DNA of 64,000 nucleotides, taken from contig JAQGGT010000006.1 in assembly GCA_028289245.1 (NCBI GenBank), positions 332,948-396,947 of the forward strand. Reading direction: 5' to 3'. The position numbers were made by a program, and so were the translations under genes. Shown piece after piece: positions 1 to 64,000 of this stretch. This stretch comes from Candidatus Saccharimonadota bacterium. GTDB lineage: Bacteria; Patescibacteriota; Saccharimonadia; Saccharimonadales; UBA4665. The notes under the pieces were generated by a model. It saw only the letters and a list, made by a program, of their open reading frames with translations. It ran no database searches and was not told the origin of the DNA. Position 1 is the stretch's first letter; each line of letters begins with the position of its first letter.

Positions 1-491
1 GTGGCAAAAATTAAGTCTAGGACACTGCTCGTCGATTCGAGTAATTGCCGCAGTCCAAAGCGCCCAAAATTTGTCATAAATAGCTCGGCGTAGTTGCTAG
101 CATCGATGGTGGCCTTGTCTTCGTATAGGTAATACGGAAGGCGGGCATAAGCTATGTAGAATTGTTCGCGCATGATAATGGCCACCCGGGCTTCGGCTCG
201 GCGAGACTGATTGCGAATAAAGGTATCCGAAACCCGGCTAAACACTTCGACGGCCGCGGCGGCAATCACCAGCCAAATCACCGTGGTTAGACCTTGGTGA
301 TGGTCGAGCAACTTCGGCAAACGGCTGGTAACACTCGCCGCAATAAAGAGTGTAACGTACGGCAACACCAGATCTTGCAGCTGAATGGCGACACTGCCAA
401 TTACGTAGCCCGGTGAGATACGCCAGATGATAGTAATGGCGTATTTGAGAGCGTGCGGAACTTCTTTGTATTTGATTTTTTTCTCGGCCAT
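1..491 (-). CDS. ABC exporter, N-terminal part (cut by window edge)
   Basis: The minus strand reads from an ATG at 491-489 (MAEKKIKYKEVPHALKYA...) off the left edge without a stop, giving about 163 residues. Hydrophobic stretches near residues 28-50 and 68-85 are followed by a polar stretch with 'RNQSRRAEARVAIIMREQFY', which looks like the intracellular coupling region of a type-1 ABC exporter transmembrane domain. The ATP-binding domain would lie outside the window, so the family call rests on the membrane half alone. It reads in the same direction as the membrane protein at 558-1457, with 66 bp between them. Confidence 0.5.
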   Translation of the reverse strand, partial: MAEKKIKYKEVPHALKYAITIIWRISPGYVIGSVAIQLQDLVLPYVTLFIAASVTSRLPKLLDHHQGLTTVIWLVIAAAAVEVFSRVSDTFIRNQSRRAEARVAIIMREQFYIAYARLPYYLYEDKATIDASNYAELFMTNFGRFGLRQLLESTSSVLDLIFA

Positions 492-557
492 AAAGTTAGT
501 ATAGCCACTCAACGTAAAAACGAGTAGCACAGGATTAATTTATCAAAGTAGCCAGTT

Positions 558-1457
558 CTATAACGCGCGGACGGACGCCAGTATTTGCTCGGCCGTTGCG
601 GCCTCACTACCGTTTAGCCATTGCCGCGCCGCCGCCTCGTCAAAGCCCTTGCCTGGTGATATTTGCAATAGAACTTTCGAGCCGTGCCCTAACGCCACGC
701 CGTAGTTGAAACTAGTGAAAGTACTACTTTTGCCAACATTTAGTCCGGCACGAGTCACATCTTGATCGGAAAGTAGCTGGATGAATGGCCGGAAACCAGT
801 GATAGTATTTGTATCGGACGGTTGCGATGCAAAAATACCGGCGACCATAGCTATGTTGTCCCGAAATCTCGTTACGTTCACCGTGTCAACTGTGCAGCTA
901 TACTCGTAGGGGCATTTGTTGCTTGTATCGCTGCCTATCGCCTCAAGGCGTAAAATACTGCCGGATGGCGGATTGATCTCGATGTCATTCTGCTTGGCCA
1001 GCCCGGCATGTAAGATGGTGCTTCGGGTCCAGTTCGCCGGGCGCGTGAAGCACAGGCCGGCGTAGTCAGAACAGAGTTCAAGTTTGCCGCTAGTTGGTAT
1101 CAGCTGATCTGGCCGGGCAAACTGATGGGCGTTGCGATTGTGTACCACCAAGAGCATAACAGTTACCAGTAGTGCCGTAATCAGGGCGGCTGGAATTATG
1201 AAATAGATAATGGCTTGTTTAACCTTACGCGCCCACATGTGGGCCGTAGAAATACCGGCAGCTTGCGCCTCCTCTCGAACGGTTTGCATGATATCTTCAC
1301 CGACCCATATGTAGCGGACTATAGTAAAAGCAAAGAGGATTATCGAAAGAAGTACCGTCCAAAAGTTTTTCAGCGATAGGGCGTGCATACGCCATTCGAT
1401 GGCTAAAATAATAGCGGTGATAATCGCCGCCAGTTGCAGAAAGCGCCTAGAACTCAT
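558..1457 (-). CDS. membrane-anchored protein with external domain, unknown function
   Basis: This 299-residue protein is not recognised. It has hydrophobic segments near residues 7-22, 32-50 and 84-108, then about 190 mostly polar residues that probably sit outside the membrane. That part contains four cysteines in two close pairs (LELCSDYAGLC and NKCPYEYSC), which could form disulfides. The start is supported by an extended -10 on the minus strand (TGT-TATGAT, hexamer 1469-1464) with 6 nt before the ATG, so the mRNA is predicted to be leaderless. It lies downstream of RNase J on the same strand but has its own promoter. Confidence 0.6.
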   Translation of the reverse strand: MSSRRFLQLAAIITAIILAIEWRMHALSLKNFWTVLLSIILFAFTIVRYIWVGEDIMQTVREEAQAAGISTAHMWARKVKQAIIYFIIPAALITALLVTVMLLVVHNRNAHQFARPDQLIPTSGKLELCSDYAGLCFTRPANWTRSTILHAGLAKQNDIEINPPSGSILRLEAIGSDTSNKCPYEYSCTVDTVNVTRFRDNIAMVAGIFASQPSDTNTITGFRPFIQLLSDQDVTRAGLNVGKSSTFTSFNYGVALGHGSKVLLQISPGKGFDEAAARQWLNGSEAATAEQILASVRAL

Positions 1458-1535
1458 TCCCTCATCATAACAAAGTTATAAAGTATTTTGCCCTGGCTCC
1501 GATTGTTCGCACGCTGTTAGGCCGGTTGAGTACAT

Positions 1536-3488
1536 CTAATTGAGCAGGCGGGCGCGCATTTCCTGGAAGCGGGCTTGGTCGGCGGCGGCTTTAATGGCTG
1601 GTGACACCGGCTGGGCAGCGGGCGCCGTCCGGGCTCGTGGCTTACCGCCAACGATGTTGACCACCGGGATAACAATCGGACTGCGGCCAGTTTGCTCGTA
1701 CAAAAAGTGCAGCATAAAGTCGCGCATTTCTTGCTTAAAGCGGTCGAGGTCGACGCGCCCAAAGCGCTGCTGCACGGCCCGCTTTAGTTCGCTACGGAAT
1801 AGGCTCATCAGCTCTTCGGAATCGCGCATGGCGATAAAACCGCGGCTGATCACGTCCGGGCTGGTCAGCAGCTGACCAGACTTTTTGTCGATCGTCAGGA
1901 TGACGGCCAGAATACCTTCTTCGCTGAGCATCAGCCGATCCTTGACGACGATACCGCTCACCACCGAACCGTTCTGGTCGACCAGCAGGCTGCCGTGCGG
2001 CACCGAGCCGCCGGGCTCAACGCGGTCGGCACTAAAGAACAGGCTATCACCGTTATTAGGTGTGAGGGCGTGGCTACGCGGGATGTTCTCCTCGACGGCC
2101 AGCTCGGCATGGTAGCGTCGGCGTAGCGCGCCACCGTGTACTGGTACAAAGAACTTTGGCCGCACTAGCTGGATCATCTCGCGCAGCTCGTCGCGCTTCG
2201 CATGGCCGGAGACGTGCAGCGGCCCGCAGCCGTCGAGCTCATGCGTCGGGTGGCGGTACAAGTGTACGCCGAGTTTGCTGAGCTTGTTACCGATCATATC
2301 GTAGCGGACTTCGTTGCCGGGAATCGGTGACGAGCTAATTACGACCGTGTCACCGGCGTGCAGCTTGATGCTTTTGTGCTCGCCGTCACTCATGCGCTGC
2401 AGAGCGGCATTCGGCTCACCCTGACCGCCAGTGCACATAACCAGCAACTGGTTGTCGGCAATCGTACCAGCCTGGGTGATTGGCACAATCGTACCTTTCG
2501 GCACCTTCAGGATACCTTGGCGAACAGCGATTTCGGCGTAACTCAGCATACCGCGGCCGTCGAGCACCACCTTGCGGCCGGCAGCCACGGCGGCGTTGAT
2601 GATCATCTGCGCCCGGTTCATGTTGCTCGAGAAAGCGGCCACAAAGATCCGACCTTCGGCGTGGTGGATGATGTCGTAGAAACTCTGCTGCAGCGTGCTT
2701 TCGGTCAGCACGCGACCGGGCGCGTCGGCGTAGCTGCTGTCACTCATTAGTAACAGCACACCTTGGTCGCCAAGCTGCTTGAGCCGCGAAACGTCGGTGG
2801 GGCGGTGGTCCAGCGGTTCGGGATCGAGTCGGAAGTCGCCGGTAGTGATGATGCGACCCACGGGCGTAGTGATGCAGATAGCCGTCGCGTCGGGCACGGA
2901 GTGCGTCACCCGGATAAACTCCACTTGGAACTGTCCAAGCTGCAACTGCTGGTGGTTTTCCAAATCGGCGATCACCAGCGCAGGTTTGAAGCTGTCGGCA
3001 CCATTCGGCGTGTCATTCTCGAATGACTTCTCGACGATGCCGAGCGTAAACCGCGAACCGTATATCGGCGCCGGGAAGAGCGGCACGATGTGCTTCAGGC
3101 CACCCATATGGTCGAGGTGACCGTGGGTGATGACGTAACCGCGTAGTTTGTGCTTGATGGTTTCGAGGTACGCAACGTCGTTAATTTCGTAGTTAACTCC
3201 GGGCAAATCGACGCCGAGATTATTGCCGCAGTCCAGAACGATGGCGTGGTCGCCGTATTCGAGGATGGCCATGTTCTTTTCGCCCACATCCTCCAGGCCA
3301 CCGAGAAAGGTCAGCTTGAGCTTGTGGGCTTCGTCGGCAATAACGTTCGGCCGGCGCGGGGCCTTTGGGCTCGCACCGGCATGCCGGTCGATGACTTTAG
3401 TAGCGTCATCTTGATTACGGCGTTGAGCGCGAATCGCCGCTGCCCGAGTTTTTGACGACACGCGGCCGCCAGTATTGTTGTGGTTCAT
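1536..3488 (-). CDS. rnj: ribonuclease J
   Basis: RNase J is a metallo-beta-lactamase/beta-CASP nuclease with 5'-3' exo- and endoribonuclease activity, central to mRNA decay and rRNA maturation in bacteria without RNase E. The 650-residue protein has a basic, probably disordered N-terminal extension (1-55). The zinc motif HGHLDH is at 122-127, a GDF motif lies near 218, beta-CASP motifs follow (DSSYADAPG, SGHAKRDEL, VPVHGG), and there is a C-terminal domain typical of the family. The start is supported by AAGGA upstream. A consensus promoter at 3675-3647 implies a leader of about 150 nt containing two small hairpins, a place where autoregulation by RNase J itself could act (inference). Confidence 0.93.
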   Translation of the reverse strand: MNHNNTGGRVSSKTRAAAIRAQRRNQDDATKVIDRHAGASPKAPRRPNVIADEAHKLKLTFLGGLEDVGEKNMAILEYGDHAIVLDCGNNLGVDLPGVNYEINDVAYLETIKHKLRGYVITHGHLDHMGGLKHIVPLFPAPIYGSRFTLGIVEKSFENDTPNGADSFKPALVIADLENHQQLQLGQFQVEFIRVTHSVPDATAICITTPVGRIITTGDFRLDPEPLDHRPTDVSRLKQLGDQGVLLLMSDSSYADAPGRVLTESTLQQSFYDIIHHAEGRIFVAAFSSNMNRAQMIINAAVAAGRKVVLDGRGMLSYAEIAVRQGILKVPKGTIVPITQAGTIADNQLLVMCTGGQGEPNAALQRMSDGEHKSIKLHAGDTVVISSSPIPGNEVRYDMIGNKLSKLGVHLYRHPTHELDGCGPLHVSGHAKRDELREMIQLVRPKFFVPVHGGALRRRYHAELAVEENIPRSHALTPNNGDSLFFSADRVEPGGSVPHGSLLVDQNGSVVSGIVVKDRLMLSEEGILAVILTIDKKSGQLLTSPDVISRGFIAMRDSEELMSLFRSELKRAVQQRFGRVDLDRFKQEMRDFMLHFLYEQTGRSPIVIPVVNIVGGKPRARTAPAAQPVSPAIKAAADQARFQEMRARLLN

Positions 3489-3646
3489 AATGAATCCTTA
3501 ACTTGTTATGTTTTTTAATTTCTAAACCTAGTTTTCTAGCTATCTCACGGATAGCAGATCATAAAAAGAGACTTGTTGGCGAAAACTGGGTGATTTCCAG
3601 ATGGGAAATCGGTTATTTCTAAAGAGATTACCTTAGTTGTAGTGAC

Positions 3647-3675
3647 ATTATAGCAAATATTCCTAGTAATGTCAA
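3647..3675 (-). promoter_or_regulatory. consensus sigma70-type promoter of rnj
   Basis: On the minus strand TTGACA (3675-3670) and TATAAT (3652-3647) are separated by exactly 17 bp, a perfect consensus. The predicted start near 3640 gives a roughly 150-nt 5' leader. The promoter contains an 8-bp inverted repeat (TGACATTA 3643-3650 / TAATGTCA 3667-3674), which could be an operator or just a result of the promoter sequence. It is back to back with the promoter of the leader-peptide unit. Confidence 0.8.
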
Positions 3676-3683
3676 TAGGCTTG

Positions 3684-3692
3684 TGCTATACT
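3684..3692 (+). promoter_or_regulatory. extended -10 promoter of the attenuated GNAT-M23 operon
   Basis: TGC-TATACT (TGC 3684-3686, hexamer 3687-3692) lies 6 nt before the leader-peptide ATG at 3699, so transcription should begin at or next to that ATG. No good -35 is seen. The same TGN-TATAMT-6 nt-ATG spacing recurs at many other genes in the window. Confidence 0.65.
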
Positions 3693-3698
3693 ACGGGT

Positions 3699-3755
3699 AT
3701 GTCAAATTTGACTGCATTAGTTTTGAAGAAGAAGAGCTCGAAGCCTCGGCCGTAG
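3699..3755 (+). CDS. leader peptide of a transcription attenuator (18 aa)
   Basis: An 18-codon ORF begins at the predicted transcription start and encodes MSNLTALVLKKKSSKPRP. There is no room for a ribosome-binding site, so it would be translated leaderlessly. Its last codons and stop (TAG 3753-3755) lie inside the left arm (3748-3758) of an 11-bp helix that competes with the downstream terminator. Three consecutive lysine codons (3726-3734) are a possible stalling point. It is too short to be recognised by homology; the call rests on its placement within the attenuator. Confidence 0.6.
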   Translation: MSNLTALVLKKKSSKPRP

Positions 3756-3807
3756 CGCTCTTTTGTTTTACTCAAAAAAGTCCCGCGCTACGGCCCGGGA
3801 CTTTTTT
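3748..3807 (+). terminator. attenuator: terminator with competing antiterminator arm
   Basis: The terminator stem is a perfect 12 bp: AAAAAAGTCCCG (3774-3785) with CGGGACTTTTTT (3796-3807), loop 3786-3795. The loop plus one stem base, GCGCTACGGCC (3785-3795), is perfectly complementary over 11 bp to GGCCGTAGCGC (3748-3758), which overlaps the end of the leader ORF. The two structures are mutually exclusive, since pairing 3748-3758 with 3785-3795 traps the left terminator arm. A ribosome finishing the leader ORF would cover 3748-3758 and favour termination; a ribosome stalled early would leave it free and allow read-through into 3833. The pairing is seen directly; the regulatory logic is inferred. 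Confidence 0.75.
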
Positions 3808-3832
3808 ATTTGTGTAATTCTAAGGAAACTAT

Positions 3833-4852
3833 ATGGCAAGTTCTGTTGTTAACGAAGCGAGCTCTACTAGCTCGATTGGGGCGGCCTGGCCGCCGGCGCC
3901 AGCCGCCTTTGAACGGCTGCGCGGGATATTTAATCAAGGTATTGTTGAGACCGCCGGCGACTGTGCATCGTTTGCTGACATCTTTCAGTACTACTGTGCT
4001 GAACTGGCCGGCCCAACGCCCCCAACAAGGCTCAGCCTGCGGCTGGTAACGTACGGGCGCCAGTTACGTCTATTGGAAAGCCTGGGCGTCACCATCGAAG
4101 CCGCCATCCCGCTGGCCAACACTGAACCGGAAATGGTACTCGCCTACGCCGCCAATAACCTTACCGGCCGAGAAGCGGGAGAACAGTCATTGGCTGTGCA
4201 TCGTCGGTTGCTTCAGACGGTTGGTGAGCAACGCCTGCGTGACACGCGTGACAAACGAAAGCTCTTAATCGAAGCCGGCTTCATGCCCGGCGCAGTCGAG
4301 CGCCAGCAGGAGACTGTCGATTGTACCCAGCTAGAACGGCAATTTTTGGAAATGTATGCCATTTTCGGCTATGACATACATGATGTGCGGCAAATACTTA
4401 CTAGTCCCACCAACACCATTGTCTACGCCGCCAACCAGGATGGAATAGTTTCGACGGCCATGGCTGAACGCGCCAGTATCCCGATAGCCGGCTTTGGAAC
4501 CCTTGAGCTGGCCGAGATTACCGAAGCTTCGACCCGGCCTGATTACCGCCAGCGGGGGCTCTACAAAGCAGTGTCTGGCTTGCTTATCGAGCAACTGCTC
4601 ATGCGCCAAGCGATTGATCCGGTGCATGCCCTATACGGCGAGAGCAACCTGACGATGCCGGGTGTAATTATTGCTAGCTATGAGAACGGTCGCAATTTTA
4701 GTTACTTCGACCACGCTCGATTTAGTGTCCAAAATCCTAACTTTGGCATCTTGCAGCAAAACTTTAGTATCGATGACGGTCGCGAGCAGCGGCCTTACAA
4801 TGATTTTGCCGTGTCCTATGTTCCGCTACAATCAGAGGCAGTTACGCTATGA
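3833..4852 (+). CDS. GNAT-family acetyltransferase-like protein
   Basis: This 339-residue protein has a C-terminal half resembling a GNAT fold: 'EITEASTRPDYRQRGLYKAV' carries the acetyl-CoA-binding motif A pattern (R-x-x-G-x-Y/A) after a beta strand, at about residues 230-250. The N-terminal 170 residues are helical and unrecognised. Substrate unknown. The start has an AAGGAAAC site 4 nt upstream. It is the first large gene after the attenuator and overlaps the M23 gene by ATGA, so the two should be translated together. No signal peptide is visible. Confidence 0.55.
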   Translation: MASSVVNEASSTSSIGAAWPPAPAAFERLRGIFNQGIVETAGDCASFADIFQYYCAELAGPTPPTRLSLRLVTYGRQLRLLESLGVTIEAAIPLANTEPEMVLAYAANNLTGREAGEQSLAVHRRLLQTVGEQRLRDTRDKRKLLIEAGFMPGAVERQQETVDCTQLERQFLEMYAIFGYDIHDVRQILTSPTNTIVYAANQDGIVSTAMAERASIPIAGFGTLELAEITEASTRPDYRQRGLYKAVSGLLIEQLLMRQAIDPVHALYGESNLTMPGVIIASYENGRNFSYFDHARFSVQNPNFGILQQNFSIDDGREQRPYNDFAVSYVPLQSEAVTL

Positions 4853-5535
4853 CCTACTTCACCGAACCGCTCCAAAACTTGTTTACCGACTCGCGGAGGC
4901 TCATCCTAAATTTCGACGATATCCCGGCGGATACGCCTCCAGCCGAGAGCATCGCTAGTTATTTTGAGGCTATGACGCAAAAAGGCCTAAATCCTCGTCT
5001 GCCGGAGCACCGCCAGCAGTTTAACGACCAGCTGTTAGCGAGCACGGGTAAGCGCTACTTGGTCAGTCAGTACGGCGAAGACCGGCGCTCCATGTTGGCC
5101 GGCTCGGCCATTGCCGAAGCAGGCCGCACCATCCACCTCGGCATCGATATCTTTAGCAAAGATTTGGAGCCGGTGCTGGCGCCCTGCGACGGCACGATTG
5201 TCCGCGTTGGTCGCGAGCCGGAGTCGCATAGCTTTGGCAATTACCTCATTTTGCGGCCGGCCAACAAGCAGCTGCCATTGGTCTTCTTGGGCCATCTGAG
5301 TGCCGACTTGCCGCAACCTGGCCTCGTGACGGTCGGCCAGACAATTGCTAGGCTTGGTGATTACCATGACAACGAAAATGGTGGTTGGTCGCGGCATCTC
5401 CACTTGCAGCTGCTCAGCGAGTTGCCACCCGAAATTGAGGTGCCGCTTGGATACTCCAGCCAGCAAGCCTTTGCCGAAAACAGTCAGGCGTACCCCGATC
5501 CGGTGCCGTACTTTCTGGACTGGGATCTACAGTAG
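4849..5535 (+). CDS. M23-family metallopeptidase-like protein
   Basis: The LytM/M23 fold is recognised from HLGIDIF (first zinc ligands HxxxD, near 101-107), 'APCDGTIVRVG' and the HLHLQ motif near 181-185 (HxH). M23 enzymes usually cut peptidoglycan cross-links. Here no signal peptide or membrane segment is visible in 228 residues, so a cytoplasmic role or a non-canonical substrate is possible. It starts inside the stop codon of the GNAT-like gene (ATGA overlap), which suggests a joint function under the same attenuator. Confidence 0.75.
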   Translation: MTYFTEPLQNLFTDSRRLILNFDDIPADTPPAESIASYFEAMTQKGLNPRLPEHRQQFNDQLLASTGKRYLVSQYGEDRRSMLAGSAIAEAGRTIHLGIDIFSKDLEPVLAPCDGTIVRVGREPESHSFGNYLILRPANKQLPLVFLGHLSADLPQPGLVTVGQTIARLGDYHDNENGGWSRHLHLQLLSELPPEIEVPLGYSSQQAFAENSQAYPDPVPYFLDWDLQ

Positions 5536-5593
5536 TTCGGTAGTTTTGGGATACCAAAGCGTGCCGTCGCTGTTAAAAAATACGACCTTCGTG

Positions 5594-6112
5594 CTACTGG
5601 GCAGCTCGGTAGGCTTGCAGGCCGGCCTCGATAATGGGGAGGTCACGAATGGGTGGGTTTTGGGCCCGCAGTTCTTCGAGGCTAAAGGCCCGCGAACTGA
5701 GAACTTCCTCGCCGGTAGGCTCGGCGAGTGGCTGCGAGGTGATCGCCCAGTAATAGACCAGGTAACTTTCGGGAAAAGGATAGCTGCCGACTCCGCCGGG
5801 GCGCGGGGCGGGCTCGGTACTAGTGATTCTTAGGTGGCCAAAGAGGTTGAGGTCGTCTGGGGTGAAGCCGCCTTCTTCTTGTGCTTCTCGTATGGCCGTA
5901 GCGGCTAGAGTTGCGTCATCGTCCTCTTTATGACCGCCCAGCAGGCCCCAGCCGCGCTTAGCTTCCATCAACACAATTTTTTCATCGCCGGTGATGGCCA
6001 CACAAAAGGCGCCGGTGCATAGTTCGGTCGGGGGCAGCTCCGCGCTTGCCCGAAACTCCCAGCTCATAGTCTCGCCCCAATTGCCAGCATGCCTAGATTC
6101 TTTCGAACTCAT
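5594..6112 (-). CDS. NUDIX hydrolase
   Basis: This 172-residue NUDIX domain protein hydrolyses nucleoside diphosphates linked to another group; the substrate is unknown. The NUDIX box reads GGHKEDDDATLAATAIREAQEEGG. The REAQEEGG half is canonical, but the Glu normally eight residues before the Arg is Ala and the spacing is one residue longer, so a neighbouring acidic residue would have to compensate. The start at 6112 follows TGC-TACACT (6127-6119) by 6 nt and is predicted leaderless. It converges with the M23 gene. Confidence 0.82.
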   Translation of the reverse strand: MSSKESRHAGNWGETMSWEFRASAELPPTELCTGAFCVAITGDEKIVLMEAKRGWGLLGGHKEDDDATLAATAIREAQEEGGFTPDDLNLFGHLRITSTEPAPRPGGVGSYPFPESYLVYYWAITSQPLAEPTGEEVLSSRAFSLEELRAQNPPIRDLPIIEAGLQAYRAAQ

Positions 6113-6332
6113 ATTGACAGTGTAGCAAATAATATGAAGAAACGATTATCCCCGAAACCTAGCTTCGCGAAATCGGTTGGAAATCTTAGTCATGCCCAGG
6201 CCGTAACAGGCTAAAAAGTCGCAGGCATCGTATAAGTAGGACCGAAGACTTTTAAAAGTAATTCGCTATTGTATAGGCAGAGGTATATACTGCTCATTAG
6301 TTGACCAAAATTCAAAAAAATAAGGCAAAAAT

Positions 6333-7244
6333 ATGAAAAAGCGCAGCATATACCCATCGGTGATTTTACTGACACTTGTCTTTGCGCTTGGTTTCAACGG
6401 AAGTGTTTCAGCGGCGGCCACACCAGGGCTGGGGCAGGCTGCTAGTTTTGGCATATTATCGAATACTTATACTAATACCGTAAGTGGGACCACGCTTAAT
6501 GGCGATTTAGGGTACACCACCGGCCCAGTCGTGGCTGCGACAGTTAATGGAGCGCTTTACGTTCCCCCGTCCAGTACTTATACCCAAGCCGGGATAGATC
6601 AAGGAACAGCGTTGGCAAATCTGAATGCCCAGCCGTGTACCTCTATCGGAGCTATAGTTGCTCTCGATGCGTATGATGTTGATGGCGCTGGACCACTGGC
6701 GCCCGGCACCTTCCCGCCGGGCTGTTACTCGAGCACCGGCGCCATGAATATAACCACCGGCACCACAGTTACGCTTAGCGGCACGGGTACGTACGTATTT
6801 AGGCCTGGCGGAGCCCTTACGAGCGGAGCAAACTCTGTTGTTAGTCTAGCGGGTGGCGCTTCGGCCTGTGATATCTTTTGGGCACCGGTAGCGGCTACTA
6901 CCCTAGGCGCTAACTCGACGTTCGCGGGAACTGATGTTGACGCCTCGGGTATTACCATCGGTAATACGGTCACCTGGACCGGGCATGCCTTAGCGTTTGG
7001 TGGCACCGTGACAACCACTCGCGATACGATTAATGTGCCGTCATGTACCGCCGCTGCGCCTGGATCGGGAGCCGGTACAACCGGTTCATCCAGTACAAGC
7101 AGCTCAGCCAGTGCCGTACCTGGCATGCCAGATACCGGCTTTGCTCCTGGAGGAAACAGTAGCATCGTATGGAAAGTGGTTACCCCAGCCGTGGCTCTTA
7201 TTGCCGTAACCACACTGTATCTTGCGCGAAAGAAGTGGGCTTAA
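6333..7244 (+). CDS. ice-binding-like (DUF3494) surface protein with MPDTG sorting signal
   Basis: This secreted 303-residue protein has a signal peptide at 1-28 (MKKR, hydrophobic core, VSAAA). The mature region matches the DUF3494 ice-binding beta-solenoid pattern: AASFGILSNTYTNT near the start, NGDLGYTTG, 'TTGTTVTLSGTGTYVFR', and 'TTLGANSTFAGT' near the end. A Ser/Gly/Thr-rich linker follows, then MPDTG (265-269), a membrane segment and the basic tail RKKWA, which together form a sortase sorting signal. The next gene is a sortase. In non-polar bacteria DUF3494 domains may act as adhesins rather than antifreeze; which applies here cannot be seen. Confidence 0.8.
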   Translation: MKKRSIYPSVILLTLVFALGFNGSVSAAATPGLGQAASFGILSNTYTNTVSGTTLNGDLGYTTGPVVAATVNGALYVPPSSTYTQAGIDQGTALANLNAQPCTSIGAIVALDAYDVDGAGPLAPGTFPPGCYSSTGAMNITTGTTVTLSGTGTYVFRPGGALTSGANSVVSLAGGASACDIFWAPVAATTLGANSTFAGTDVDASGITIGNTVTWTGHALAFGGTVTTTRDTINVPSCTAAAPGSGAGTTGSSSTSSSASAVPGMPDTGFAPGGNSSIVWKVVTPAVALIAVTTLYLARKKWA

Positions 7245-7253
7245 GGCCCACTA

Positions 7254-8075
7254 GTGTCAGCTGGAGCTACTACCGATAACTTCCTGCCAATAGCCAAAGG
7301 CAAGAGCTCATATCAGCCGCGGCCCTCGCTATATTCTCGTCGACGGGTCTTTACCCTCCCCGCGTCAAGCCCCGGACTACTCATTAGTGATGTTTTCCCA
7401 GCGCAGCGTCTGGCGCCCGTACCCCAACCCCCACCTCACCTCAAACCTCGACCTCGTCGCAAACCCGTCGTTCTGGTGCTCAGTCTAGCGGTTTCCCTTG
7501 TCGTAGTTGGCCTCTTATTTAACTCTCAGTCGGTGCAATCGCGAGTGGCGCCGCCTCGTTCGCTTTTGGCGGTGGCAAAAGAAAGCGCCACGCCGGTGGC
7601 GCAAACCGCGCCACGCCCGGTCGGTGTCGGCTTGCCGGCGCGGCTCAAGATCCCTAAGCTGAAAATCGATGCCAGTATGGATTACGTGGGGCTCACTGCT
7701 TCAGGCGACCTGGATGTGCCCAAGAACCCTGCAAATGCCGCCTGGTATACCGCAGGACCGCGCCCAGGTGAGAACGGCAGCGCAGTCATCGACGGTCATT
7801 TCGGCTGGAAAGACAACATCCCGGCGGTATTCGACAATCTACATACCTTACAGAAGGGCGATTTACTAGAGGTAGAGGATAGGAATGGCTTGACCACCAC
7901 CTTTGTGGTGCGAGAGCTTCGTAAGTTTGGTTCGAGTGAAGTCGCCCCCGAGATCTTTAAGTCCGGTGACGGCAGGGCTCATCTTAATATAATTACCTGC
8001 AACGGGAGCTGGAACAATGCCCAAAAAAATTACTCCAATCGCCTCGTAGTTTTCACTGATAAAATAACACAGTAG
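7254..8075 (+). CDS. class E/F-type sortase
   Basis: Sortases cleave an LPxTG-like signal and attach the protein to cell-wall peptide or to another surface acceptor. The 273-residue protein has a proline-rich cytoplasmic N-terminus, a membrane segment at about 68-90 and the catalytic domain. Likely catalytic residues are His182 (VIDGHFGW), Cys249 (NIITCNG) and Arg263 (YSNRLVVF). The start is a GTG 10 bp after the ice-binding gene. Pairing with that single substrate suggests a dedicated sortase specific for MPDTG, but LPATG/LVATG proteins further along may also use it. Confidence 0.88.
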   Translation: MSAGATTDNFLPIAKGKSSYQPRPSLYSRRRVFTLPASSPGLLISDVFPAQRLAPVPQPPPHLKPRPRRKPVVLVLSLAVSLVVVGLLFNSQSVQSRVAPPRSLLAVAKESATPVAQTAPRPVGVGLPARLKIPKLKIDASMDYVGLTASGDLDVPKNPANAAWYTAGPRPGENGSAVIDGHFGWKDNIPAVFDNLHTLQKGDLLEVEDRNGLTTTFVVRELRKFGSSEVAPEIFKSGDGRAHLNIITCNGSWNNAQKNYSNRLVVFTDKITQ

Positions 8076-8077
8076 GT

Positions 8078-8173
8078 ATGGATACTACTGGGGCATCACT
8101 AGCGCAACTCGAAATATTAAGAGAAGAAGTTGCCGTTAGTCTTGGCTACCCGGCTCGGCTGGGCCGTAGGTAA
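8078..8173 (+). other. 31-codon ORF, possible gene remnant
   Basis: Directly after the sortase stop, an ATG at 8078 opens MDTTGASLAQLEILREEVA... and ends at TAA 8171-8173, overlapping the 3' end of the opposite gene. TGA-TAAAAT (8057-8065) lies 12 nt upstream. The sequence looks like the N-terminus of a soluble protein that has been cut short, but no family is recognised. Confidence 0.25.
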
Positions 8174-8480
8174 ACGAACTGGGCATAGCTAGTTGGGCGT
8201 CTATATCTCCATCGAGCCAGTAGACTTCCATGACATTACTCATGTGGTCCGGGTTGTTGTTTTTGGCAACAACTGCGTGAACATCCTCATCTGGTAGAAC
8301 CTCTACTGGGTAGTCTTCGTAATCAAAGGTATCGCAAACGACTACTACATGGCTGGCGCCATTAGTTTTTGCCTCAAGCAACCAACTCAAAATCCCTTCT
8401 TTTGTGGGCACTTGTATCTCACCGCCTCCGAATGTACGAAGGCTAGAAGATAATGGTGATTGTTTCTCCGGGCTACTCAT
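8136..8480 (-). CDS. small conserved-type acidic protein, unknown function
   Basis: This protein of about 114 residues (MSSPEKQSPLSS...) contains 'GASHVVVVCDTFDYEDYPV', a pattern seen in short uncharacterised bacterial proteins, followed by an acidic C-terminal half ending GPAEPGSQD. No catalytic motif is evident. The ATG at 8480 follows TGG-TATAAC (8499-8491) by 10 nt; an in-frame TTG directly before it would fit the usual 6-8 nt spacing better. It is the last of a run of accessory minus-strand genes. Confidence 0.65.
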   Translation of the reverse strand: MSSPEKQSPLSSSLRTFGGGEIQVPTKEGILSWLLEAKTNGASHVVVVCDTFDYEDYPVEVLPDEDVHAVVAKNNNPDHMSNVMEVYWLDGDIDAQLAMPSSFTYGPAEPGSQD

Positions 8481-8510
8481 CAATATCGAAGTTATACCAC
8501 CGGGTAAATA

Positions 8511-8906
8511 TTAAGTCAAGGAGCTGTTGTCTATAGTTGTTTTGTTTAGTAACTTGCCGGGCTCGGCGGTGGAGTTATTCTTCTCGACGACGCTATAATC
8601 ATCTTCGGTCAAAATCACTTTTTCGATAGCGTTCACCTGGTGCTTGAGTTTGATTACGAACGCATCACGATTCTCGTGAATTGTTCGGTAAACACTTAAT
8701 TTGATGGGAATGCGGGCCTCGCAGTTCTCATCTGAGCATTCGCACCTAAAATATAGAAGCAAGTCGTCATTTCTTATGAGCTGGGGGTTATCATCTGCGA
8801 TGTGGTTAGCGTCGATTTCATCAAGATTATCACCCACTACCTCGTTAGCCCGCCGAAAGATCATCTCGTTTTCTATTTGGCGTCGTTCAGATAGGGGCAT
8901 ATCCAT
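8511..8906 (-). CDS. small protein with CxCxxxxC motif, unknown function
   Basis: This 131-residue hydrophilic protein begins MDMPLSERRQIENEMIFRR and has YFRCECSDENCEARI in the middle, three closely spaced cysteines that could bind a metal. A C-terminal region with 'LTEDDYSVVEKNN' follows. I recall similar short proteins in other CPR genomes but assign no function. The start at 8906 follows TGG-TATGTT (8921-8913) by 6 nt, hence predicted leaderless. Confidence 0.68.
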   Translation of the reverse strand: MDMPLSERRQIENEMIFRRANEVVGDNLDEIDANHIADDNPQLIRNDDLLLYFRCECSDENCEARIPIKLSVYRTIHENRDAFVIKLKHQVNAIEKVILTEDDYSVVEKNNSTAEPGKLLNKTTIDNSSLT

Positions 8907-8974
8907 TAATGCAACATACCACTAAAGCTAATTGCTTGCTGTACGTTATTTCGGTTAGCGGGGAACAAATATAA

Positions 8975-9001
8975 AAAAGAGGCACGTACTGTGCCTCTTT
9001 T
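8975..9001. terminator. bidirectional terminator hairpin
   Basis: AAAAGAGGCAC (8975-8985) pairs with GTGCCTCTTTT (8991-9001) around a 5-nt loop, with A-tract and T-tract on either side. It separates the DUF2306-like gene from the gene at 8906. Confidence 0.8.
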
Positions 9002-9027
9002 AGACTCGGGAAGACTTGCACCCACAG

Positions 9028-9080
9028 ATGTGGCCTACGAACTAACAAACTGACTAACTTACTAACTTGACTGGCCACAT
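9028..9080. repeat. 8-bp inverted repeat enclosing ACTAAC repeats
   Basis: ATGTGGCC (9028-9035) and GGCCACAT (9073-9080) are perfectly inverted around a 37-nt AT-rich loop with several copies of ACTAAC (9041, about 9053 and 9061). The region 9002-9184 has no convincing gene. The function is not apparent; an RNA structure or a decayed RNA gene is possible. Confidence 0.4.
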
Positions 9081-9184
9081 TTATCGTACTATGTGCTGTT
9101 TCACGTATGTCTTCCACGAATAAAATACCAAATCTAGAATTACTCGTCAAGACTTTTTTGTAAATTTAAATTATATAAAATACC

Positions 9185-9199
9185 GCACCGCCGCGGTGC
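9185..9199 (-). terminator. terminator hairpin at the end of the DUF2306-like gene
   Basis: GCACCG-CCG-CGGTGC (9185-9199) directly follows the stop codon at 9201-9199; on the minus strand it runs into GGTATTTTATATAA. Confidence 0.6.
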
Positions 9200-9681
9200 T
9201 ATTTCGGATGAGTGCTGATAGTAAACCGGGAGAACAGGGTAACTACAAAGCCGCTCGCGGCGAATATACCTATGGCGATGAGGGTCATGAGTAATGGATA
9301 CGCGTGGAAATAAGCAGGCACACGCCTGGTAGGCACCGAAATGACGCCGATCAGCGCCCCTAGGAGCCCAAAATAACTCCCAAGCATAAAGCCTTTGTGC
9401 GCCTGGATATTCCTGTGGCGTGCGAAGTAAATCCCTAAACAGATACTGATAATCGTCCAGATTGCTAGCCCATGCAAGAATATGCCTAGGCCGCTACGGT
9501 AATCCCCGATGAACAGGCCGCTCACTGATATCAGGAGCATGAGAATTGCCCAGATTCGTCCAACCGCCTTATGGAGAGGGTCACCCCGCACCATTCTAAC
9601 TGCGTTAAAAGTACCGAGCGCTAAAGCCGACGTTGCAGCTACCGCATGTACGGCAATAATTAGTGTCCAGTGCGGCAGCAT
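9199..9681 (-). CDS. DUF2306-like membrane protein
   Basis: This 160-residue protein has about four membrane segments. The pattern HAVAATSALALG...MVRGDPLHKAVGR...HKGFMLGSYFG resembles DUF2306 proteins, predicted membrane proteins of unknown role with conserved histidines. I chose ATG 9681 (MLPHWTLI) rather than an upstream in-frame ATG, because TGT-TACACT (hexamer 9693-9688) ends 6 nt before it, making the mRNA leaderless and leaving the upstream ATG outside the transcript. It lies between tRNA-Lys 3'-end remnants. Confidence 0.7.
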   Translation of the reverse strand: MLPHWTLIIAVHAVAATSALALGTFNAVRMVRGDPLHKAVGRIWAILMLLISVSGLFIGDYRSGLGIFLHGLAIWTIISICLGIYFARHRNIQAHKGFMLGSYFGLLGALIGVISVPTRRVPAYFHAYPLLMTLIAIGIFAASGFVVTLFSRFTISTHPK

Positions 9682-9703
9682 AGGGTAAGTGTAACAAATG
9701 AAA

Positions 9704-9750
9704 AGCGCCGACAAGGTAGCGAAAAGCCGGCCTTTTCACATGGAGGGCCA
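9704..9750 (-). repeat. tRNA-Lys 3'-end remnant with CCA and terminator
   Basis: TGGAGGGCCA (9741-9750, plus strand) is identical to the last 10 bases of the tRNA-Lys gene including CCA (11113-11122). Directly downstream on the minus strand comes a bulged hairpin (about 9704-9739) with loop TTTTCGCTACCTT, sharing TTTCGCTACCT with the palindrome loop at 10951-10961. Just upstream, GTAGACACTATTGCAACTAG (9753-9772) has a near copy at 10481-10500. This looks like a decayed tRNA end plus terminator behind the gene at 9784-10404. Confidence 0.55.
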
Positions 9751-9783
9751 TTGTAGACACTATTGCAACTAGTGTGCGATGTC

Positions 9784-10404
9784 TTAGGGGCCAAACCCCC
9801 GATTTACATGGCTTGATGGGTGAAGCATAAAGTATGAGATATTTTGTTGGCACGAAAACTGATTGACATTTATCGCACCTGGTGAAATTCCGTCCGAAGG
9901 ACCACTGAATGTGACTTCAAGATTGCAGCTTATATTACCGATATTTTTATGGAACGGTACGCCATCTGTGTGCAAGGGCTGGAGAGAAGTTGTCGGTATG
10001 CTTGCGGCTACAGTTTTAATCTTGTCTTGTGGGCGGTCCGCCGTCCAGCCATTTTGGACCAATGTCTTGTCGAGAAGGGAGGCTTCGGTGACTACTCTTG
10101 AACGTGAGGAATCGGAAAGTGGCTCCGAGTTATATGTATATACATTTACGTTTTGGCAATACAGCTGCGTCTTAGTATGGGTATGCGATACCTCGTTACA
10201 CTCCAGATCCACGCTAGGAGATACTCCTTGCATGAGAGCGTTTATCGGTTGTAGCAGTGGCTGCATCTGCTGGTTGGACACTTGTTTGAGGTGAGCAGTT
10301 GCCGCAGCTTTACTGATTGTAGGCCAAATAAATACGTAAAGAATAAGTACTAGCAAAGTGATGGCAAGAAGTGCCATTGTTCTCTTGGTAATTAGCTTAG
10401 TCAC
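9784..10404 (-). CDS. signal-anchored exported protein with four cysteines (paralogue of 31976-32596)
   Basis: This 206-residue protein has an N-terminal membrane anchor (about 9-28) and an exported domain with four cysteines (DLEC, LYC, ISC, FSC), probably two disulfides. It shares length, anchor, a 'PLLQPINALM / PLLAPLNIGL' region, an L-x3-L-x3-GW motif and the cysteine arrangement with the protein at 31976-32596. I chose GTG 10404, because TGT-TACAAT (10421-10413) lies 8 nt upstream; an upstream ATG lies before that promoter. Function unknown. Confidence 0.65.
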   Translation of the reverse strand: MTKLITKRTMALLAITLLVLILYVFIWPTISKAAATAHLKQVSNQQMQPLLQPINALMQGVSPSVDLECNEVSHTHTKTQLYCQNVNVYTYNSEPLSDSSRSRVVTEASLLDKTLVQNGWTADRPQDKIKTVAASIPTTSLQPLHTDGVPFHKNIGNISCNLEVTFSGPSDGISPGAINVNQFSCQQNISYFMLHPSSHVNRGFGP

Positions 10405-10427
10405 GTCAGACCATTGTAACAAAATAA

Positions 10428-10452
10428 AAGACTTCTCGAATGAGAAGCCTTT
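10428..10452 (-). terminator. terminator downstream of the 10528 gene
   Basis: AAAGACTTCTC-GAAT-GAGAAGCCTTT on the plus strand reads on the minus strand as a stem followed by TTTTATTTTG. It lies immediately upstream of the promoter of the 9784-10404 gene. Confidence 0.7.
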
Positions 10453-10527
10453 CATACTGCGTATGCTTGCAGGGCAACCGTAGACGCTATCGCAACTAGA
10501 TTGCCAGCAGATGCCAATGATATGCCA

Positions 10528-10809
10528 TTAGCTCATCTTGAATCTGGTTTTACCTTCTGACGTTCGTTTTACCGCTCCCATCGCTTGCCCTATTGCCCAT
10601 CCCTTACGGTACTCTAATGATGTGCCTATTTTATGTTGACGCATACTATCTTCTACGTGGCTCGCCTCCCAGGAGTTCAGCCCGAACTCCATGCCTGCTT
10701 GAAAGCCAGTAACTACATCTAAAGCTTGCCGCTGGCTCTCAACGCTACCTATGATATCGTCAGCAATTTCTTGGGGGCCTAAGAACTCATGATCATTATA
10801 GCTACTCAT
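10528..10809 (-). CDS. small protein, unknown function (93 aa)
   Basis: This 93-residue hydrophilic protein (MSSYNDHEFLGPQEIADDI...) has a central 'GFQAGMEFGLNSWEASHVED' and a basic C-terminus. No signal peptide or membrane segment is seen and no family is recognised. The start follows TGT-TATTAT (10824-10816) by 6 nt (leaderless). It lies in the accessory block next to tRNA-Lys, followed by a terminator and a tRNA-like remnant. Confidence 0.55.
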   Translation of the reverse strand: MSSYNDHEFLGPQEIADDIIGSVESQRQALDVVTGFQAGMEFGLNSWEASHVEDSMRQHKIGTSLEYRKGWAIGQAMGAVKRTSEGKTRFKMS

Positions 10810-10931
10810 AAATTTATAATAACATACAAAAGAGAAAAAAGCAATAGTTATTAAAATCTTTAAGTTGAAAAATGCAACCTAGAATTGATCTAGTATAACC
10901 GAAATGGCGGCAGGAGGTCCTCCACGACCAA

Positions 10932-10990
10932 CCCAATAAAAATGCCGACCAGGTAGCGAAAGGTCGGCATTTTTATTGGGGCCAGGAGGG
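10932..10990 (-). repeat. perfect 19-bp palindrome next to a tRNA-Lys 3'-end copy
   Basis: CCCAATAAAAATGCCGACC (10932-10950) is perfectly inverted at 10962-10980 around an 11-nt loop. Beside it, GGGCCAGGAGGG (10979-10990) is a 12-bp exact copy of the tRNA-Lys acceptor/T-stem end (11117-11128), and on the minus strand the copy runs into CCA and the hairpin just as the real tRNA runs into its terminator. The stretch 10810-11112 holds no other convincing feature. I read this as the terminator of a former tRNA-Lys 3' end, separated from the present tRNA by about 138 bp. Confidence 0.7.
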
Positions 10991-11076
10991 TCATCACTCG
11001 CGTTGCTCGCTCTAAAATTTACTTGCCACTGGCAATTAAATTTTACGAACCTCGTTCGGTAGTCCCTTCTCGCCAA

Positions 11077-11115
11077 CCAATTTAAAAGCCCCGCTGCGCG
11101 AGGCGTTTAAATTGG
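11077..11115 (-). terminator. tRNA-Lys terminator overlapping the encoded CCA
   Basis: CCAATTTAAA (11077-11086) pairs with TTTAAATTGG (11106-11115), and GCC (11088-11090) with GGC (11102-11104). The encoded CCA of the tRNA (11115-11113) is part of the stem, so the terminator starts within the mature tRNA end. Confidence 0.7.
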
Positions 11116-11189
11116 AGGGCCAGGAGGGACTCGAACCCTCGACACCCTGCTTAAGAGGCAGGTGCTCTAACCAGCTGAGCTACTGGCCC
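11113..11189 (-). tRNA. tRNA-Lys (anticodon CUU)
   Basis: The minus strand gives acceptor GGGCCAG/CTGGCCC, D-arm GCTC...GAGC, anticodon stem CCTGC/GCAGG with loop CTCTTAA (anticodon CUU), T-stem GAGGG/CCCTC with loop TTCGAGT, discriminator U and an encoded CCA. The gene is flanked downstream by accessory genes and fragments of its own 3' end, so it is a likely integration target. Confidence 0.95.
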
Positions 11190-11253
11190 GTACGTAAATT
11201 GTTAAGCAACTAGAAAACTTTAGCAAATTACCTCTGTTTTTTCAAGCCCTAGT

Positions 11254-11700
11254 TTAGGCAGTGGGGCCGCGCGAGGCCACCGATTTATTGATCTTGCTTT
11301 GGACGACGCTACAAAAAACTGCCGATACGATAATGCCGTAGATCACTAGGCTGATGCCGAGAAAGATCAGAATAAATTGCCACAGATGGTGGCCGGAGAC
11401 GTCGGGCATCACCCGGAAGCTGCTATAGGGCGAGAAGACTAGCGTTGCGATTAGGTAGACTAAGAAAACGTCGGAGCCGCGGATGCGGCGAAACGAGACG
11501 GTCTCCAGGGCCAGGCCGTAGTACCAGACCCACCAGTAGCCGCCGAAGGGCACGATCAGCAGCCAGGCGCTCGGTACTAGCTTCTGGTGGGCGGCGGCGT
11601 TGACCTGGGCGCCACTTTTGCTGGCCCAGTAGAAAAAATACAGGCCAAGCGTGATGATGCTGAGCAGGAGTATCTTTTTGGTGCTGGGTTTTTCTAGCAT
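11254..11700 (-). CDS. DUF4234-like membrane protein
   Basis: This 148-residue protein has about four membrane segments and the features 'KKILLLSIITLGLYFFYWASK' and 'PSAWLLIVPFGGYWWVWYY'. The neighbouring gene shares both ('LLLSIITFGIYGLVVFVKTK', 'PTAWLLVVPLVGIYWLWKYS'), so the two are tandem paralogues of the DUF4234 type. Function unknown. It begins 9 bp after the end of the upstream gene and is probably cotranscribed with it. Confidence 0.7.
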   Translation of the reverse strand: MLEKPSTKKILLLSIITLGLYFFYWASKSGAQVNAAAHQKLVPSAWLLIVPFGGYWWVWYYGLALETVSFRRIRGSDVFLVYLIATLVFSPYSSFRVMPDVSGHHLWQFILIFLGISLVIYGIIVSAVFCSVVQSKINKSVASRGPTA

Positions 11701-11709
11701 AGTGCTGAC

Positions 11710-12360
11710 TTAAACGCTGGCAGGTGGCTGTTCGGTCGGCTCGCTGGGAACGGCCGCTGGGGCGGGAGTTGGTGCTTCGGGTGTTGGCGTAACTGGCGCC
11801 GAGGGGGTTATTACCGTAGGAGCGGCCGGCGCTGCGGCAATTTCTTGGCCAACCACCACGGGGCTAACAGCTTCGGGGCTAGCGGCGGGAGGCGTTTCCG
11901 CCACGGGAGCGGCTGAAACATCTGGGCTGACGGAAACAACAGGCGTAGCTGGAGCAACCGGTGCGCCAAAACTAGTGTCTGGGGTGATGCCGTTCGGCGC
12001 GACGGGGGCGGGTGACGGTGTGGCGAGACCGTCTGCGACGGGCTGGGCATTGTCGCCAATTTTGTTAAATTCAATCTGTAAGATTACCTGACCGATGGTA
12101 CCAATCAAAAACAGTAGGACAAAGGATAAAATGGCCGAAATCTTGCCATTGGTAACCTTCTCGACGCCGACTGAGTACTTCCAGAGCCAGTAGATGCCGA
12201 CCAGGGGAACCACCAACAACCAGGCAGTAGGAATCTCGGCGCCGAGCTTGTTCATGTCATTTTTAGTCTTTACGAACACCACGAGGCCGTAGATCCCAAA
12301 GGTGATGATGCTTAATAAAAGTACGGCGACGGGGCTGCGTTGGCGCATGGCGGTCCTCAA
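11710..12360 (-). CDS. DUF4234-like membrane protein with Pro/Ala-rich tail
   Basis: This 216-residue protein has an N-terminal DUF4234-like membrane domain (residues 1-110) and a 100-residue low-complexity tail rich in Pro, Ala, Thr and Val that could span or line the cell wall. The start has GAGGA upstream (TTGAGGACCGCC-ATG). It is divergent from folD and is the paralogue of the next gene. Function unknown. Confidence 0.7.
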   Translation of the reverse strand: MRTAMRQRSPVAVLLLSIITFGIYGLVVFVKTKNDMNKLGAEIPTAWLLVVPLVGIYWLWKYSVGVEKVTNGKISAILSFVLLFLIGTIGQVILQIEFNKIGDNAQPVADGLATPSPAPVAPNGITPDTSFGAPVAPATPVVSVSPDVSAAPVAETPPAASPEAVSPVVVGQEIAAAPAAPTVITPSAPVTPTPEAPTPAPAAVPSEPTEQPPASV

Positions 12361-12449
12361 TATAGTGTTTATGTTTATTGTATAAGCTTATTTTAAGGTT
12401 GTTTGGCATTAAATGCAATAACGGCCTCCAAATGGTACAATTTACAGAT

Positions 12450-13298
12450 ATGAAAATATTAAATGGTCGCGAATTAGCCGGATTTATCAAAGAGCGCCAG
12501 GCCCATCAAGTCCGGGGGCTACGTCAGGCATATGATGTCGATCCGAAATTAGCAATTGTGCTGACCATTGATAATCCAGTGATCGAGATCTATATGCGCC
12601 TCAAGCAGCGCTATGGTGATGATATTGGCATTGGCGTCGAGATCCACCGCGTCAAGCAGGCTGAAGTACCGGCGTTGCTGACCGAGCTTAATGCCGATGA
12701 CAGTGTTCACGGCATTATCATTCAGCTGCCGCTTGACGACCCGTCGCAGACCGAAGAAATTGTGAACCTAGTGGCCCCAAGTAAGGATGTCGATGCCCTC
12801 GGTGCCAAAGCGGCTTACGATCCGGCCACCCCGATGGCCATTATGTGGTTGCTGGCTGGCTATAATGTCGACTTACGCGGCAAAGAAGTCTTGCTGATTG
12901 GCCGTGGCAAACTAGTCGGGGCACCCCTCGAGAAAATGCTGCTGGCCTCGGATGTTTCGGTGCGCGTAGCCGATCGTTCCACGGTCGACTTAGCTGCCGA
13001 AACCCTAGCCTCCGACGTAATCATCACCGCCACCGGCAGCCCGGCGATTCTCTACAGCGAGATGATTAAGGACGGCGCTGTAGTGGTTGATGCCGGCGTC
13101 GCCAGCGAAGATGGCAAGACCGTCGGCGATGTGGCCGACGACGTCTATGACCGCACCGATCTCACCCTCACTCCGCGTAAGGGCGGCGTCGGACCGCTAA
13201 CGGTCTGTGCGCTATTTGACAACGTCATTCGTGCCGCTCGCGCCACCGTTGAACCAGCCGCCGTCGAGCCTGAGACCAGCGAGGATGCCGGCGCGTGA
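12450..13298 (+). CDS. folD: methylenetetrahydrofolate dehydrogenase/cyclohydrolase
   Basis: FolD interconverts 5,10-methylene-THF and 10-formyl-THF for one-carbon metabolism. The 282-residue protein has the Tyr-x3-Lys motif (IYMRLKQRYGDDIGI), the QLPLDD loop, DVDAL, the Rossmann stretch 'VLLIGRGKLVGAPLEKML' and the C-terminal 'PRKGGVGPLTV' signature. A C-terminal extension rich in Glu and Ala is unusual. ATG 12450 follows TGG-TACAAT (12433-12441) by 8 nt, so I prefer it over upstream in-frame ATGs. It overlaps murI by GTGA. Confidence 0.93.
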   Translation: MKILNGRELAGFIKERQAHQVRGLRQAYDVDPKLAIVLTIDNPVIEIYMRLKQRYGDDIGIGVEIHRVKQAEVPALLTELNADDSVHGIIIQLPLDDPSQTEEIVNLVAPSKDVDALGAKAAYDPATPMAIMWLLAGYNVDLRGKEVLLIGRGKLVGAPLEKMLLASDVSVRVADRSTVDLAAETLASDVIITATGSPAILYSEMIKDGAVVVDAGVASEDGKTVGDVADDVYDRTDLTLTPRKGGVGPLTVCALFDNVIRAARATVEPAAVEPETSEDAGA

Positions 13299-13942
13299 AA
13301 GTAGGCGTCTTTGATTCCGGTATTGGCGGCCTGTCGGTTGCCAAAGCCATCAAAAAAGCCCTGCCTGAACTTGAAATTAGTTTCAAAAACGACCCGGATC
13401 ACGTGCCATATGGCAGTCGCCAACCCGATGCGATCTTTCGCTTTATAGAGCCAATTTTTCAGTCGTTTATTGACGAGGGCTGCCAGGTGATTGTGGTCGC
13501 CTGTAACACTGTGACCACGACGCTCATTAGCCGGCTGCGGGAGCGCTTCGAGGTACCGCTGGTAGCCGTGGAGCCCATGGTCAAGCCGGCCGCCAAACTC
13601 ACCAAAACCGGCGTTATCGCTGTCTGTGCCACGCCAACGACGCTCGCCAGTGCTCGCTACGCCGAACTCAAGCGCGACTACGCGGCAGACGTTACCGTTA
13701 TCGAACCGGATTGCAGCGATTGGACGCGCATGATCGAAGCCGGCGAGGTCGACCAGGCGCACATCGCCGAACGAATCAACAGCGCCCTCGAGCAAAATGC
13801 CGATGTTATCGTACTCGGTTGCACGCATTATCACTGGATTGAAGCCGAGATTAAAACACTGGCTGGCAATCGGGCAACGGTTATGCAGCCAGAGTCGGCG
13901 CTGATCCGGCAGCTGCAGCGAGTGCTTGCACCGCTTTCGTAA
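13295..13942 (+). CDS. murI: glutamate racemase
   Basis: MurI makes D-glutamate for peptidoglycan. Both catalytic cysteines are in context (VVACNTVTT and VLGCTHYHW), and the N-terminus VFDSGIGGLSV is diagnostic. At 215 residues it is roughly 50 shorter than typical MurI (about 265). It starts with GTG within the folD stop (GTGA), and its last 62 bp overlap the 3' end of murD on the opposite strand. MurD adds the D-glutamate that MurI makes, so the convergent pair is functionally linked. Confidence 0.9.
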   Translation: MKVGVFDSGIGGLSVAKAIKKALPELEISFKNDPDHVPYGSRQPDAIFRFIEPIFQSFIDEGCQVIVVACNTVTTTLISRLRERFEVPLVAVEPMVKPAAKLTKTGVIAVCATPTTLASARYAELKRDYAADVTVIEPDCSDWTRMIEAGEVDQAHIAERINSALEQNADVIVLGCTHYHWIEAEIKTLAGNRATVMQPESALIRQLQRVLAPLS

Positions 13943-15212
13943 ACTGTTGGCCGCGGTCTTTATAATCGTGAAACATCCCAAAACTGGCACACGCCGTCGA
14001 GAGGAGCACTACGTCGCCGGGCTGGGTGCGGGCGGCGGCGTTAGTGACAATTTCATCCATCGAATGGCCGCCAGGCATAAAGTTATGGAAATCGACGGCT
14101 TCCAGGGCCGCTTGGATGGCCGAGGCTTGGTCGCCAATGAGTAGGGCCAACCGGACGTTGTTGTCCTTGACGGTCTGGGCCAGCTCGGCGTAACTGGCAC
14201 CCTTGTCGGCGCCGCCCAAAATGATCAGTTTCGGCTCACTAAAAGCTTGCAGGGCTACGATGGCCGTTTCGGGAGTAGTACCGAAGCTGTCGTCGTAATA
14301 GCGGGCACCGGCGACAGTGGCCACAAATTCCAAACGGTGCTCCAGCCCGCTAAAACTGGTCAGCACCGACCGCAGTGCCTCAACATTTTGGGTAACTTGC
14401 CAGGCGGCAGTCACGGCGGCGCAGGCATTCTGCCAGTTATGGGCACCGAGCAATTTTAGTTCGTCGGTGCGGCAGATCGACTGACCGTCGATGGTTATGA
14501 CGCCCTCAACCACCACCGCGCCCGGTGCCTCAAAGAACGGGATAAGCCGGGCATGGCCGCTGCCGGCGATAGCCTTCGAGGCATCGCTGCCAGGGAAGTA
14601 GATGGCCGTGTCCTCCGGCGTCTGGAAGGCGAATAGCTGGGCCTTGGCACTAGTGTAATCCAAAAAGTCGGCATGCCAGTTGAGATGCTCCGGCACGACC
14701 ATCAGGCAAACGGCGAGCGGCGGCCGCCCCCGAAAATCGCTGAGCTGAAAGCTGGAGAGCTCCAGCACTACCCAGGAGTCAGCCGTGAGCGTCGGCAGCA
14801 GCTCCAGGGCCGGTACGCCAATGTTACCGGCCAGCTGGGCATCGAAGCCGGCGGCGGTCAGCATCCGGGCAATCAAGGTCGAAGTAGTACCCTTACCTTT
14901 CGTGCCGGTGACGCCAATAATATGCGCCGTTGGTGATGATTCGAAAAACTGGTTGACCTGGCTGGTAACTTTGCCCGGTGCGAGCGATGGATTAGCCTCA
15001 AAAATCCGCTGTGGCGGCAGGCCGGCGGTGCGCACAATCAGATCAAACCGGTCCAAATCCTGCAAATAGTGCTCGCCGAGCACCGAAGCGGCGCCCTCAG
15101 GGACAGCCGCAGCCGGGTTTTGGTCGAGAATGGTCAACGAGTCGCCGCGGGCTTTATAAAAATCATAAGAAGAACGGCCCTCGGTATCAAACCCCAGAAT
15201 GGCAACGTTCAT
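13881..15212 (-). CDS. murD: UDP-N-acetylmuramoyl-L-alanine:D-glutamate ligase
   Basis: MurD is the cytoplasmic ATP-dependent ligase adding D-Glu to UDP-MurNAc-L-Ala. The 443-residue protein has an N-terminal Rossmann-like domain (VAILGFDTEGRSS), the Mur-ligase ATP loop 'GVTGTKGKGTTSTLI', the central motif ELSSFQL, 'LGAHNWQNACAAVTAA', and the C-terminal domain beginning 'DDSFGTTPETAIVAL'. Its ATG overlaps the stop of the upstream response regulator (TAATG), an unexpected operon partner. Confidence 0.93.
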   Translation of the reverse strand: MNVAILGFDTEGRSSYDFYKARGDSLTILDQNPAAAVPEGAASVLGEHYLQDLDRFDLIVRTAGLPPQRIFEANPSLAPGKVTSQVNQFFESSPTAHIIGVTGTKGKGTTSTLIARMLTAAGFDAQLAGNIGVPALELLPTLTADSWVVLELSSFQLSDFRGRPPLAVCLMVVPEHLNWHADFLDYTSAKAQLFAFQTPEDTAIYFPGSDASKAIAGSGHARLIPFFEAPGAVVVEGVITIDGQSICRTDELKLLGAHNWQNACAAVTAAWQVTQNVEALRSVLTSFSGLEHRLEFVATVAGARYYDDSFGTTPETAIVALQAFSEPKLIILGGADKGASYAELAQTVKDNNVRLALLIGDQASAIQAALEAVDFHNFMPGGHSMDEIVTNAAARTQPGDVVLLSTACASFGMFHDYKDRGQQFTKAVQALAAAAGSAPTLAA

Positions 15213-15583
15213 TAGGCAGCCAGTTGCTTACGAACCAACTCGGCAACTTGGCGCGGCGTCATGTCGGCCTTGAGGATCACAGCGCTGACGTTGAGTGCTT
15301 TGACCTTCTCGGGGATTTCCTGCTCGCCCATATTAGTCAGAATGATAACTTTGAGGTGTTTGCCCCAGGCCGTGGCCCGCAGCTTTTCGAGCATGTCGCC
15401 ACCACTCATGATGGGCATCATCAGATCGAGCAGAATAATATCCGGCTTCATCTTTTCGGCCAGCTCTAGGCCAAGTTGGCCGTTTTCGGCAGTTTGCACA
15501 TCGTAACCCTCCGCTTCAAACTTGAAGCGGTACATTTGTGAGATAGCTTGGTCGTCTTCAACGATAGCAATCGATTTCGCCAT
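15212..15583 (-). CDS. single-domain response regulator (CheY-like)
   Basis: This 123-residue receiver domain has no output domain. It has the acidic pair in 'IAIVEDDQAIS', the phospho-acceptor Asp in 'DIILLDLMMPIMSG' (about residue 53), the Thr/Ser position in 'VIILTN' and the conserved Lys near 'VILKADMT'. It probably relays phosphate from a kinase such as the 7TM histidine kinase at 18445. It overlaps murD by one base, so it is translated with it. Confidence 0.9.
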   Translation of the reverse strand: MAKSIAIVEDDQAISQMYRFKFEAEGYDVQTAENGQLGLELAEKMKPDIILLDLMMPIMSGGDMLEKLRATAWGKHLKVIILTNMGEQEIPEKVKALNVSAVILKADMTPRQVAELVRKQLAA

Positions 15584-15633
15584 AGTGCTTTAATGGTACG
15601 TGATGTTTGCTACAAAAACAAACGCCTTCGGCC

Positions 15634-16002
15634 TTAGGGCAAGACTTCTTTGATGACGGCCATTACCTGAGACGGCGTATAGTGGGCTTTAACGATGTAG
15701 CGCTCAACATTTAAAAAACGAAGCTTGTGAGGAGCTTCGTCTTTACTGATGTTGGTGAGGATAATAACTTTGATTTCCGTTCCCCATTCGTGCGACCGCA
15801 ATTGTTCGAGCATTTCGTCGCCTGGCATGATGGGCATTTTGAGGTCGAGGAGGATTAAGTCTGGCCGGAAGGCCTTGATCATCTCCAGGCCTTCGACCCC
15901 GTTCCGGGCCACTTGCACAAGGAAGCCCGAATGCCCTAATTTGAAGGCATACATATCGGCGATGCTACGATCGTCTTCAACTATGGCGATTTTATGCGGC
16001 AT
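15634..16002 (-). CDS. single-domain response regulator (CheY-like)
   Basis: A paralogue of the preceding receiver (122 residues) with 'IAIVEDDRSIADMYAFKL', the phospho-acceptor in 'DLILLDLKMPIMPGDEML', 'VIILTN' and 'YIVKAHYTPSQV'. No output domain. The 50-bp gap to the next receiver suggests a tandem duplication. The start is divergent from a candidate small RNA promoter. Confidence 0.9.
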   Translation of the reverse strand: MPHKIAIVEDDRSIADMYAFKLGHSGFLVQVARNGVEGLEMIKAFRPDLILLDLKMPIMPGDEMLEQLRSHEWGTEIKVIILTNISKDEAPHKLRFLNVERYIVKAHYTPSQVMAVIKEVLP

Positions 16003-16018
16003 GATGCTTGTAATTCTA

Positions 16019-16115
16019 TTGACATCTTATCGTATCTGTGGTAGATTGCAAACAGTTCTTTATAAGATTGATAGCAGCACTTTTTGGCCTCCGCCAGTTG
16101 AAGTGCTGTTTTTAT
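16019..16115 (+). ncRNA. candidate small RNA with own promoter and terminator
   Basis: TTGACA (16019-16024), a 17-bp spacer and TAGATT (16042-16047) predict a start near 16054. About 55 nt later a terminator forms from CAGCACTT (16075-16082) and AAGTGCTG (16101-16108) followed by TTTTTATTT. No ORF fits between. The product would be about 60 nt, alternatively an attenuated leader of the 16192 operon. Confidence 0.45.
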
Positions 16116-16146
16116 TTAAGGCCATTATACTTGCAAAATAACAAAC

Positions 16147-16159
16147 ATTGTGTTATAAT
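16147..16159 (+). promoter_or_regulatory. ATTGTGTTATAAT box upstream of the GNAT/E1-like operon
   Basis: This 13-mer matches the boxes at 23849-23861 and 58861-58873 in 12 positions or nearly so. Here its TATAAT (16154-16159) doubles as the likely -10 for the gene at 16192. Confidence 0.5.
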
Positions 16160-16191
16160 TAAACAAGTCGTTATTTTACACAAGGAACCCA

Positions 16192-17187
16192 ATGACCACA
16201 GAAACGCTACAAATCTCACCTGTACCCGTTACGGAAGTCGCTGAATCAGCGATTGCCGAGGTGACTGAGGTTGTTCTTGAGCACGAGGTAGACCTCGTTG
16301 CTGTCGCCGATAGCGCCCTCGATGGCGCTGGAGTCGTGTTAGAACTCGCCGGAACTGCACCAAAGCCCACCACCGAAGTCGAAAACGATAAAGTGCTACG
16401 CATGCCCAGCCACTACGAGCACATTATTACTACCGAGGCTGCCAACCCAGCCATGGCCGAACTTGCCTGGCGCATTCACGCCGAAGGCTACCACACCATG
16501 GGCTTTGTACACAAAACCGCCATTGCTATGGATGGTGCCTTAACTACCGACATCGACAAAGCCCGCGGTGACAACGTCGAATACTTCTTGGCCATCAACG
16601 ACGTCCAAGAAATTGATGCCGCTTCACTCCGCAAAGTCCATATCCCCGAGGGCGGTGATTACACCGATCTGCCCGCCTACAAGCTTTGCGAGCCACAGCT
16701 TAGCGAGCCAGGCAAGCAGCTACTGGCTGATTTAAGCGAAGATGGTCACGATATTATCGAGATCGGCGCTCTAGCTCGCACCGCCAGCGCCAGCCCCTAT
16801 GCTGTTCATGAATTATTCCGCAACATCGTTCACGGCTCAGCCGGCAAAAACGAAGCCTGGCTATTTAGCATCGTTTCGACCACCTTCGATTCACTAGCTA
16901 GTAGCTTCGGCAAGGACAGCTTTATCGTCCTCGGCGAAGATACGCCTATTGTTGACGACCGCGTGAGCAATGGTGTGAAGCTACGCCCCGCCGTTCTGAT
17001 TCCTGATCTTTTCATCGATAATGTTCTCGCCCAGTACGAGGCCGCCACCAACCGCGTACAGCGCCACAAATTGCTGCGCACCTTCATGTTCTTCACCGAA
17101 GGCCTCGAAGACAACGAGCTCAGCGAGCACGCCGCCCAAGCCCGGGCCATGATCGCTACTGCTAGCGTCCCGGCCGAGTCCGCTTAA
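16192..17187 (+). CDS. GNAT/FeeM-like acyltransferase-type protein (partner of E1-like protein)
   Basis: This 331-residue protein has an acidic N-terminal 60 residues of low complexity. The rest loosely resembles the GNAT-like fold of FeeM/autoinducer-synthase proteins: 'NPAMAELAWRIHAEGY', 'NVEYFLAINDVQEI', 'EIGALARTASASPYAVHELF'. The assignment is tentative. AAGGAACC lies upstream of the ATG. The E1-like gene starts 29 bp after its end, so the two form an operon; adenylation by one and acyl transfer by the other would make a small-molecule or modification pathway (inference). Confidence 0.4.
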   Translation: MTTETLQISPVPVTEVAESAIAEVTEVVLEHEVDLVAVADSALDGAGVVLELAGTAPKPTTEVENDKVLRMPSHYEHIITTEAANPAMAELAWRIHAEGYHTMGFVHKTAIAMDGALTTDIDKARGDNVEYFLAINDVQEIDAASLRKVHIPEGGDYTDLPAYKLCEPQLSEPGKQLLADLSEDGHDIIEIGALARTASASPYAVHELFRNIVHGSAGKNEAWLFSIVSTTFDSLASSFGKDSFIVLGEDTPIVDDRVSNGVKLRPAVLIPDLFIDNVLAQYEAATNRVQRHKLLRTFMFFTEGLEDNELSEHAAQARAMIATASVPAESA

Positions 17188-17216
17188 TCTTCTTAAAGCA
17201 TTTGGAGTATATGAAT

Positions 17217-18392
17217 ATGTCTTCTTACGATATCGATAGTTTCCTTGAAAATACGCAAGCACCCATGGTTTGGCAGCAGCCTGAGCAGTTTAAGCTCGAC
17301 TCTGAAGCTGCCGTTAACGAGCTTGGCGAGCGCATTGCTAGCGGTGTCGTTACCAGCGTTATCGACCCAGTTGAAGCCATCGCTGATGACTTGTACGAGC
17401 TACACAATCCGGCTATCAAAGCCGACGACGCGGCCCGGGCCGCGTTTGTGAGCGACGTATTGGCGCAGGGCAAAGCCTTTGGCACCTGGCACCACATGCC
17501 GTGGTCGGGCGCCCTGGTCCGTTTCCCAGATGTTGCAGACCACCGCGCGCTGCGCACCTCACGAAACCGCAATCTAATCACCGCCCCAGAGCAGGCCGTG
17601 CTGTATGCCTCCAAGATGGCCATCTTTGGCCTGAGTGTCGGCAGCAATATCGTAGAACGTTTGGTGCTGTCTGGTATCGGCGGCAGCATTGCCATGGGCG
17701 ATTTCGACAGGCTGTCACCCTCCAACCTCAACCGTATCAACGGCGTATTCTCCGATGTTGGTGCCGGCAAAATCGATTTGATGGCCCGCAAAATCTCCGA
17801 AGTTGACCCGTACATCGAGCAAACCCACTTCCACCAGGGTTTCAACGCTAGTATCGTGCCGGAACTCTCATCTTTTGCCCCCAGCGTCATTTTCGACGAA
17901 GTTGACCAAATGCAGGCCAAGGCCCAGATGCGCGCCTTTGCTATGGAGCAGGGCGTCCCACTGATTATGGCCACCGACCTCGGTGACCGTTCGCTGATCG
18001 ACGTCGAGCGTCACGATCTTGGCACCGCTAAGCCATTTCATGGCAAGGTCAAAAAAGAACTGTTTGACCGCATGGTGAGTGGCGATATTAGTGACGATGA
18101 GCGCAAAAAGCTAACCGCCAAAATCGTTGGCCTGCGCCACGTGACCACTCGCATGCTCGAATCGCTCATGGAAGTCGAAAAGACGATTCCTGGCTTGCCC
18201 CAGCTTGGCACCACGGCTAGCATGGGTGGCTCACTCGCTGCTGTCGCGGCCCGCGAAATCGTCCTCGGGCACGAGCTGCCATCCGGCCGCTACGTGTCTT
18301 CGCCCAAGACGGTACTCAAGCTCAAGCCCCAGGCCAGCGCGCCAGCAATGGCCAAGACGGCACGCAGCTTCATCAAGTCCAGCAAGTCTTAA
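17217..18392 (+). CDS. ThiF/MoeB/E1-like adenylating protein without cysteines
   Basis: About 391 residues with a ThiF-type Rossmann domain: 'MAIFGLSVGSNIVERLVLSGIG' binds nucleotide, and 'MGDFDRLSPSNLNR' is the conserved D-x-D/..SNLNR segment of E1-like enzymes. I see no cysteine in the whole protein, so there is neither a catalytic thioester cysteine nor a CxxC zinc site, which suggests an adenylation-only enzyme. GGAG is too close to ATG 17211, so ATG 17217 (MSSYDIDS) is preferred. It is cotranscribed with the GNAT/FeeM-like gene. Confidence 0.72.
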   Translation: MSSYDIDSFLENTQAPMVWQQPEQFKLDSEAAVNELGERIASGVVTSVIDPVEAIADDLYELHNPAIKADDAARAAFVSDVLAQGKAFGTWHHMPWSGALVRFPDVADHRALRTSRNRNLITAPEQAVLYASKMAIFGLSVGSNIVERLVLSGIGGSIAMGDFDRLSPSNLNRINGVFSDVGAGKIDLMARKISEVDPYIEQTHFHQGFNASIVPELSSFAPSVIFDEVDQMQAKAQMRAFAMEQGVPLIMATDLGDRSLIDVERHDLGTAKPFHGKVKKELFDRMVSGDISDDERKKLTAKIVGLRHVTTRMLESLMEVEKTIPGLPQLGTTASMGGSLAAVAAREIVLGHELPSGRYVSSPKTVLKLKPQASAPAMAKTARSFIKSSKS

Positions 18393-18444
18393 CCCCATTT
18401 AACCCTGGTTATGCTAACCGCTTTTGCGGTATACTACTCTGGTA

Positions 18445-20670
18445 ATGGTTGGAGAAATAGTTCTCATCACGAGCGTTTTGGTCACTGCCTGTATTGGCGC
18501 GTTCGTATTTGCCCGTAACCAGCACAGCGTGGTCAACCGAATCTTCGGTATTTTGAGTATTGCACTCATTTTGTTCCCAATTGCCAATAATTTTACGCTG
18601 TCCGGCGGTCACCGGCTGCTGTTTATCCGCGCCGTCGTGGCGTCAACGGTGGTGGCCGTGGCCTGTCTGTACTATCTGTCGATTTATCTTAAGCCCGGCG
18701 TGGTGGTGCTCAACAAGTTGCAGCGGCTGGGTATTTGGTATGCGGCACTGGTGGCCGTGGCGGCATTTACGCCACTGGTATTCACGCGGCTCAGTGCCGG
18801 CGACCAGTCCACGCCCCAGCCGGGGGTTGGCGCGGCGCTGTTTTTGATCGCCCTGGTGGCGTTCCCGGCGATGAGCCTGTGGATTTTGGTCCGCCGCTTG
18901 CGCGACCCGCATTCTGTTGACCGGATTCAGAACCGATACATCCTGATGGGCATTGCGCCCACTTTTTTGCTGGCGCCGCTTACCTCGTTTATCATGCCAA
19001 TTCTGCTCAAAAACGACAGTCTGATCAGCTTGAGCCCGCTGTATTCGCTGACCTTTGTTGGCCTGGTGGGCTATGCCATTGTCAAGCACCGCCTGTTCGA
19101 TATCCGGTTCTTTGTGGTGCGGGCGCTGGCATATATTTTTACTAACGGTATCTTGATGGCCGCTTACTTTACGCCGGCGATTTTGCTGGCGGCGTGGGCA
19201 CTGCACGTCTCGTTGTCGCTGTTAAGTTATGCCGTAATTGTGGTTTCGGCGCTGCTGCTGACCATGGGTTACGGTTACCTGCATTCGGCCCTCGACGCCC
19301 TGACGAGCCGGGTATTTTTCCGCAACGAGTACCAGCCGACCCAGTTTATCAGCGAGCTGAACCGCGCCGTAGTTTCCAACCTCGACTTACGCTCGCTGCT
19401 GCTGACGGCCTCCAAAGTTATCGAAAAAAATATGCGCCTGGAATACTGTACGTTTGGCATCCAGACTAGTGACGGCACGCAGCGTATCGTCGGCACCATA
19501 CGGCAGTCGTTTTCGCAGGCTGATATTAATGCCGTCCGCAAAATCACGCCGCACCTGCACGACAAAATGATCATCACCGACTACATTTCGCCTGATCTCA
19601 TCGATCTACAGAAAATTTTGCGGTCTTACGATATTGCTGCCGTGGCCCGCTTGGTCAGCGACACCAACAGAGAGAAAGAAGGCCTTGGCTACATCCTGTT
19701 AGGGCCCAAAAAGAGCGGCCAGCAGTTCGACAAAAAAGATATTGAGACCATCACCACCATCATCGACGGCCTGATCGTGGCTATCCAAAACGCCCTGCGC
19801 TTCGAAGAGATTGAGAACTTTAGCGCCACACTGCAGCGGCGCGTCGATGAGCAGACCCGCAAGTTGCGCCGCACCAACGAAAAGCTCAAAGAAATGGACG
19901 AGACCAAGGACGACTTTATCTCGATGGCCAGCCACCAGCTGCGCACGCCGCTCACCAGCATCAAGGGTTACCTGAGCATGGTGCTCGAGGAAGATGCTGG
20001 CAAAATTACGCCTATGCAGCGCGAAATGCTCGGCCAGGCCTTCTTTAGCTCGCAGCGCATGGTCTATTTGATCGCCGATCTCCTTAACGTCTCGCGTCTC
20101 AAGACCGGCAAGTTTATCATCGACGCCAAACCGGTGAACCTCGACCAAGTTGTCGAGCAGGAGCTGCACCAACTCGAGGAAACCGCCGCTGCCCGCGAGC
20201 TTAAGCTGCACTACGCCAAGCCCACCAACTTCCCCACCCTTATGCTCGACGAGACTAAGACCCGCCAGGTGATCATGAACTTCGTCGACAACGCCATTTA
20301 CTACACTCCCGCCGGCGGTGAGATCACTGTCCGGCTGGTGGAAACACCGCTCACTATCGAACTGCACGTTGAAGATAACGGTATCGGCGTCCCCAAGGCC
20401 GAGCAGCCCCATCTGTTTACCAAGTTTTATCGCGCCGGTAACGCCCGCCAGGCCCGGCCAGACGGCACCGGCCTCGGTTTATTCATGGCCAAGAAGGTCG
20501 TCATGGCCCAGGGCGGTTCGGTATTGTTCTCCTCCGAAGAAGGTAAGGGCAGCACCTTTGGTTTTGTCTTTAGTAAAGATAAAATCGCCGCTCCAACTCC
20601 TGTCCTAGTTGCGCCCGCCAGGCCCGCAAAAGCGAAGGCTAGACCGGCGCTTGCAAAATCAGCCAAATAG
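18445..20670 (+). CDS. membrane sensor histidine kinase (7TM-GAF-HisKA-HATPase)
   Basis: About 741 residues: seven N-terminal membrane segments (1-290) resembling the histidine-kinase 7TM sensor domain, a GAF-like region (310-455), a coiled-coil linker, HisKA with phospho-acceptor His497 (SMASHQLRTPL), and HATPase with the N box 'QVIMNFVDNAIYY', G1 'DNGIGVPK' and G2 'GTGLGLFMAKK'. No receiver is fused; the orphan receivers at 15212 and 15634 are candidate partners. ATG 18445 follows TATACT (18430-18435) by 9 nt, so an upstream TTG start is unlikely. Confidence 0.9.
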   Translation: MVGEIVLITSVLVTACIGAFVFARNQHSVVNRIFGILSIALILFPIANNFTLSGGHRLLFIRAVVASTVVAVACLYYLSIYLKPGVVVLNKLQRLGIWYAALVAVAAFTPLVFTRLSAGDQSTPQPGVGAALFLIALVAFPAMSLWILVRRLRDPHSVDRIQNRYILMGIAPTFLLAPLTSFIMPILLKNDSLISLSPLYSLTFVGLVGYAIVKHRLFDIRFFVVRALAYIFTNGILMAAYFTPAILLAAWALHVSLSLLSYAVIVVSALLLTMGYGYLHSALDALTSRVFFRNEYQPTQFISELNRAVVSNLDLRSLLLTASKVIEKNMRLEYCTFGIQTSDGTQRIVGTIRQSFSQADINAVRKITPHLHDKMIITDYISPDLIDLQKILRSYDIAAVARLVSDTNREKEGLGYILLGPKKSGQQFDKKDIETITTIIDGLIVAIQNALRFEEIENFSATLQRRVDEQTRKLRRTNEKLKEMDETKDDFISMASHQLRTPLTSIKGYLSMVLEEDAGKITPMQREMLGQAFFSSQRMVYLIADLLNVSRLKTGKFIIDAKPVNLDQVVEQELHQLEETAAARELKLHYAKPTNFPTLMLDETKTRQVIMNFVDNAIYYTPAGGEITVRLVETPLTIELHVEDNGIGVPKAEQPHLFTKFYRAGNARQARPDGTGLGLFMAKKVVMAQGGSVLFSSEEGKGSTFGFVFSKDKIAAPTPVLVAPARPAKAKARPALAKSAK

Positions 20671-20680
20671 TACGATATAG

Positions 20681-20709
20681 TTGACAATTTATAGTCTTTA
20701 TGCTAATAT
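20681..20709 (+). promoter_or_regulatory. promoter of the vWA-MoxR-DUF58 operon
   Basis: TTGACA (20681-20686), 17 bp, TAATAT (20704-20709). The flank ATAGTTGACA also occurs at the promoter at 23866, so the two adjacent surface operons may share sequence-specific control. Confidence 0.7.
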
Positions 20710-20735
20710 AGCTAGGTTAAATATTGGCATTACTT

Positions 20736-21806
20736 ATGGCTATCAAAGAACAACTCGATCACGCTGCAATTGCAGCCTCACACCTTCCCAATGCGGTCGG
20801 TGATGTACTTACCAATAACCATGGCGTTGGTAGCGCTATTATAGCCGCTGGTGTGGGTACTACCGCTTTGGCAATGCGCCGTTTCCGTAAACACTCGGAA
20901 GTCAGCGGCTATGACGCTCGTTATGCTACCAGTACGGCGAGCAAAACACCCGAACTGAAGCCCGTGATTGGCAACCGCAAACAGCGTATGCTGCCAGTTG
21001 CCCTTGGTGTTACCGGTGCCGCTATCGGCCTGGCCGCCCATGTCACCAAACCCGATTATGAAGTTACCGTGGCCAACCCAAATGCTGCGGTTGTGGTCGT
21101 GGACGACGTGTCGAGCAGCATGCGCTATACCGGCGACATTGGCGGCATGAGCCGTGACGCTGCTGTAGAGCAGGGTATCTATTCTGCTAATTACGCTGGC
21201 TCACTTGGCGTTGTGGCCGCTGGTGCCAATAGTGTCGTATTAAGTTCACCGACTCGTCAGTGGCAGCCCAACCGGGCCGCGCTCCAAGCCGCCGTCGACG
21301 ATGCTCACAATGACTCGCCTACCTACATCAGTCCCGTCGGCGACAGTCTAAGCCAAGCCATTCATGACGCCAGCGATATATTGCCGAAAAACCCGCTTAC
21401 TCACCAAGGTGAGGGTACTCTGCTCATCGTGAGCGATGGTACGCTCCAGGCCTCGACCAGCGAGGTCGGCAAGGAAGCCGCTGAGCTGAAGGCAGCCGGC
21501 ATCAAGACTGAGGTTTTGGTCGTCGGAAGTAGTAATAAGAACATTACCTACACCACGCCCGACACTAATGACCCACAGTCGTCATACGTCAAACCAGAGA
21601 CCTTCTCGGCCTTTAGTAATGTAACGACCGCGGCTAGCATGAATGACGTCCAGCACGCCATTCACAGCCAGATTGAGTCCGCTGGCCGGCAGGAAGAAGA
21701 ACGCGATTACCCCTACATTGAGGAAGCTGGCTTTGCGCTGGCCGCCCTCGGTGCCGCCGCCGCGTTTGTGCAAATAGCTAACCGCAGAGATGCAGAATTT
21801 AATTAG
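20736..21806 (+). CDS. membrane vWA-domain protein (BatA/B-like)
   Basis: About 356 residues: hydrophobic segments near 32-46 and 86-104, then a von Willebrand A domain with the metal-ion motif 'VVVVDDVSSSM' (DxSxS), 'YISPVGDSLSQAI' and 'LLIVSDGT', and a last membrane segment near 325-345. vWA proteins next to MoxR and DUF58 proteins usually work as a metal-dependent binding scaffold acted on by the AAA+ protein. I chose ATG 20736, which sits in the transcript of the strong promoter at 20681, over an upstream TTG. Confidence 0.82.
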   Translation: MAIKEQLDHAAIAASHLPNAVGDVLTNNHGVGSAIIAAGVGTTALAMRRFRKHSEVSGYDARYATSTASKTPELKPVIGNRKQRMLPVALGVTGAAIGLAAHVTKPDYEVTVANPNAAVVVVDDVSSSMRYTGDIGGMSRDAAVEQGIYSANYAGSLGVVAAGANSVVLSSPTRQWQPNRAALQAAVDDAHNDSPTYISPVGDSLSQAIHDASDILPKNPLTHQGEGTLLIVSDGTLQASTSEVGKEAAELKAAGIKTEVLVVGSSNKNITYTTPDTNDPQSSYVKPETFSAFSNVTTAASMNDVQHAIHSQIESAGRQEEERDYPYIEEAGFALAALGAAAAFVQIANRRDAEFN

Positions 21807-21817
21807 GAGAAATTAGT

Positions 21818-22837
21818 ATGAGCAATCCAAACACTATGATCAATGACCTGGTAGCTGAAGTAAGTAGCGTTGCCGTTGGCGACCGCCAAGACCTTTTTGT
21901 GGCCGCCGCCGGCGTCGTACTCGGTGAAGTGGTTATGTACGAAGGTCCTTACGGTACTGGTAAGACCTGGACTTCTAAGGCCCTTGCCGATGCTACCGAA
22001 GGCACCTTTGGACGCGTCCAAGGTACCGCCGACCTGCTGCCAGCAGATATTACTGGTACCGATGTCTTTGACCGCCGCACTGACGACTACGTAGCCAAAT
22101 ACGGTGCTATTTTCAAAAACGTCGTGCTCATCGATGAGATTGGCCGTATCCCAGCTAAGACGCAGTCTGGTACGCTTGAAGCTTTTGGTGAACGCCAAGT
22201 TACCTTCCCACACACCGGTACGCATCGGCTTCCTGAAGGCTCTTCGGCCTTCCTGACCTATAACCCGCAGACCGATATTGCCGATTCATTCGCCGTGTCG
22301 GCCGAAAGCAATGACATTGAAGGCGCGCTGCTGAACCGTGTGTTTGCCAGCATCCGTTCCGGCCTGACGCCAAGCCAGAAGCGCGAAGCGACTCGCCTAG
22401 CCTTAGACGGTGGCCGCAAGGCTCAACCAGTTGTAAGTCAGGCGCAATTGATTCAGATTCGCTCGGCTATTGATGCCATTACTATCGATAGCGATATGCT
22501 TGACGTCATTACTGACGTGCCAAAGCAAATCCTTGAGCACGGTAAGGTTGATCCATATGCCACTGGCCGGCAGATTCGCGCCGGTGCCCGTGACACGATT
22601 GCCTTAGGTCGCTTAGCCCGCTTCTTTACTGCGGTCCGTGGCCAGAAGCTCATGGACGTTGACGACATCAAGCGCGCTGCTCCCTACGTCTACGCCCACA
22701 TGACGACTATGAACGAAGTCGGTGTAGCCAAGAAAATCGGAGCTCGCCAAGCGATTCGCGAAGCGGTTGGCAATGTCGGCCCTATCGACGAAGTAGCCGC
22801 TAAAGCCGCCGAAATCGACGCCAAAGAAGCTGCTTAG
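21818..22837 (+). CDS. MoxR-family AAA+ ATPase
   Basis: This 339-residue AAA+ protein has Walker A GPYGTGKT (43-50), Walker B LIDE (104-107), a sensor-1 region 'SSAFLTYNPQTD' and an arginine-rich lid. MoxR ATPases remodel or assemble vWA-containing partners. AGGAGAAATTAGT-ATG provides a strong ribosome site, 11 bp after the vWA gene. The DUF58 gene follows 24 bp later, so the order is vWA-MoxR-DUF58. Confidence 0.92.
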   Translation: MSNPNTMINDLVAEVSSVAVGDRQDLFVAAAGVVLGEVVMYEGPYGTGKTWTSKALADATEGTFGRVQGTADLLPADITGTDVFDRRTDDYVAKYGAIFKNVVLIDEIGRIPAKTQSGTLEAFGERQVTFPHTGTHRLPEGSSAFLTYNPQTDIADSFAVSAESNDIEGALLNRVFASIRSGLTPSQKREATRLALDGGRKAQPVVSQAQLIQIRSAIDAITIDSDMLDVITDVPKQILEHGKVDPYATGRQIRAGARDTIALGRLARFFTAVRGQKLMDVDDIKRAAPYVYAHMTTMNEVGVAKKIGARQAIREAVGNVGPIDEVAAKAAEIDAKEAA

Positions 22838-22861
22838 GCAGCCAGAAAGGTACGTACCGTC

Positions 22862-23827
22862 ATGCCATACGAAGCACTGACAATCGACCCGGTTTTTGAC
22901 CCAGAGCACATCAGCGAAAGCCTGATGGCAATGCGCACTGCGTTGCCACTGCAGCGCAGCGACCTCGATGGTCTGCTGCCCGGCGACTATGCCTCGCGCC
23001 GCAAAGGTCAAGGGCTGGAGTTCTATGGCGTCCGTGAGTACACCGAAGGCGATGACCTGCGCCGCATTAACCAATCGGCTACTGCCCGTCAGTCAGACGA
23101 GGATGTGCGGATGGTCAACGAGCTCCGCCAGGACGTGGCACCGCCGCTGTGGGTCGTCACTGACCTCATGCAGGACCGCCACTCCGTTAACCCCGGCCAC
23201 TACTCTGAGCAGGGCCTCGGGTTGGCCGTCGGCTTCCGGGCCATGAGCATCGCTCATGCCAGAAAGCGCCCTAGCGGCATGCTGGCCGCCGACGAAGAAG
23301 CCATCCGACTAACCGCTCGGCCGGGCCTCGGCCGCCCTCACTTAGTGGCCACCGCCCAGCGCGTGGTTAATAAGCTCGGCGAAACCAATCTCGACCGTAC
23401 CCAGTTCCTAACCGAAGCGCCAGTGCTGGAGCGACCGCGCCTCAGTGGCTTATTGACCGTTGCCGCCAAGCATTTAGTACGTGCGCAAGTCTTGGTCGCT
23501 ACCGATTGGCGTGATGATGACGATTGGGCGGAACCCTTGCAACGCCTGGCGCGCCGGAACGATGTTATCGCCGTCGAGGTGACTAACCCGGGTGATTACG
23601 CGCTGCCTACACACGCCACGCGCATCGTTACTGAGGCTGGCCCGATCGCGCTGAAGCGCGGCCGCGGCGGCCAGAAGCAGCGCGAAGCCTACGCTCAAAC
23701 CGCCCTGCAAGAGCAAGCACGTATCGACGCTGGTATTGCGAGCGCTCGGGTCCGGCACATTAAGCTTTCGACGACCGATGGCCAGTGGTCAAAGAGCTTC
23801 CGTGACCAGTTAGCCCGCCGACGCTAG
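22862..23827 (+). CDS. DUF58-family protein
   Basis: This 321-residue protein has the DUF58 signature in a modified form: 'LPGDYASRRKGQGLEFYGVREYTEGDDLRRIN' followed by 'SATARQ', where typical members have RxIDWKxTAR. DUF58 proteins nearly always accompany MoxR ATPases and contain a vWA-like fold. There is no membrane segment. Its role with the MoxR and vWA proteins in envelope assembly or stress is inferred from context. Confidence 0.85.
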   Translation: MPYEALTIDPVFDPEHISESLMAMRTALPLQRSDLDGLLPGDYASRRKGQGLEFYGVREYTEGDDLRRINQSATARQSDEDVRMVNELRQDVAPPLWVVTDLMQDRHSVNPGHYSEQGLGLAVGFRAMSIAHARKRPSGMLAADEEAIRLTARPGLGRPHLVATAQRVVNKLGETNLDRTQFLTEAPVLERPRLSGLLTVAAKHLVRAQVLVATDWRDDDDWAEPLQRLARRNDVIAVEVTNPGDYALPTHATRIVTEAGPIALKRGRGGQKQREAYAQTALQEQARIDAGIASARVRHIKLSTTDGQWSKSFRDQLARRR

Positions 23828-23848
23828 CATTTTAGCCAAAACTAAAAC

Positions 23849-23894
23849 ATTGTGTAATAATATAGTTGACAAAAAGAGTAATTTATTGTAAACT
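23849..23894 (+). promoter_or_regulatory. promoter and shared ATTGTGTAATAAT box of the lipoprotein/surface operon
   Basis: The box ATTGTGTAATAAT (23849-23861) is followed by TTGACA (23866-23871), 17 bp and TAAACT (23889-23894). The start near 23901 gives a leader of about 45 nt ending in GGGAGG before the ATG. Confidence 0.7.
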
Positions 23895-23946
23895 GGAATC
23901 ATACATTAGCAGAATCATTTAATCGTCTGCAATGGGAGGAAATTAT

Positions 23947-25293
23947 ATGTCAGATTTTGAAGCTGCAGAAGCTTTAACCAATCAGGTCATGTTCGTAGAA
24001 CAAGAACAGCGCAGTATGCTCGAGGACGCTCGCGTCCGCGGTGCTGCAGTGTTTCTCGCTACTGGACTGTCCCTCGCTGCTTTAGCCGGTTGTGGAGCTA
24101 ACAGCGATGTCACCGATGGTGGCCGCGCCACTCCAACCCCTAGCGCTTCGGCATCTGCCGAAGCTCACCCAACCGTTCAAAACAACTGTGGCCCGCAGGG
24201 TATCGACTTAACAAAAAACCGCGCTGACACTGTAAAGAGTGTTGATGCGGGTATCGTTGAGAACCTGTTCCACACTGATCCTGCCACTGGCAAGACCACA
24301 CCATTTAGCCCTGAAGAAGTCAGTACTGCCTTGCGCACGCAAGTTTCTCAGGACGTACACGTGGCTGCTGTTTTGCACGCTCACATGGACGACACTCGTA
24401 AGGGTCTGCAACTTGGCCAGGGTACACTCACCCGTGCTGAAAGCTACACCAACGACATTTGGCCAAGCAACAATAATGCCGCTGCGGCTGCTGTTGCCGA
24501 GCTGTGTAACGACCTAGCTCCCGTGAACATTAAGCGCGTCGAAAACGTAGTTTTCCCCGAGAACCAAGCCGTCGAAGTTACGCCGGTTCGGACTAACGGC
24601 CGCATTACTGGCTGGACGTATACCTTACTCTCAGGTCGCACGACGCTGAGCGGTTACCGCACTGTCTTCAACAGCGACTCAAGTGATGGTAACAGTGACC
24701 AGGCTAAGGTCGATGAGTCGATCTCTAACTCGCTCCTCTTTACCGATGACGGTCGCTACGTAATCCAGATGGTCTTTGGCCCGAACTCGTTCGACATTAA
24801 GAACTTGGACAAGACGCCAGTTAACATTCAAATTGCTCCTGGTCAGCCAATTCCTATCACGCCTAACACTGAGCAGGGTCAAGTCCCCGCCGGTAGTAAG
24901 TCTGACAAGACTAAGAGCGACCAAAACGGCTCTGAAACTAACGGTGGCAACACCGGTGGCGGTGGCAACATTAGCGAAGGCAACACGCCTGAGCAAAATG
25001 CTGGCCCTAACAGCGGCAACAACACCGGCAACAAGCAAGGTACTAACCCTAACGGACCTGCCGAAAGTCAGCCTGGCAACCACCAGTCACCAAGTGGCGG
25101 TGGTAGCGGCGGTGGCAACAACACCGGCAATACGCCAACCACGGCCCCAAGCCCAACCTCTACGCAGCCGCACCCCGGCCCAAGCATTACCGTTTCACCT
25201 CGCCCTACCCCGGTAGAGACCACACAACCGCCCGCCGTCAAGGATCCGCACCCAGTCGAGAGCTGTGACCCTAACCTTGGCGAGATTTGCTAA
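23947..25293 (+). CDS. secreted lipoprotein, Asn/Gly/Pro-rich C-terminus
   Basis: About 448 residues. The lipobox LAGC places the lipidated cysteine at residue 49, preceded by a membrane stretch (33-47) and an unusually long, acidic 31-residue N-terminal part. The middle (60-290) is a soluble domain I do not recognise. The C-terminal 140 residues are repeats rich in Gly, Asn, Pro and Thr, like wall-spanning linkers. Start ATG 23947 has GGGAGGAAATT before it. It is followed by two wall-anchored proteins. Confidence 0.75.
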   Translation: MSDFEAAEALTNQVMFVEQEQRSMLEDARVRGAAVFLATGLSLAALAGCGANSDVTDGGRATPTPSASASAEAHPTVQNNCGPQGIDLTKNRADTVKSVDAGIVENLFHTDPATGKTTPFSPEEVSTALRTQVSQDVHVAAVLHAHMDDTRKGLQLGQGTLTRAESYTNDIWPSNNNAAAAAVAELCNDLAPVNIKRVENVVFPENQAVEVTPVRTNGRITGWTYTLLSGRTTLSGYRTVFNSDSSDGNSDQAKVDESISNSLLFTDDGRYVIQMVFGPNSFDIKNLDKTPVNIQIAPGQPIPITPNTEQGQVPAGSKSDKTKSDQNGSETNGGNTGGGGNISEGNTPEQNAGPNSGNNTGNKQGTNPNGPAESQPGNHQSPSGGGSGGGNNTGNTPTTAPSPTSTQPHPGPSITVSPRPTPVETTQPPAVKDPHPVESCDPNLGEIC

Positions 25294-25316
25294 GAAAGTC
25301 TTTAAGGAGATATATA

Positions 25317-26477
25317 ATGAAAGCTTTTAAGAAAATCCTGACCGGTGCAGCCGCACTCGCTATGGGCCTGACGATGGTTATGACCACCGGTGGTACCGCC
25401 AGCGCAGCCGCCTGCTACAACTACGATGCTTCTGACACTATGGTCACCAGCGCCACCCCTGTTTTCAACAACTTCTGTAACGCACCATATGGTATTGGCG
25501 CCGAGGCTGACTTTGTCCGCGTTCGCCAAAGCACCAATGGCAACAACGAAGATAACGTTGCGAACGCTCAGTACACGAACAATGTTGATTCAACCTGTGC
25601 TGATGGTACGCAATTCGATGTTTGGAACTACGTTCACAACAACGCCAGCGACCACTTAAACGACAATGGTAACGGCTCAGCCGTTGCCCACAATGCCAAG
25701 ATCGCTCTGAGCGCTCCGACTGGCACCACCAGCACGAAGCCGTTCACCTTTGGTGCAACCGTCAGTGCCGACAACGCTACCAGCGTGAGCGACACTGCTA
25801 CCCTTAACTGTGGTGGTAAGAATGTTACGCTGAGCATGGTTTCCAAGTCTGTGCACATCTACAGCTCGGCTTACGGTGCCTGGCACGATCTGAGCGACAC
25901 TGCCGTTAATGGCAGCGCCAACCTCGGCAGCCCAACCTTTGGCAGCACCGACATGTGGGGTTGCTTCAACTACCGCATCGTTGTTGTCTACAGCGTTAAA
26001 GTAACCGAAGTTAAAACTCCAGCTCCTGTTCTGAAGTGTGTCCTCAACGTTGTTGCCGACACTAAGAACAAGCGCATGGTCACGGCAACCGTCAACGGTA
26101 CCGCCCAGAACGCCACGATCACTGGTTACACCATTGACTGGGGCGATCGCAGCACTGTCAGCAATAAGCAGACCGATACGCACACCTATGGTGACAAGAT
26201 CAACAGCGCTAAGATTACGGCTAGCTTCATTGCTACCTACACCGATGCTGCTGGTAAGACTGTTACCCAACCCGTAAGTGGTGCAGATTGTATCGTTCCG
26301 GTTTCGTTCACTACGACTCCTCCTACGACACCTCCTGTTACTCCTCCAACCCGACCTACCCCAGCTCCTGTCCTCGTTGCGACTGGTGCCGGTAGTGTAG
26401 CAACTCTCATCGGCTTGTTCGCCGGTGCGAGCGTGATCGGTACGACATTGTACCGCCGCATGCTGAGCCGCCAGTAA
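25317..26477 (+). CDS. surface protein with LVATG-type C-terminal anchor
   Basis: About 386 residues: signal peptide 1-31 (ending TASAAA), an exported domain with several cysteines, a PKD-like stretch 'ITGYTIDWGDRSTVSNKQTD', a Pro/Thr linker, then LVATG followed by 'GSVATLIGLFAGASVIG' and YRRMLSRQ. The same anchor arrangement ends the protein at 26630. LVATG departs from LPxTG at Pro, so sorting is plausible but not certain. AAGGAGATATATA-ATG gives a strong ribosome site. A terminator follows at 26501. Confidence 0.75.
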   Translation: MKAFKKILTGAAALAMGLTMVMTTGGTASAAACYNYDASDTMVTSATPVFNNFCNAPYGIGAEADFVRVRQSTNGNNEDNVANAQYTNNVDSTCADGTQFDVWNYVHNNASDHLNDNGNGSAVAHNAKIALSAPTGTTSTKPFTFGATVSADNATSVSDTATLNCGGKNVTLSMVSKSVHIYSSAYGAWHDLSDTAVNGSANLGSPTFGSTDMWGCFNYRIVVVYSVKVTEVKTPAPVLKCVLNVVADTKNKRMVTATVNGTAQNATITGYTIDWGDRSTVSNKQTDTHTYGDKINSAKITASFIATYTDAAGKTVTQPVSGADCIVPVSFTTTPPTTPPVTPPTRPTPAPVLVATGAGSVATLIGLFAGASVIGTTLYRRMLSRQ

Positions 26478-26500
26478 TCGACTGACCGCTCTGGCCTCAA

Positions 26501-26530
26501 ACAGCCCCTCTCCGGAGGGGCTGTTTTCTT
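26501..26530 (+). terminator. rho-independent terminator
   Basis: ACAGCCCCTC (26501-26510) pairs with GAGGGGCTGT (26515-26524) around TCCG, followed by TTTCTT. It ends the lipoprotein/surface operon. Confidence 0.9.
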
Positions 26531-26629
26531 ATATAGTAAGATTTCTGACTGTACCCCGCAGACGACTATGCGATCATGAGTGCTACAAGTGAGATGACTG
26601 TAATTCCATAACTGAAAGAGAGGCTGAAC

Positions 26630-27805
26630 ATGCTGCACCTGCAAATCACTAAGAAACTTGTCGACCGGCTGATTGCCGGCGGCGCCGTTCTCCTGTTTGG
26701 ACTCGGCGTATTTATGACCTTGCCTGCAGGTGTACACGCTGCCGAGGTCACGCTTGGCGGGGGTCGAGACACTGATGCGAACGCCGTGATTGACGGCGGT
26801 GCGCTCAGCACGAGCGAATTGGTGGCCGATTACGGGGCCGGCAAGGGAAGCAGTAGCGCCCAAAGTATTCAGGATATTTATACCTACTTCGGCATTTCAG
26901 CGACTGACATTAGTGCCCTGGGGACCACCGCCGTAGCTGGTTCGGTATCCAAAACCGGCGATGTGTTTGTAAGCGGTAGTGCCACGCCGGTCGCTACCGG
27001 TGCATTGACGGCTGGCCGTCAAAACTTAGCTGGTAGTAGCCAGGTGACGGCTGGCGGCACGACGTTTTACACCCGGACACCGAGTGTTTCGTTTAAATCC
27101 GACTCCCTGCCGGCTTTTGTAGTCATGCAGAATGGTGTCTTCAAGTACGCCATTATCGGTAGTTGTGGTAATCCGGTTAAGGCGACGCCTAAAATGCCCG
27201 ACTTTACCATTGAGAAAACAGTCGCTAAATTTGGCGATAGCAACTTTACTAAATCGGTAACGGCCCAAAGCGGTGATAAGGTGACCTACCGGGTGGCCGT
27301 CGCCAGCACCGGCGCGATTGCCTCGGTCAACCAAGTCGTGCGCGACGAATTACCGGCTCACGCTACTTACGTTGATGGCAGCCTAAAACTCGTTAACGAC
27401 GGCAGCGCCGTTGACGCTAGTAAGTTTTTCGGATCGGGTATAACCATCCCCTCATTTGCGACCGGCACCACCACTACCTACGAATTTTCGGCCACAGTAG
27501 CACCCGGCGAAGCTGATAGTGACTGCCGCACTGAGACCTTGGTAAATACCGCCCACTCGGCCAGTCCAATTTTGCCTGACAAAACTTCCACGGCCACGGT
27601 AAACAAAACCTGTAAGCCAACCCCGCCGCCAACTCCTACGCCCGCACCGCCGGCTCCGACACCCACGCCACAGCCCGCCCCGAGCCTCCCGGCTACCGGT
27701 ACGGGCAGCGTTCTCGGGCTGTTCGTACTCGCTAGCGTCGTTGGCAGCTTCGTCTACCGCCGCCACCTCAGTCGCCGCCTAGCCACTGCGACTAACCGGG
27801 ACTAA
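26630..27805 (+). CDS. surface protein with DUF11-like domain and LPATG sorting signal
   Basis: This 391-residue protein has a signal peptide (about 1-37, ending VHAAE), an N-terminal unknown domain, a DUF11-like beta-sandwich repeat (about 200-325: 'FTIEKTVAKFGDSN', 'VVRDELPAHATYVDGSLK'), a Pro-rich linker and LPATG, followed by a membrane segment and RRHLSRR. The C-terminal anchor is homologous to that of 25317 (GSV..L..LF..ASV.G...YRR.LSR), so the two are related surface proteins. GAGAGGCTGAAC precedes the ATG. Confidence 0.85.
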   Translation: MLHLQITKKLVDRLIAGGAVLLFGLGVFMTLPAGVHAAEVTLGGGRDTDANAVIDGGALSTSELVADYGAGKGSSSAQSIQDIYTYFGISATDISALGTTAVAGSVSKTGDVFVSGSATPVATGALTAGRQNLAGSSQVTAGGTTFYTRTPSVSFKSDSLPAFVVMQNGVFKYAIIGSCGNPVKATPKMPDFTIEKTVAKFGDSNFTKSVTAQSGDKVTYRVAVASTGAIASVNQVVRDELPAHATYVDGSLKLVNDGSAVDASKFFGSGITIPSFATGTTTTYEFSATVAPGEADSDCRTETLVNTAHSASPILPDKTSTATVNKTCKPTPPPTPTPAPPAPTPTPQPAPSLPATGTGSVLGLFVLASVVGSFVYRRHLSRRLATATNRD

Positions 27806-27829
27806 GCACTGGCTTTTTGGCCGCAAATA

Positions 27830-27915
27830 TGCTAGTATACAACCACTAAGCGAGTAGTGACTGACCGCTTTGTGAGACTCAGATCCCCCTTCATGTATGT
27901 TGGGGGATTTCTTTT
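27830..27915 (+). ncRNA. candidate small RNA
   Basis: TGC-TAGTAT (27830-27838) predicts a start near 27845. The RNA would contain a small hairpin (CCACTA..TAGTG, 27843-27859) and end at the terminator GATCCCCC (27882-27889)/GGGGGATT (27902-27909) with a following T-rich stretch. No ORF is present. GACTGACCGCT (27859-27869) also occurs at 26480-26490. Confidence 0.35.
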
Positions 27916-28027
27916 TGGCCTCTGTTGTGGTAGAATATTTTAGTTCTAAATAGCAACTAAGAGCTAACTTGCTAAGTACGCAGTTGTCCCTATCTCTTCG
28001 AGATAGAACCCGGCGTTCGGAATATAC

Positions 28028-28056
28028 TTGCTCAATCAAGCTTGGCAAGCTATATT
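28028..28056 (+). promoter_or_regulatory. tRNA-Glu promoter
   Basis: TTGCTC (28028-28033), 17 bp, TATATT (28051-28056), giving a start about 5 nt before the tRNA. The preceding 27916-28027 holds a hairpin (CTATCTC-TTC-GAGATAG) but no gene. Confidence 0.6.
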
Positions 28057-28067
28057 ACCTCACTTAG

Positions 28068-28142
28068 GGTCCCATCGTCTATCGGTTAGGACATCGGGTT
28101 TTCATCCCGGCAAGAGGAGTTCGACTCTCCTTGGGATCACCA
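28068..28142 (+). tRNA. tRNA-Glu (anticodon UUC)
   Basis: Acceptor GGTCCCA/TGGGATC (one G-U pair), anticodon stem TCGGG/CCCGG with loop TTTTCAT (anticodon UUC), T-stem AGGAG/CTCCT with loop TTCGACT, discriminator A139 and an encoded CCA (28140-28142). It is followed by a run of accessory genes carrying degenerate copies of its 3' end. Confidence 0.95.
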
Positions 28143-28183
28143 AATTAAGGCGCTCACCGTAAGGTGGGCGTTTTAATTTGGTG
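28138..28183 (+). terminator. tRNA-Glu terminator starting inside the tRNA
   Basis: A 21-bp stem joins 28138-28158 to 28163-28183 around a GTAA loop with three G-U pairs. It begins with the last acceptor base, the discriminator and CCA (CACCAAATTAA pairs with TTAATTTGGTG), so the mature 3' end is embedded in the terminator. Confidence 0.85.
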
Positions 28184-28272
28184 AGCTACGGCTAGCTTAA
28201 GTTTAGCCGGCAGCCCAGCGGTGATGAGCGACAAAGCGCGTGAGGCATTACACAAACTGGCGCAGTAAATGC

Positions 28273-28734
28273 CTAGGACTGAGTCGTTCGCAATGATAGC
28301 TTTTTGGCAGTTTTGGCATCGACTGAGATGCTATTGGCAGAAATTGCCTGACGCAGGGCGGCATATAGTACAGTTCGATGGCCCCACTGGTTCGCTGGAA
28401 TATTGGCATAGTTCCCCGCGCTATCGAAGATATGAAAATAGTGTTCCCAGCCACCTTTGGGTTTCCATCGAAATTTGTAGGAGCATTCAGTCATGATTGT
28501 TAGGTCGACCGATTGTTGAGAGAAGATTGTCGAGTACGCTAGAGTGTTCTTTTCGTCGAGGCTAAGCCTTGGATTCATAACAGCCAGTGACAAAACTAGC
28601 ACAGCACCAAGCCCATATACTATTCCCGCCCAACTCAGTACTATTTCTTGATGAGCCAGCCAGGTTGCGGCGATGATGATGGTACAGAGTATGAAAATTT
28701 GTAGATACAGTCGATAAGGCCGGAAAACGCGCAT
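28273..28734 (-). CDS. small membrane protein, unknown function
   Basis: About 153 residues with two membrane segments (about 9-27 and 33-52) and a soluble C-terminal 90 residues. I chose ATG 28734 (MRVFRPYRL) because TGC-TATGCT (28749-28741) ends 6 nt before it; the longer upstream frame would run across the divergent promoter. It is divergent from the 28780 unit and is the first gene after tRNA-Glu. Confidence 0.6.
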   Translation of the reverse strand: MRVFRPYRLYLQIFILCTIIIAATWLAHQEIVLSWAGIVYGLGAVLVLSLAVMNPRLSLDEKNTLAYSTIFSQQSVDLTIMTECSYKFRWKPKGGWEHYFHIFDSAGNYANIPANQWGHRTVLYAALRQAISANSISVDAKTAKKLSLRTTQS

Positions 28735-28779
28735 GCCCGAAGCATAGCAAATCAATACTGCTATTGCTATACTGCGCCT

Positions 28780-28869
28780 ATGGCGATAACTACCGAGCAA
28801 ACTGTCAATCGTCCCCAGTGGCAGCAGCAAGTGCACCCCTTTCGTAATGACCAACCGAAGGGAGAGTAA
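28780..28869 (+). CDS. 29-aa leaderless small ORF coupled to the next gene
   Basis: TGC-TATACT (28765-28773) lies 6 nt before ATG 28780. The ORF (MAITTEQTVNRPQWQQQVHP...) ends at TAA 28867-28869, two bases before ATG 28872, and contains that gene's ribosome site (AAGGGAGAG). It could be a real micro-protein or a translated leader that opens the downstream start. Confidence 0.45.
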   Translation: MAITTEQTVNRPQWQQQVHPFRNDQPKGE

Positions 28870-28871
28870 CG

Positions 28872-29462
28872 ATGAACCCACCAAACAAGAAACTCGGTAC
28901 CTCACTGAGTGACGGTCCAAAGCTCTTTTTTGGAGCGTTAAAGACCTGGCAGGGCCTGCTGGGCGTAGCGCTGATGGTGGTGTTAGCTATTATTTTGCCG
29001 CAAAACTTGAAAGCATTTGGCGCACTAGTGTTTGGTGTCCCGTTACTGGCTGCTGGTATGAAGACCAGCGTTAAAAAAATCAGTCAGGCGCAGCTTGCAT
29101 CGGTGCAGTCTCAGCCAGCGGCGGCTGGTTGGCAAACGGCGTGTTTCGTGCAAGCTGATGGCATCGCGCCTTTTCCGGCTAAGTGGGAAACTGGCCAAAT
29201 CAGCCTGGATAACGGCGCTTTGCTTTGGCGCCAAAATACAATCTTCCGTAAAGCCGATAGCCTGACGATTGATCTAACTCAGCAACAACTGCAGGTAATC
29301 CAAACCAGGGCCGTGGCTGCGGGAGAATCACTGCATATTAAAGCTAATGCGTTTATGGTGCTTGTTTGCCAGTCGCAGGTCGGCGGCCAAGTTTTGCTGG
29401 CCGTACCGCAGGATTTCGTCGGTCTGGTTAGCGGCGTACTCAGCTCCAATAAAGAAGCTTAA
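28872..29462 (+). CDS. membrane protein with C-terminal PH-like domain, unknown function
   Basis: This 196-residue protein has two membrane segments (about 27-45 and 48-62) and a soluble domain of about 120 residues with alternating hydrophobic strands, resembling a small beta-barrel/PH-like domain. No family is firmly recognised. AAGGGAGAGTAACG precedes the ATG, and the 29-aa ORF ends immediately upstream. It is followed by a tRNA-like repeat and a terminator. Confidence 0.6.
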   Translation: MNPPNKKLGTSLSDGPKLFFGALKTWQGLLGVALMVVLAIILPQNLKAFGALVFGVPLLAAGMKTSVKKISQAQLASVQSQPAAAGWQTACFVQADGIAPFPAKWETGQISLDNGALLWRQNTIFRKADSLTIDLTQQQLQVIQTRAVAAGESLHIKANAFMVLVCQSQVGGQVLLAVPQDFVGLVSGVLSSNKEA

Positions 29463-29480
29463 CTAGCCTATTTTGAGGAG

Positions 29481-29515
29481 TCTAAGGGTTCCACCTAACT
29501 GTGACTTGGCTCACC
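29481..29515 (+). repeat. tRNA-3'-end-like repeat A
   Basis: GGTTCCACCTAACTGTGACT followed by TGGCTCACC (29488-29515) resembles elements at 31041-31068 and 31942-31970. It sits between the gene at 28872 and its terminator and ends in a CACC(A) like the tRNA-Glu end. Confidence 0.45.
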
Positions 29516-29516
29516 A

Positions 29517-29547
29517 AAAAATACCTTAGCGTGTCTGGGGTATTTTT
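29517..29547 (+). terminator. rho-independent terminator
   Basis: AAAAATACC (29517-29525) pairs with GGTATTTTT (29539-29547). It starts right at the end of repeat A, as the tRNA terminators start at the tRNA ends. Confidence 0.75.
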
Positions 29548-29573
29548 ATGTCTAATTCTGGTATGATTCAGGT

Positions 29574-30098
29574 ATGTCTTCGAAAATTATGATTAATCTA
29601 TTTGGGCCGCCAACCGCCGGCAAAAGTACGATCGCGAACTTATTACGTGAACACATCGAACGTCTTTACACGGTAGATTTTGATGTGGTGAAGCATCAGA
29701 TTTCTGGCTATGACTGGAGGCGGGACAGCAACATCTCGCAAGACATTACAATTGCTACACTTAACTCTGTTGCTAAAGCTGGCTTGTCGATTATAGTTTT
29801 AATGCCGCTGCCACGCCAACAAGATGCCTATGAACGCATTGCTGCTGCAGCCGTGGAGCATGACTATGAACTATTCAATGTCGAGATAACCGCACCTGAA
29901 GCTGTGCTCGCTAGTCGCTACATTCAGCGGTTGTCCAATATGACGGATCTAAAAGAGAAGGCGTTAATGAAAACACCTGATGAGCATATGACCTATGTCC
30001 GTACACCGTATTATCGGCCATCTGATACTGTGAGCTTTGACTCGTCGACGAACTCACCAAACGAGATACTTAGCGGAATTCTAAAGCTCATAGCCTAA
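29574..30098 (+). CDS. P-loop nucleotide kinase-like protein
   Basis: This 174-residue protein has a Walker A motif 'INLFGPPTAGKSTIAN' (GPPTAGKST near 11-19) and an AAA_33/zeta-toxin/APS-kinase-like layout: 'TVDFDVVKHQISGYDW' following the P-loop helix, 'SIIVLMPLP' and an Arg-containing lid 'ASRYIQRLSN'. Substrate unknown; small-molecule kinase or toxin-type kinase are both possible. ATG follows TGG-TATGAT (29559-29567) by 6 nt (leaderless). Confidence 0.7.
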   Translation: MSSKIMINLFGPPTAGKSTIANLLREHIERLYTVDFDVVKHQISGYDWRRDSNISQDITIATLNSVAKAGLSIIVLMPLPRQQDAYERIAAAAVEHDYELFNVEITAPEAVLASRYIQRLSNMTDLKEKALMKTPDEHMTYVRTPYYRPSDTVSFDSSTNSPNEILSGILKLIA

Positions 30099-30167
30099 CT
30101 TTCCAAGCTTGCTGCTCTATAATCATTAGTAGACGAGGAATCTGCCCAATTACTCAGACTTACTGCA

Positions 30168-30190
30168 CCCCACGAAAGTGGGGGTTTTGT
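30168..30190 (+). terminator. rho-independent terminator
   Basis: CCCCAC-GAAA-GTGGGG (30168-30183) is followed by GTTTTGTTTT. It ends the kinase unit. Confidence 0.85.
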
Positions 30191-30303
30191 TTTGAGTACT
30201 ACTTCTAGTTGTAAATAATGCTATATTAAGCCTGCTCTAAGATTTACACACGGTTGAAAAGGCCGTATACAATAGGGATAAGCACAGTAATAAAAGGAAC
30301 TTT

Positions 30304-31035
30304 ATGAAACTCTTCAAAAATCAACAAGGGATTGCCCACTACTTAGTAATGGTAGTCGTCGTCATTGGGGTTGCAGTAGGTGGCACCGCGTATTTAGTTG
30401 CTAGCCACGCTGATTCAATTAATCCATTCGCTTGTGCAGGAACGCCAACCCTTACAACGGGTAGTAAGAGTACCTGTGTCAAAAACCTACAGTGGAATTT
30501 AAATCACCTTAATATAGCTCCAGGTAGTTACGGCGTTACTATCGATGGCATATATGGTACGAAAACAAACTCTGCCGTCAACAGCTTTAAAGTCAGCGTA
30601 AAAATTGGTGGCGCGGGCAGCGTCGGCCCTACCACGTGGGCTCAGTTAAGGGCACATCAAACAGCTAACCCGGTAATTGCACCTGCTGCGACGCCGCTTA
30701 GTACATTAACGAAAATTATTACTAATATCAATGCAAACGTCGGTACAAATTACACGACTCTTAAAAAGGTGACGGTGCCGGGACCAATTACGGATGGGAC
30801 TGCTCAACCGCTTGTGTTCACTTTAAATGGTCAGATGTACTTTGCATACACCCAAACTACGCCACCTAATTTCAATACCACTGCAGCAACGACCGCTGCC
30901 AGTATGGCCATTGTAAAGGCGACTGTTAGTAATCCGGCCCTCGAAACAGTACACATCGATAAGTCTGGTAACCTTGTAGACGAATATCTTGTAAAGGTGG
31001 GTTATTCGACCGGCGGCAGCTCTACTGGACGCTAA
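30304..31035 (+). CDS. exported protein with peptidoglycan-binding domain
   Basis: This 243-residue protein has a short basic N-terminus (MKLFKNQQG), a membrane anchor (about 14-36), then a PG_binding_1-like domain (about 55-118: 'VKNLQWNLNHLN', 'TIDGIYGTKTNSAVNSFK', 'VGPTTWAQL'). The C-terminal 115 residues are Thr/Ala-rich and unrecognised. AAAGGAAC precedes the ATG. It probably localises to the cell wall. A composite tRNA-like repeat directly follows it. Confidence 0.75.
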   Translation: MKLFKNQQGIAHYLVMVVVVIGVAVGGTAYLVASHADSINPFACAGTPTLTTGSKSTCVKNLQWNLNHLNIAPGSYGVTIDGIYGTKTNSAVNSFKVSVKIGGAGSVGPTTWAQLRAHQTANPVIAPAATPLSTLTKIITNINANVGTNYTTLKKVTVPGPITDGTAQPLVFTLNGQMYFAYTQTTPPNFNTTAATTAASMAIVKATVSNPALETVHIDKSGNLVDEYLVKVGYSTGGSSTGR

Positions 31036-31149
31036 GAAGAGTTCCACCTAACCGCGGCTTGGCTCGCCATTCCTTCAGGAATAAAAGGCGAGCCGGTGCG
31101 CTCACAAAGTGAAGCGTAGCGCCAGCTATACTCTCCTTGGGACGTTACC
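31036..31149 (+). repeat. composite tRNA-Glu-3'-end-like repeat with hairpin
   Basis: GAGTTCCACCTAACCGCGGC (31039-31058, family A) runs into a hairpin (GGCTCGCC 31061-31068 / GGCGAGCC 31087-31094, inner ATTCC/GGAAT). A second part then ends in ACTCTCCTTGGGA (31130-31142), identical over 13 bp to tRNA-Glu 28124-28136, and TTACC. Its second part aligns with 32813-32868 and 33731-33772. Confidence 0.6.
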
Positions 31150-31833
31150 TTAACTTAGTTTTTTCTGTGCAGGTTCTTCGAGGCGGCGTTTTGCCCAATT
31201 GGTGATGACTGCGAAAAAATTGTCGAAGTAAATTCCGCCGAGATAGTAATTATGGTAGATAGTATCGTCTGGGCCGATATAGCTAGCTTCGCCGCCCATA
31301 GGGTTAAGCACGCCTTTCTCTACCATTGCGGCAACGTCTTCACGCGTCAGGCCGATCGTATCGTACAAGGAATATGTATCGATCGCTGGCTGTTCCGTGA
31401 GACTGCGCATCTGATAGCAGTAGTCCAGGATAAATTTAACGCTTGCATAGTCATTTTGGTTCCAGCCCTCAAAATGACTTGCGGGAATAGTGCCCCATGT
31501 AGCATTTGCGCTACGCTTAGCGTCAGCAGCATCAATTGCATATTCTTGGATGTCTTGCCAGGTAACGACGCGGTCTGGGATACCGAACTGTCGCCAGCGT
31601 GTGAAGTCTCGTAAAGTATTGCCACCCTTGGGCGGCGTTGGCGTGTCGCTAGATGCTTCAACAACTCTATCCTCTGGCTCAATTTGGAGCCATGAATAAT
31701 CTGCATTTGCTCGATGTGATTCCCAAATGGCGTCCACGGCGGCATCGTCCAGTTGCTTGAAGTCGCCATACGTTAAACCGTCGTAGGTGGCTTCTAAGCG
31801 TTCGGCGGAGGGTATGTCCTGCTCTATTCTCAT
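31150..31833 (-). CDS. soluble protein, unknown function (227 aa)
   Basis: The protein begins MRIEQDIPSAERLEATYDG and is acidic, without signal peptide or membrane segment. Recurring aromatic residues (GYIG, YHNYYLGGIYFDNFF) are near its C-terminus. I recognise no family. I chose ATG 31833 because TATACT (31846-31841) lies 7 nt upstream; an upstream ATG would lie before that promoter. It lies between two tRNA-Glu-like repeats. Confidence 0.55.
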   Translation of the reverse strand: MRIEQDIPSAERLEATYDGLTYGDFKQLDDAAVDAIWESHRANADYSWLQIEPEDRVVEASSDTPTPPKGGNTLRDFTRWRQFGIPDRVVTWQDIQEYAIDAADAKRSANATWGTIPASHFEGWNQNDYASVKFILDYCYQMRSLTEQPAIDTYSLYDTIGLTREDVAAMVEKGVLNPMGGEASYIGPDDTIYHNYYLGGIYFDNFFAVITNWAKRRLEEPAQKKLS

Positions 31834-31934
31834 AATATAAAGTATATTGTATAACATTATAGTGCTCATATCAACCTAGTTGACTTACATGTAGTAGTAT
31901 CGAAAGCTTACGGTCCATTAGGATAAGGCTTAGA

Positions 31935-31970
31935 AGAAAAGACTTCCACCTGACTGCGACCCGGTCATCA
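31935..31970 (+). repeat. tRNA-3'-end-like repeat C
   Basis: GACTTCCACCTGACTGCGAC (31941-31960) followed by CCGGTCATCA is the most diverged member of family A. It lies at the 3' side of the gene at 31976-32596. Confidence 0.4.
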
Positions 31971-31975
31971 AATTA

Positions 31976-32596
31976 CTATTGATAATTTACAGTCGGTCGG
32001 CCGCTGCTAATGTAGCACGACAGGTTGCCAGGGCCTCGACTGCGGTCTAGGCTGTGGTCGTTCGGCGCGGCAAGGGCGATATGGAAGTTGCAAGTTCCTT
32101 TGCGGTACGCGATGCCTATGGAGTAAGCCTGTAAGATTTGCGTCCAGGTGCTGGGTGGCTGGTTGTAACGATAGCGAAAGTCGTTACCGTCGTAGCTCCA
32201 GCCATCCTTACGGAGGGCGACATCGATGGTTTGCAGATGCTTGGATATGGTGTCGGCACTCTGGAGCGGCAAGGTGTTGTCGATGTATGTGGCGTCGGAT
32301 TGCGTGCCGCAGAGGTGCGCATACAGCGAGGGATCTCCCTCAGAGCAGAATGCTCCAACTTGCGGCAATAAGCCGATATTGAGCGGAGCAAGCAAAGGGA
32401 CGAGCGTAGCGCGGGCAGCGGTCATCTCGCGGTTGGTCACTGCTATGTCATGAGCTTTCAGGCGGCTGTCGACGGTACTCGAAAGCACAGGTATTCGAAA
32501 CAGGCTGCTTGCAAACACCAGTGCAACCAAGGCCACGACGATCAGGCCGGTAACTATGACGTAGCGTTTACGGATGCGGCGTATAAGCTGATGCAT
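31976..32596 (-). CDS. signal-anchored exported protein with four cysteines (paralogue of 9784-10404)
   Basis: This 206-residue protein has the same length and layout as the protein at 9784-10404: membrane anchor (about 12-30), 'LVPLLAPLNIGLLP', four cysteines (AFC, HLC, GTC, LSC), and 'ALRKDGWSYD'. The two lie in separate accessory regions near different tRNA genes. ATG 32596 follows TGC-TACGCT (32611-32603) by 6 nt (leaderless). Function unknown. Confidence 0.65.
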   Translation of the reverse strand: MHQLIRRIRKRYVIVTGLIVVALVALVFASSLFRIPVLSSTVDSRLKAHDIAVTNREMTAARATLVPLLAPLNIGLLPQVGAFCSEGDPSLYAHLCGTQSDATYIDNTLPLQSADTISKHLQTIDVALRKDGWSYDGNDFRYRYNQPPSTWTQILQAYSIGIAYRKGTCNFHIALAAPNDHSLDRSRGPGNLSCYISSGRPTVNYQ

Positions 32597-32599
32597 GCT

Positions 32600-32809
32600 T
32601 TTAGCGTAGCACGACTGAAAAAGAGCGCTACGGTATATATGGAAATGCATTTGTACACTGGCGAGCTACTGGGCGAGCCGCAGCCACAATCAGAGATTGA
32701 AGAAATTGTCTGGATGAGTAAAGACGAGGTGGCTGAAAAGATAGCCCTGATGACGCCGATGACGTTGGATCACGTCATGCCGTTCCTGGCCGAACAGAGC
32801 ATTTGGTAG
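32600..32809 (+). pseudogene. C-terminal fragment of a NUDIX hydrolase
   Basis: In one plus frame the last about 65 residues ('ATVYMEMHLYTGELLGEPQP', 'EIEEIVWMSKDEVAEKI', ending PFLAEQSIW) look like the end of a NUDIX protein (W-x-S/T-x-D/E-E-V). The NUDIX box and N-terminus are missing; the upstream part of the frame is antisense to the 31976 gene. This is a truncated gene whose 5' part was lost at or near 32600. A tRNA-Glu-like repeat follows within 5 bp of the stop. Confidence 0.55.
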
Positions 32810-32812
32810 GAC

Positions 32813-32868
32813 GAACCGGCGCGCTCGCGAAGTGAAGTGCCAGTCATGCGCTCCTTGGGATTACCAAG
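32813..32868 (+). repeat. tRNA-Glu-3'-end-like repeat, copy 3
   Basis: The stretch contains CTCCTTGGGATTACCAAG (32851-32868), sharing CTCCTTGGGAT plus ACCAA with tRNA-Glu. The preceding part (ACCGGCGCGCTCGCGAAGTG, 32815-32834) aligns with 31094-31112. Confidence 0.55.
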
Positions 32869-32937
32869 AAAAAAAGATCAGCATTAACCGACCCCTTCTT
32901 CTTGTTTAGGGAGAGCTGGGTCTTGGCTGGAAGTTGT

Positions 32938-33102
32938 ATGTATGGTGCTAAGTGCGGTGCAATTACTGTTGGCGACAATGAGCCAGGTCATAATGGCGAA
33001 TGCGTTGGTGTAGTCACTCGACCGTTGATTGCAAAAGTGGTCGGTATCAATTGGTATTATGGATTTGATGCATCCATGGCCAAGACCGTGTATGCCGATT
33101 GA
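32938..33102 (+). other. 54-codon ORF of uncertain status in a 360-bp gap
   Basis: The gap 32810-33167 holds the repeat above and one frame opening at ATG 32938 (MYGAKCGAITVGDNEPGHNG...), ending TGA 33100-33102. It reads like a C-terminal piece of a protein (aromatic and glycine content, 'KVVGINWYYGFDASM'), and the frame stays open upstream to about 32902. It is probably a gene remnant; no family is recognised. Confidence 0.25.
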
Positions 33103-33167
33103 TATACGGCTCAAATTATATTGCTCATGCTTGCAAAAGAAATTACACCCAGAGATAATTAAGCTCA

Positions 33168-33743
33168 ATGAGCGAAGTAACTCCACGCAATCAATTAAGC
33201 TTTGAAGAGCGGCAAGCGCGGACTGCAGCCCGAAGGGCAGAACTCGAACCTGCATTAGCGCAACTCGCCGTCGCTGCAAAAGCTGCCTATGCAACTTTGC
33301 GGCCATTAGCCCAGCATGTCTCAACCGTTGATCGAGACTATCCGTTGCGCCACCAACAAGTTCATGGAATGGGAATCGGTGGCCCCGGTGGAGTCGTGGC
33401 AGATTACCTAATGGTAGCGTTTGGTGGTCACCATGACTTATTGCTCTACCAGAACTTTGGGAGCGCCAGGTCATTTACGTGGCAGTTTGAACGTTCTTTG
33501 TTAACAGATGCATTACTAAGCGAAAAGACCAAAATTGAGGAATATCCTCAGGCGCGGCGCCCAGCTGCAGGCGGCGGCGTTATGGGAATAGAGGTCGCTA
33601 CATACACCTATCCCGAACAAATTGGCATTAACGCTATGTTCACCGACGGTCTTTGTGACGATCTGAATGGCTATGCTGGGGCGGAGGGTTATGTCAGAGC
33701 ATTTGAGACCGATCTAGAAGCGGCCGTCACTCGTTTGGCGTAG
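33168..33743 (+). CDS. soluble protein, unknown function (191 aa)
   Basis: The N-terminus is a charged helix (FEERQARTAARRAELEPALA). A Gly-rich middle (VHGMGIGGPGGVVADYL, 'VAFGGHHDLLLYQNF') and an acidic end follow. There is no signal peptide. No family is recognised. TAATTA (33156-33161) lies 6 nt before the ATG. Its stop codon falls inside a tRNA-Glu-like repeat. Confidence 0.5.
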   Translation: MSEVTPRNQLSFEERQARTAARRAELEPALAQLAVAAKAAYATLRPLAQHVSTVDRDYPLRHQQVHGMGIGGPGGVVADYLMVAFGGHHDLLLYQNFGSARSFTWQFERSLLTDALLSEKTKIEEYPQARRPAAGGGVMGIEVATYTYPEQIGINAMFTDGLCDDLNGYAGAEGYVRAFETDLEAAVTRLA

Positions 33744-33772
33744 CGCCAGTTATACGCTCCTGGGGATCACCC
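33731..33772 (+). repeat. tRNA-Glu-3'-end-like repeat, copy 4
   Basis: GCGTAGCGCCAGTTATACGC (33738-33757) followed by TCCTGGGGATCACC shares GGGATCACC with tRNA-Glu and GCGTAGCGCCAG with the copy at 31114-31125. It includes the stop codon of the gene at 33168. Confidence 0.55.
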
Positions 33773-33811
33773 TGCATTGACAATTCAACACATTAATGCT
33801 AATGTATATCA

Positions 33812-34318
33812 ATGATCGTGCAGTTACAGAATCTCTCAGACATTCGTAGTCAACACCGAAACGAAAAGATTGTACTGACCATGGGCACGTTTGACTTATT
33901 ACATGTCGGTCACTTGCGCTATCTAAATGCCGTTAAAGCACTTGGCGATATTATGGTTGTGTTGCTTAGCAGTGACGATAGGGTAAGAGCTCGCAAAGGT
34001 CCCGAGCGACCGATTATTCCTGAAGCTGATCGAGCGCAAATGCTGGACGCACTGAAAGTAGTTGATTATGTATTTATTGACCCATCCAAGAGTCAACCAA
34101 CAGAAATTGATCCAGTGCACGCGCAAATAGTCGCTGAACTACAGCCAGATATCTGCGCTGCCGACGGAGGTCGTGATTCACGTTTTACGAATATTATTGC
34201 TGAAGATAAATTCAGAATCATTGAGCTAAAACGCAGCGAAGGCTATCCGGTCATACGCAGTGACGAGACTGCTTCAACTTCGGCAATTATTAATCATATT
34301 GTTAGCCTGGAGCAGTAG
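33812..34318 (+). CDS. cytidylyltransferase-family nucleotidyltransferase
   Basis: This 168-residue protein of the RfaE/TagD-like nucleotidyltransferase fold transfers a nucleotide to a small phosphate substrate. The GTFDLLHVGHLRYL segment (about 27-40) has the HxGH motif, and 'ETASTSAIINHI' matches the C-terminal ISST-like motif. Substrate unknown. TGC-TAATGT (33797-33805) lies 6 nt before the ATG (leaderless). It is the last gene of the tRNA-Glu accessory run on the plus strand. Confidence 0.85.
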   Translation: MIVQLQNLSDIRSQHRNEKIVLTMGTFDLLHVGHLRYLNAVKALGDIMVVLLSSDDRVRARKGPERPIIPEADRAQMLDALKVVDYVFIDPSKSQPTEIDPVHAQIVAELQPDICAADGGRDSRFTNIIAEDKFRIIELKRSEGYPVIRSDETASTSAIINHIVSLEQ

Positions 34319-34357
34319 CTCGCTAACTGGGCTTCTGCGTCATGCGAAAAAGAACTT

Positions 34358-34380
34358 TACGGGTATTGTTTATGCCCGTA
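34358..34380 (-). terminator. terminator of the hydrolase gene
   Basis: TACGGGTAT (34358-34366) pairs with ATGCCCGTA (34372-34380) and is followed on the minus strand by AAGTTCTTTTTC. The stem overlaps the stop codon. Confidence 0.7.
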
Positions 34381-35134
34381 TGAGGCGCGTACTAAGCAGG
34401 GCGGCTAGTCGATCCCACGCATCGCTGGCCGAGGTGGGGGTGTAGGTGGTGGGGTCGGTATCGCAAAAGAAACGGTGCGGCGTGTGGGGATAGACCACTA
34501 GCTCATGGCTCACGTGCTCGGTTTCTAAGGCGTGCTGGATTTGGGCGCGATCATCAGCTGAAATAAGCTTGTCATCTTCTCCGATGAGTACGAGGAGGTG
34601 CTCGTTTTGGGCGGCAATGCCGCTGGTTGCCTCGATGGTGGGGGTCGGCCTACTCAATGGAACATCAGTCGAGGTCAGCCAGCCAGGATAAAACGCCACT
34701 GACGCTGCCAGCGCAAGTCGGGTAGCAGCTAGGAAGGCGATATGGCCGCCCACGCTGAAGCCAACCATGGCAATTGCATCGGCGTTGTAGTCGGTGTGAA
34801 GAGCATCCATGGTGGCAGCAACGTCGCGAACGGCATCGTCGCGGCTGAGCGCATTAAGGAGTGTAAAACCTTGCGCGCGGCCGGCATCGTCATCGTTAAG
34901 CGTAATCGCCGTACCGCTGCGGTGGTAAAAATCGGGGGCGACGGCGGTGTAGCTTAGACTGGCAATACGGCGCGTTACCTCTTGAATGTGGGGCGTCAAT
35001 CCAAATAACTCAAAGCCAACAATGACCGCTGCCGCTGGCTGCTCGTCTACTGGGCGAGCAAGATAGGCTTGCATCGTTTCTTCTCCCTGCTCGCCGGGAA
35101 CAGTAATATTGATTGTTTCGGTGTGTAATTCCAT
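34370..35134 (-). CDS. dienelactone hydrolase family protein
   Basis: This 254-residue alpha/beta hydrolase has the nucleophile in 'MVGFSVGGHIAF' (Ser here, where classical dienelactone hydrolase has Cys), Asp in 'LVLIGEDDKLI' and His in 'PHTPHRFF'. 'ELFGLTPHIQEVTRRIA' is typical of the family. Substrate unknown. AAGGAGAAGCTT-ATG is a strong ribosome site. It lies 50 bp after the MerR gene on the same strand and is its likely target. Confidence 0.85.
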   Translation of the reverse strand: MELHTETINITVPGEQGEETMQAYLARPVDEQPAAAVIVGFELFGLTPHIQEVTRRIASLSYTAVAPDFYHRSGTAITLNDDDAGRAQGFTLLNALSRDDAVRDVAATMDALHTDYNADAIAMVGFSVGGHIAFLAATRLALAASVAFYPGWLTSTDVPLSRPTPTIEATSGIAAQNEHLLVLIGEDDKLISADDRAQIQHALETEHVSHELVVYPHTPHRFFCDTDPTTYTPTSASDAWDRLAALLSTRLIRA

Positions 35135-35184
35135 AAGCTTCTCCTTGTTGTTAGTGCTTTGTAAGCCGTCATGTCTCAGCTACG

Positions 35185-35625
35185 CTAGCGATGCCGGTGA
35201 GATTCCCGCCACTGTATAAGGTATTGAAAGGTATCTTCGAGAGGCTCTGGCGAGCCGCTGGCTATCTTTTGGTCGAGGATGTGCAGCTTCCAGTCTATGA
35301 GCTCAATGACATTGGCTCGGTCTCTGACCTCATCGGACAGTTTGGCGCGATAGGCCTCCAGAAACGCCTTGCGGTCGGGGGCGGCATGCAGACCAGACCG
35401 CTTCATGCCAGCAAATTTAAGCATCTCCTGGATGGACATGCCCATTTCGCGGAAAGTGGCTAGAAATATCAGCCATTCGACATCTTTGTTGCTATACCGG
35501 CGGTGGCCAGAGGCATCACGCTGCACATCATCAATAAGCCCTAGCCGCTCGTAGTAACGGAGTGTGTACTCCGAGAGACCCGTCATTGATGCTGCCTCCG
35601 CTATGGTTATGCTCTGCCGTTCCAT
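35185..35625 (-). CDS. MerR-family transcriptional regulator
   Basis: About 146 residues with the MerR winged helix-turn-helix at the N-terminus ('TIAEAASMTGLSEYTLRYYE', 'RLGLIDDVQR', 'GHRRYSNKDVEWL') and a C-terminal coiled-coil dimer helix with no obvious metal cysteines. ATG 35625 follows TGC-TATGCT (35640-35632) by 6 nt (leaderless), so the upstream in-frame ATG is rejected. It probably controls itself and the hydrolase. Confidence 0.88.
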   Translation of the reverse strand: MERQSITIAEAASMTGLSEYTLRYYERLGLIDDVQRDASGHRRYSNKDVEWLIFLATFREMGMSIQEMLKFAGMKRSGLHAAPDRKAFLEAYRAKLSDEVRDRANVIELIDWKLHILDQKIASGSPEPLEDTFQYLIQWRESHRHR

Positions 35626-35652
35626 ATATCGAGCATAGCACTTAGTGTGCAC

Positions 35653-36100
35653 TCTAAGTCAAGGGGACGGTTTATACCTGACAGGTCCGCCTCACTACCT
35701 ACGTTCTCTAGCTCTAGCTTGCGCATGTGTAATTACGCCATATGGTTGAGCACGTAGTCGGCATCAAACAGGGCATCTTCTGGTGCGCTCTGGGCCGGTA
35801 CGTGAACTTTGAGAAAATGAAAAAGTTGTGTCTGCAAAGTCATACTCGGGGATCCTTTGGGCGGGGATTACTTCCTTCATTGCTCAAACGCCTTTATTTA
35901 CCGCAAGTATAGTATATTTCTTACCGCTTCCCTGAGCCCGTTAGGACGTATATTGTCGACGAGATTGCAGCCGTCGATGAGCTCGTTGGATGGTAAGGTC
36001 GGTTCGCGGGCAATCATGTCGGCGCAACAGCTTGACCGCCTCCTATAAACCCCCTATCATAAAGCTTATAGTTACATAAGAAAGAGTTTGGTCGTACGTA
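35653..36100. other. gene-poor stretch with decayed minus-strand ORFs
   Basis: No convincing gene. Two short minus-strand frames remain: 35843-35733 (36 aa, MTLQTQLFHFLKVHVPAQ..., with AAAGGA upstream) and 36017-35898 (39 aa, MIAREPTLPSNELIDG...). Both look like pieces of larger genes. The end of the stretch is the presumed leader of the tail-like gene at 36101; I see no clear -35/-10 pair there. Confidence 0.3.
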
Positions 36101-37708
36101 ATGGCACAACGGTTGCCTATTCCCGGTCAAGATGACGGACAATGGGGGGATATCCTCAACGGCTTTCTGGGCGTCGAACATAACGCAGATGGTACGTTAA
36201 AGGCGTCCGGTACCTTAGCCAGCAAAGCCGATACGATTTCTACGGTACACACCACGGGTAACGAATCAGTGAGTGGGACGAAGACCTTTAGCGCTTCGCC
36301 TGTTGTACCCACTCCCACGCTTGCTTCACAGGCCGCTAATAAAGGCTATATTGATGGCTTAGTGGCCGCTGGAGCGCCCGCCGCGACCACTAGTACCTTA
36401 GGCATCGTACAACTTGCTGGTGACCTTGGGGGTTCCGGCACGGCTGCCACTGCGCCGGTGATCTCGGACGGAGCTATCACTAACAGCAAAATCGCTAACG
36501 GCAGCGTGAGTACCAACAAATTAGCGGCGGGCGCAGTAACTTCTAACGAAATTGCCGATGCGACCATCACTAACACTGATATTTCTGCCACTGCGGCCAT
36601 TGCCCGTACTAAGTTGGACACCGCAACTCAGACGAGTCTCGGTAAAGCCGACACGGCGTTGCAGACGGCACCCGTTACCAGTGTGAATACCCATACTGGC
36701 GCTGTCACGCTGGTCCAGGCGGATGTTGGGCTTGGTAATGTCGACAATACCTCGGATGCTACTAAAAACAGCGCTGCGGTGACGCTTACCAATAAGACTA
36801 TTTCGGGGGCCAGCAATACCCTTAGTAATATTCCCGAGTCAGCGGTCACCAGCTTGGTGAGCGACCTGGCTGCCACCGAAAAGTCGGCAAATAAAGGCGC
36901 TGCCAGTGGCTACGCTCCGCTCAATGGCTCGAGCCAGGTGCCAATTGCCAATATTCCTACCGGCACTAGCTCAACCACGGTTGCTATTGGTAATGACACT
37001 CGGATTACCGGCGCAATTCAGGGAACGGCCGTTCCCGGTGGTGACCTCAGTGGTACCTATACCACGCCGACGGTATCGAAGGTTAATGGGGTCGGCGTAT
37101 CGGGCACCCCAGCTGTAGGCAATGTGCCGGTTGCTACGAGCGCGACGGCTGCGGTATGGGGTGCTCTACCGATTGGCGCGTGGCTACCATCAGATAATAA
37201 TCTGAAAGCCGCCAATATGATCCCGGAGACAGCCAGCTCAGGAGTGGCGATTGCCGTGTCCACAAACTACACCTTTAAAATTCGTATTCCCCAAGCTATC
37301 ACCGCCACCAACGCCGTATTCTACCTCGCAGTCAACGGTGCGACGTTATCGGGGTGGTATGCGGCACTCTACGACAGCACGGGCAGCTTGGTGAGCGGCA
37401 CGGCGACCACGGATCAATCCTCGAAATTCACCGGTGCAGTGGGTACTATATCGTTGCCTTTCGGTACGGCCACCGCTATTGCGGCCGGAATATATTATCT
37501 TAGCCTCTCAACAGGAACGGCAACCACCGCGCCCCAGCTACAGCGAGGGGGATCGAATAGTGGCAACCTTGGGCTCACCACGGGTGTAGCCAGCGCGACC
37601 GCACCTCGATGGGGGACGGCGGCAAACACTTGGACCGGTGGTACGCCTCCAGCGACGCTGGGAACAATTACGGCAGGCAGTATCACGTTCTTTAGCGGCA
37701 TATCGTAA
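36101..37708 (+). CDS. phage-tail-fibre-like protein
   Basis: This 535-residue protein has no signal peptide. The N-terminal module 'AQRLPIPGQDDGQWGDILNG' recurs in the next gene. Then comes a Thr/Ser/Ala/Asn-rich repetitive region ('NSKIANGSVSTNKLAAGAVT', 'LDTATQTSLGKADTALQT', 'LVQADVGLGNVDNTSDATKN') typical of tail fibres and collar proteins. The C-terminal beta domain (about 370-535) is homologous to the end of the 38204 protein. Such proteins bind surfaces when displayed on a phage tail, tailocin or other export machine. None of those machines is encoded here. Confidence 0.65.
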   Translation: MAQRLPIPGQDDGQWGDILNGFLGVEHNADGTLKASGTLASKADTISTVHTTGNESVSGTKTFSASPVVPTPTLASQAANKGYIDGLVAAGAPAATTSTLGIVQLAGDLGGSGTAATAPVISDGAITNSKIANGSVSTNKLAAGAVTSNEIADATITNTDISATAAIARTKLDTATQTSLGKADTALQTAPVTSVNTHTGAVTLVQADVGLGNVDNTSDATKNSAAVTLTNKTISGASNTLSNIPESAVTSLVSDLAATEKSANKGAASGYAPLNGSSQVPIANIPTGTSSTTVAIGNDTRITGAIQGTAVPGGDLSGTYTTPTVSKVNGVGVSGTPAVGNVPVATSATAAVWGALPIGAWLPSDNNLKAANMIPETASSGVAIAVSTNYTFKIRIPQAITATNAVFYLAVNGATLSGWYAALYDSTGSLVSGTATTDQSSKFTGAVGTISLPFGTATAIAAGIYYLSLSTGTATTAPQLQRGGSNSGNLGLTTGVASATAPRWGTAANTWTGGTPPATLGTITAGSITFFSGIS

Positions 37709-37772
37709 TGACAGAATATGGCCAGCAATGCTTATGGTATGATGAGCTTATAACTATTAAGGAAGGTTGATG

Positions 37773-38177
37773 ATGACAGCACAGCGGCTGCCTATTCCTG
37801 GTTCAGACGATGGGCAATGGGGGAACATATTAAACGACTTCTTGTCGCAGGCTCACAATGCCGATGGCAGCCTGTCGTCTTCGGCTGTCACGGCGGCCGG
37901 AGCTTACACGAAACCGGGTGGCGGTGTGCCGACCGGCGACATTGCTGATGGCGCGGTTACCCAGGCAAAATTAGCCAGCTCTGTCCAGGCTACCCTTGCG
38001 AGTGTAGCGCCGACACCTTCGGACGGTGGTACGTGGAGCGCCTCACGGTCCTACGCCGCGGGCAGTATCGTATCTTACGGTGGTGCGCGCTATATTGCCC
38101 CAGCGGCGGTATCCACCAACGCTTTCTTTGATAACAGTAAATGGATACTACTCGGTAGTGTCCCGGATACGTTCTAA
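37773..38177 (+). CDS. short tail-fibre-like protein with carbohydrate-binding-like end
   Basis: About 134 residues. It shares the N-terminal module with the preceding gene ('AQRLPIPGSDDGQWGNILND'). The C-terminus ('GGTWSASRSYAAGSIVSYGG', 'FFDNSKWILLG') resembles a ChiC/CBM5-12-like module (aromatic, W-x-x-S..Y..G..V). AAGGAAGG lies 6 nt before ATG 37773. It lies between the two larger tail-like genes, probably in one operon. Confidence 0.6.
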   Translation: MTAQRLPIPGSDDGQWGNILNDFLSQAHNADGSLSSSAVTAAGAYTKPGGGVPTGDIADGAVTQAKLASSVQATLASVAPTPSDGGTWSASRSYAAGSIVSYGGARYIAPAAVSTNAFFDNSKWILLGSVPDTF

Positions 38178-38203
38178 ACTAAAAATATGAGGGGCTTACA
38201 GAT

Positions 38204-40429
38204 ATGACACAGATGGTTGATCGCAAATTCGGTGCCTTTTATCCCACTACCACCGTAACGAATGGGTCGTACACCTATAACTTTGGCTACCTGGAGTCTA
38301 CGGTCGGACGTAAGTTTGATATTTATTCGACGTTTATTGACCTAGGGTCTGATTACCCAGGTAACCCGGCAGCCCCATCCACGCGTAAGCAGCACGGTGA
38401 TATTGCGGCTGCTGCGGCCGCTGGCCACGACATTCTCGTCGCCATGGCGTCCACCTACAAGTATGTGCAGTGTAGCGATGGCAACTATTATCCTGTCTAC
38501 GCAACCGGGGCAGACATTCAGTCCGGCATGTTCGATACGCAATTCACCAACATCTTTACCTGGCTGTTGGGTCTTGGTGTCAATATTACGGTTCGTTTTA
38601 TGTGGGAAGCTAACCTTGGCCCTAATATCTCAGCCTACTATCCGGGGGTGACGAGCTATGCCTCAACGGGTACGCCGAGCGTTCCGACCAGCTCACCGCT
38701 CAAGGTGATGACGTCTTCTGGCTTGTCGCCAATAACTTCGCCGACCGATTATAAGCAGACCTGGCAGTATGTGACCACGTTACTCCGTGGCCTACCAAAT
38801 GCCTCGAGTCGCCTCAAGATGTTCTATTGTCCTGGGTCCAATGACGGCTCCGCCGCCCAAGCGGCAGGCAACACCCTGGCTACCATGCTGCCCGACTCGG
38901 CCTATGTCGACTACATCGGCTACGATACCTACAACGAGATTGGCTCGACGTGGCACAGTGCGCTTGATACGCTGCGTGGCCCGCGCGAGTCAGATAGTAC
39001 CAACCTTTGGGCCTACGACTTACTTACCAGCCTGAATACCACCGCCGACGTCTGGATTGGCGAGATCAACTGTATGGATCAGAACGACCCCAAGGATACG
39101 TCGCATACGGCAGTGGGGCACAGTAAGGCGCAGTGGTATACCGACCTGTTCAACCTGACGACTGAGCTGCCGCGCCTCACGACCATAAACTGGTTTGATG
39201 GGCCAGGGACTCGAACGACATGGCCGTTCAACTCCTCGGCCGGTGCGCTCAATGCCTTTAGTGCTGGCTTTAACTTCGGCCCCGACGCTACCCAGCACGG
39301 TGTAGTTGCGGCCGCCTATACACCACCCGCCGGCACACCACCGGCTAACCCGACGGGAGTTACACTGCCGTTTCCTGCCAACCATCAGCCAGGTGACGCG
39401 AACCGAACGAACTGGATGAATGCTCACGAATATTTCTTTAACCAGATCGCAAAACCGGACAGCTCGGGTTGGGTAGCGTTGAACAGTAACACTGACGGTT
39501 CGATACCAGCCCTGGTCTTAACCCGCGAGTCAGCCGGAGTGAGCTACATACCGGCTATATCGATTGTCCATCCAGGTGGTGCTAATTATGATCTTATCGA
39601 TGTTAAGCTTGGCACCAATGCGCACTTGTCGTACGCCTTGCGCGATGACGGCCGCCAAGTATGGGGTCCCGGTGACACGGCAGACCCAGACGTCTATCTA
39701 CAGCGTTCCTCGGCCGGCTTACTACAAGTTACCGGTCCAGGCTTAAATACCGGGAGCCTGGCGGTGACGGGCTACGTGCAATCAAACAATGTGTTGCTGA
39801 CTGACGTCAGCTCGGCTCCTTCATCACCCGGCGCCGGTGGTGGCGTCCAGGTATTTGCGCAATCGGATGTTCTTAAAGTTCGTAACTCAGGCCTGACCTA
39901 CACGCTCGGGCCACCGCAATCAGCTAAGTTTTCGGCTCTTCTTGCGTATAGTCCTGAGGGGGCAAACTCGACGTCAAGTGCGCTCACCAACGGTGTGGTT
40001 TATCTAATTCGTATTCTTGTGCCCGATAGCCGGACGCTGTCACGCGTAGGCTTTAATATTGTGGGGGCTGGCGTTGGCCTGACGTCTGGCCAATGCTTTG
40101 CGGGTATTTATGACGCAGCCGGCAACTTACTGGGCCAAACTGCCGATCAGTCAACTGCCTGGGGGAGCATCGGCGCCAAGAATATGACACCGGTGGCCGT
40201 CGGCTCTTTGGCAGTCAACCCGGGCTATGTGTACGCGGCATTCTTGTCGAACGCTACCACGAGTGGCCCAACAATTTCTCGCAGTCTGGGGCTCGGCAAC
40301 TGGCTCCAAGTGGGCGGCAGTGGTACCAACTTTGGCAGATATGGAAGCGCGCTAACGGCGCTCCCTACAACCCTCACTTTGGCCAGCATTACGACCGACA
40401 GTGACAACAAGTTCTGCTCAATTTCATAG
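38204..40429 (+). CDS. tail-like protein with GH26-type glycosidase domain
   Basis: This 741-residue protein has a residue 1-370 region resembling glycoside hydrolase family 26 (beta-mannanase type): 'ITVRFMWEANLGPN' (acid/base Glu context), 'YVDYIGYDTYNEIG' and 'DVWIGEINCMDQND' (nucleophile Glu context). A middle linker domain follows, and a C-terminal beta domain (about 570-741) is shared with the 36101 protein. No signal peptide. It would cut or bind a polysaccharide while attached to a fibre. Both catalytic Glu assignments are tentative. Confidence 0.6.
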   Translation: MTQMVDRKFGAFYPTTTVTNGSYTYNFGYLESTVGRKFDIYSTFIDLGSDYPGNPAAPSTRKQHGDIAAAAAAGHDILVAMASTYKYVQCSDGNYYPVYATGADIQSGMFDTQFTNIFTWLLGLGVNITVRFMWEANLGPNISAYYPGVTSYASTGTPSVPTSSPLKVMTSSGLSPITSPTDYKQTWQYVTTLLRGLPNASSRLKMFYCPGSNDGSAAQAAGNTLATMLPDSAYVDYIGYDTYNEIGSTWHSALDTLRGPRESDSTNLWAYDLLTSLNTTADVWIGEINCMDQNDPKDTSHTAVGHSKAQWYTDLFNLTTELPRLTTINWFDGPGTRTTWPFNSSAGALNAFSAGFNFGPDATQHGVVAAAYTPPAGTPPANPTGVTLPFPANHQPGDANRTNWMNAHEYFFNQIAKPDSSGWVALNSNTDGSIPALVLTRESAGVSYIPAISIVHPGGANYDLIDVKLGTNAHLSYALRDDGRQVWGPGDTADPDVYLQRSSAGLLQVTGPGLNTGSLAVTGYVQSNNVLLTDVSSAPSSPGAGGGVQVFAQSDVLKVRNSGLTYTLGPPQSAKFSALLAYSPEGANSTSSALTNGVVYLIRILVPDSRTLSRVGFNIVGAGVGLTSGQCFAGIYDAAGNLLGQTADQSTAWGSIGAKNMTPVAVGSLAVNPGYVYAAFLSNATTSGPTISRSLGLGNWLQVGGSGTNFGRYGSALTALPTTLTLASITTDSDNKFCSIS

Positions 40430-40491
40430 TTTTAGAAGGTTCCGGAGGTCCACTATTTGCAAGTTGTAGGATTAAATGGTATAAATAATTA

Positions 40492-40992
40492 ATGATTGGC
40501 AAGCAAAAAGCTACTATAGCACGCTCTGCGGCTCACGAGAGTCTACGAGAAGTCGGGACTACACTGCTAGCGTCTCACAACTCTGTGGTCCAGCTGGCGG
40601 GACGTATTTCCCTCCTGGAGCCTCATCGACTGATCAAGTTTCCCCTCCTCAATACGCTGCGCGAGACCACGGTCTGGTCGTTTGATCACTCGTACGATAG
40701 GCCGCTCGACGAAGCACCGACAGTTATGCAATCAGTTCAGAGATCATTGCGCTTTAATCCATTATCGAGAGACTTGGCTCTTTCGGTATTGTTCACTGAC
40801 CATGCGGTTGCGCATGCGGCAGAACTACTGTTTACCTATGACCAGTCTAGGGGCGGCTATTTCAGTCAACGGCGGGGAGCAATCGATGATGGAACTGCGC
40901 TCATGGCCGAGGGCGCCGAAGTCGCAAGAGCGTCTGCAATACTTACGAACATCGACATGGGCTTCTTGACCATACAGCAGGACAAAGGGTAG
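40492..40992 (+). CDS. unknown protein preceding a GmrSD-like nuclease
   Basis: This 166-residue helical protein starts MIGKQKATIARSAAHESL and has no recognised motif. TGG-TATAAA (40477-40485) lies 6 nt before the ATG (leaderless). Its stop is 5 bp before the start of the DUF262-DUF1524 gene, so it is the first gene of that operon and could be an inhibitor, sensor or accessory subunit (inference). Confidence 0.55.
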   Translation: MIGKQKATIARSAAHESLREVGTTLLASHNSVVQLAGRISLLEPHRLIKFPLLNTLRETTVWSFDHSYDRPLDEAPTVMQSVQRSLRFNPLSRDLALSVLFTDHAVAHAAELLFTYDQSRGGYFSQRRGAIDDGTALMAEGAEVARASAILTNIDMGFLTIQQDKG

Positions 40993-40997
40993 ACCGC

Positions 40998-43100
40998 ATG
41001 AAAGTAACCCACAATAACATCAAGGATTTTCTGTATACGCCCGGGAAATATTTTGTAATTCCCGATTTTCAGCGCCCCTATTCCTGGGAAAAATCGAATG
41101 TCGATTCATTTTTGTCCGATCTCGAGACCGTGCTGGAGCGCAATAAGGCGCATTTTTTTGGCAGCGTCGTCTATATTAACGAGGGCGATGACAGCGTTAT
41201 TATCGATGGCCAGCAGCGCTCGACAACCGTCTTGCTGATGTTGACGGCACTCTACCACTTGGCGCTGGAGCACCCCGAAAAGAGCGCGATCCCGGCCGAG
41301 CAGATCATGAAGAGCTACTTGTTTAACGAGTTTGCTGCTCGGATTGGCAATGAGGAAAATCGCATCAAACTGCGCACGGTCACTACCGATAACGAGATCT
41401 TTGAGCGGATCTTTGAGCGGGCCAAGCTGGCGGAAAAACACCAGGAGAGCAAGCTCTACCGCGTGTACTTCCAGTTTTATAATTACTTCGCGGCGCGCGA
41501 CAGCCTCGATCGCTACATCAACATCCTGGATAAATTTGAGATAGTTACCATTGCGCTCGATGCCGGCGACGACAACCCGCAAGAAGTTTTTGAAAGCATC
41601 AATTCCACTGGCAAGCCACTCTCCGACGGCGATAAAATTCGTAACTTTGCCCTGATGCTGAGCGACAAACAGGCCCGGCAATTGGTGCTCGAAAAGTACT
41701 GGAATGTAGTCGAACGCAACTTAACCGTGGTTAACAAAGATTACATTACCGACTTCTTTCGCATGTACCTAGTGAGCGTACTGCAGCACGACGTCAAACT
41801 AGAACTGGTCTACCCAGAGTTTAAACGTCAGTTTGAGCAAGCCATCACCGACCAGTCGGACACCGCTTCGCTCGAGGCCTTTTACGGCGTCGTACTGCGG
41901 CAGCTGGAGCATTACTTATTCCTCAAATTTAACCGCGACGACAACGGCTTGTACACCGATTTTAAAGATAAGGCTTTTCGGCTCAACTTTCTGAAAATTG
42001 AAATCGTAAACCCCTTCCTTATGAAGTTGCTCGATCGCTACCGGGCCGGCGAGCTCGATAGCGCTGCGGTGCAACGGGTGTTTGAAATAGTCGAGACATT
42101 CCTCGTTCGTCGTATCATCTGTAACATGGCAACGACTGGTCTTAACAACCTCTTCTCAATCTTGGACAAAGAAGTGAGCGCTCAGTTGCAAGCTACGCCG
42201 GGTGCCAGCTATGGCGATGTACTAACTTTCGTGCTTAATGAGCGCACCGGTGCCACGCACTTGCCAACCAATGCTGAAGTTGAGCTGGCCGTCAGCAGTA
42301 ACCCATTCTACAAACAGCGAAACTGGTACAACAACTTTATTCTCAGCTCAGTCGACGACAAGGCCCAGTCCAAAGAATCAGCTTTATTGCACCAGATTGC
42401 CCGTGGCGACGTAGAGCTCAGCATTGAGCACATCATGCCGCAAACCCTCACCAGCGACTGGCAGGACATGCTCGGTCCAGATTACGAGAATATTCACAAC
42501 CGCTATGTCCACACGCTACCGAACTTGACGCTAACCGGTTACAACTCGAAGTACTCCAACAATGATTTTGTAACCAAGAAGACCATCGAAAATGGTTTTA
42601 ACCAAAGCCCGCTGCATATTAATTCATTCGTCCGAGCCGCAGAAACCTGGGATGAAGCGGCACTCACCGCGCGGGCTACATGGTGGAACGATCAGATCAA
42701 CAAAATCTGGCCGCTGCCGACCACCAGTTACCAGGCGCCGAACGACGACATCGAATATATGTTTAAGGACGACGAGGACTTATCGCACACCAAGGTCAAG
42801 CGCGTGTCGATACTGGGCGAGACCACACGAGTAGAGAGTTGGGCCGATGCCTTTGAAGTCATCGTCGAAAAACTCTTTAGCGAGAATCCCGATCTCTACG
42901 ATTTTGTAAGCGAAGATTCATTCTTAAGTCGCTACATTCGTCCCGATGGCGACAAACTCCTCAAGCCGCGCCAAATAAACGACTCGTCCTATTCGCTAGA
43001 AACCGGCACCAACACCAACTACAAAAAGCTGATCGTTATGAAACTTTCTGAACACCTTGAGCTTGACGACGAAGACGTGAAGGTCGTCATCGCCAAGTAA
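40998..43100 (+). CDS. GmrSD-like DUF262-DUF1524 protein (candidate anti-phage nuclease)
   Basis: This 700-residue protein has an N-terminal DUF262 domain with 'IPDFQRPYSWEKSNVDSFLS' and the DGQQR motif (70-74), and a central-to-late DUF1524 HNH-like domain with 'SIEHIMPQTLTSDWQ' (His-based catalytic motif near 475-482) and 'LPNLTLTGYNSKYSN'. A C-terminal extra domain (about 590-700) is present. DUF262-DUF1524 fusions include type IV restriction GmrSD, which hydrolyses NTPs and cuts modified DNA, and related phage-defence nucleases. Which DNA feature it senses is not visible. Confidence 0.85.
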   Translation: MKVTHNNIKDFLYTPGKYFVIPDFQRPYSWEKSNVDSFLSDLETVLERNKAHFFGSVVYINEGDDSVIIDGQQRSTTVLLMLTALYHLALEHPEKSAIPAEQIMKSYLFNEFAARIGNEENRIKLRTVTTDNEIFERIFERAKLAEKHQESKLYRVYFQFYNYFAARDSLDRYINILDKFEIVTIALDAGDDNPQEVFESINSTGKPLSDGDKIRNFALMLSDKQARQLVLEKYWNVVERNLTVVNKDYITDFFRMYLVSVLQHDVKLELVYPEFKRQFEQAITDQSDTASLEAFYGVVLRQLEHYLFLKFNRDDNGLYTDFKDKAFRLNFLKIEIVNPFLMKLLDRYRAGELDSAAVQRVFEIVETFLVRRIICNMATTGLNNLFSILDKEVSAQLQATPGASYGDVLTFVLNERTGATHLPTNAEVELAVSSNPFYKQRNWYNNFILSSVDDKAQSKESALLHQIARGDVELSIEHIMPQTLTSDWQDMLGPDYENIHNRYVHTLPNLTLTGYNSKYSNNDFVTKKTIENGFNQSPLHINSFVRAAETWDEAALTARATWWNDQINKIWPLPTTSYQAPNDDIEYMFKDDEDLSHTKVKRVSILGETTRVESWADAFEVIVEKLFSENPDLYDFVSEDSFLSRYIRPDGDKLLKPRQINDSSYSLETGTNTNYKKLIVMKLSEHLELDDEDVKVVIAK

Positions 43101-43114
43101 GCATCGTATACGAG

Positions 43115-43732
43115 ATGCACGATGCGCATATCCAGTACCTGCTCGACCGCCATGGTCTGATCTCTGACCAAGTCGACCGGCGCGAGCTGGCGGTGATTCT
43201 GCAAGCGCTTTCTAGGAGCTTGGCCGTGGACGGCGCGGTGGTAGAGTTTGGCTGCTACCGCGGTACGACAAGTCTGTACATTCGGCGGCTTCTCGACCAC
43301 TTTAAAGACGGCCGCGAATTTCACGTCTACGACTCGTTCGAAGGCCTACCCGTTAAGGCGGCCCAGGATCAATCGCCAGCCGGCGAACAGTTTCAGGCTG
43401 GCGAGTTAGCAGCTAGTAAGAAGCAGTTTATACACGAGTTCCAAAAAGCCCACTTGGCCTTGCCGCAGATTCACAAGGGCTGGTTTAGCGAGCTGGCTGC
43501 AGAGGCCGTGCCGTCGCCCATCGCCTTTGCGTTTTTGGACGGCGATTATTACGAGTCGATTATGTCATCGCTCAAGCTGATCGAAGCCAAGCTGGCGCCG
43601 GGAGCGACCATCATCATCGACGACTATGCCAACGAGGCGTTACCAGGCGCCGCTCGCGCCACCGATGACTGGTGCCGAGCGACCGGCCGGCGCGTTCGGG
43701 TGATGCACTCCTTGGCCATCGTGCACTGCTAG
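43115..43732 (+). CDS. TylF/MycF-like SAM-dependent methyltransferase
   Basis: This 205-residue protein has the SAM motif 'AVVEFGCYRGTTSLYIRRLL', 'FHVYDSFEGLP', 'FAFLDGDYYESIMSSLK' and 'IIDDYANEALPGAARATDDW', the metal-binding DxD/DD pattern of TylF-type sugar O-methyltransferases. Substrate unknown, plausibly a sugar on a surface glycan. It starts 14 bp after the GmrSD-like gene and may be cotranscribed; a link to defence is not implied. Confidence 0.82.
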   Translation: MHDAHIQYLLDRHGLISDQVDRRELAVILQALSRSLAVDGAVVEFGCYRGTTSLYIRRLLDHFKDGREFHVYDSFEGLPVKAAQDQSPAGEQFQAGELAASKKQFIHEFQKAHLALPQIHKGWFSELAAEAVPSPIAFAFLDGDYYESIMSSLKLIEAKLAPGATIIIDDYANEALPGAARATDDWCRATGRRVRVMHSLAIVHC

Positions 43733-43854
43733 GTCTGCCATGTTGCACATAGCCGCACCGCGCTAAGTATCGGCGAAAGTTTATCCGCAACTAATTTTTT
43801 TACAGGCTGGGCCGATTGATTCTGTCATAGTTATTCTTATATAAGGAGATTGAT

Positions 43855-44478
43855 ATGAAAATAGGAATTTTAGGCAGTGGTGCAGTGGGTGTGGCGTTGG
43901 CCAAGGGTTTTATGGCAGAAGGCCACGAGGTGCACATTGCTACCCGCGAACCGGATGGTGAAAAGGGCACTACGCTCAAAAACGAGCTCGACGGTGCCAC
44001 GGTGACCGATTTTGCCGCTGCCGCAGCGGCTGGCGAACTGCTGGTGTTGTGTGTCAAGGCGGCCGGCGTTGAAGCAACAATTCAGGCGCTTGATGCCGCG
44101 GCACTAGCCGGTAAGGTATTGATCGATACTACGAACGTCATGCAGCAGGAGAATGGTCTGATGATTTACGCCGGCGACAGTACGTCGGTGGCCGAAAAAC
44201 TCCAGGCTCTGTTGCCGGACACCCACGTCGTAAAGGCGTTTAATACTGTCGGGGCGGCCATTATGTACAAGCCTGACCTTGGCGAGACGCCGACGATGTT
44301 TGTGGCCGGCAATGATGAGTCGGCCAAGCAGCAAGTTGCAGAAATCATGGGTACTTTTGGCTGGGAAACCCTCGACACTGGCCCGGTGGTGGCAGCACGG
44401 GCGCTGGAACATCTGGTGACGATTTGGGTCAACAATGCTATGGCTAATGGCGCCCATCACGCCCTCAAGATGCTCTAA
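43855..44478 (+). CDS. NAD(P)-binding oxidoreductase (F420:NADPH reductase-like, COG2085)
   Basis: This 207-residue protein has an N-terminal Rossmann fold 'MKIGILGSGAVGVALAKGF', 'HIATREPDGEKG' (NADP-type second strand), 'LIDTTNVMQQENG', and a C-terminal 'VVKAFNTVGAAIM' typical of predicted dinucleotide-binding enzymes. Substrate unknown. ATAAGGAGATTGAT-ATG is a strong ribosome site. Its stop directly abuts the stop of the opposite prepilin gene (no spacer). Confidence 0.82.
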   Translation: MKIGILGSGAVGVALAKGFMAEGHEVHIATREPDGEKGTTLKNELDGATVTDFAAAAAAGELLVLCVKAAGVEATIQALDAAALAGKVLIDTTNVMQQENGLMIYAGDSTSVAEKLQALLPDTHVVKAFNTVGAAIMYKPDLGETPTMFVAGNDESAKQQVAEIMGTFGWETLDTGPVVAARALEHLVTIWVNNAMANGAHHALKML

Positions 44479-45036
44479 CTATTTGCCGGGGTAGCCACGG
44501 TACGTGAGGCTGACTTGGTCGCGCCCGCCACCGAGCTTATCCCACCGGGCGGTGAAGACAAGAGTATTACCGATGATGTTGGGTGCGCCGGTGTGTTGGT
44601 TTTGGATGCTGACATTGTAGCTAAAGGCCTGGCTATTTTTGCGGCAGTTCGTCGGGTAATGGTTGAAGTCGTCGGTAAGTAATGGTAACAGAGTTGAGCC
44701 GGATGCGTTGTAACTGCCGGTAAAGCTGGCAATTGTCGGGGTAGCCGGCTGCGTCATGTCGACGCAGTAGAGCTTTGTGGAGGTCGTTAGGGGATTGGTG
44801 GCATCGCTGGTTTGGGCCGAAAAGATTGTCCGGGCCTGTTCCACTTGTGATTGCAAAATGAGCAACGCCTCACTGTGTTCCTGAGAATCGCGGGCCATTT
44901 GCAGACTCTTGTTGCTGGTGACGTAGGCTGTGGCCAGAGCTGAGGCCAGAACTGTGAGCGCCACTAAGACTTCGATGATCGTATCGCCGCGCTGGTTGAG
45001 GCGCTTGCTTTTGTTCGAGTTGCTGAATAGTTTCAT
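44479..45036 (-). CDS. type IV prepilin-like protein (PilV-type)
   Basis: This 185-residue protein has a basic leader 'KRLNQRG', cleavage before D, and the hydrophobic helix DTIIEVLVALTVLASAL with Glu at +5. The D at +1 instead of F/M is the form common in CPR pilins. The C-terminal region carries two cysteines probably joined in a loop. It would be a minor pilin or pseudopilin of a type IV pilus/competence system whose other genes lie elsewhere. TATAAA (45054-45049) lies 12 nt before the ATG. Confidence 0.85.
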   Translation of the reverse strand: MKLFSNSNKSKRLNQRGDTIIEVLVALTVLASALATAYVTSNKSLQMARDSQEHSEALLILQSQVEQARTIFSAQTSDATNPLTTSTKLYCVDMTQPATPTIASFTGSYNASGSTLLPLLTDDFNHYPTNCRKNSQAFSYNVSIQNQHTGAPNIIGNTLVFTARWDKLGGGRDQVSLTYRGYPGK

Positions 45037-45292
45037 ACTAAATGCGCATTTATAAACTGCTTATGACTAACTATATGGTTTACAGCGTAGATTTGCAACC
45101 GGTAACTGGTGTCGCGACAGTCGCAGAGGTTGCCGAAAAGTATTGTTTATGCTCATGCTTGCATTGCGCTCGGCCGGTTCGCTTCAGCGAAGTCATCGAG
45201 ATCGGCTTGCCCGACTTGGCTGGCCGCCAAAGGCAGATGGGCACTCGCGCAAGCGTAAGAATTACTGGCAAAATGCGCTATAATAGACACAA

Positions 45293-46249
45293 ATGGACGA
45301 CCACCAAAAACAGACATTCCAGTTTATTCAACAGGGCTTCGACCGAGGTATGTCGGAGTCGGCTATTCGGCGGCAGCTGCAGGCCAGTGGTTGGTCGCTT
45401 GGTGCTATCGATACGGCGCTGCGCGGCTACTATGCCAGCTTGAGTGATGATGCAGCACCGGTATTCCAGCGGCCTGAGCCACCAGTACAACCCCAACAGT
45501 TTCACCAACCCCAGCCACAGTTTCAGCCACAACCACAGCCCCACTTCGAGCCGCAGCCACGCCCACAGCCGGTCCAGCGGCCAGATCCCGAGCCGGCACA
45601 GCCAGTACAGGCAGCGCACTATCAGCCGCCACCGGTTCAGCCGTCGCGGTCCCGGATGAAAAAACTACACCTTGGGCTACCGAAAATGCCCAAGAAAGCG
45701 CTGCTACTTGCTGGCGTGGCTATCGTCTTACTAGTAGGGCTGGGTGGCTGGCTGATCCTGAAGCCGAGCGGTACTGCCAAACAGGCTGCCGACAGCTCAT
45801 CGAAGGGCGGCAGTAGTGCCAGTTCTGGTGGTCTAGAAACCTTGTCGCTCCAAGCCAACGCCTTGAACACTGCCCGTAAAAATGATATCTCCAGTATCGC
45901 GGCTGCTATTAACGAGATCGAATCCAACAATAATGGTGTACCACCCAAATCAACTTCTACCAACGCCGCCCTCGGCATGCTGGTAATCTGTGGTGATGAC
46001 TGCTTTGGCACCCACGCCGCCTCTATAAAACTTGGCCAATATGCCAACTCGGCTGACGCCGTGAAGTATGCGACCTACATTAATACCCTGGCCGTGCCGA
46101 ACATTAATACGGTGTATATCGTCAATGGTGCCACCTGCAAAGCTGACAATAGTGGCATTGGTGATAAGGGTCTCGATCGCAACGTTGCCATTCTCTATGC
46201 CTTGCAAACCAGCAGCGGCATTGGCCCACAATGCTTGGCTGCGTCCTAA
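45293..46249 (+). CDS. PQ-rich membrane protein with exported C-terminal domain
   Basis: This 318-residue protein has an N-terminal helical motif (1-45: 'GMSESAIRRQLQASGWSLGA', a three-helix UBA-like pattern), a Pro/Gln-rich region (55-125), a membrane helix (about 142-160), a Ser/Gly linker and a soluble domain with four cysteines that resembles pilin-type heads. Function unknown, possibly pilus-associated. TATAAT (45279-45284) lies 8 nt before the ATG. Confidence 0.6.
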   Translation: MDDHQKQTFQFIQQGFDRGMSESAIRRQLQASGWSLGAIDTALRGYYASLSDDAAPVFQRPEPPVQPQQFHQPQPQFQPQPQPHFEPQPRPQPVQRPDPEPAQPVQAAHYQPPPVQPSRSRMKKLHLGLPKMPKKALLLAGVAIVLLVGLGGWLILKPSGTAKQAADSSSKGGSSASSGGLETLSLQANALNTARKNDISSIAAAINEIESNNNGVPPKSTSTNAALGMLVICGDDCFGTHAASIKLGQYANSADAVKYATYINTLAVPNINTVYIVNGATCKADNSGIGDKGLDRNVAILYALQTSSGIGPQCLAAS

Positions 46250-46315
46250 AACGGTGGCGCTACCGCTGTTAAAGCGCTATACTAAGTTGTAAGTTATCAA
46301 AAGTAGAAGGACGCT

Positions 46316-47749
46316 ATGCAGCAGACAGATTCGGCACCACGGGTGCCGCTTGAGCAATTTAAACGAACGAAAATTATCGCTACCGTTGGTCCGGCAACTG
46401 ACAGCTTCGAGGCCATAAGGCAGCTCATCGAAGAGGGCACAAACGGCATTCGCCTCAACTTTAGCCATGGTTCACATGAAGAACGGACAATTCAAATTGA
46501 ATGGGTCCGCAAAGCCAGCGAGGAACTCGGCAAACCAGTGGCTATTATCCAAGATTTACAGGGACCGAAAATCCGCCTCGGTGACTTTGATGGTTCGATT
46601 GATGTCGTCACCGATCAAGATCTAAGCTTTCAATACGGCATTACGTATGCGCCCGGTGGTCCAATCCCGACGCAGTACGACCTCGCAACCAAAGTAAAGG
46701 TGGACGAGCGGATTTACCTGTTTGATGGCAAAGTCAAAACTATCGTCACCGACGTCCGCGACGGTATCGTCTACGCTCGTGCCCAAAACAACGGCACGCT
46801 GCTGAAGCGCAAGGGCATGAACCTGCCAGACACTGACTTTGGCGGTGATATTATTACCGACAAAGATAAGGCCGACATCGAATACGGTGCTACCCAAGAC
46901 ATCGACTATGTCGCCTTGAGTTTTGTGCAGTCGGCCACCGACATCGAAAACTTGCGAACTATGCTCACCGAACTCGGTTCCTCGGCCAAAGTTATTGCTA
47001 AAATCGAAACCAAAGCCGCTGTTGACGAGCTCGACGCCATCGTCCAAGCCGCCGACGCTGTGATGATTGCTCGCGGCGACTTAGCCGTCGAAACACCAGC
47101 CGAAAGTGTGCCGGTCGTCCAGCGCCAGATTGTTGGCCTCGGGCTACGCTACGCTAAACCAACTATTGTAGCCACCCAAATGCTCATGAGTATGACTGAA
47201 AACCCCGAACCGAGTCGAGCCGAAGTTTCCGACGTTGCGACCGCCGTATTCATCGGTGCCGACTGTGTCATGCTGAGCGACGAAACCGCCAACGGCAAAT
47301 ACCCGCACGAGGCTGTCGCCACTATGAAGCGCATCGTTCTCTACGCCGAAAATAACACGCCCCTCAAAGTGAAGTACGAAAGCCACGAAAACCATTCGCG
47401 CCAGGCGTCCATCAGCCGGGCGGTTGTCCGGTTGGCCGAAAATATCGCCTCCAAGGCAATTGTGGCCGAGACGCGTTCCGGCGCAACCGCCCTCGATATC
47501 GCCGCGCTCCGCACCAACATGCCAATCATCGCTGTCACCAGCGAAGCCCGCACCGCTCAGCAGTTGGCTATTTGCTACTCCGTTAAGAGTTATGTCCGCC
47601 CCATCGATGCCGCCGCTGCATCTAAGCTTACCGACTGGCTGCGCCAGGAAAACGTGCTGCACGCGGGCGATGTTGTCGTTTCGGCTTCGGGTCGCTACCC
47701 GGGTGTGGTCGGTACCACCGATACCATCAAAGTTCGCGTCCTCGAATAG
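46316..47749 (+). CDS. pyk: pyruvate kinase
   Basis: Converts phosphoenolpyruvate and ADP to pyruvate and ATP. The 477-residue protein has 'RTKIIATVGPATDS', 'GIRLNFSHGSHEE', 'IQDLQGPKIRLGDF', the catalytic 'VIAKIETKAAVDELDAIV', 'MIARGDLAVETP', 'TQMLMSMTENPEPSRAEVSD' and a full C-terminal domain. TATACT (46278-46283) and AGAAGGA before the ATG show a led transcript. It stands directly before pgk-tpiA, so lower-glycolysis genes are clustered. Confidence 0.96.
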   Translation: MQQTDSAPRVPLEQFKRTKIIATVGPATDSFEAIRQLIEEGTNGIRLNFSHGSHEERTIQIEWVRKASEELGKPVAIIQDLQGPKIRLGDFDGSIDVVTDQDLSFQYGITYAPGGPIPTQYDLATKVKVDERIYLFDGKVKTIVTDVRDGIVYARAQNNGTLLKRKGMNLPDTDFGGDIITDKDKADIEYGATQDIDYVALSFVQSATDIENLRTMLTELGSSAKVIAKIETKAAVDELDAIVQAADAVMIARGDLAVETPAESVPVVQRQIVGLGLRYAKPTIVATQMLMSMTENPEPSRAEVSDVATAVFIGADCVMLSDETANGKYPHEAVATMKRIVLYAENNTPLKVKYESHENHSRQASISRAVVRLAENIASKAIVAETRSGATALDIAALRTNMPIIAVTSEARTAQQLAICYSVKSYVRPIDAAAASKLTDWLRQENVLHAGDVVVSASGRYPGVVGTTDTIKVRVLE

Positions 47750-47837
47750 ACCATACGCCCAAATTATTCCCCTAGGAGGCTATACGAACCAGCCCTGATA
47801 GGCTATAGTTAAGCGTAAGCAAAACATATGAGTGGGC

Positions 47838-49124
47838 ATGTTTACTAAAAAAACGATCAAAGATATCGACCTTCGCGGTAAAACCGTCCTATTGCGGGCG
47901 GATTACAACGTGCCGCTCGACAATGGCAAAATCACTGACGATTACCGGATTAAGCAGTCGTTGCCGACGATTCACTATCTGTTAGCGCACGGCGTCAAGC
48001 TGATAATCTGCTCACATCTTGGGCGGCCCAGCGGCCCGAGCGATGTTGAGAACAGCCTATTCCCGGTGGCCAAACGATTGCAACAATTACTCGACCAACC
48101 AGTAGCTTTTGCTACCGATTGTGTTGGCGCGCCGGCGACTAAGGCCGCTAAGGCGCTGAAAGCCGGCCAAGTATTATTGCTTGAAAACCTGCGCTTCCAC
48201 CCCGAAGAAGAAGCCAACGATCCCACTTTTGCCAAAGAGCTGGCTAGCCTCGCTGATATTTTCGTACAAGACGGTTTTGGAGTGGTGCACCGAGCGCACG
48301 CCAGTACCGAGGCCGTGACCCACTTTTTGCCGGCCGTCGCCGGCTTACTGCTCGAGAAAGAAGTCGACACCATCACCACCGTTATGGAGCAGCCCGAACG
48401 GCCATTGATGGCCATTGTCGGCGGTGCCAAGATTGCGGACAAGATTGACATCCTGCACCGCTTTATCGAAATCGCTGACTTTATTGCCATTGGCGGCGCT
48501 ATGGCTAATACCTTTTTGGCTGCCCAGGGCATCGAGGTTGCCGATAGTCTATATGCCAAGGCTGACGTGCCGATTGCCAAAGATTTGTTGCGCCGGGCTG
48601 GCCGCGAAGCCCGCCAGCGGCCCTTTATTTTTGCTATCCCCCGTGATGCTGTCGTAGCCAGTGGTATCGATCCCAAAAAACCGACCCGTATTGTCGATTT
48701 TAGCGCCCACGTGATTGCGGACATCGAAAGCTACCCCAAGCGCCCGGCCAACAGCGCCAGCCGCCTGTTATCACACGAGAAAATCCTGGACATCGGGCCC
48801 TTCAGCGGCTCATTTATCGCTGGCGGCGTACAGTTGTCTAAAACGGTAATCTGGAATGGTACGATGGGCGTTACGGAGACAGTTGGCCTGCAGGGTCCGG
48901 TCGGTCCGTATTCGCACGGCACTAGCCTCGTGGTTGACGCCCTACTCGGCGAATTCGGTCACAAGCCGTTTACGGTGGTCGGCGGTGGTGACACCGTGGG
49001 CTACGTGGAGTCGCGTAATTTAGTAAAAGCTTTTGGGCACGTCAGTACTGGTGGCGGTGCCAGCCTCGAGCTGATGGGCGGCCGCAAGCTGCCCGGCGTT
49101 GAGGCGCTGGTCGATAAGGTATAA
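47838..49124 (+). CDS. pgk: phosphoglycerate kinase
   Basis: Transfers phosphate from 1,3-bisphosphoglycerate to ADP. About 428 residues with 'VLLRADYNVPLDNGKITDDY', 'LIICSHLGRPSG', 'LLLENLRFHPEE', 'AIVGGAKIADKI', 'NGTMGVTE' and the ATP-binding 'TVVGGGDTVGYVE'. ATG 47838 or GTG 47832 are both possible; TATAGT lies at 47804-47809. It is followed after 2 bp by tpiA. Confidence 0.95.
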   Translation: MFTKKTIKDIDLRGKTVLLRADYNVPLDNGKITDDYRIKQSLPTIHYLLAHGVKLIICSHLGRPSGPSDVENSLFPVAKRLQQLLDQPVAFATDCVGAPATKAAKALKAGQVLLLENLRFHPEEEANDPTFAKELASLADIFVQDGFGVVHRAHASTEAVTHFLPAVAGLLLEKEVDTITTVMEQPERPLMAIVGGAKIADKIDILHRFIEIADFIAIGGAMANTFLAAQGIEVADSLYAKADVPIAKDLLRRAGREARQRPFIFAIPRDAVVASGIDPKKPTRIVDFSAHVIADIESYPKRPANSASRLLSHEKILDIGPFSGSFIAGGVQLSKTVIWNGTMGVTETVGLQGPVGPYSHGTSLVVDALLGEFGHKPFTVVGGGDTVGYVESRNLVKAFGHVSTGGGASLELMGGRKLPGVEALVDKV

Positions 49125-49126
49125 TC

Positions 49127-49918
49127 ATGAGCAGTATGAAAAGAACGTTAATCGTCGGCAACTGGAAAATGCACCTCAACGTCCAAGAGGCCAGCTTGCT
49201 GGTGCGCCGCTTGCACCAACACATCCCGACGCATCGCAGCGTTGAAGTGGTTTTAGCGCCCAGCATGCTCTGCCTGCAACCGGTTAGCATGGAGATCGAC
49301 CGCCACAAGTTTCGTCTATCGGCTCAAAACGCCTACCACCGCGACGACGGTGCTTTTACCGGCGAAGTCAGCTTTACCATGCTGCGCGAGCTAGTGCACT
49401 ACTCGATTATTGGTCACTCTGAGCGCCGAATTTACTTCGGTGAAACCCTTGAAATTGTTCGCGATAAAGTCAGCGCCGCTGTCCGCAATGGTATTGCGCC
49501 GATCATCTGTGTCGGTGATACCGCTGCTGAACGGGCCAACCACGAAAGCAAAAAAGTCGTTCACGACCAAGTCGTCAGCGCTCTCCACGGCCTGACTTCG
49601 CAAGAAATTGACGACGTAGTTATCGCCTACGAGCCGATATGGGCGATCAGTACTTTTGGTGGCGAAGTTGCCAGGCCGGAAGACATGCAGGCGATGCTGG
49701 TCTACATCCGACAAGTAGTGGCTGATTTGTTTGGCAAACAGGCCGCCGAAGAGTTGCGCTTGCTGTATGGTGGCAGCGTCAACCAAGACACCGCTCATAG
49801 CTACCTCGAGCTACCGGATTGTAATGGTGCCCTGGTGGGCAGCGCTAGCCTTAATTACCAGCAGTTCGCCAATATCGTCGCGGCTGGCTACCAAGCTAAC
49901 TATGAAAAGCAAGAATAA
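49127..49918 (+). CDS. tpiA: triosephosphate isomerase
   Basis: Interconverts dihydroxyacetone phosphate and glyceraldehyde 3-phosphate. The 263-residue protein has the catalytic Asn/Lys in 'VGNWKMHLN', His in 'IIGHSERR' and Glu in 'AYEPIWAI'. Loop 6, normally IGTGKTATP, reads ISTFGGEVARP here: two residues longer and without the usual TGK, so lid closure may differ. 'LLYGGSVN' is intact. It is in an operon with pgk; its stop overlaps the next start (TAATG). Confidence 0.93.
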   Translation: MSSMKRTLIVGNWKMHLNVQEASLLVRRLHQHIPTHRSVEVVLAPSMLCLQPVSMEIDRHKFRLSAQNAYHRDDGAFTGEVSFTMLRELVHYSIIGHSERRIYFGETLEIVRDKVSAAVRNGIAPIICVGDTAAERANHESKKVVHDQVVSALHGLTSQEIDDVVIAYEPIWAISTFGGEVARPEDMQAMLVYIRQVVADLFGKQAAEELRLLYGGSVNQDTAHSYLELPDCNGALVGSASLNYQQFANIVAAGYQANYEKQE

Positions 49919-50577
49919 TGGCCAAGCCCGCTGAACCCCAGCCCATCGCCGACGTCGCGTCCCCCAAAAGCAAGCAAATTCTGGTGACCAGCCGGCCAAT
50001 TTTACACGAACCGCAAGCCACTCCCGATCCAGCTGCCGGCCGAACGATATCAGTTACTGATGACTTACCGCCCAGCGCCGGCAAAATTAATTTACAGCCG
50101 CTCATGGACCGCGTTACGGCGACCGCGCAAGAAGCTGCCGAGGCTAAGTCGCGTACGCCACAGTCCGACGAAGTGGCGTCGGCTGAACCCGTGGCTGAAC
50201 CGGAACCTTCGCCCGAGCCAGCAGCCCCCACTGAACCGAAAAAACCGGAACCACCAAAGCCGGCTGAGCCGGCAGCTGATGAACCAGAGGAGCCTGCCCC
50301 CGAAACCCCCAAGGGCGATGATCAGCTTACCCCCGGCGAAGAAGACAAAGCAGCCGTCAGTAATGATGAGCACGAAATCGCCATTGCCAAGCTCATCGAG
50401 AGCCAGCAATACTTCTTGCCGATCAATACCATGGAGAAGCGCAAAGCCCGCCGTTTTATTGCTCTCGGTGTGGTTTTGATCTTACTGCTTGGAGTGGGTT
50501 GGACCGATATCGCTCTCGATGCGGGCATTATTACGATTAATGGCGTGCAAGCGCCGGTCAAAGTTTTCTCGAAGTAG
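49918..50577 (+). CDS. Pro/Glu-rich protein with C-terminal membrane helix
   Basis: The 219 residues are about 150 of acidic, Pro/Ala/Glu-rich disorder ('EPVAEPEPSPEPAAPTEPKK'), then a conserved-looking 'KLIESQQYFLPINTMEKRKARRF' style segment before a membrane helix (about 186-203) and a short outer tail. It is tail-anchored, mostly cytoplasmic. Function unknown; it is translationally coupled to tpiA. Confidence 0.7.
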   Translation: MAKPAEPQPIADVASPKSKQILVTSRPILHEPQATPDPAAGRTISVTDDLPPSAGKINLQPLMDRVTATAQEAAEAKSRTPQSDEVASAEPVAEPEPSPEPAAPTEPKKPEPPKPAEPAADEPEEPAPETPKGDDQLTPGEEDKAAVSNDEHEIAIAKLIESQQYFLPINTMEKRKARRFIALGVVLILLLGVGWTDIALDAGIITINGVQAPVKVFSK

Positions 50578-50627
50578 GCAGTAGAATTACAACAGACGCG
50601 GAGCACCGCTTTTGCTAAAATTAGAAG

Positions 50628-52808
50628 ATGCCCGAAGACTTACTGACCGGTTTAAACCCAGAACAAGCCCGCGCCGTTGAGACCACGGAGGGACCGCTAC
50701 TCATCCAAGCCGGGGCCGGCTCCGGTAAGACCAAGACGCTTACTCATCGGATTGCCTATCTTATCGCCACTAAACGCGCCACGCCCTACAATATCCTAGC
50801 CGTTACCTTTACCAACAAGGCCGCTAAAGAGATGCGCCAGCGCGTAGCCGAGCTACTCGGGGCCGATGCCAGCCATCGTGGTTTCATGCCGTACATGGGT
50901 ACCTTCCATGGTATTTGCGTCCGCTTACTGCGGCAGGATGGCGAGCACATTGGCGTACCACGGACATTTGTGATTTTCGATGAAGCCGACCGCCAAACGG
51001 CTATCAAGCAAGCTTCCAAGCAGCTAATGCTTGATGAAAAAGCTTTTCCGGCCCGGACGCTCGGCGGCTTAATTAGTAGCGCCAAAAACGACATGATCAC
51101 CGCCGCTGAGTACGCCGGCCAAGCTAACAGCCCGGCCCAAAAGGCCGCCGCCCAGGTGTTTCCGCTCTACGAACGAGCCCTCAAAGAAGCTTCGGCGCTA
51201 GATTTTGATGACCTCATCAACCGCACGGTCTACCTGTTCAAAACCCGCCCCGAGCTACGCGCTAAATGGCAGCAACAGTTCAAATACATCATGATCGACG
51301 AGTATCAAGACACCAATACTGCCCAGTATCAGCTTGTTAAATTATTAACCAATGACGCTAAGAATATCGCCGTCGTGGGAGACGACTGGCAATCGATCTA
51401 TTCGTGGCGCGGCGCTGACTTTCGTAATATCCTCAACTTCGAGCGTGATTATAAAGATTGTACGGTAATTAAGCTCGAGCAAAATTACCGCAGCACCCAA
51501 AATATTCTGAGTGCGGCGCACGATGTTATTACTAAAAATGCCCAGCGCTCCGACAAGCGCCTTTGGACGGACGCCGGTGCCGGCTTTAAAGTGCAACACA
51601 TGCAACTCGACAATGAACGGGCCGAAGGTGAGGGCATTGTCCGGCGGATTCGCAACGGCGTCGACGGTGGCCAGCGTAACTACCGCGATTATGCCGTGTT
51701 ATATCGTACCAACGCTCAGAGCCGATCAATTGAAGAGGCGCTGGTGCACTACAACATCCCCTATCGCATCGTCGGTGGTGTGCGCTTCTACGATCGCAAA
51801 GAAATCAAAGACGTCATCGCCTACTTACGGCTGATCTTCCAACCCGAAGATCGCGTCAGTTTTGAGCGCGTCGTCAATGTACCGGGCCGTGGCGTCGGTG
51901 CCAAATCGATTCAGAACTTCTTTGCCTGGCAGCGTGAAAACAACCTGAGCCTGTTTGTGGCTCTGCAACGGGCCGCCGAATGCTCGGCCGTCACCGCTAA
52001 AGCCCGGGCCAGCCTTAGCGAGTTGGGCGACATTTTAGCCAGCCTGCGGATCGTCATGGAAGACGCCAGCGTCAGCGGCTTGATCGATTCACTGCTCAGG
52101 CGGATTGGTTATCTGTCTTATTTAAGCGACGGCACGCCCCAGGGCGAAGCCCGCCAGGAGAACGTCAAAGAACTGCTGAGCGTCGCTCAAGAATATCAGG
52201 ACATGGGGCTGGAAGGCTTCTTGGAAGAAGTCGCTCTGGTCAGTGATCTCGATAGTGCTAACTTTGATGGCGACGCCGTCACACTGATGACGCTACACGC
52301 CGCCAAGGGCCTAGAGTTCCCGGTGGTATTTATGGCCGGCATGGAAGAATCGATCTTTCCGCACTCCCGCGCTCTGTATGATCAGTCGGAAATGGAAGAA
52401 GAGCGTCGGCTGTGCTACGTTGGCATGACCCGCGCCCGTGAGGAGCTGTATATGCTCTCGACCACTAGCCGTATGCTCTACGGCGGCGTGCAGCACAACC
52501 CGCCGAGCCGCTTCCTGAGCGAGATGGACGGTGATTACGTTGCCGCCTCCAGCGAGTCAAGCTATGGCTACAGCAATTCGACGCCCAGCTACGACCAAGA
52601 GTGGCAGCCATCCACCAAAACGCCGGCCATCGATACGGAACCGCGCTATGTGCCGGAACTAAACGAGGGCGACGCCGTCAAACACCAGACCTTCGGCATT
52701 GGTACGGTCCTAGAAATGGACGGTGATACGGCCGTGGTCTACTTTAAAGGCAAGGGCGCTCGCAAGCTCAACACCGCCTTTGCGCCCCTCGAAAAGCTGG
52801 AGCAATGA
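50628..52808 (+). CDS. pcrA: UvrD/PcrA-type 3'-5' DNA helicase
   Basis: A superfamily 1A helicase of 726 residues for DNA repair and replication-fork maintenance: Q motif 'LNPEQARAV', Walker A GAGSGKT (29-35), 'FTNKAAKEM', Walker B 'MIDEYQDTN', 'VVGDDWQSIYSWRGA', 'LEQNYRST', 'TLHAAKGLEFPVVFM' and 'CYVGMTRARE'. The C-terminal tail resembles the PcrA tudor-like element ('GDAVKHQTFGIGTVLEMDGD'). ATG follows TGC-TAAAAT (50613-50621) by 6 nt (leaderless). It overlaps the NUDIX gene by ATGA. Confidence 0.95.
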   Translation: MPEDLLTGLNPEQARAVETTEGPLLIQAGAGSGKTKTLTHRIAYLIATKRATPYNILAVTFTNKAAKEMRQRVAELLGADASHRGFMPYMGTFHGICVRLLRQDGEHIGVPRTFVIFDEADRQTAIKQASKQLMLDEKAFPARTLGGLISSAKNDMITAAEYAGQANSPAQKAAAQVFPLYERALKEASALDFDDLINRTVYLFKTRPELRAKWQQQFKYIMIDEYQDTNTAQYQLVKLLTNDAKNIAVVGDDWQSIYSWRGADFRNILNFERDYKDCTVIKLEQNYRSTQNILSAAHDVITKNAQRSDKRLWTDAGAGFKVQHMQLDNERAEGEGIVRRIRNGVDGGQRNYRDYAVLYRTNAQSRSIEEALVHYNIPYRIVGGVRFYDRKEIKDVIAYLRLIFQPEDRVSFERVVNVPGRGVGAKSIQNFFAWQRENNLSLFVALQRAAECSAVTAKARASLSELGDILASLRIVMEDASVSGLIDSLLRRIGYLSYLSDGTPQGEARQENVKELLSVAQEYQDMGLEGFLEEVALVSDLDSANFDGDAVTLMTLHAAKGLEFPVVFMAGMEESIFPHSRALYDQSEMEEERRLCYVGMTRAREELYMLSTTSRMLYGGVQHNPPSRFLSEMDGDYVAASSESSYGYSNSTPSYDQEWQPSTKTPAIDTEPRYVPELNEGDAVKHQTFGIGTVLEMDGDTAVVYFKGKGARKLNTAFAPLEKLEQ

Positions 52809-53257
52809 TCTGGCGGCTGCTGGGCCGCGGATTATATTATCTCGGCTATCCGGCGCTGTATATTTATCTACGCGGTTCGCGCCGCACGCGCCTGATGGTA
52901 CTTCACGACCGCAAACTATTGGTGACAAAAACCTGGCTGGGCAACGGGCAATGGTCGTTGCCCGGTGGCGGGTTGCACCGCGGTGAAGATCCGGCACTCG
53001 GGGCCAGCCGCGAATTGTATGAAGAGACGGGCATCCGGGCTTCGCCGGAGCGGCTACGGTTTATTGGCCACTATAAATATGCTGGTCAAGGCTTTCGGTT
53101 TGAGTACGACTTGTACGCCGTGGCTATTAAGCAGGCGCCAGATCTGCGGGCCCAGCCAATCGAGATTGCCGACCTGGCCTGGCTGAGCCGCCGTGAGCTG
53201 GCTGCCGAGCCGTTAGCGCCCGACGTCGCCGCCGCTGTCGCCGCCTGGCAGCCCTAG
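52805..53257 (+). CDS. NUDIX hydrolase
   Basis: This 150-residue protein has an N-terminal hydrophobic/amphipathic segment and a canonical NUDIX box, from 'LPGGGLHRGEDP' through 'RELYEETGI' (G-x5-E replaced by D at one position, REx2EExG intact). Substrate unknown; housekeeping or nucleotide sanitising is likely given its coupling with the repair helicase (ATGA overlap). Confidence 0.85.
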   Translation: MIWRLLGRGLYYLGYPALYIYLRGSRRTRLMVLHDRKLLVTKTWLGNGQWSLPGGGLHRGEDPALGASRELYEETGIRASPERLRFIGHYKYAGQGFRFEYDLYAVAIKQAPDLRAQPIEIADLAWLSRRELAAEPLAPDVAAAVAAWQP

Positions 53258-53343
53258 GCCGATTTTGCTATACTTAACCCTAGCCAACAGGGAAGACTAG
53301 CTGAGCGCTCGCTCCGCCGTGATGATACCTTCGGCTCAAGCCT

Positions 53344-54633
53344 ATGCGAAAAAAAGTCTCTCGAGTTCCTAAGCTGCCCGTCAAACGGATCAAGCTGCGT
53401 AATAAGCGCGTCGCCCGATCCAAACTGACCGGCTGGCATCCTGCGGTCATTCCGCTGTTTACCTTTGCCGTTTTGCTGGCGCTGACTGGTATTATTGCCG
53501 CCTTTATTATCGTTTCTAGCGGTGACAAACCGCACCCCCTCGATGCCCATGTGGTAATCATCTCGCACGATAAAAGCCAGCAGGTCGTGCCCAGCCGTGA
53601 TCGCACCGTTGGCGAGCTGCTCAAGCATCTCGACATCGACCTTGGCGAGGGCGATCGCGTGGAGCCGGCGCTCAGCGCCCCGATCAAACAAGATGATTTC
53701 CGTATCAACATTTACCGGGCCGTGCCGGTGCAAGTCGTCGATGGCGTTTCCAAGACGACAACCTTCAGTGCTGCCACTACTGCTCGTACCGTCGCTGCCC
53801 AGGCTCACACCACCGTGTACCCAGAAGACACTGTTTCGGTCGCTCCGGTCGAAGATTTTATCAAAAGCGGCGCCATCGGTGAACAGGTGACTATCAACCG
53901 GGCCACGCCAGTGAACCTGAACTTATACGGCACGCCGCTAGCCCTACGCACCCAGGCCAAAACCGTGGCCGATCTCATCGCCCAGCAACACATCAAACTG
54001 GCTACCAGCGACCAAATTACGCCAGCTCCCACTACCCCACTGACGCCTGAAACCCAGGTTTTCGTCACCCGCAATGGCGTCAAGGTGGAGTCCGTCAGCG
54101 AAAATATTCCGACCCCGATCCAACAGATCCAGGACCCCACGCTGGCCTACGGTACCAGCGCCATCCGTCAACAGGGTTCACCAGGCCAGAAAGTCACCAC
54201 CTACCAAGATACCCTGCGTAATAACGTCGTCGTAGGCCGGACCGTGCTACAAACCGTTGTTACCCAGCAACCGGTTACCCAAATCGAAGTCGTCGGTACC
54301 AGCCTCAGCGGTATCAAAGGCGACATGGCGTTGGCCGGCATCGCCGCCTCAGATTACACCTATGCCGACTATATCATCAGCCACGAGTCCGGGTGGTGTC
54401 CCACCAAAGCCCAAGGTGAGTACGGCGGCTGCCCGGTCTACTCGGGTTCTGTGCCGAGCTACGGCGGCTATGGCCTCTGTCAATCAACCCCCGGCTCCAA
54501 AATGGCTAGCGCCGGTGGCGATTGGGCTACCAACCCCGTCACCCAACTCCGCTGGTGTTCCGGTTACGCCATTGGCCGCTATGGTAGCTGGGCTGCGGCC
54601 TATAACCACTGGGTAGCCAACCATAACTGGTAG
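53344..54633 (+). CDS. RpfB/YabE-like cell-wall hydrolase (DUF348-G5-lysozyme-like)
   Basis: This 429-residue protein has a basic cytoplasmic N-terminus, a membrane anchor (about 40-60), DUF348 ubiquitin-like repeats (about 65-245), a G5 domain (about 250-325: 'PTPIQQIQDPTLAYGTSAIR', 'GQKVTTYQDTL') and a C-terminal domain 'DYIISHESGWCPTKAQGE...GGYGLCQSTP' with a likely catalytic Glu, as in transglycosylases/Rpf. It would cleave peptidoglycan during growth. The neighbouring rsmA matches the rpfB/yabE-rsmA order of Actinobacteria and Firmicutes. TATACT at 53269-53274 gives a roughly 65-nt leader. Confidence 0.82.
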   Translation: MRKKVSRVPKLPVKRIKLRNKRVARSKLTGWHPAVIPLFTFAVLLALTGIIAAFIIVSSGDKPHPLDAHVVIISHDKSQQVVPSRDRTVGELLKHLDIDLGEGDRVEPALSAPIKQDDFRINIYRAVPVQVVDGVSKTTTFSAATTARTVAAQAHTTVYPEDTVSVAPVEDFIKSGAIGEQVTINRATPVNLNLYGTPLALRTQAKTVADLIAQQHIKLATSDQITPAPTTPLTPETQVFVTRNGVKVESVSENIPTPIQQIQDPTLAYGTSAIRQQGSPGQKVTTYQDTLRNNVVVGRTVLQTVVTQQPVTQIEVVGTSLSGIKGDMALAGIAASDYTYADYIISHESGWCPTKAQGEYGGCPVYSGSVPSYGGYGLCQSTPGSKMASAGGDWATNPVTQLRWCSGYAIGRYGSWAAAYNHWVANHNW

Positions 54634-54685
54634 TGCTTGCAAGAGTCTCTAAAATAGTTAAAAATAGCAGAAATAAGGAGCCCCC

Positions 54686-55156
54686 ATGCCACCAATTGAA
54701 GCCAATAACTGGAACCAGTTACCAGCCGCTACTCTCGAAGAACGCGAGCAGCAAGCTCGGCTGACTCTCGACGGTATCGTTGCCTACCAACAAATGCGTG
54801 ACATTTTGCCGCGCCGTAAGCGCCGCATCATGCATCTCAATTCGCCAGCCTCTCATGTTACAACCAATGATGGCCTCGCCGTTACCACGACGAAGTTTTG
54901 GCTACGCCGCGCCAACAAACAAGAGACTGAGCCAATTAGCTTAGTAGTCCAGACGATCGACAGTGGCACAACCGGCTGTGACTATGAATCCGGGCCGACA
55001 GTCATGGCTACCATCGACGCGCTCGGCTGTTTTGTCGGTGGCAAAGCAATGGAACTCAGTCTTTCGCAACAGGTTGCGGCCATGGAACAAGTGCTCGAGA
55101 CGCTGCCAATTATTCGTGGTGAAGCGCCTGTCGACGTAACGGTAGAGTCGGCGTAG
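54686..55156 (+). CDS. soluble protein of unknown function between rpfB-like and rsmA
   Basis: The 156 residues start MPPIEANNWNQLPAATLEER, are mostly alpha/beta, and contain 'SGTTGCDYESGPTVMATIDA'. No family is recognised. AAGGAGCCCCC precedes the ATG. Its stop is 8 bp before the rsmA start, so both are on one transcript. Confidence 0.6.
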   Translation: MPPIEANNWNQLPAATLEEREQQARLTLDGIVAYQQMRDILPRRKRRIMHLNSPASHVTTNDGLAVTTTKFWLRRANKQETEPISLVVQTIDSGTTGCDYESGPTVMATIDALGCFVGGKAMELSLSQQVAAMEQVLETLPIIRGEAPVDVTVESA

Positions 55157-55164
55157 TAGCAGTA

Positions 55165-55968
55165 GTGCCAGATCTCCCGCATGCCAAAAAATCACTCGGC
55201 CAGCACTGGCTGCGCGACGAAACCGCCCTGGCGGCGATGTGTGACGCGGCCTCGGTGGTTACGGGCGATTTCGTCCTAGAAATCGGGCCTGGCGCCGGCA
55301 CGCTCACCCAGCAGCTGCTCGCCCGCGGCGCTGAAGTCCGGGCCCTAGAGTTTGACGCCGACCTGATCCCGGCATTACAGATTAGCTTTCATACGCACCT
55401 AGCCAGTGGTCAAATGACACTAGAGCAGGGCGACATCCGCACTTATGACTTTAGCCTATTGCCACCTAGCTATAAAATTGTGGCCAATATCCCTTATTAT
55501 CTCACCAGCAACCTGATTCAGCTCCTCAGTGAAAGCTCTAACCCACCGAGCGTAGCCGCGCTCTTGGTTCAAAAGGAAGTTGCCGAGCGAGTAGTAGCCG
55601 AGCCCGGTCGGATGTCGCTACTCAGCGTCACCGCCCAATTTTACTGGCAGGCGACCCTTGGTAGGCTAGTGCCGGCCGAGTTGTTTATGCCGCCGCCCAA
55701 AGTTGACTCGCAGATTTTGGTACTCAGCCGCCGCCCCAGCCTGATGCTACCGGATGGTGAAGTCAAAGCCTTCTTCCGACTCGTTAAGGCGGGCTATAGC
55801 CAGCGTCGCAAAACCCTGCTCAATAGCCTGAGTGGCGGCTTGCGTACAGAAAAAGACTTGATCAAAGCCATGTGCGCCAGCGCTGAAGTTGATCCCGCCC
55901 GACGGGCGCAGACCTTATCGCTTGAAGAGTGGCATAACCTCTACCTCGTCACTTCGCTACATACTTAG
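55165..55968 (+). CDS. rsmA: 16S rRNA (adenine1518/1519-N6)-dimethyltransferase
   Basis: RsmA/KsgA dimethylates two adenosines in helix 45 of 16S rRNA during late 30S assembly. The 267-residue protein has 'SLGQHWLRDETALAAM', the SAM motif 'VLEIGPGAGTLTQQLL', 'LEFDADLIPAL' and the catalytic 'VANIPYYLTSNLIQLL', with a helical C-terminal domain ('YSQRRKTLLNSLSGG'). It starts at GTG 55165. Confidence 0.95.
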   Translation: MPDLPHAKKSLGQHWLRDETALAAMCDAASVVTGDFVLEIGPGAGTLTQQLLARGAEVRALEFDADLIPALQISFHTHLASGQMTLEQGDIRTYDFSLLPPSYKIVANIPYYLTSNLIQLLSESSNPPSVAALLVQKEVAERVVAEPGRMSLLSVTAQFYWQATLGRLVPAELFMPPPKVDSQILVLSRRPSLMLPDGEVKAFFRLVKAGYSQRRKTLLNSLSGGLRTEKDLIKAMCASAEVDPARRAQTLSLEEWHNLYLVTSLHT

Positions 55969-56000
55969 CACGTTAAGTAATACTGCTAAATAAGCTTGAC

Positions 56001-56510
56001 GTGTTAATGATTGAGACGGACAATGATGCTATGGAAGATATAGCTGATCTCTACGCCCAGCTTGGGCATCTAGCCGCCGTTATCGACAAGCAAGCCGAGC
56101 AGCTCCTGCAAGAGCAGCTCGGCATCGGCACCAGCCAGTACCGCATCTTGGCCGAGTTGTCGGCAGAAACTGGTACCAAACAGCGCAAACTGGCCCAAAA
56201 CTTGGGACAAACCGAAGCCAGCATTAGCCGTCAGATAAAACTTTTGGCTGAGAAAAACTTAGCTATGGCTCGCCAAAACCGCTCAAGTAAGCGTGAGCAG
56301 CTGGTCTTGTTAACTGGCAAGGGTGTCAAACTGACCGAAGCCGCCAAGACCATTTTAGAGACTGCCGCGCGGGAAGATGCTGATCCGATCAAGCCACGTC
56401 ACCTGCAGCACCTCAAGGAGGGCCTAGACGAGCTGCATGCCAGCCTCTGTCAGCCCGGCCGCACCGGGGCCTGTGATCATTTTATGAGCATAAACACTAG
56501 CATTTCTTGA
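56001..56510 (+). CDS. MarR-family transcriptional regulator
   Basis: About 169 residues with a winged helix-turn-helix ('TSQYRILAELSAETGTKQRK', 'LGQTEASISRQIKLLAEKNL') and flanking dimerisation helices. Ligand and targets unknown. GTG 56001 follows TGC-TAAATA (55984-55992) by 8 nt and would be leaderless; ATG 56007 is the alternative. It lies immediately before ssrA, whose promoter overlaps its 3' end. Confidence 0.82.
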   Translation: MLMIETDNDAMEDIADLYAQLGHLAAVIDKQAEQLLQEQLGIGTSQYRILAELSAETGTKQRKLAQNLGQTEASISRQIKLLAEKNLAMARQNRSSKREQLVLLTGKGVKLTEAAKTILETAAREDADPIKPRHLQHLKEGLDELHASLCQPGRTGACDHFMSINTSIS

Positions 56511-56517
56511 GTAAAAG

Positions 56518-56526
56518 TGCTATAAT
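56518..56526 (+). promoter_or_regulatory. ssrA promoter
   Basis: TGC-TATAAT (56518-56526), a consensus extended -10. The start near 56533 leaves a leader of about 36 nt before the mature tmRNA, with the hairpin GGGTA-ACGG-TACCC (56541-56554), to be removed by 5' processing. Confidence 0.75.
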
Positions 56527-56568
56527 TAAGTTAACCAATAGGGTAACGGTACCCTAACGGTCACCTAC

Positions 56569-56965
56569 GGGGCTGAAGTTTAAGCTCGACGTTGGACTTT
56601 ATCGGTTAGATCAGCAGGTCGCTTGTCAGCGCATAGACAAACCCTTTTAGATGCAAATCTCAAAGATCGCGTTGCGACTATCTCCGACCTCGTTAAGAGC
56701 CTCGGCGCTAGTTTCAACAACGCACCAGTTCTAGTTTAATTACTAGATCCGTGTCGCGCGTGACGCCAGATACCGCAAAGACACGCTATATCTTCTGGAC
56801 GCTCAGCTAGCATTGTCCACGCTAACTGCTAAGACCAGGATTGCTGCAGTGGGATGTTTGTTCGCTTCGATACTCACTGCCTAAGACAGCAAAACGAACT
56901 ATGCCTGTAGACGACTAACCAAGATAAACCGGCGGACCCGGTTGCAATCACCGGCAGCTCCTCCA
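56569..56965 (+). ncRNA. ssrA: transfer-messenger RNA (tmRNA)
   Basis: tmRNA rescues stalled ribosomes and tags the nascent chain. The 5' GGGGCTG pairs with 3' CAGCTCC, followed by UCCA; T-stem CCGGT/ACCGG with loop TGCAATC. The resume codon GCA (56653-56655) lies after TTTTAGAT, as in E. coli TAGTC-GCA. The open tag frame runs 28 codons to TAA 56737-56739, starting ANLKDR and ending NNAPVLV, unlike the usual ALAA end. Total about 397 nt, with pseudoknot-rich sequence after the tag. Confidence 0.93.
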
Positions 56966-56999
56966 AAAAAGGCTTTCGACTTTGTCGAAGGCCTTTTTT
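56965..56999 (+). terminator. ssrA terminator
   Basis: AAAAAAGGCTTTCGAC (56965-56980) pairs with GTCGAAGGCCTTTTTT (56984-56999). The first A of the stem is the A of the tmRNA CCA, as with the two tRNA terminators. Confidence 0.9.
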
Positions 57000-57057
57000 A
57001 TACGGCAAATTTTGATTAGTTAATATTTATTTAATATGGGCAGTCTATGCTTGAATC

Positions 57058-57519
57058 ATGTCGCATGAAAATGAAAGTTTACTGCTAGAGCACGCCAAAG
57101 ACATGTACCATACCAGATTAAATTCGCTGAGTAATCTTATCGCTCGCGGGAGCTTAATGCTGGCAATTAATGGCATTCTGATTAGTATCACCACTGATAT
57201 CTCTTGGTGGGGCGATACGCATTTCAATATTATTTTTAAGGTTCTATTTGTGGTATTCGCGCTTGGATCCGCGACTGCCTCAATGATGGCTTGCTCGATC
57301 AAAAAAGTACCGCTTTTCGACGTGAGCGCTGCACGCCGGAATGCTGGCCGAAGCCCATCGCTCGCGCACTACACCGACAGTTTGCTAAATTTTTACGAAA
57401 AATCCTATAAGAAAATTAATACAACATATAGCAGCTCTACCCAGAAATTAACGTGGAGCTACCTCTATAGCGCTGGGCAGGTAATCTGCTTTTGTGTGTC
57501 GCTAGTGTTAAAACGATAG
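57058..57519 (+). CDS. membrane protein resembling Pycsar effector (PycTM/SLATT-like)
   Basis: This 153-residue protein has an N-terminal helix, membrane segments near 28-46 and 60-80, a polar helical stretch (100-130) and a last membrane segment (133-150). 'LSNLIARGSLMLAINGILISI' and the overall layout resemble PycTM/SLATT membrane effectors of cyclic-nucleotide defence systems. No cyclase is adjacent, so the resemblance may be structural only. TATGCT (57046-57051) lies 6 nt before the ATG. It is inserted directly after ssrA. Confidence 0.5.
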   Translation: MSHENESLLLEHAKDMYHTRLNSLSNLIARGSLMLAINGILISITTDISWWGDTHFNIIFKVLFVVFALGSATASMMACSIKKVPLFDVSAARRNAGRSPSLAHYTDSLLNFYEKSYKKINTTYSSSTQKLTWSYLYSAGQVICFCVSLVLKR

Positions 57520-57529
57520 GAGTATAATT

Positions 57530-57643
57530 ATGGGTATGAGCGATAAGCCTAAAACTACGAAACCTAAGCCTACCTTGGAGCCGATTGTAGACTATCAGCC
57601 GTTAGGTTTAGTGAATCCTTTGAAGTTATTTAAGCGTAAATAG
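57530..57643 (+). CDS. 37-aa small protein downstream of the PycTM-like gene
   Basis: The ATG at 57530 has AGGAG overlapping the previous stop region (ATAGGAGTATAATT-ATG). It encodes MGMSDKPKTTKPKPTLEPIV... ending in a basic tail (LKLFKRK). A second ATG lies two codons in. It is Pro/Lys/Thr-rich with no motif. The tight spacing suggests a coupled partner of the membrane protein. Confidence 0.5.
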   Translation: MGMSDKPKTTKPKPTLEPIVDYQPLGLVNPLKLFKRK

Positions 57644-57684
57644 CTATCTAACTTCTAACTTCAATATTTGGGTGATAAGTGAAT

Positions 57685-58623
57685 TGTTAGTGTGACCTGT
57701 GGTGCCGAGAGGGGGCAGAGCAGTTGCCTGCAAGCACCCCTCTCGGCCAGGTGGATCACTTCTCTGCGTACTCGCGGCAGACCTGGATCAGGTTCTTGAG
57801 TTGTTCTTCGGCACGAGCAACATCTTCGACGTCGGGTCCGAAGATCGGATCGTGCAGCAGGCGCTTCCCAGGTGAATGGATGGCAGACTTGCCAGCCGGG
57901 TTCAGAACTTCGAACTTCCATTCCTGGGCCATGCGGCGGTGTCCGGGCAGCTTGGCGATGCCAATCCAGCCGTCTTGTTCGATCCGAGCGAACTCTTCCC
58001 ACTTGGGAGGAGGTGGCTTGGTGTAGGACTTGACGACTGCGCCGTCGATCTCGATCAGCTTCTCTTCCAGCAACGCGTACATGTCCTCCCAGAGGTGGCC
58101 CATGTAGATGTCGGTGATGGCCGCCAGCGTCTGCAGGTAGAAGTAACCACCATAGAACGCCGCGCCGCCACCATCTTCGAGCCACTCACCGGCCTGACCC
58201 TTTTCGATCAGATCGAGGGTGATCTCGCGGATGCAGCTACTGAACATGCCAAACTTTTCTGGCTGGTTCAGGAACCGCTCGGCGTACTCCTCACGGAGTT
58301 CAAGGTGGCGCAGACGCAGGGCGGCTTGGCGCTTGAGGCACTTCCGTCCGCCATCGAGGCCGACCGCGCCGAACTTGTCGTGGATCTGCCAGCCGACGCC
58401 TTCGGTGAAGTCACACTCGCACTTGAGCTCGCGGCCGGTGAAGGGTTCGCCTTCGCGGCCGCTGCCGACGAAACTCATCCAGGCGGTTTCGTGACCGTCG
58501 ATGACGATCGAACGAAGCACGTCGTATTGCACGTCAGAACGGTAGTGCTCGTAGTAGTGGGGCAACAGGTCGGCAATCATGCTCACAGCTCCTTGGTATG
58601 GGAAGGTACGGGTCACACTAACA
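57685..58623. repeat. 13-bp perfect inverted repeats flanking the 57756-58580 gene
   Basis: TGTTAGTGTGACC (57685-57697) and GGTCACACTAACA (58611-58623) are exact inverted copies bracketing one gene. Next to the left copy lies a long hairpin (GCCGAGAGGGGGC ... GCACCCCTCTCGGC, about 57713-57753). No target duplication is obvious. They may be cassette ends, or a regulator-binding site at the promoter with a copy at the 3' end. Confidence 0.6.
57756..58580 (-). CDS. soluble protein, unknown function, probably acquired (274 aa)
   Basis: It begins MIADLLPHYYEHYRSDVQYD and is rich in aromatic and acidic residues, with 'CECDFTEGVGWQIHDKFGAV' and 'GGGAAFYGGYFYLQTLAAIT'. No membrane segment or signal peptide is present and no family is recognised. 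ATG 58580 has AAGGAGCTGTGAGC upstream, so an earlier in-frame ATG is rejected. It is bracketed by 13-bp inverted repeats and lies in the ssrA-adjacent accessory block. Confidence 0.6.
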   Translation of the reverse strand: MIADLLPHYYEHYRSDVQYDVLRSIVIDGHETAWMSFVGSGREGEPFTGRELKCECDFTEGVGWQIHDKFGAVGLDGGRKCLKRQAALRLRHLELREEYAERFLNQPEKFGMFSSCIREITLDLIEKGQAGEWLEDGGGAAFYGGYFYLQTLAAITDIYMGHLWEDMYALLEEKLIEIDGAVVKSYTKPPPPKWEEFARIEQDGWIGIAKLPGHRRMAQEWKFEVLNPAGKSAIHSPGKRLLHDPIFGPDVEDVARAEEQLKNLIQVCREYAEK

Positions 58624-58687
58624 GATGTAGAATATAATAAAGCAGCAATTATTACAAACTCGCGTAAGGAGGCTTACGTAGTCGCAC

Positions 58688-58810
58688 GTGGCTCGTGCAC
58701 GAGTGAACGCGAATAAGGGCGCCGTTCGTAACGTCATGTTGAACAAGTATCCAGAGACGAGCTTCATAGCTGGCAGCACCACTAAAACTACGCCCCATGA
58801 GTCAGCTTAG
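58688..58810 (+). CDS. possible 40-aa basic protein
   Basis: GTG 58688 opens (M/V)ARARVNANKGAVRNVMLN... ending TAG 58808-58810. TATAAT (58633-58638) and an AAGGAGG (58662-58668) inside a small hairpin (CGTAAG-GAGG-CTTACG) lie upstream, the latter 19 nt from the GTG, rather far. The codon pattern looks protein-like. The rest of 58617-58906 holds only the promoter of the next operon. Confidence 0.35.
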   Translation: MARARVNANKGAVRNVMLNKYPETSFIAGSTTKTTPHESA

Positions 58811-58860
58811 CCCATAAGCTTACGGCGCAGCCTACCACAGATAGCAAGTCTAATTGGACT

Positions 58861-58890
58861 ATTGTGTAATAAGTTTTAAAGTGATATAAT
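58861..58890 (+). promoter_or_regulatory. ATTGTGTAATAAG box and -10 of the second MoxR/vWA operon
   Basis: The box (58861-58873) matches 16147-16159 and 23849-23861. TATAAT (58885-58890) lies 16 nt before ATG 58907, so the leader is about 10 nt with no ribosome site. Confidence 0.55.
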
Positions 58891-58906
58891 ATAGTAAAGA
58901 TCAACC

Positions 58907-60424
58907 ATGAAGAATAACGCTTGCATCCAATCCCTTGAATGTCGCCAATATTGCCAGGCGTTAGATTTACTGAGTAGCCAGGCAACCGTAGCTCCTTGTG
59001 AATGGCCTGAGCAAATCGAAGCCCAAGCCCAAGATGACAGCATCACCATCGATATGGTTGCCAAACACCCCGAACTCTCGGCCGATGCGCTCAAAATTTC
59101 GCTGGCTCAGGAGCTTGGCCGTGTGCTCAGTGCCGCTGAGGCGATCCGCGAGCAACTGACGGCGCCCGACAACCACTTAGCCATCGCTTACGAGAGCGCA
59201 AAAGAGAAATTTATGGCTCGCCAAAGCTTGTGGGAACAGTTTGCAAACGCCGCCAAATCGGACCGTGTTCTAACCGATACTGAAGTTAGGCACTACACCA
59301 TGCTGCTCGATAGCCGCCTCAAGCAGGCCGATCGCCGCCTCAAGCAGGCCGACATTCAGCCGAACACTGCCACGTATGCTCAAGCTATCGTCGACCGCGA
59401 AACGCTCAGTGAGTACAGCCTATTGTTTGATGAAAACATGGACAAGACTGTCACTAATTTATTTGTTAACGCCATGACCGGCCGCTCGACATTAATCATT
59501 GGTGATAAAGGTATCGCAAAGACCCAGGCTGCCCGTTTCGTATCGGGAGCCTTCTCTGATGACCATGAGGCCAAATTTGTTAGCGGTGACGGTAGCATGA
59601 TGAAGGACGAACTGGTCGGTAAAATGACCCTGACCGAGCAAAACGGTGCCACCGTCACTACCTTCAAACGCGGTATCCTCACCGAGTGCATGGAGCAGGG
59701 TATCCCACTGGTGATCGACGAGATCAACCTGATCGACCCGGCTATCATCATGCGTTTGCAGGACATTTTACTACGCAAGCCAGGCGACATTATTACTATT
59801 CAAGAAGACGGCGGCGAGCAGATCGTTATCAAACGCGGCTTCTGTGTTTTTGCTACCGCTAACGAAGCCAGCGTCCGATACCAGTCGCGCGCTGTGCTCG
59901 ATCCGGCCTTCCGTGATCGCTTCAAAGTTCTACCAATCGAATACCCGGATGGCGGCACGCCCATCGTTGACTCTTCGCGGCCACCACTAGCCCTGACCCG
60001 TCTGGCTTACACCTATGTGACTAGCGAGAGCGGCGTTGGCAGCCAACTCGTTTTGCCAGGTGCAGCCAAATGGCTGGCCAGTCTGGCTCACGCCTCGCAG
60101 CAACTTTACAGCAAGCCAGCCCGCGATGTTACTGGCCGCTTGCCCGGCAACTCGGCCGCCAATATTATTGATGATGACGAACCGCGCATGTCGGACTGTA
60201 TCACCCCACGCAAAATGGTCGATATTCTGAAGAGTGTTGCCGAAGGCTTGAACCCCATGACCGTTGCTGGCGGTGAGGGTGTCCAGGGTGTCGTATACGA
60301 TACGATTGCCGCTATGCAGCACCGCAGCGATCGCCTACAAATGTTCGAAGTCATACGTATGCTCCATGATCTTACTGATGGCCCATTCGATAATGATGGC
60401 CTCAAAAAACGGCTAAAGGTCTAG
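58907..60424 (+). CDS. MoxR-like AAA+ ATPase with Cys-containing N-terminus
   Basis: The 505 residues are an N-terminal helical part (1-170) with cysteines at 6, 12, 16 and 31 and a tandem RLKQAD-RRLKQAD (about 138-149), then an AAA+ domain: Walker A GDKGIAKT (199-206, Ala replacing the second Gly), 'GDGSMMKDELVGKMTL', Walker B 'LVIDEINLID' (269-278) and sensor 'FATANEASVRYQSRAVLDPAFRDRF'. It is of the MoxR/GvpN type. It is first in a three-gene operon with a beta-helix protein and a vWA protein. Confidence 0.85.
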   Translation: MKNNACIQSLECRQYCQALDLLSSQATVAPCEWPEQIEAQAQDDSITIDMVAKHPELSADALKISLAQELGRVLSAAEAIREQLTAPDNHLAIAYESAKEKFMARQSLWEQFANAAKSDRVLTDTEVRHYTMLLDSRLKQADRRLKQADIQPNTATYAQAIVDRETLSEYSLLFDENMDKTVTNLFVNAMTGRSTLIIGDKGIAKTQAARFVSGAFSDDHEAKFVSGDGSMMKDELVGKMTLTEQNGATVTTFKRGILTECMEQGIPLVIDEINLIDPAIIMRLQDILLRKPGDIITIQEDGGEQIVIKRGFCVFATANEASVRYQSRAVLDPAFRDRFKVLPIEYPDGGTPIVDSSRPPLALTRLAYTYVTSESGVGSQLVLPGAAKWLASLAHASQQLYSKPARDVTGRLPGNSAANIIDDDEPRMSDCITPRKMVDILKSVAEGLNPMTVAGGEGVQGVVYDTIAAMQHRSDRLQMFEVIRMLHDLTDGPFDNDGLKKRLKV

Positions 60425-60428
60425 TAAT

Positions 60429-61226
60429 ATGGAAGGTAGCTATAATCCATTCGACGCTGATGCCGCGTTACCGATTCAGGCCTCACGAGGGGCCATACTC
60501 GGCCGAGCCGGTCTTGATCTTGACAGTCCAGACGACTTGCAGTCGCCGGAAATCAGCCACGGCATCTTGGCGATCGCCGAGCAGGCCAGCGACAATTTAG
60601 CCGCCGTTTTACTCGGTAAAGAGACACCTCAGTCGGTGGAATTTCATACGTGTTCAGACCTTGCAGTCCTACAGCCGACCCTCGAAAAATTGGGCGATGG
60701 GCCACTGGCCATCGGCTACGGCACCTTGCCTCCCTCAGTCAGCCAGACTTGGGGAAAGTTTTTCGGTGGCTTGCTCGAAGCCCACCGGACCGAGTATAAC
60801 TTGGGCTCGAATCACTTGATTCCGATCCAGCTAAGGCTGCCAAAATGGCTAGCCTGCTCCAGCTTCGAACTCTTCAAAGATATTAGCCTAGTTGATATTA
60901 CGCTGATCGGTGATATCACCGGTCCGTTTGCTGCCGGTCTTAGATACTCCAAATTGACTGTCGAAGGCTCCCTCTCTACCGGGGAAAACGAGATCCTGTT
61001 ACCGAACTTGACACGCTGCGATATCACCGTCCTGGGTGACGTGGCAGTAACAGGGGCATTCAAATCCGGAGCTAATTGCCACGTTATCATTAACGGCAGT
61101 TTTAAAGGCCTGATGGGACCGTTTACTTCGTCCAGTATCGAAATTAACGGCAACATGGACGAAGGCCGCGCTTCGGGCGACAACACCTCGGTATTTCCCC
61201 CGGCATTGCGTAGGGCGAATTTCTAG
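60429..61226 (+). CDS. beta-helix protein of the second MoxR/vWA operon
   Basis: This 265-residue protein has a helical N-terminal 130 residues and a C-terminal repeat region (about 150-250) with a periodic V/I-x-G-D/S pattern ('ITLIGDITGPFAAGLRYSKL', 'ITVLGDVAVTGAFKSG', 'VIINGSFKGLMGPF'), resembling a bactofilin or GXGXG-type right-handed beta helix. No transmembrane segment. It starts 4 bp after the ATPase gene and ends 5 bp before the vWA gene, so it is a fixed part of the module, possibly a scaffold or substrate (inference). Confidence 0.6.
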   Translation: MEGSYNPFDADAALPIQASRGAILGRAGLDLDSPDDLQSPEISHGILAIAEQASDNLAAVLLGKETPQSVEFHTCSDLAVLQPTLEKLGDGPLAIGYGTLPPSVSQTWGKFFGGLLEAHRTEYNLGSNHLIPIQLRLPKWLACSSFELFKDISLVDITLIGDITGPFAAGLRYSKLTVEGSLSTGENEILLPNLTRCDITVLGDVAVTGAFKSGANCHVIINGSFKGLMGPFTSSSIEINGNMDEGRASGDNTSVFPPALRRANF

Positions 61227-61231
61227 CAGTC

Positions 61232-63166
61232 ATGGAGGCCTATTCTCCCGACCCCAATATTGACCACACTGATATTACTGAGCTGGCGAACCGCGTTGCC
61301 CGGATTTTTGGCTACGATGGATTGGCCGTCGAGGTTCGACCCGGTCAGGGTTGGGCTACTCAGCGCAGCGAAAATTCAATTAAGCTGATCGTTGACCCAG
61401 TCATGTTATCAAACCCACCAGAAGCCGATGCTACCGGAAAGCCACTCGCTACCGATCGGCCGGCTGCGTCCGAAGCTGAATCCGTCTATGGTATTTGTCA
61501 CGAGCTTGGCCACATCGAAGACTATTTACACCCCTCTGCCAGTTACGACAAGCTTAGCAAGCAAACTCCCGCCGACCAATTTTTCTGGAATATTTTGGAC
61601 GACAGCGTCATCAACACCCGGCTACGGAATGTGCCGATGCTCAACGGCCTGACTAATGCCGTTTACGAAAATACATTATTTCCCGAAGACGACCTGACCA
61701 CTGAGCCGAAGCACGCCCAGTTCATGCATGGCTTGTTGCTCAGAAGCGTTACGCCGCAGCGCCAGATCACGCTCAGCCCGGATGTTACTGAAGCACTTGA
61801 GGGTCTCGAGTCGGTCAGGCTCGGCAAGCTCAGCAGGCGTACTTATGATCTCTATGACACGCTATCCGATTATGACACTGATTTACCAACGCGTCGGGCC
61901 CTTGCTACTAAACATATTTTGCCGATCTATCGGGATTTCCTCGAAGAAGATAAGCAGAAGCAGCAAGGTGATTCTGGCAATTCAGGGCAACAGGGCCAGA
62001 GTAGTGCTGATGGCAACGCTGGCGGACCCGGTGATCCAAGCGACCCGAGCGTAGGGGGTGGCGATGGGAGCAGCTTCGACGGAATTTATGAAGCTTATGC
62101 CGACGCCACTAGATGTAGTGGCCATGATCATGGCGATAACGATGGTACGGAGTCGAGTGACCAACAATCCAAAGATGCCGGCAAAGACGATGCCCACAAA
62201 GCCATTGAGGCTGCCGCCCAAGAAATGCGGGACAAAGACAAGTCTGCTGCGTCTGACGATAAATCTACTGCCGGCGAAGCCGACGATCTTGGCCGTGACC
62301 AAGCTAACAATCAAAATGCCGGTACTATTGCCGCCGAACTCAATATCGCCGTCCACGACGCAGCGGTTTATGCGGCATTGCTCAACAAATTGAGGCCGCA
62401 GATTAAAGAAGTCAGTGAAATCTTTCAGAAGTTGGCCGTGCCATCGATTGAATACACCAGCCCACGCTATCGTAAAAACTCGTCGGCATTTGGAAGTAAA
62501 TTATCGCCGCGCGATTTGTTTCGAGTAATCGTGGCATCACAAAGCGAGGAAGATCCGATTATTTGGCGTCCCGTCGAGACGATTAGCAAGAAGGAGGGCT
62601 ACACCTTCAACGGCCTTGACGTAACGCTTGTCGTTGATGTCAGCGGTTCGATGCGTGGTTCAAAGGCCGAGAACGCAGCCGCCTGCAATGTCCTGTTGAC
62701 TGAAGGTCTCGAAGCCGCCCGTCGAGCTATCACTATCCGCAATCCTCGGGCGCCCAAGCCGGATGTTCGCCTTGGCGCAATCATTTTCGGTAGTTCACAT
62801 AGAGTTACGCTGCCACTAGGTCACCAACCAGAACCAAAAGCTAAAGGTCAGACATTCAGTACCATTCGCGCCGCCGTGAGCAGTAGTACGCTCGTCGCTG
62901 GCGCACTCAAAGAGACCGTCACCCAGGCTGCCAAAAACCCGCTGCGTACCCAGTTGGTCTTTTTGATTACCGACGGCGCCTTTGGTGATACTGCCTCCGC
63001 CACGCAGGTGCTACGCCAAGCCGCCAGTAACTATTATTTGTTCCAGTACATCCTGCAAGCACCTGGTGTAAGCGCAATCACGCCAAATGTTCGACACTTT
63101 GACGATGCCGGCCAGCTACCTGCCAATCTGAAAGGCCAGCTCAAGAAAATAGCAGACCGCTTGTAG
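61232..63166 (+). CDS. vWA protein with HExxH metalloprotease-like N-terminal domain
   Basis: The 644 residues have residues 1-200 contain HELGH (90-94, in 'GICHELGHIEDYLHP') and 'NILDDSVINTRL', a zinc-peptidase-like arrangement. Residues 235-375 are disordered and acidic with Gly, Gln, Asp and Lys runs. Residues 460-644 form a vWA domain with DVSGS (469-473) and 'LVFLITDGAFGD'. Together with the MoxR-like ATPase this resembles CobT/vWA chelatase-type or vWA-MoxR conflict-type modules. Whether the HExxH site is active cannot be seen. Confidence 0.8.
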   Translation: MEAYSPDPNIDHTDITELANRVARIFGYDGLAVEVRPGQGWATQRSENSIKLIVDPVMLSNPPEADATGKPLATDRPAASEAESVYGICHELGHIEDYLHPSASYDKLSKQTPADQFFWNILDDSVINTRLRNVPMLNGLTNAVYENTLFPEDDLTTEPKHAQFMHGLLLRSVTPQRQITLSPDVTEALEGLESVRLGKLSRRTYDLYDTLSDYDTDLPTRRALATKHILPIYRDFLEEDKQKQQGDSGNSGQQGQSSADGNAGGPGDPSDPSVGGGDGSSFDGIYEAYADATRCSGHDHGDNDGTESSDQQSKDAGKDDAHKAIEAAAQEMRDKDKSAASDDKSTAGEADDLGRDQANNQNAGTIAAELNIAVHDAAVYAALLNKLRPQIKEVSEIFQKLAVPSIEYTSPRYRKNSSAFGSKLSPRDLFRVIVASQSEEDPIIWRPVETISKKEGYTFNGLDVTLVVDVSGSMRGSKAENAAACNVLLTEGLEAARRAITIRNPRAPKPDVRLGAIIFGSSHRVTLPLGHQPEPKAKGQTFSTIRAAVSSSTLVAGALKETVTQAAKNPLRTQLVFLITDGAFGDTASATQVLRQAASNYYLFQYILQAPGVSAITPNVRHFDDAGQLPANLKGQLKKIADRL

Positions 63167-63192
63167 CTCGTAACTAGGGTTATACTAAGCCC

Positions 63193-64000
63193 ATGACGAA
63201 TCAGCAACGCCTTGTCCTCCTGGTGGCCATCCTAGCCTCCTTCGTGACGTTTTTGGACGGCTCGGTGGTGAATGTGGCGCTGCCGGCGATTAGCCGGGAG
63301 CTGGGCGGCGGCCTCAGCACGCAACAGTGGGTGGTCGACGCCTATGCCATCACTTTGGGGGCGCTGATGCTGATCGCCGGGTCGATCAGCGATTTGTTTG
63401 GGCGCAAGAAAGTGCTGCAGTATGGTTTGATCGGCTTTTTGGCGGCCTCGGTGCTATGTGCGGTAGCGCCAACTGGCGCCGTGCTGATCATTGCCCGAGG
63501 GCTGCAAGGTGTTGCCGGCGCGCTGCTGGTGCCGAGTTCGTTGGCCCTGATCATGTCGAGTTTCACGGGTAGGGCACAGGGCAAGGCTATTGGCACCTGG
63601 ACGGCCTGGACGGGGATCGCCTTTATTATGGGCCCGTTGCTGGGCGGCTTTTTGGTGGACGCCGGCTCGTGGCGCTGGATTTTTGCGATTAACGCCCTGC
63701 CGGTGGCCGTCACGCTGTGGTTGCTGGCCAAGGTGCAGCAAGCCGAACAACTAAAACAAAACACTGAGCTCGATATAACCGGCGCCGTGCTGTGTGCGCT
63801 GGCGCTGGGCGCGATCGGCTATGGCTTGATCGAGCAGTCGCAGTATGGCTGGGCCAGCCCGCTGATTTATGGTTCGCTGGCGCTGGGAGCGGCTGCCGCG
63901 GCCGGATTTGTGGCTTACGAGGCTCGGGCCAGCCACCCGATGCTGCCGCTTGGGCTGTTTAAGATTCGCAACTTTTGGGTGGGTAACCTGGCGACGGTGG
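63193..64000 (+). CDS. MFS transporter, DHA2 (EmrB/QacA) type, N-terminal part
   Basis: The reading frame runs off the right edge after about 269 residues. MTNQQRLVLLVAILASFVTF precedes the family motif 'FLDGSVVNVALPAI', and 'QQWVVDAYAITLGALMLIAG', motif A 'GSISDLFGRKK', 'ARGLQGVAGALLVPSSLALI' (motif B) and 'GIAFIMGPLLGGFLV' (motif C) point to a 14-TM drug/proton antiporter. TATACT (63181-63186) ends 6 nt before the ATG, so the mRNA is leaderless. Confidence 0.92.
   Translation, partial: MTNQQRLVLLVAILASFVTFLDGSVVNVALPAISRELGGGLSTQQWVVDAYAITLGALMLIAGSISDLFGRKKVLQYGLIGFLAASVLCAVAPTGAVLIIARGLQGVAGALLVPSSLALIMSSFTGRAQGKAIGTWTAWTGIAFIMGPLLGGFLVDAGSWRWIFAINALPVAVTLWLLAKVQQAEQLKQNTELDITGAVLCALALGAIGYGLIEQSQYGWASPLIYGSLALGAAAAAGFVAYEARASHPMLPLGLFKIRNFWVGNLATV

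What the first reader, a model, noticed from the sequence alone, without database searches (positions are those of the whole stretch)
3684..3835. Leaderless leader peptide with a terminator/antiterminator switch ahead of a GNAT-M23 operon
Seen: an extended -10 places the transcript start at the ATG of an 18-codon ORF with three lysine codons in a row. Its stop codon lies inside GGCCGTAGCGC (3748-3758), perfectly complementary over 11 bp to 3785-3795, while 3774-3785/3796-3807 form a perfect 12-bp terminator. The two structures exclude each other. Known: ribosome-mediated attenuators use this geometry to sense amino-acid supply or translation inhibitors. Inference: completed translation blocks the antiterminator and terminates, while early stalling (for example by an antibiotic or lysyl-tRNA shortage) gives read-through. 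I know of no attenuator described for a GNAT-M23 pair or one using a leaderless leader ORF.
Basis: partly seen in the sequence, partly recalled or inferred. Interest (0 to 1): 0.8.

Follow-up and report, generated by a model that had tools for sequence, protein, structure and literature searches.

The report
Lysine-sensing leader switch in Saccharibacteria
A short stretch of RNA in very small, host-dependent bacteria (Saccharibacteria) appears to measure lysine supply by letting a ribosome stall on lysine codons and thereby switching on lysine genes, a lysine version of the classic tryptophan attenuator that I could not find described before.

Summary
Searching 393 genomes of the order found 17 such elements in 16 genomes of 7 families, all Saccharibacteria where named. 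Eleven precede lysine genes: dapA (2), lysC (1), ORF-lysA (2), class II lysS (4) and the unrelated class I lysyl-tRNA synthetase (2). Others precede GNAT-M23 pairs (3, including the window), an M23 gene, an unknown ORF and a contig end. The antiterminator helix covaries (7 of 10 pairs change on both sides; 18 double changes against 5.7 in shuffles), even when the leader stop codon changes between UAG, UGA and UAA. Lysine makes up 51 of 275 leader residues. A third helix inside the Lys codons completes the trp-type three-state design. Best reading: a ribosome-mediated transcription attenuator sensing lysyl-tRNA. Amino-acid attenuators and leaderless leader ORFs are known; a lysine-specific one, or one in Patescibacteria, was not found in the literature library or Rfam. 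The GNAT-M23 genomes lack dapA and lysA, so that pair may serve lysine acquisition (inference).

The parts
3684..3692 (+). extended -10 promoter element TGCTATACT, 6 nt before the leader ATG, so the transcript should start at or within a base or two of the ATG
   Evidence: sequence; in 14 of 17 members a -10-like hexamer lies 3-11 nt before the start codon (shuffles: mean 5.7, maximum 11 of 17) and none has a Shine-Dalgarno
3699..3755 (+). leader ORF, MSNLTALVLKKKSSKPRP*, apparently leaderless
   Evidence: sequence; 17 leader ORFs of 15-19 codons with conserved Lys codons before the stop
3726..3743 (+). regulatory Lys codons (AAG at 3726, 3729, 3732 and 3741)
   Evidence: Lys is 51 of 275 leader residues, 50 of them in the last nine codons
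3732..3737 (+). segment 1 (AAGAGC), pairs with 3757-3762 (GCTCTT): anti-antiterminator, overlaps the Lys codons
   Evidence: folds; own pairing stronger than swapped pairing among members, 18 of 20000 permutations
3748..3758 (+). segment 2 (GGCCGTAGCGC), includes the leader stop codon; 5' strand of the antiterminator
3757..3762 (+). segment 2, 3' part (GCTCTT), partner of segment 1
3774..3785 (+). terminator, 5' arm (AAAAAAGTCCCG)
3785..3795 (+). segment 3 (GCGCTACGGCC): terminator loop and 3' strand of the antiterminator
   Evidence: 94.1% of cells paired with segment 2 in 17 members, 18 double-sided changes
3796..3807 (+). segment 4: terminator 3' arm and U-tract (CGGGACTTTTTT)
3823..3826 (+). 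Shine-Dalgarno-like AGGA, 6 nt before the GNAT start codon (the leader ORF has none)
   Evidence: sequence
3833..4852 (+). first controlled gene: GNAT-fold protein, 339 aa
   Evidence: weak Pfam PF13527 match below cut-off; GNAT matches by fold, low-confidence model
4849..5535 (+). second controlled gene: M23 (LytM-type) metallopeptidase homologue, 228 aa, overlaps GNAT by 4 bases
   Evidence: Pfam PF01551; NCBIfam NF004799 at 5e-18, below its cut-off; fold match to LytM and lysostaphin

Best explanation
It is a trp-type, ribosome-mediated transcription attenuator that senses charged lysyl-tRNA. Transcription starts at the leader ATG and a ribosome starts on the leaderless end. If lysyl-tRNA is scarce, the ribosome stalls on the AAG codons and covers segment 1; segment 2 (around the stop codon) is free and captures segment 3, the future terminator loop, so the terminator does not close and the genes are transcribed. 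If lysine is plentiful, the ribosome reaches the stop codon and covers segment 2, so the terminator closes. If the leader is not translated, segment 1 pairs with segment 2 and termination again follows. Shown by sequence: all segments, their conservation, covariation and gene context. Inferred: start point, stalling, termination and the direction of control. In the window the element controls a GNAT-M23 pair, probably a lysine-acquisition function in a lysine auxotroph.
For: Gene context: 11 of 17 elements precede lysine genes: dapA (L009, L021), lysC (L066, with lysS and lysA downstream), ORF-lysA (L022, L053), class II lysS (L024, L025, L029, L059), class I LysRS (L058, L068). dapA occurs in only 2 of the 16 genomes and in both directly behind the element. 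Covariation of 2:3: 94.1% of cells paired, 7 of 10 pairs with double-sided changes, 18 double changes against 5.7 in shuffles (0 of 500); slid registers pair 23-68%. The stop codon is UAG (15), UGA (L053) or UAA (L059) and the terminator loop compensates. Own 2:3 pairing beats swapped pairing in all 20000 permutations; 1:2 in all but 18. Lys is 51 of 275 leader residues. Leaderless layout. A pattern scan of about 85,000 species genomes gave 8 hits; the 4 with leader ORF and terminator are all Saccharibacteria. No riboswitch or T-box at these loci.
Against: No transcript, Term-seq or ribosome data. Six members (L053, L058, L059, L060, L066, L068) were found with a model that rewards 2:3 pairing, so their pairing is not independent evidence, though their gene context is. 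The lysS-type leaders have only two Lys codons, one of them 4 codons before the stop, where a stalled ribosome would cover part of segment 2. The antiterminator captures the terminator loop rather than a stem arm, so exclusion is not proven. L024 and L025 do not prefer their own 2:3 partner, and L068 has no clear -10 near its ATG. Shuffle and swap tests do not correct for relatedness.
Confidence: 0.9

Rival explanations
1. A general translation-stress or antibiotic-sensing attenuator of the erm or bmrC type: a drug stalls the ribosome early in the leader and the downstream GNAT (perhaps a drug acetyltransferase) is induced.
For: The same geometry is used by drug-inducible attenuators (for example bmrCD, PMC4191407). 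Weak fold matches of the GNAT include aminoglycoside acetyltransferases.
Against: The leader's conserved feature is Lys codons, not a drug-arrest motif, and most other members control lysine biosynthesis or lysyl-tRNA synthetases. The aminoglycoside acetyltransferase matches are generic GNAT-fold matches on a low-confidence model (pLDDT 58).
Confidence: 0.04
2. The leader RNA is read directly by uncharged tRNA(Lys), lysine or a protein (T-box or riboswitch-like), and the short ORF is incidental.
For: Lysine genes are riboswitch targets in other phyla (PMC1262725); T-box control of lysyl-tRNA synthetase genes is known in Firmicutes (own knowledge).
Against: No Rfam T-box or lysine riboswitch at 17 loci. 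The ORF keeps its frame, Lys codons and stop position while its 5' half varies freely, and stop-codon changes are compensated. There is little room for an aptamer between a start at the ATG and the terminator.
Confidence: 0.03
3. The terminated leader is mainly a small RNA or a tiny peptide gene acting in trans, like rnTrpL/peTrpL of S. meliloti, and attenuation is secondary.
For: The terminated product would be a leaderless mini-mRNA like rnTrpL (PMC10117765, PMC7298713).
Against: The peptide's N-terminal half is not conserved; what is conserved are Lys codons and RNA pairing in cis. Not exclusive of attenuation.
Confidence: 0.02

Closest known systems
trp, his, leu, thr, phe and ilv attenuators of Proteobacteria (Vitreschak et al. 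2004, cited in PMC1262725)
   Same: Short leader ORF with codons of the regulated amino acid, overlapping 1:2, 2:3 and 3:4 helices, intrinsic terminator, biosynthetic or tRNA-synthetase target genes
   Different: Amino acid is lysine, host is Saccharibacteria, leader ORF is leaderless, antiterminator captures the terminator loop and contains the leader stop codon, one element type serves unrelated genes in different genomes
Sinorhizobium meliloti trpL attenuator (rnTrpL; PMC10117765, PMC7298713)
   Same: Transcription attenuation with a leaderless leader ORF starting at the first transcribed base
   Different: Tryptophan, Alphaproteobacteria; no sequence relation expected (not tested)
Leaderless polycysteine ORFs of mycobacteria (Canestrari et al. 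2020, cited in PMC9094748 and PMC9031893)
   Same: Leaderless short ORFs with repeated codons of one amino acid upstream of genes that respond to that amino acid
   Different: Cysteine; no intrinsic terminator of this kind was described in what I could read (the original paper was not read)
Lysine riboswitch (L-box) and T-box control of lysine genes
   Same: Same kind of target genes and same physiological signal
   Different: Sensor is a ribosome on a leader ORF, not an aptamer; no Rfam match here
PRK06148 / NF004799 proteins (1015-position family; positions 384-568 match the window's M23 protein)
   Same: Best NCBIfam model for the M23 protein of the window (5e-18)
   Different: Stand-alone protein here, score far below the cut-off; that the family also carries kinase and class III aminotransferase domains and could link to hydroxylysine metabolism is from memory, not tested

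Membership tests
ribosome-mediated amino-acid attenuator | short leader ORF rich in codons of the regulated amino acid | tested here: met
   17 ORFs of 15-19 codons, Lys 51 of 275 residues, 2-4 Lys per leader near the stop; translation itself not tested
ribosome-mediated amino-acid attenuator | intrinsic terminator between leader ORF and first gene | tested here: met
   stem followed by or ending in a U-tract in all 17
ribosome-mediated amino-acid attenuator | antiterminator overlapping the terminator and within reach of the ribosome | tested here: met
   2:3 helix contains the stop codon and covaries; it overlaps the terminator loop, stem overlap is small
ribosome-mediated amino-acid attenuator | segment 1:2 that restores termination without translation | tested here: met
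   predicted in all 17, swap test 18 of 20000; support weaker than for 2:3
ribosome-mediated amino-acid attenuator | controlled genes act on the same amino acid | tested here: met
   dapA, lysC, lysA, LysRS I and II in 11 of 17; for the window's own GNAT-M23 pair it is only inferred
ribosome-mediated amino-acid attenuator | read-through rises on starvation for that amino acid | not testable with these tools
   needs an experiment
lysine riboswitch | match to the lysine aptamer model | tested here: not met
   no Rfam match at gathering score at any locus
T-box | match to the T-box model | tested here: not met
   no Rfam match at gathering score
Rfam Leu_leader (RF00512) and Thr_leader (RF00506) | score at or above the family threshold | tested here: not met
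   24.3 and 22.5 bits against thresholds of 50 and 55

The most novel reading that the evidence does not exclude
A single lineage of leaderless lysine attenuators has been moved among unrelated lysine genes within Saccharibacteria, works by capturing the terminator loop with the leader's stop-codon region, and marks the GNAT-M23 pair as a previously unknown lysine acquisition or salvage system used by lysine auxotrophs that lack dapA and lysA.
Probability: 0.35. Interest if true: 0.8.

Novelty: new variant of a known kind. Interest (0 to 1): 0.72.

Why it matters
Lysine genes are usually the territory of riboswitches and T-boxes; I found no described leader-peptide attenuator for lysine and none of any kind in Patescibacteria. 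If true, ultra-reduced, host-dependent bacteria control amino-acid genes by translation-coupled attenuation, and the element is a sequence tag for finding lysine genes of unknown type. The GNAT-M23 pair and several unknown ORFs ahead of lysS and lysA become candidates for lysine supply. It is directly testable in E. coli or in cultured Saccharibacteria.

Tried and rejected
Same-genus genomes lack the GNAT gene, so a close alignment was impossible. The genome-contig search with the GNAT protein found nothing. Model R1 hits L023, L026-L028 and L030-L042 and R2 hit L067 were judged by eye to be chance terminators without a leader and 2:3 helix. Four pattern hits in Planctomycetota, Dyella, Verrucomicrobia and Dehalococcoidia show no leader plus terminator and were rejected. 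No R2 match at E<=0.005 outside the order among 192 genomes drawn from the phylum. The window genome's own lysS has no such element. Antibiotic-sensing, riboswitch and T-box readings were considered and set aside. A near full-length fold match of the GNAT protein to aminoacyl-tRNA-dependent peptide synthases (9wqx) was not used: TM-score 0.30 on a model with pLDDT 58.

Full report
WHAT IS THERE. An extended -10 (TGCTATACT, 3684-3692) lies 6 nt before the ATG at 3699 of an 18-codon ORF, MSNLTALVLKKKSSKPRP*. The stop codon sits inside 3748-3758, which is perfectly complementary to 3785-3795; 3774-3785 and 3796-3807 form a perfect 12-bp terminator whose loop is the second strand of that complement. 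In 5000 dinucleotide shuffles of the region an inverted repeat of 11 bp or more appeared 8 times and of 12 bp twice. The downstream GNAT gene has a Shine-Dalgarno-like AGGA, the leader has none. The gene upstream is divergent (RNase J), so the terminator is a premature one. The terminator form (-37.5 kcal/mol) and the antiterminator form (-36.7, on a slightly shorter sequence) are nearly equal in predicted energy.

RELATIVES. The GNAT gene has few relatives; two of them (L003, 53% identity; L004, 46%) carry the same leader. A pattern search over 393 genomes of the order turned up a fourth copy directly in front of dapA (L009). A covariance model holding only the terminator as structure (R1) found seven more; a second model on the 2:3 helix (R2) found six more. 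In all there are 17 elements in 16 genomes, 15 genera and 7 families of one order; about 4% of the sampled genomes of the order have one, and 192 genomes drawn from the phylum gave nothing outside the order. A scan of about 85,000 species genomes with an exact pattern gave 8 hits; 4 have a leader and terminator, all named Candidatus Saccharibacteria (palsa_1325, RYN_420, HKST-UBA76, Gw_Eff_bin_463), and the other 4 do not.

GENE CONTEXT. Eleven elements precede lysine genes. dapA: L009, L021 (DHDPS). Aspartokinase: L066, with lysS and lysA further along the same contig. ORF then lysA: L022, L053 (best NCBIfam model TIGR01048, below its cut-off). ORF(s) then class II lysS: L024, L025, L029, L059. 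Class I LysRS: L068 directly, L058 after a short ORF. That the same leader stands before two unrelated lysyl-tRNA synthetases is the strongest single pointer to the signal. The remaining six: GNAT-M23 (window, L003, L004), M23 alone (L020), an unknown 258-aa ORF (L019), and a contig end (L060). dapA occurs in only two of the 16 genomes and in both it is under the element. The GNAT-M23 and M23 genomes (G000, G211, G066, G098) have neither dapA nor a lysA match, so they look like lysine auxotrophs; G211 is only 88% complete.

COVARIATION. On the 17-member alignment (A6) the 2:3 helix pairs in 94.1% of cells; 7 of 10 pairs have changes on both sides and 18 cells are double changes, against 5.7 in shuffles (0 of 500); sliding the partner by 1-3 columns drops pairing to 23-68%. 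On the first 11 members (the four starting ones and seven found with R1, which does not reward 2:3 pairing) the result is the same in kind: 89.3%, 7 double changes against 2.7, 0 of 500. Because the leader's stop codon lies in the helix, changes of stop codon are compensated in the terminator loop: UAG/CUA in most, UGA/UCA in L053, UAA/UUA in L059. Predicted own 2:3 pairing averages -24.4 kcal/mol against -19.1 (sd 0.96) for swapped partners, never reached in 20000 permutations; L024 and L025 are exceptions individually. A third helix, segment 1 in the Lys codons with the 3' part of segment 2, is predicted in every member and beats swapped partners in all but 18 of 20000 permutations. These tests do not correct for relatedness.

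LEADER ORF. The N-terminal halves differ freely; the C-terminal halves keep 2-4 Lys codons (51 Lys of 275 residues, 50 in the last nine codons). A -10-like hexamer lies 3-11 nt before the start codon in 14 of 17 (shuffles: mean 5.7, maximum 11) and no leader has a Shine-Dalgarno, so leaderless or near-leaderless initiation is a conserved feature.

MECHANISM (inferred). A ribosome stalled with an AAG of 3726-3734 in its A site would reach to about 3738-3746 (general knowledge of ribosome footprints), covering segment 1 and leaving 3748-3758 free to capture the terminator loop as it emerges; at the stop codon it would cover 3748-3758 and let the terminator close; without translation 1:2 forms and the terminator closes. 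This is the trp logic with lysine. Two features are unusual: the antiterminator captures the terminator loop, overlapping the stem by only one base in the window, so exclusion must be steric and kinetic; and the leader's stop codon is itself part of the antiterminator.

THE GNAT-M23 PAIR. The M23 protein keeps the histidines and aspartate of the M23 metal site (H96, D100, H183/H185 invariant in four relatives), has no obvious signal peptide by eye, and matches LytM-type M23 enzymes by fold (model pLDDT 68). Its best NCBIfam model is NF004799 (PRK06148), positions 384-568 of 1015; from memory that family is a kinase-M23-aminotransferase fusion, which might hint at hydroxylysine chemistry, untested. 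The GNAT protein is a weak PF13527 match with a low-confidence model. Their role in lysine supply is inferred from regulon membership only.

KNOWN OR NEW. Ribosome-mediated attenuators for other amino acids are classical. Leaderless leader ORFs have precedents in S. meliloti trpL (PMC10117765, PMC7298713) and mycobacterial polycysteine ORFs (Canestrari 2020, via PMC9094748, PMC9031893). A comparative study lists lysine as controlled by the L-box riboswitch elsewhere and found no lysine attenuator in Actinobacteria (PMC1262725). Searches for a lysine attenuator or lysine leader peptide found none, a search for Saccharibacteria with leader peptides found none relevant, and Rfam has no match. The library lacks most subscription papers, so absence is not proof.

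Noticed in passing
window 3647-3675, strand -: A 12-of-12 consensus promoter (TTGACA, 17, TATAAT, with TG before the -10) for the divergent RNase J gene; its -35 lies just upstream of the leader's -10, so the two promoters are packed back to back.
   Followed up: no
L024, L025, L029, L059 (minus strand, between element and lysS): A family of unknown small proteins (about 31-49% identical) sits between the attenuator and class II lysS in four genomes.
   Followed up: partly
L022 1637-2299, L053 1616-2314: A second family of unknown ORFs (30% identical over 171 aa; no Pfam or NCBIfam match) sits between the attenuator and lysA; in both genomes class I LysRS lies just upstream of the attenuator.
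   Followed up: partly
upstream of lysS in L047, L068, L082, L089, L090, L091, L100: By eye, lysyl-tRNA synthetase genes (class I or II) often follow a greA-like gene end in these genomes; in L047 (=L025) and L068 the attenuator lies between the two.
   Followed up: partly
L060 (G037:C27): Genome G037 holds two copies, one before ORFs-lysS-lysA and one before a different ORF cut by the contig end; the second has an 11-bp 2:3 helix that differs at several pairs.
   Followed up: partly
L009 1673-2081, strand -: tmRNA gene directly upstream of the dapA attenuator in G024 (Rfam RF00023).
   Followed up: no
window 6333-8075: Ice-binding-like protein (PF11999) with a C-terminal hydrophobic anchor by eye, followed at 7254-8075 by an ORF that looks sortase-like by eye (not tested).
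   Followed up: no
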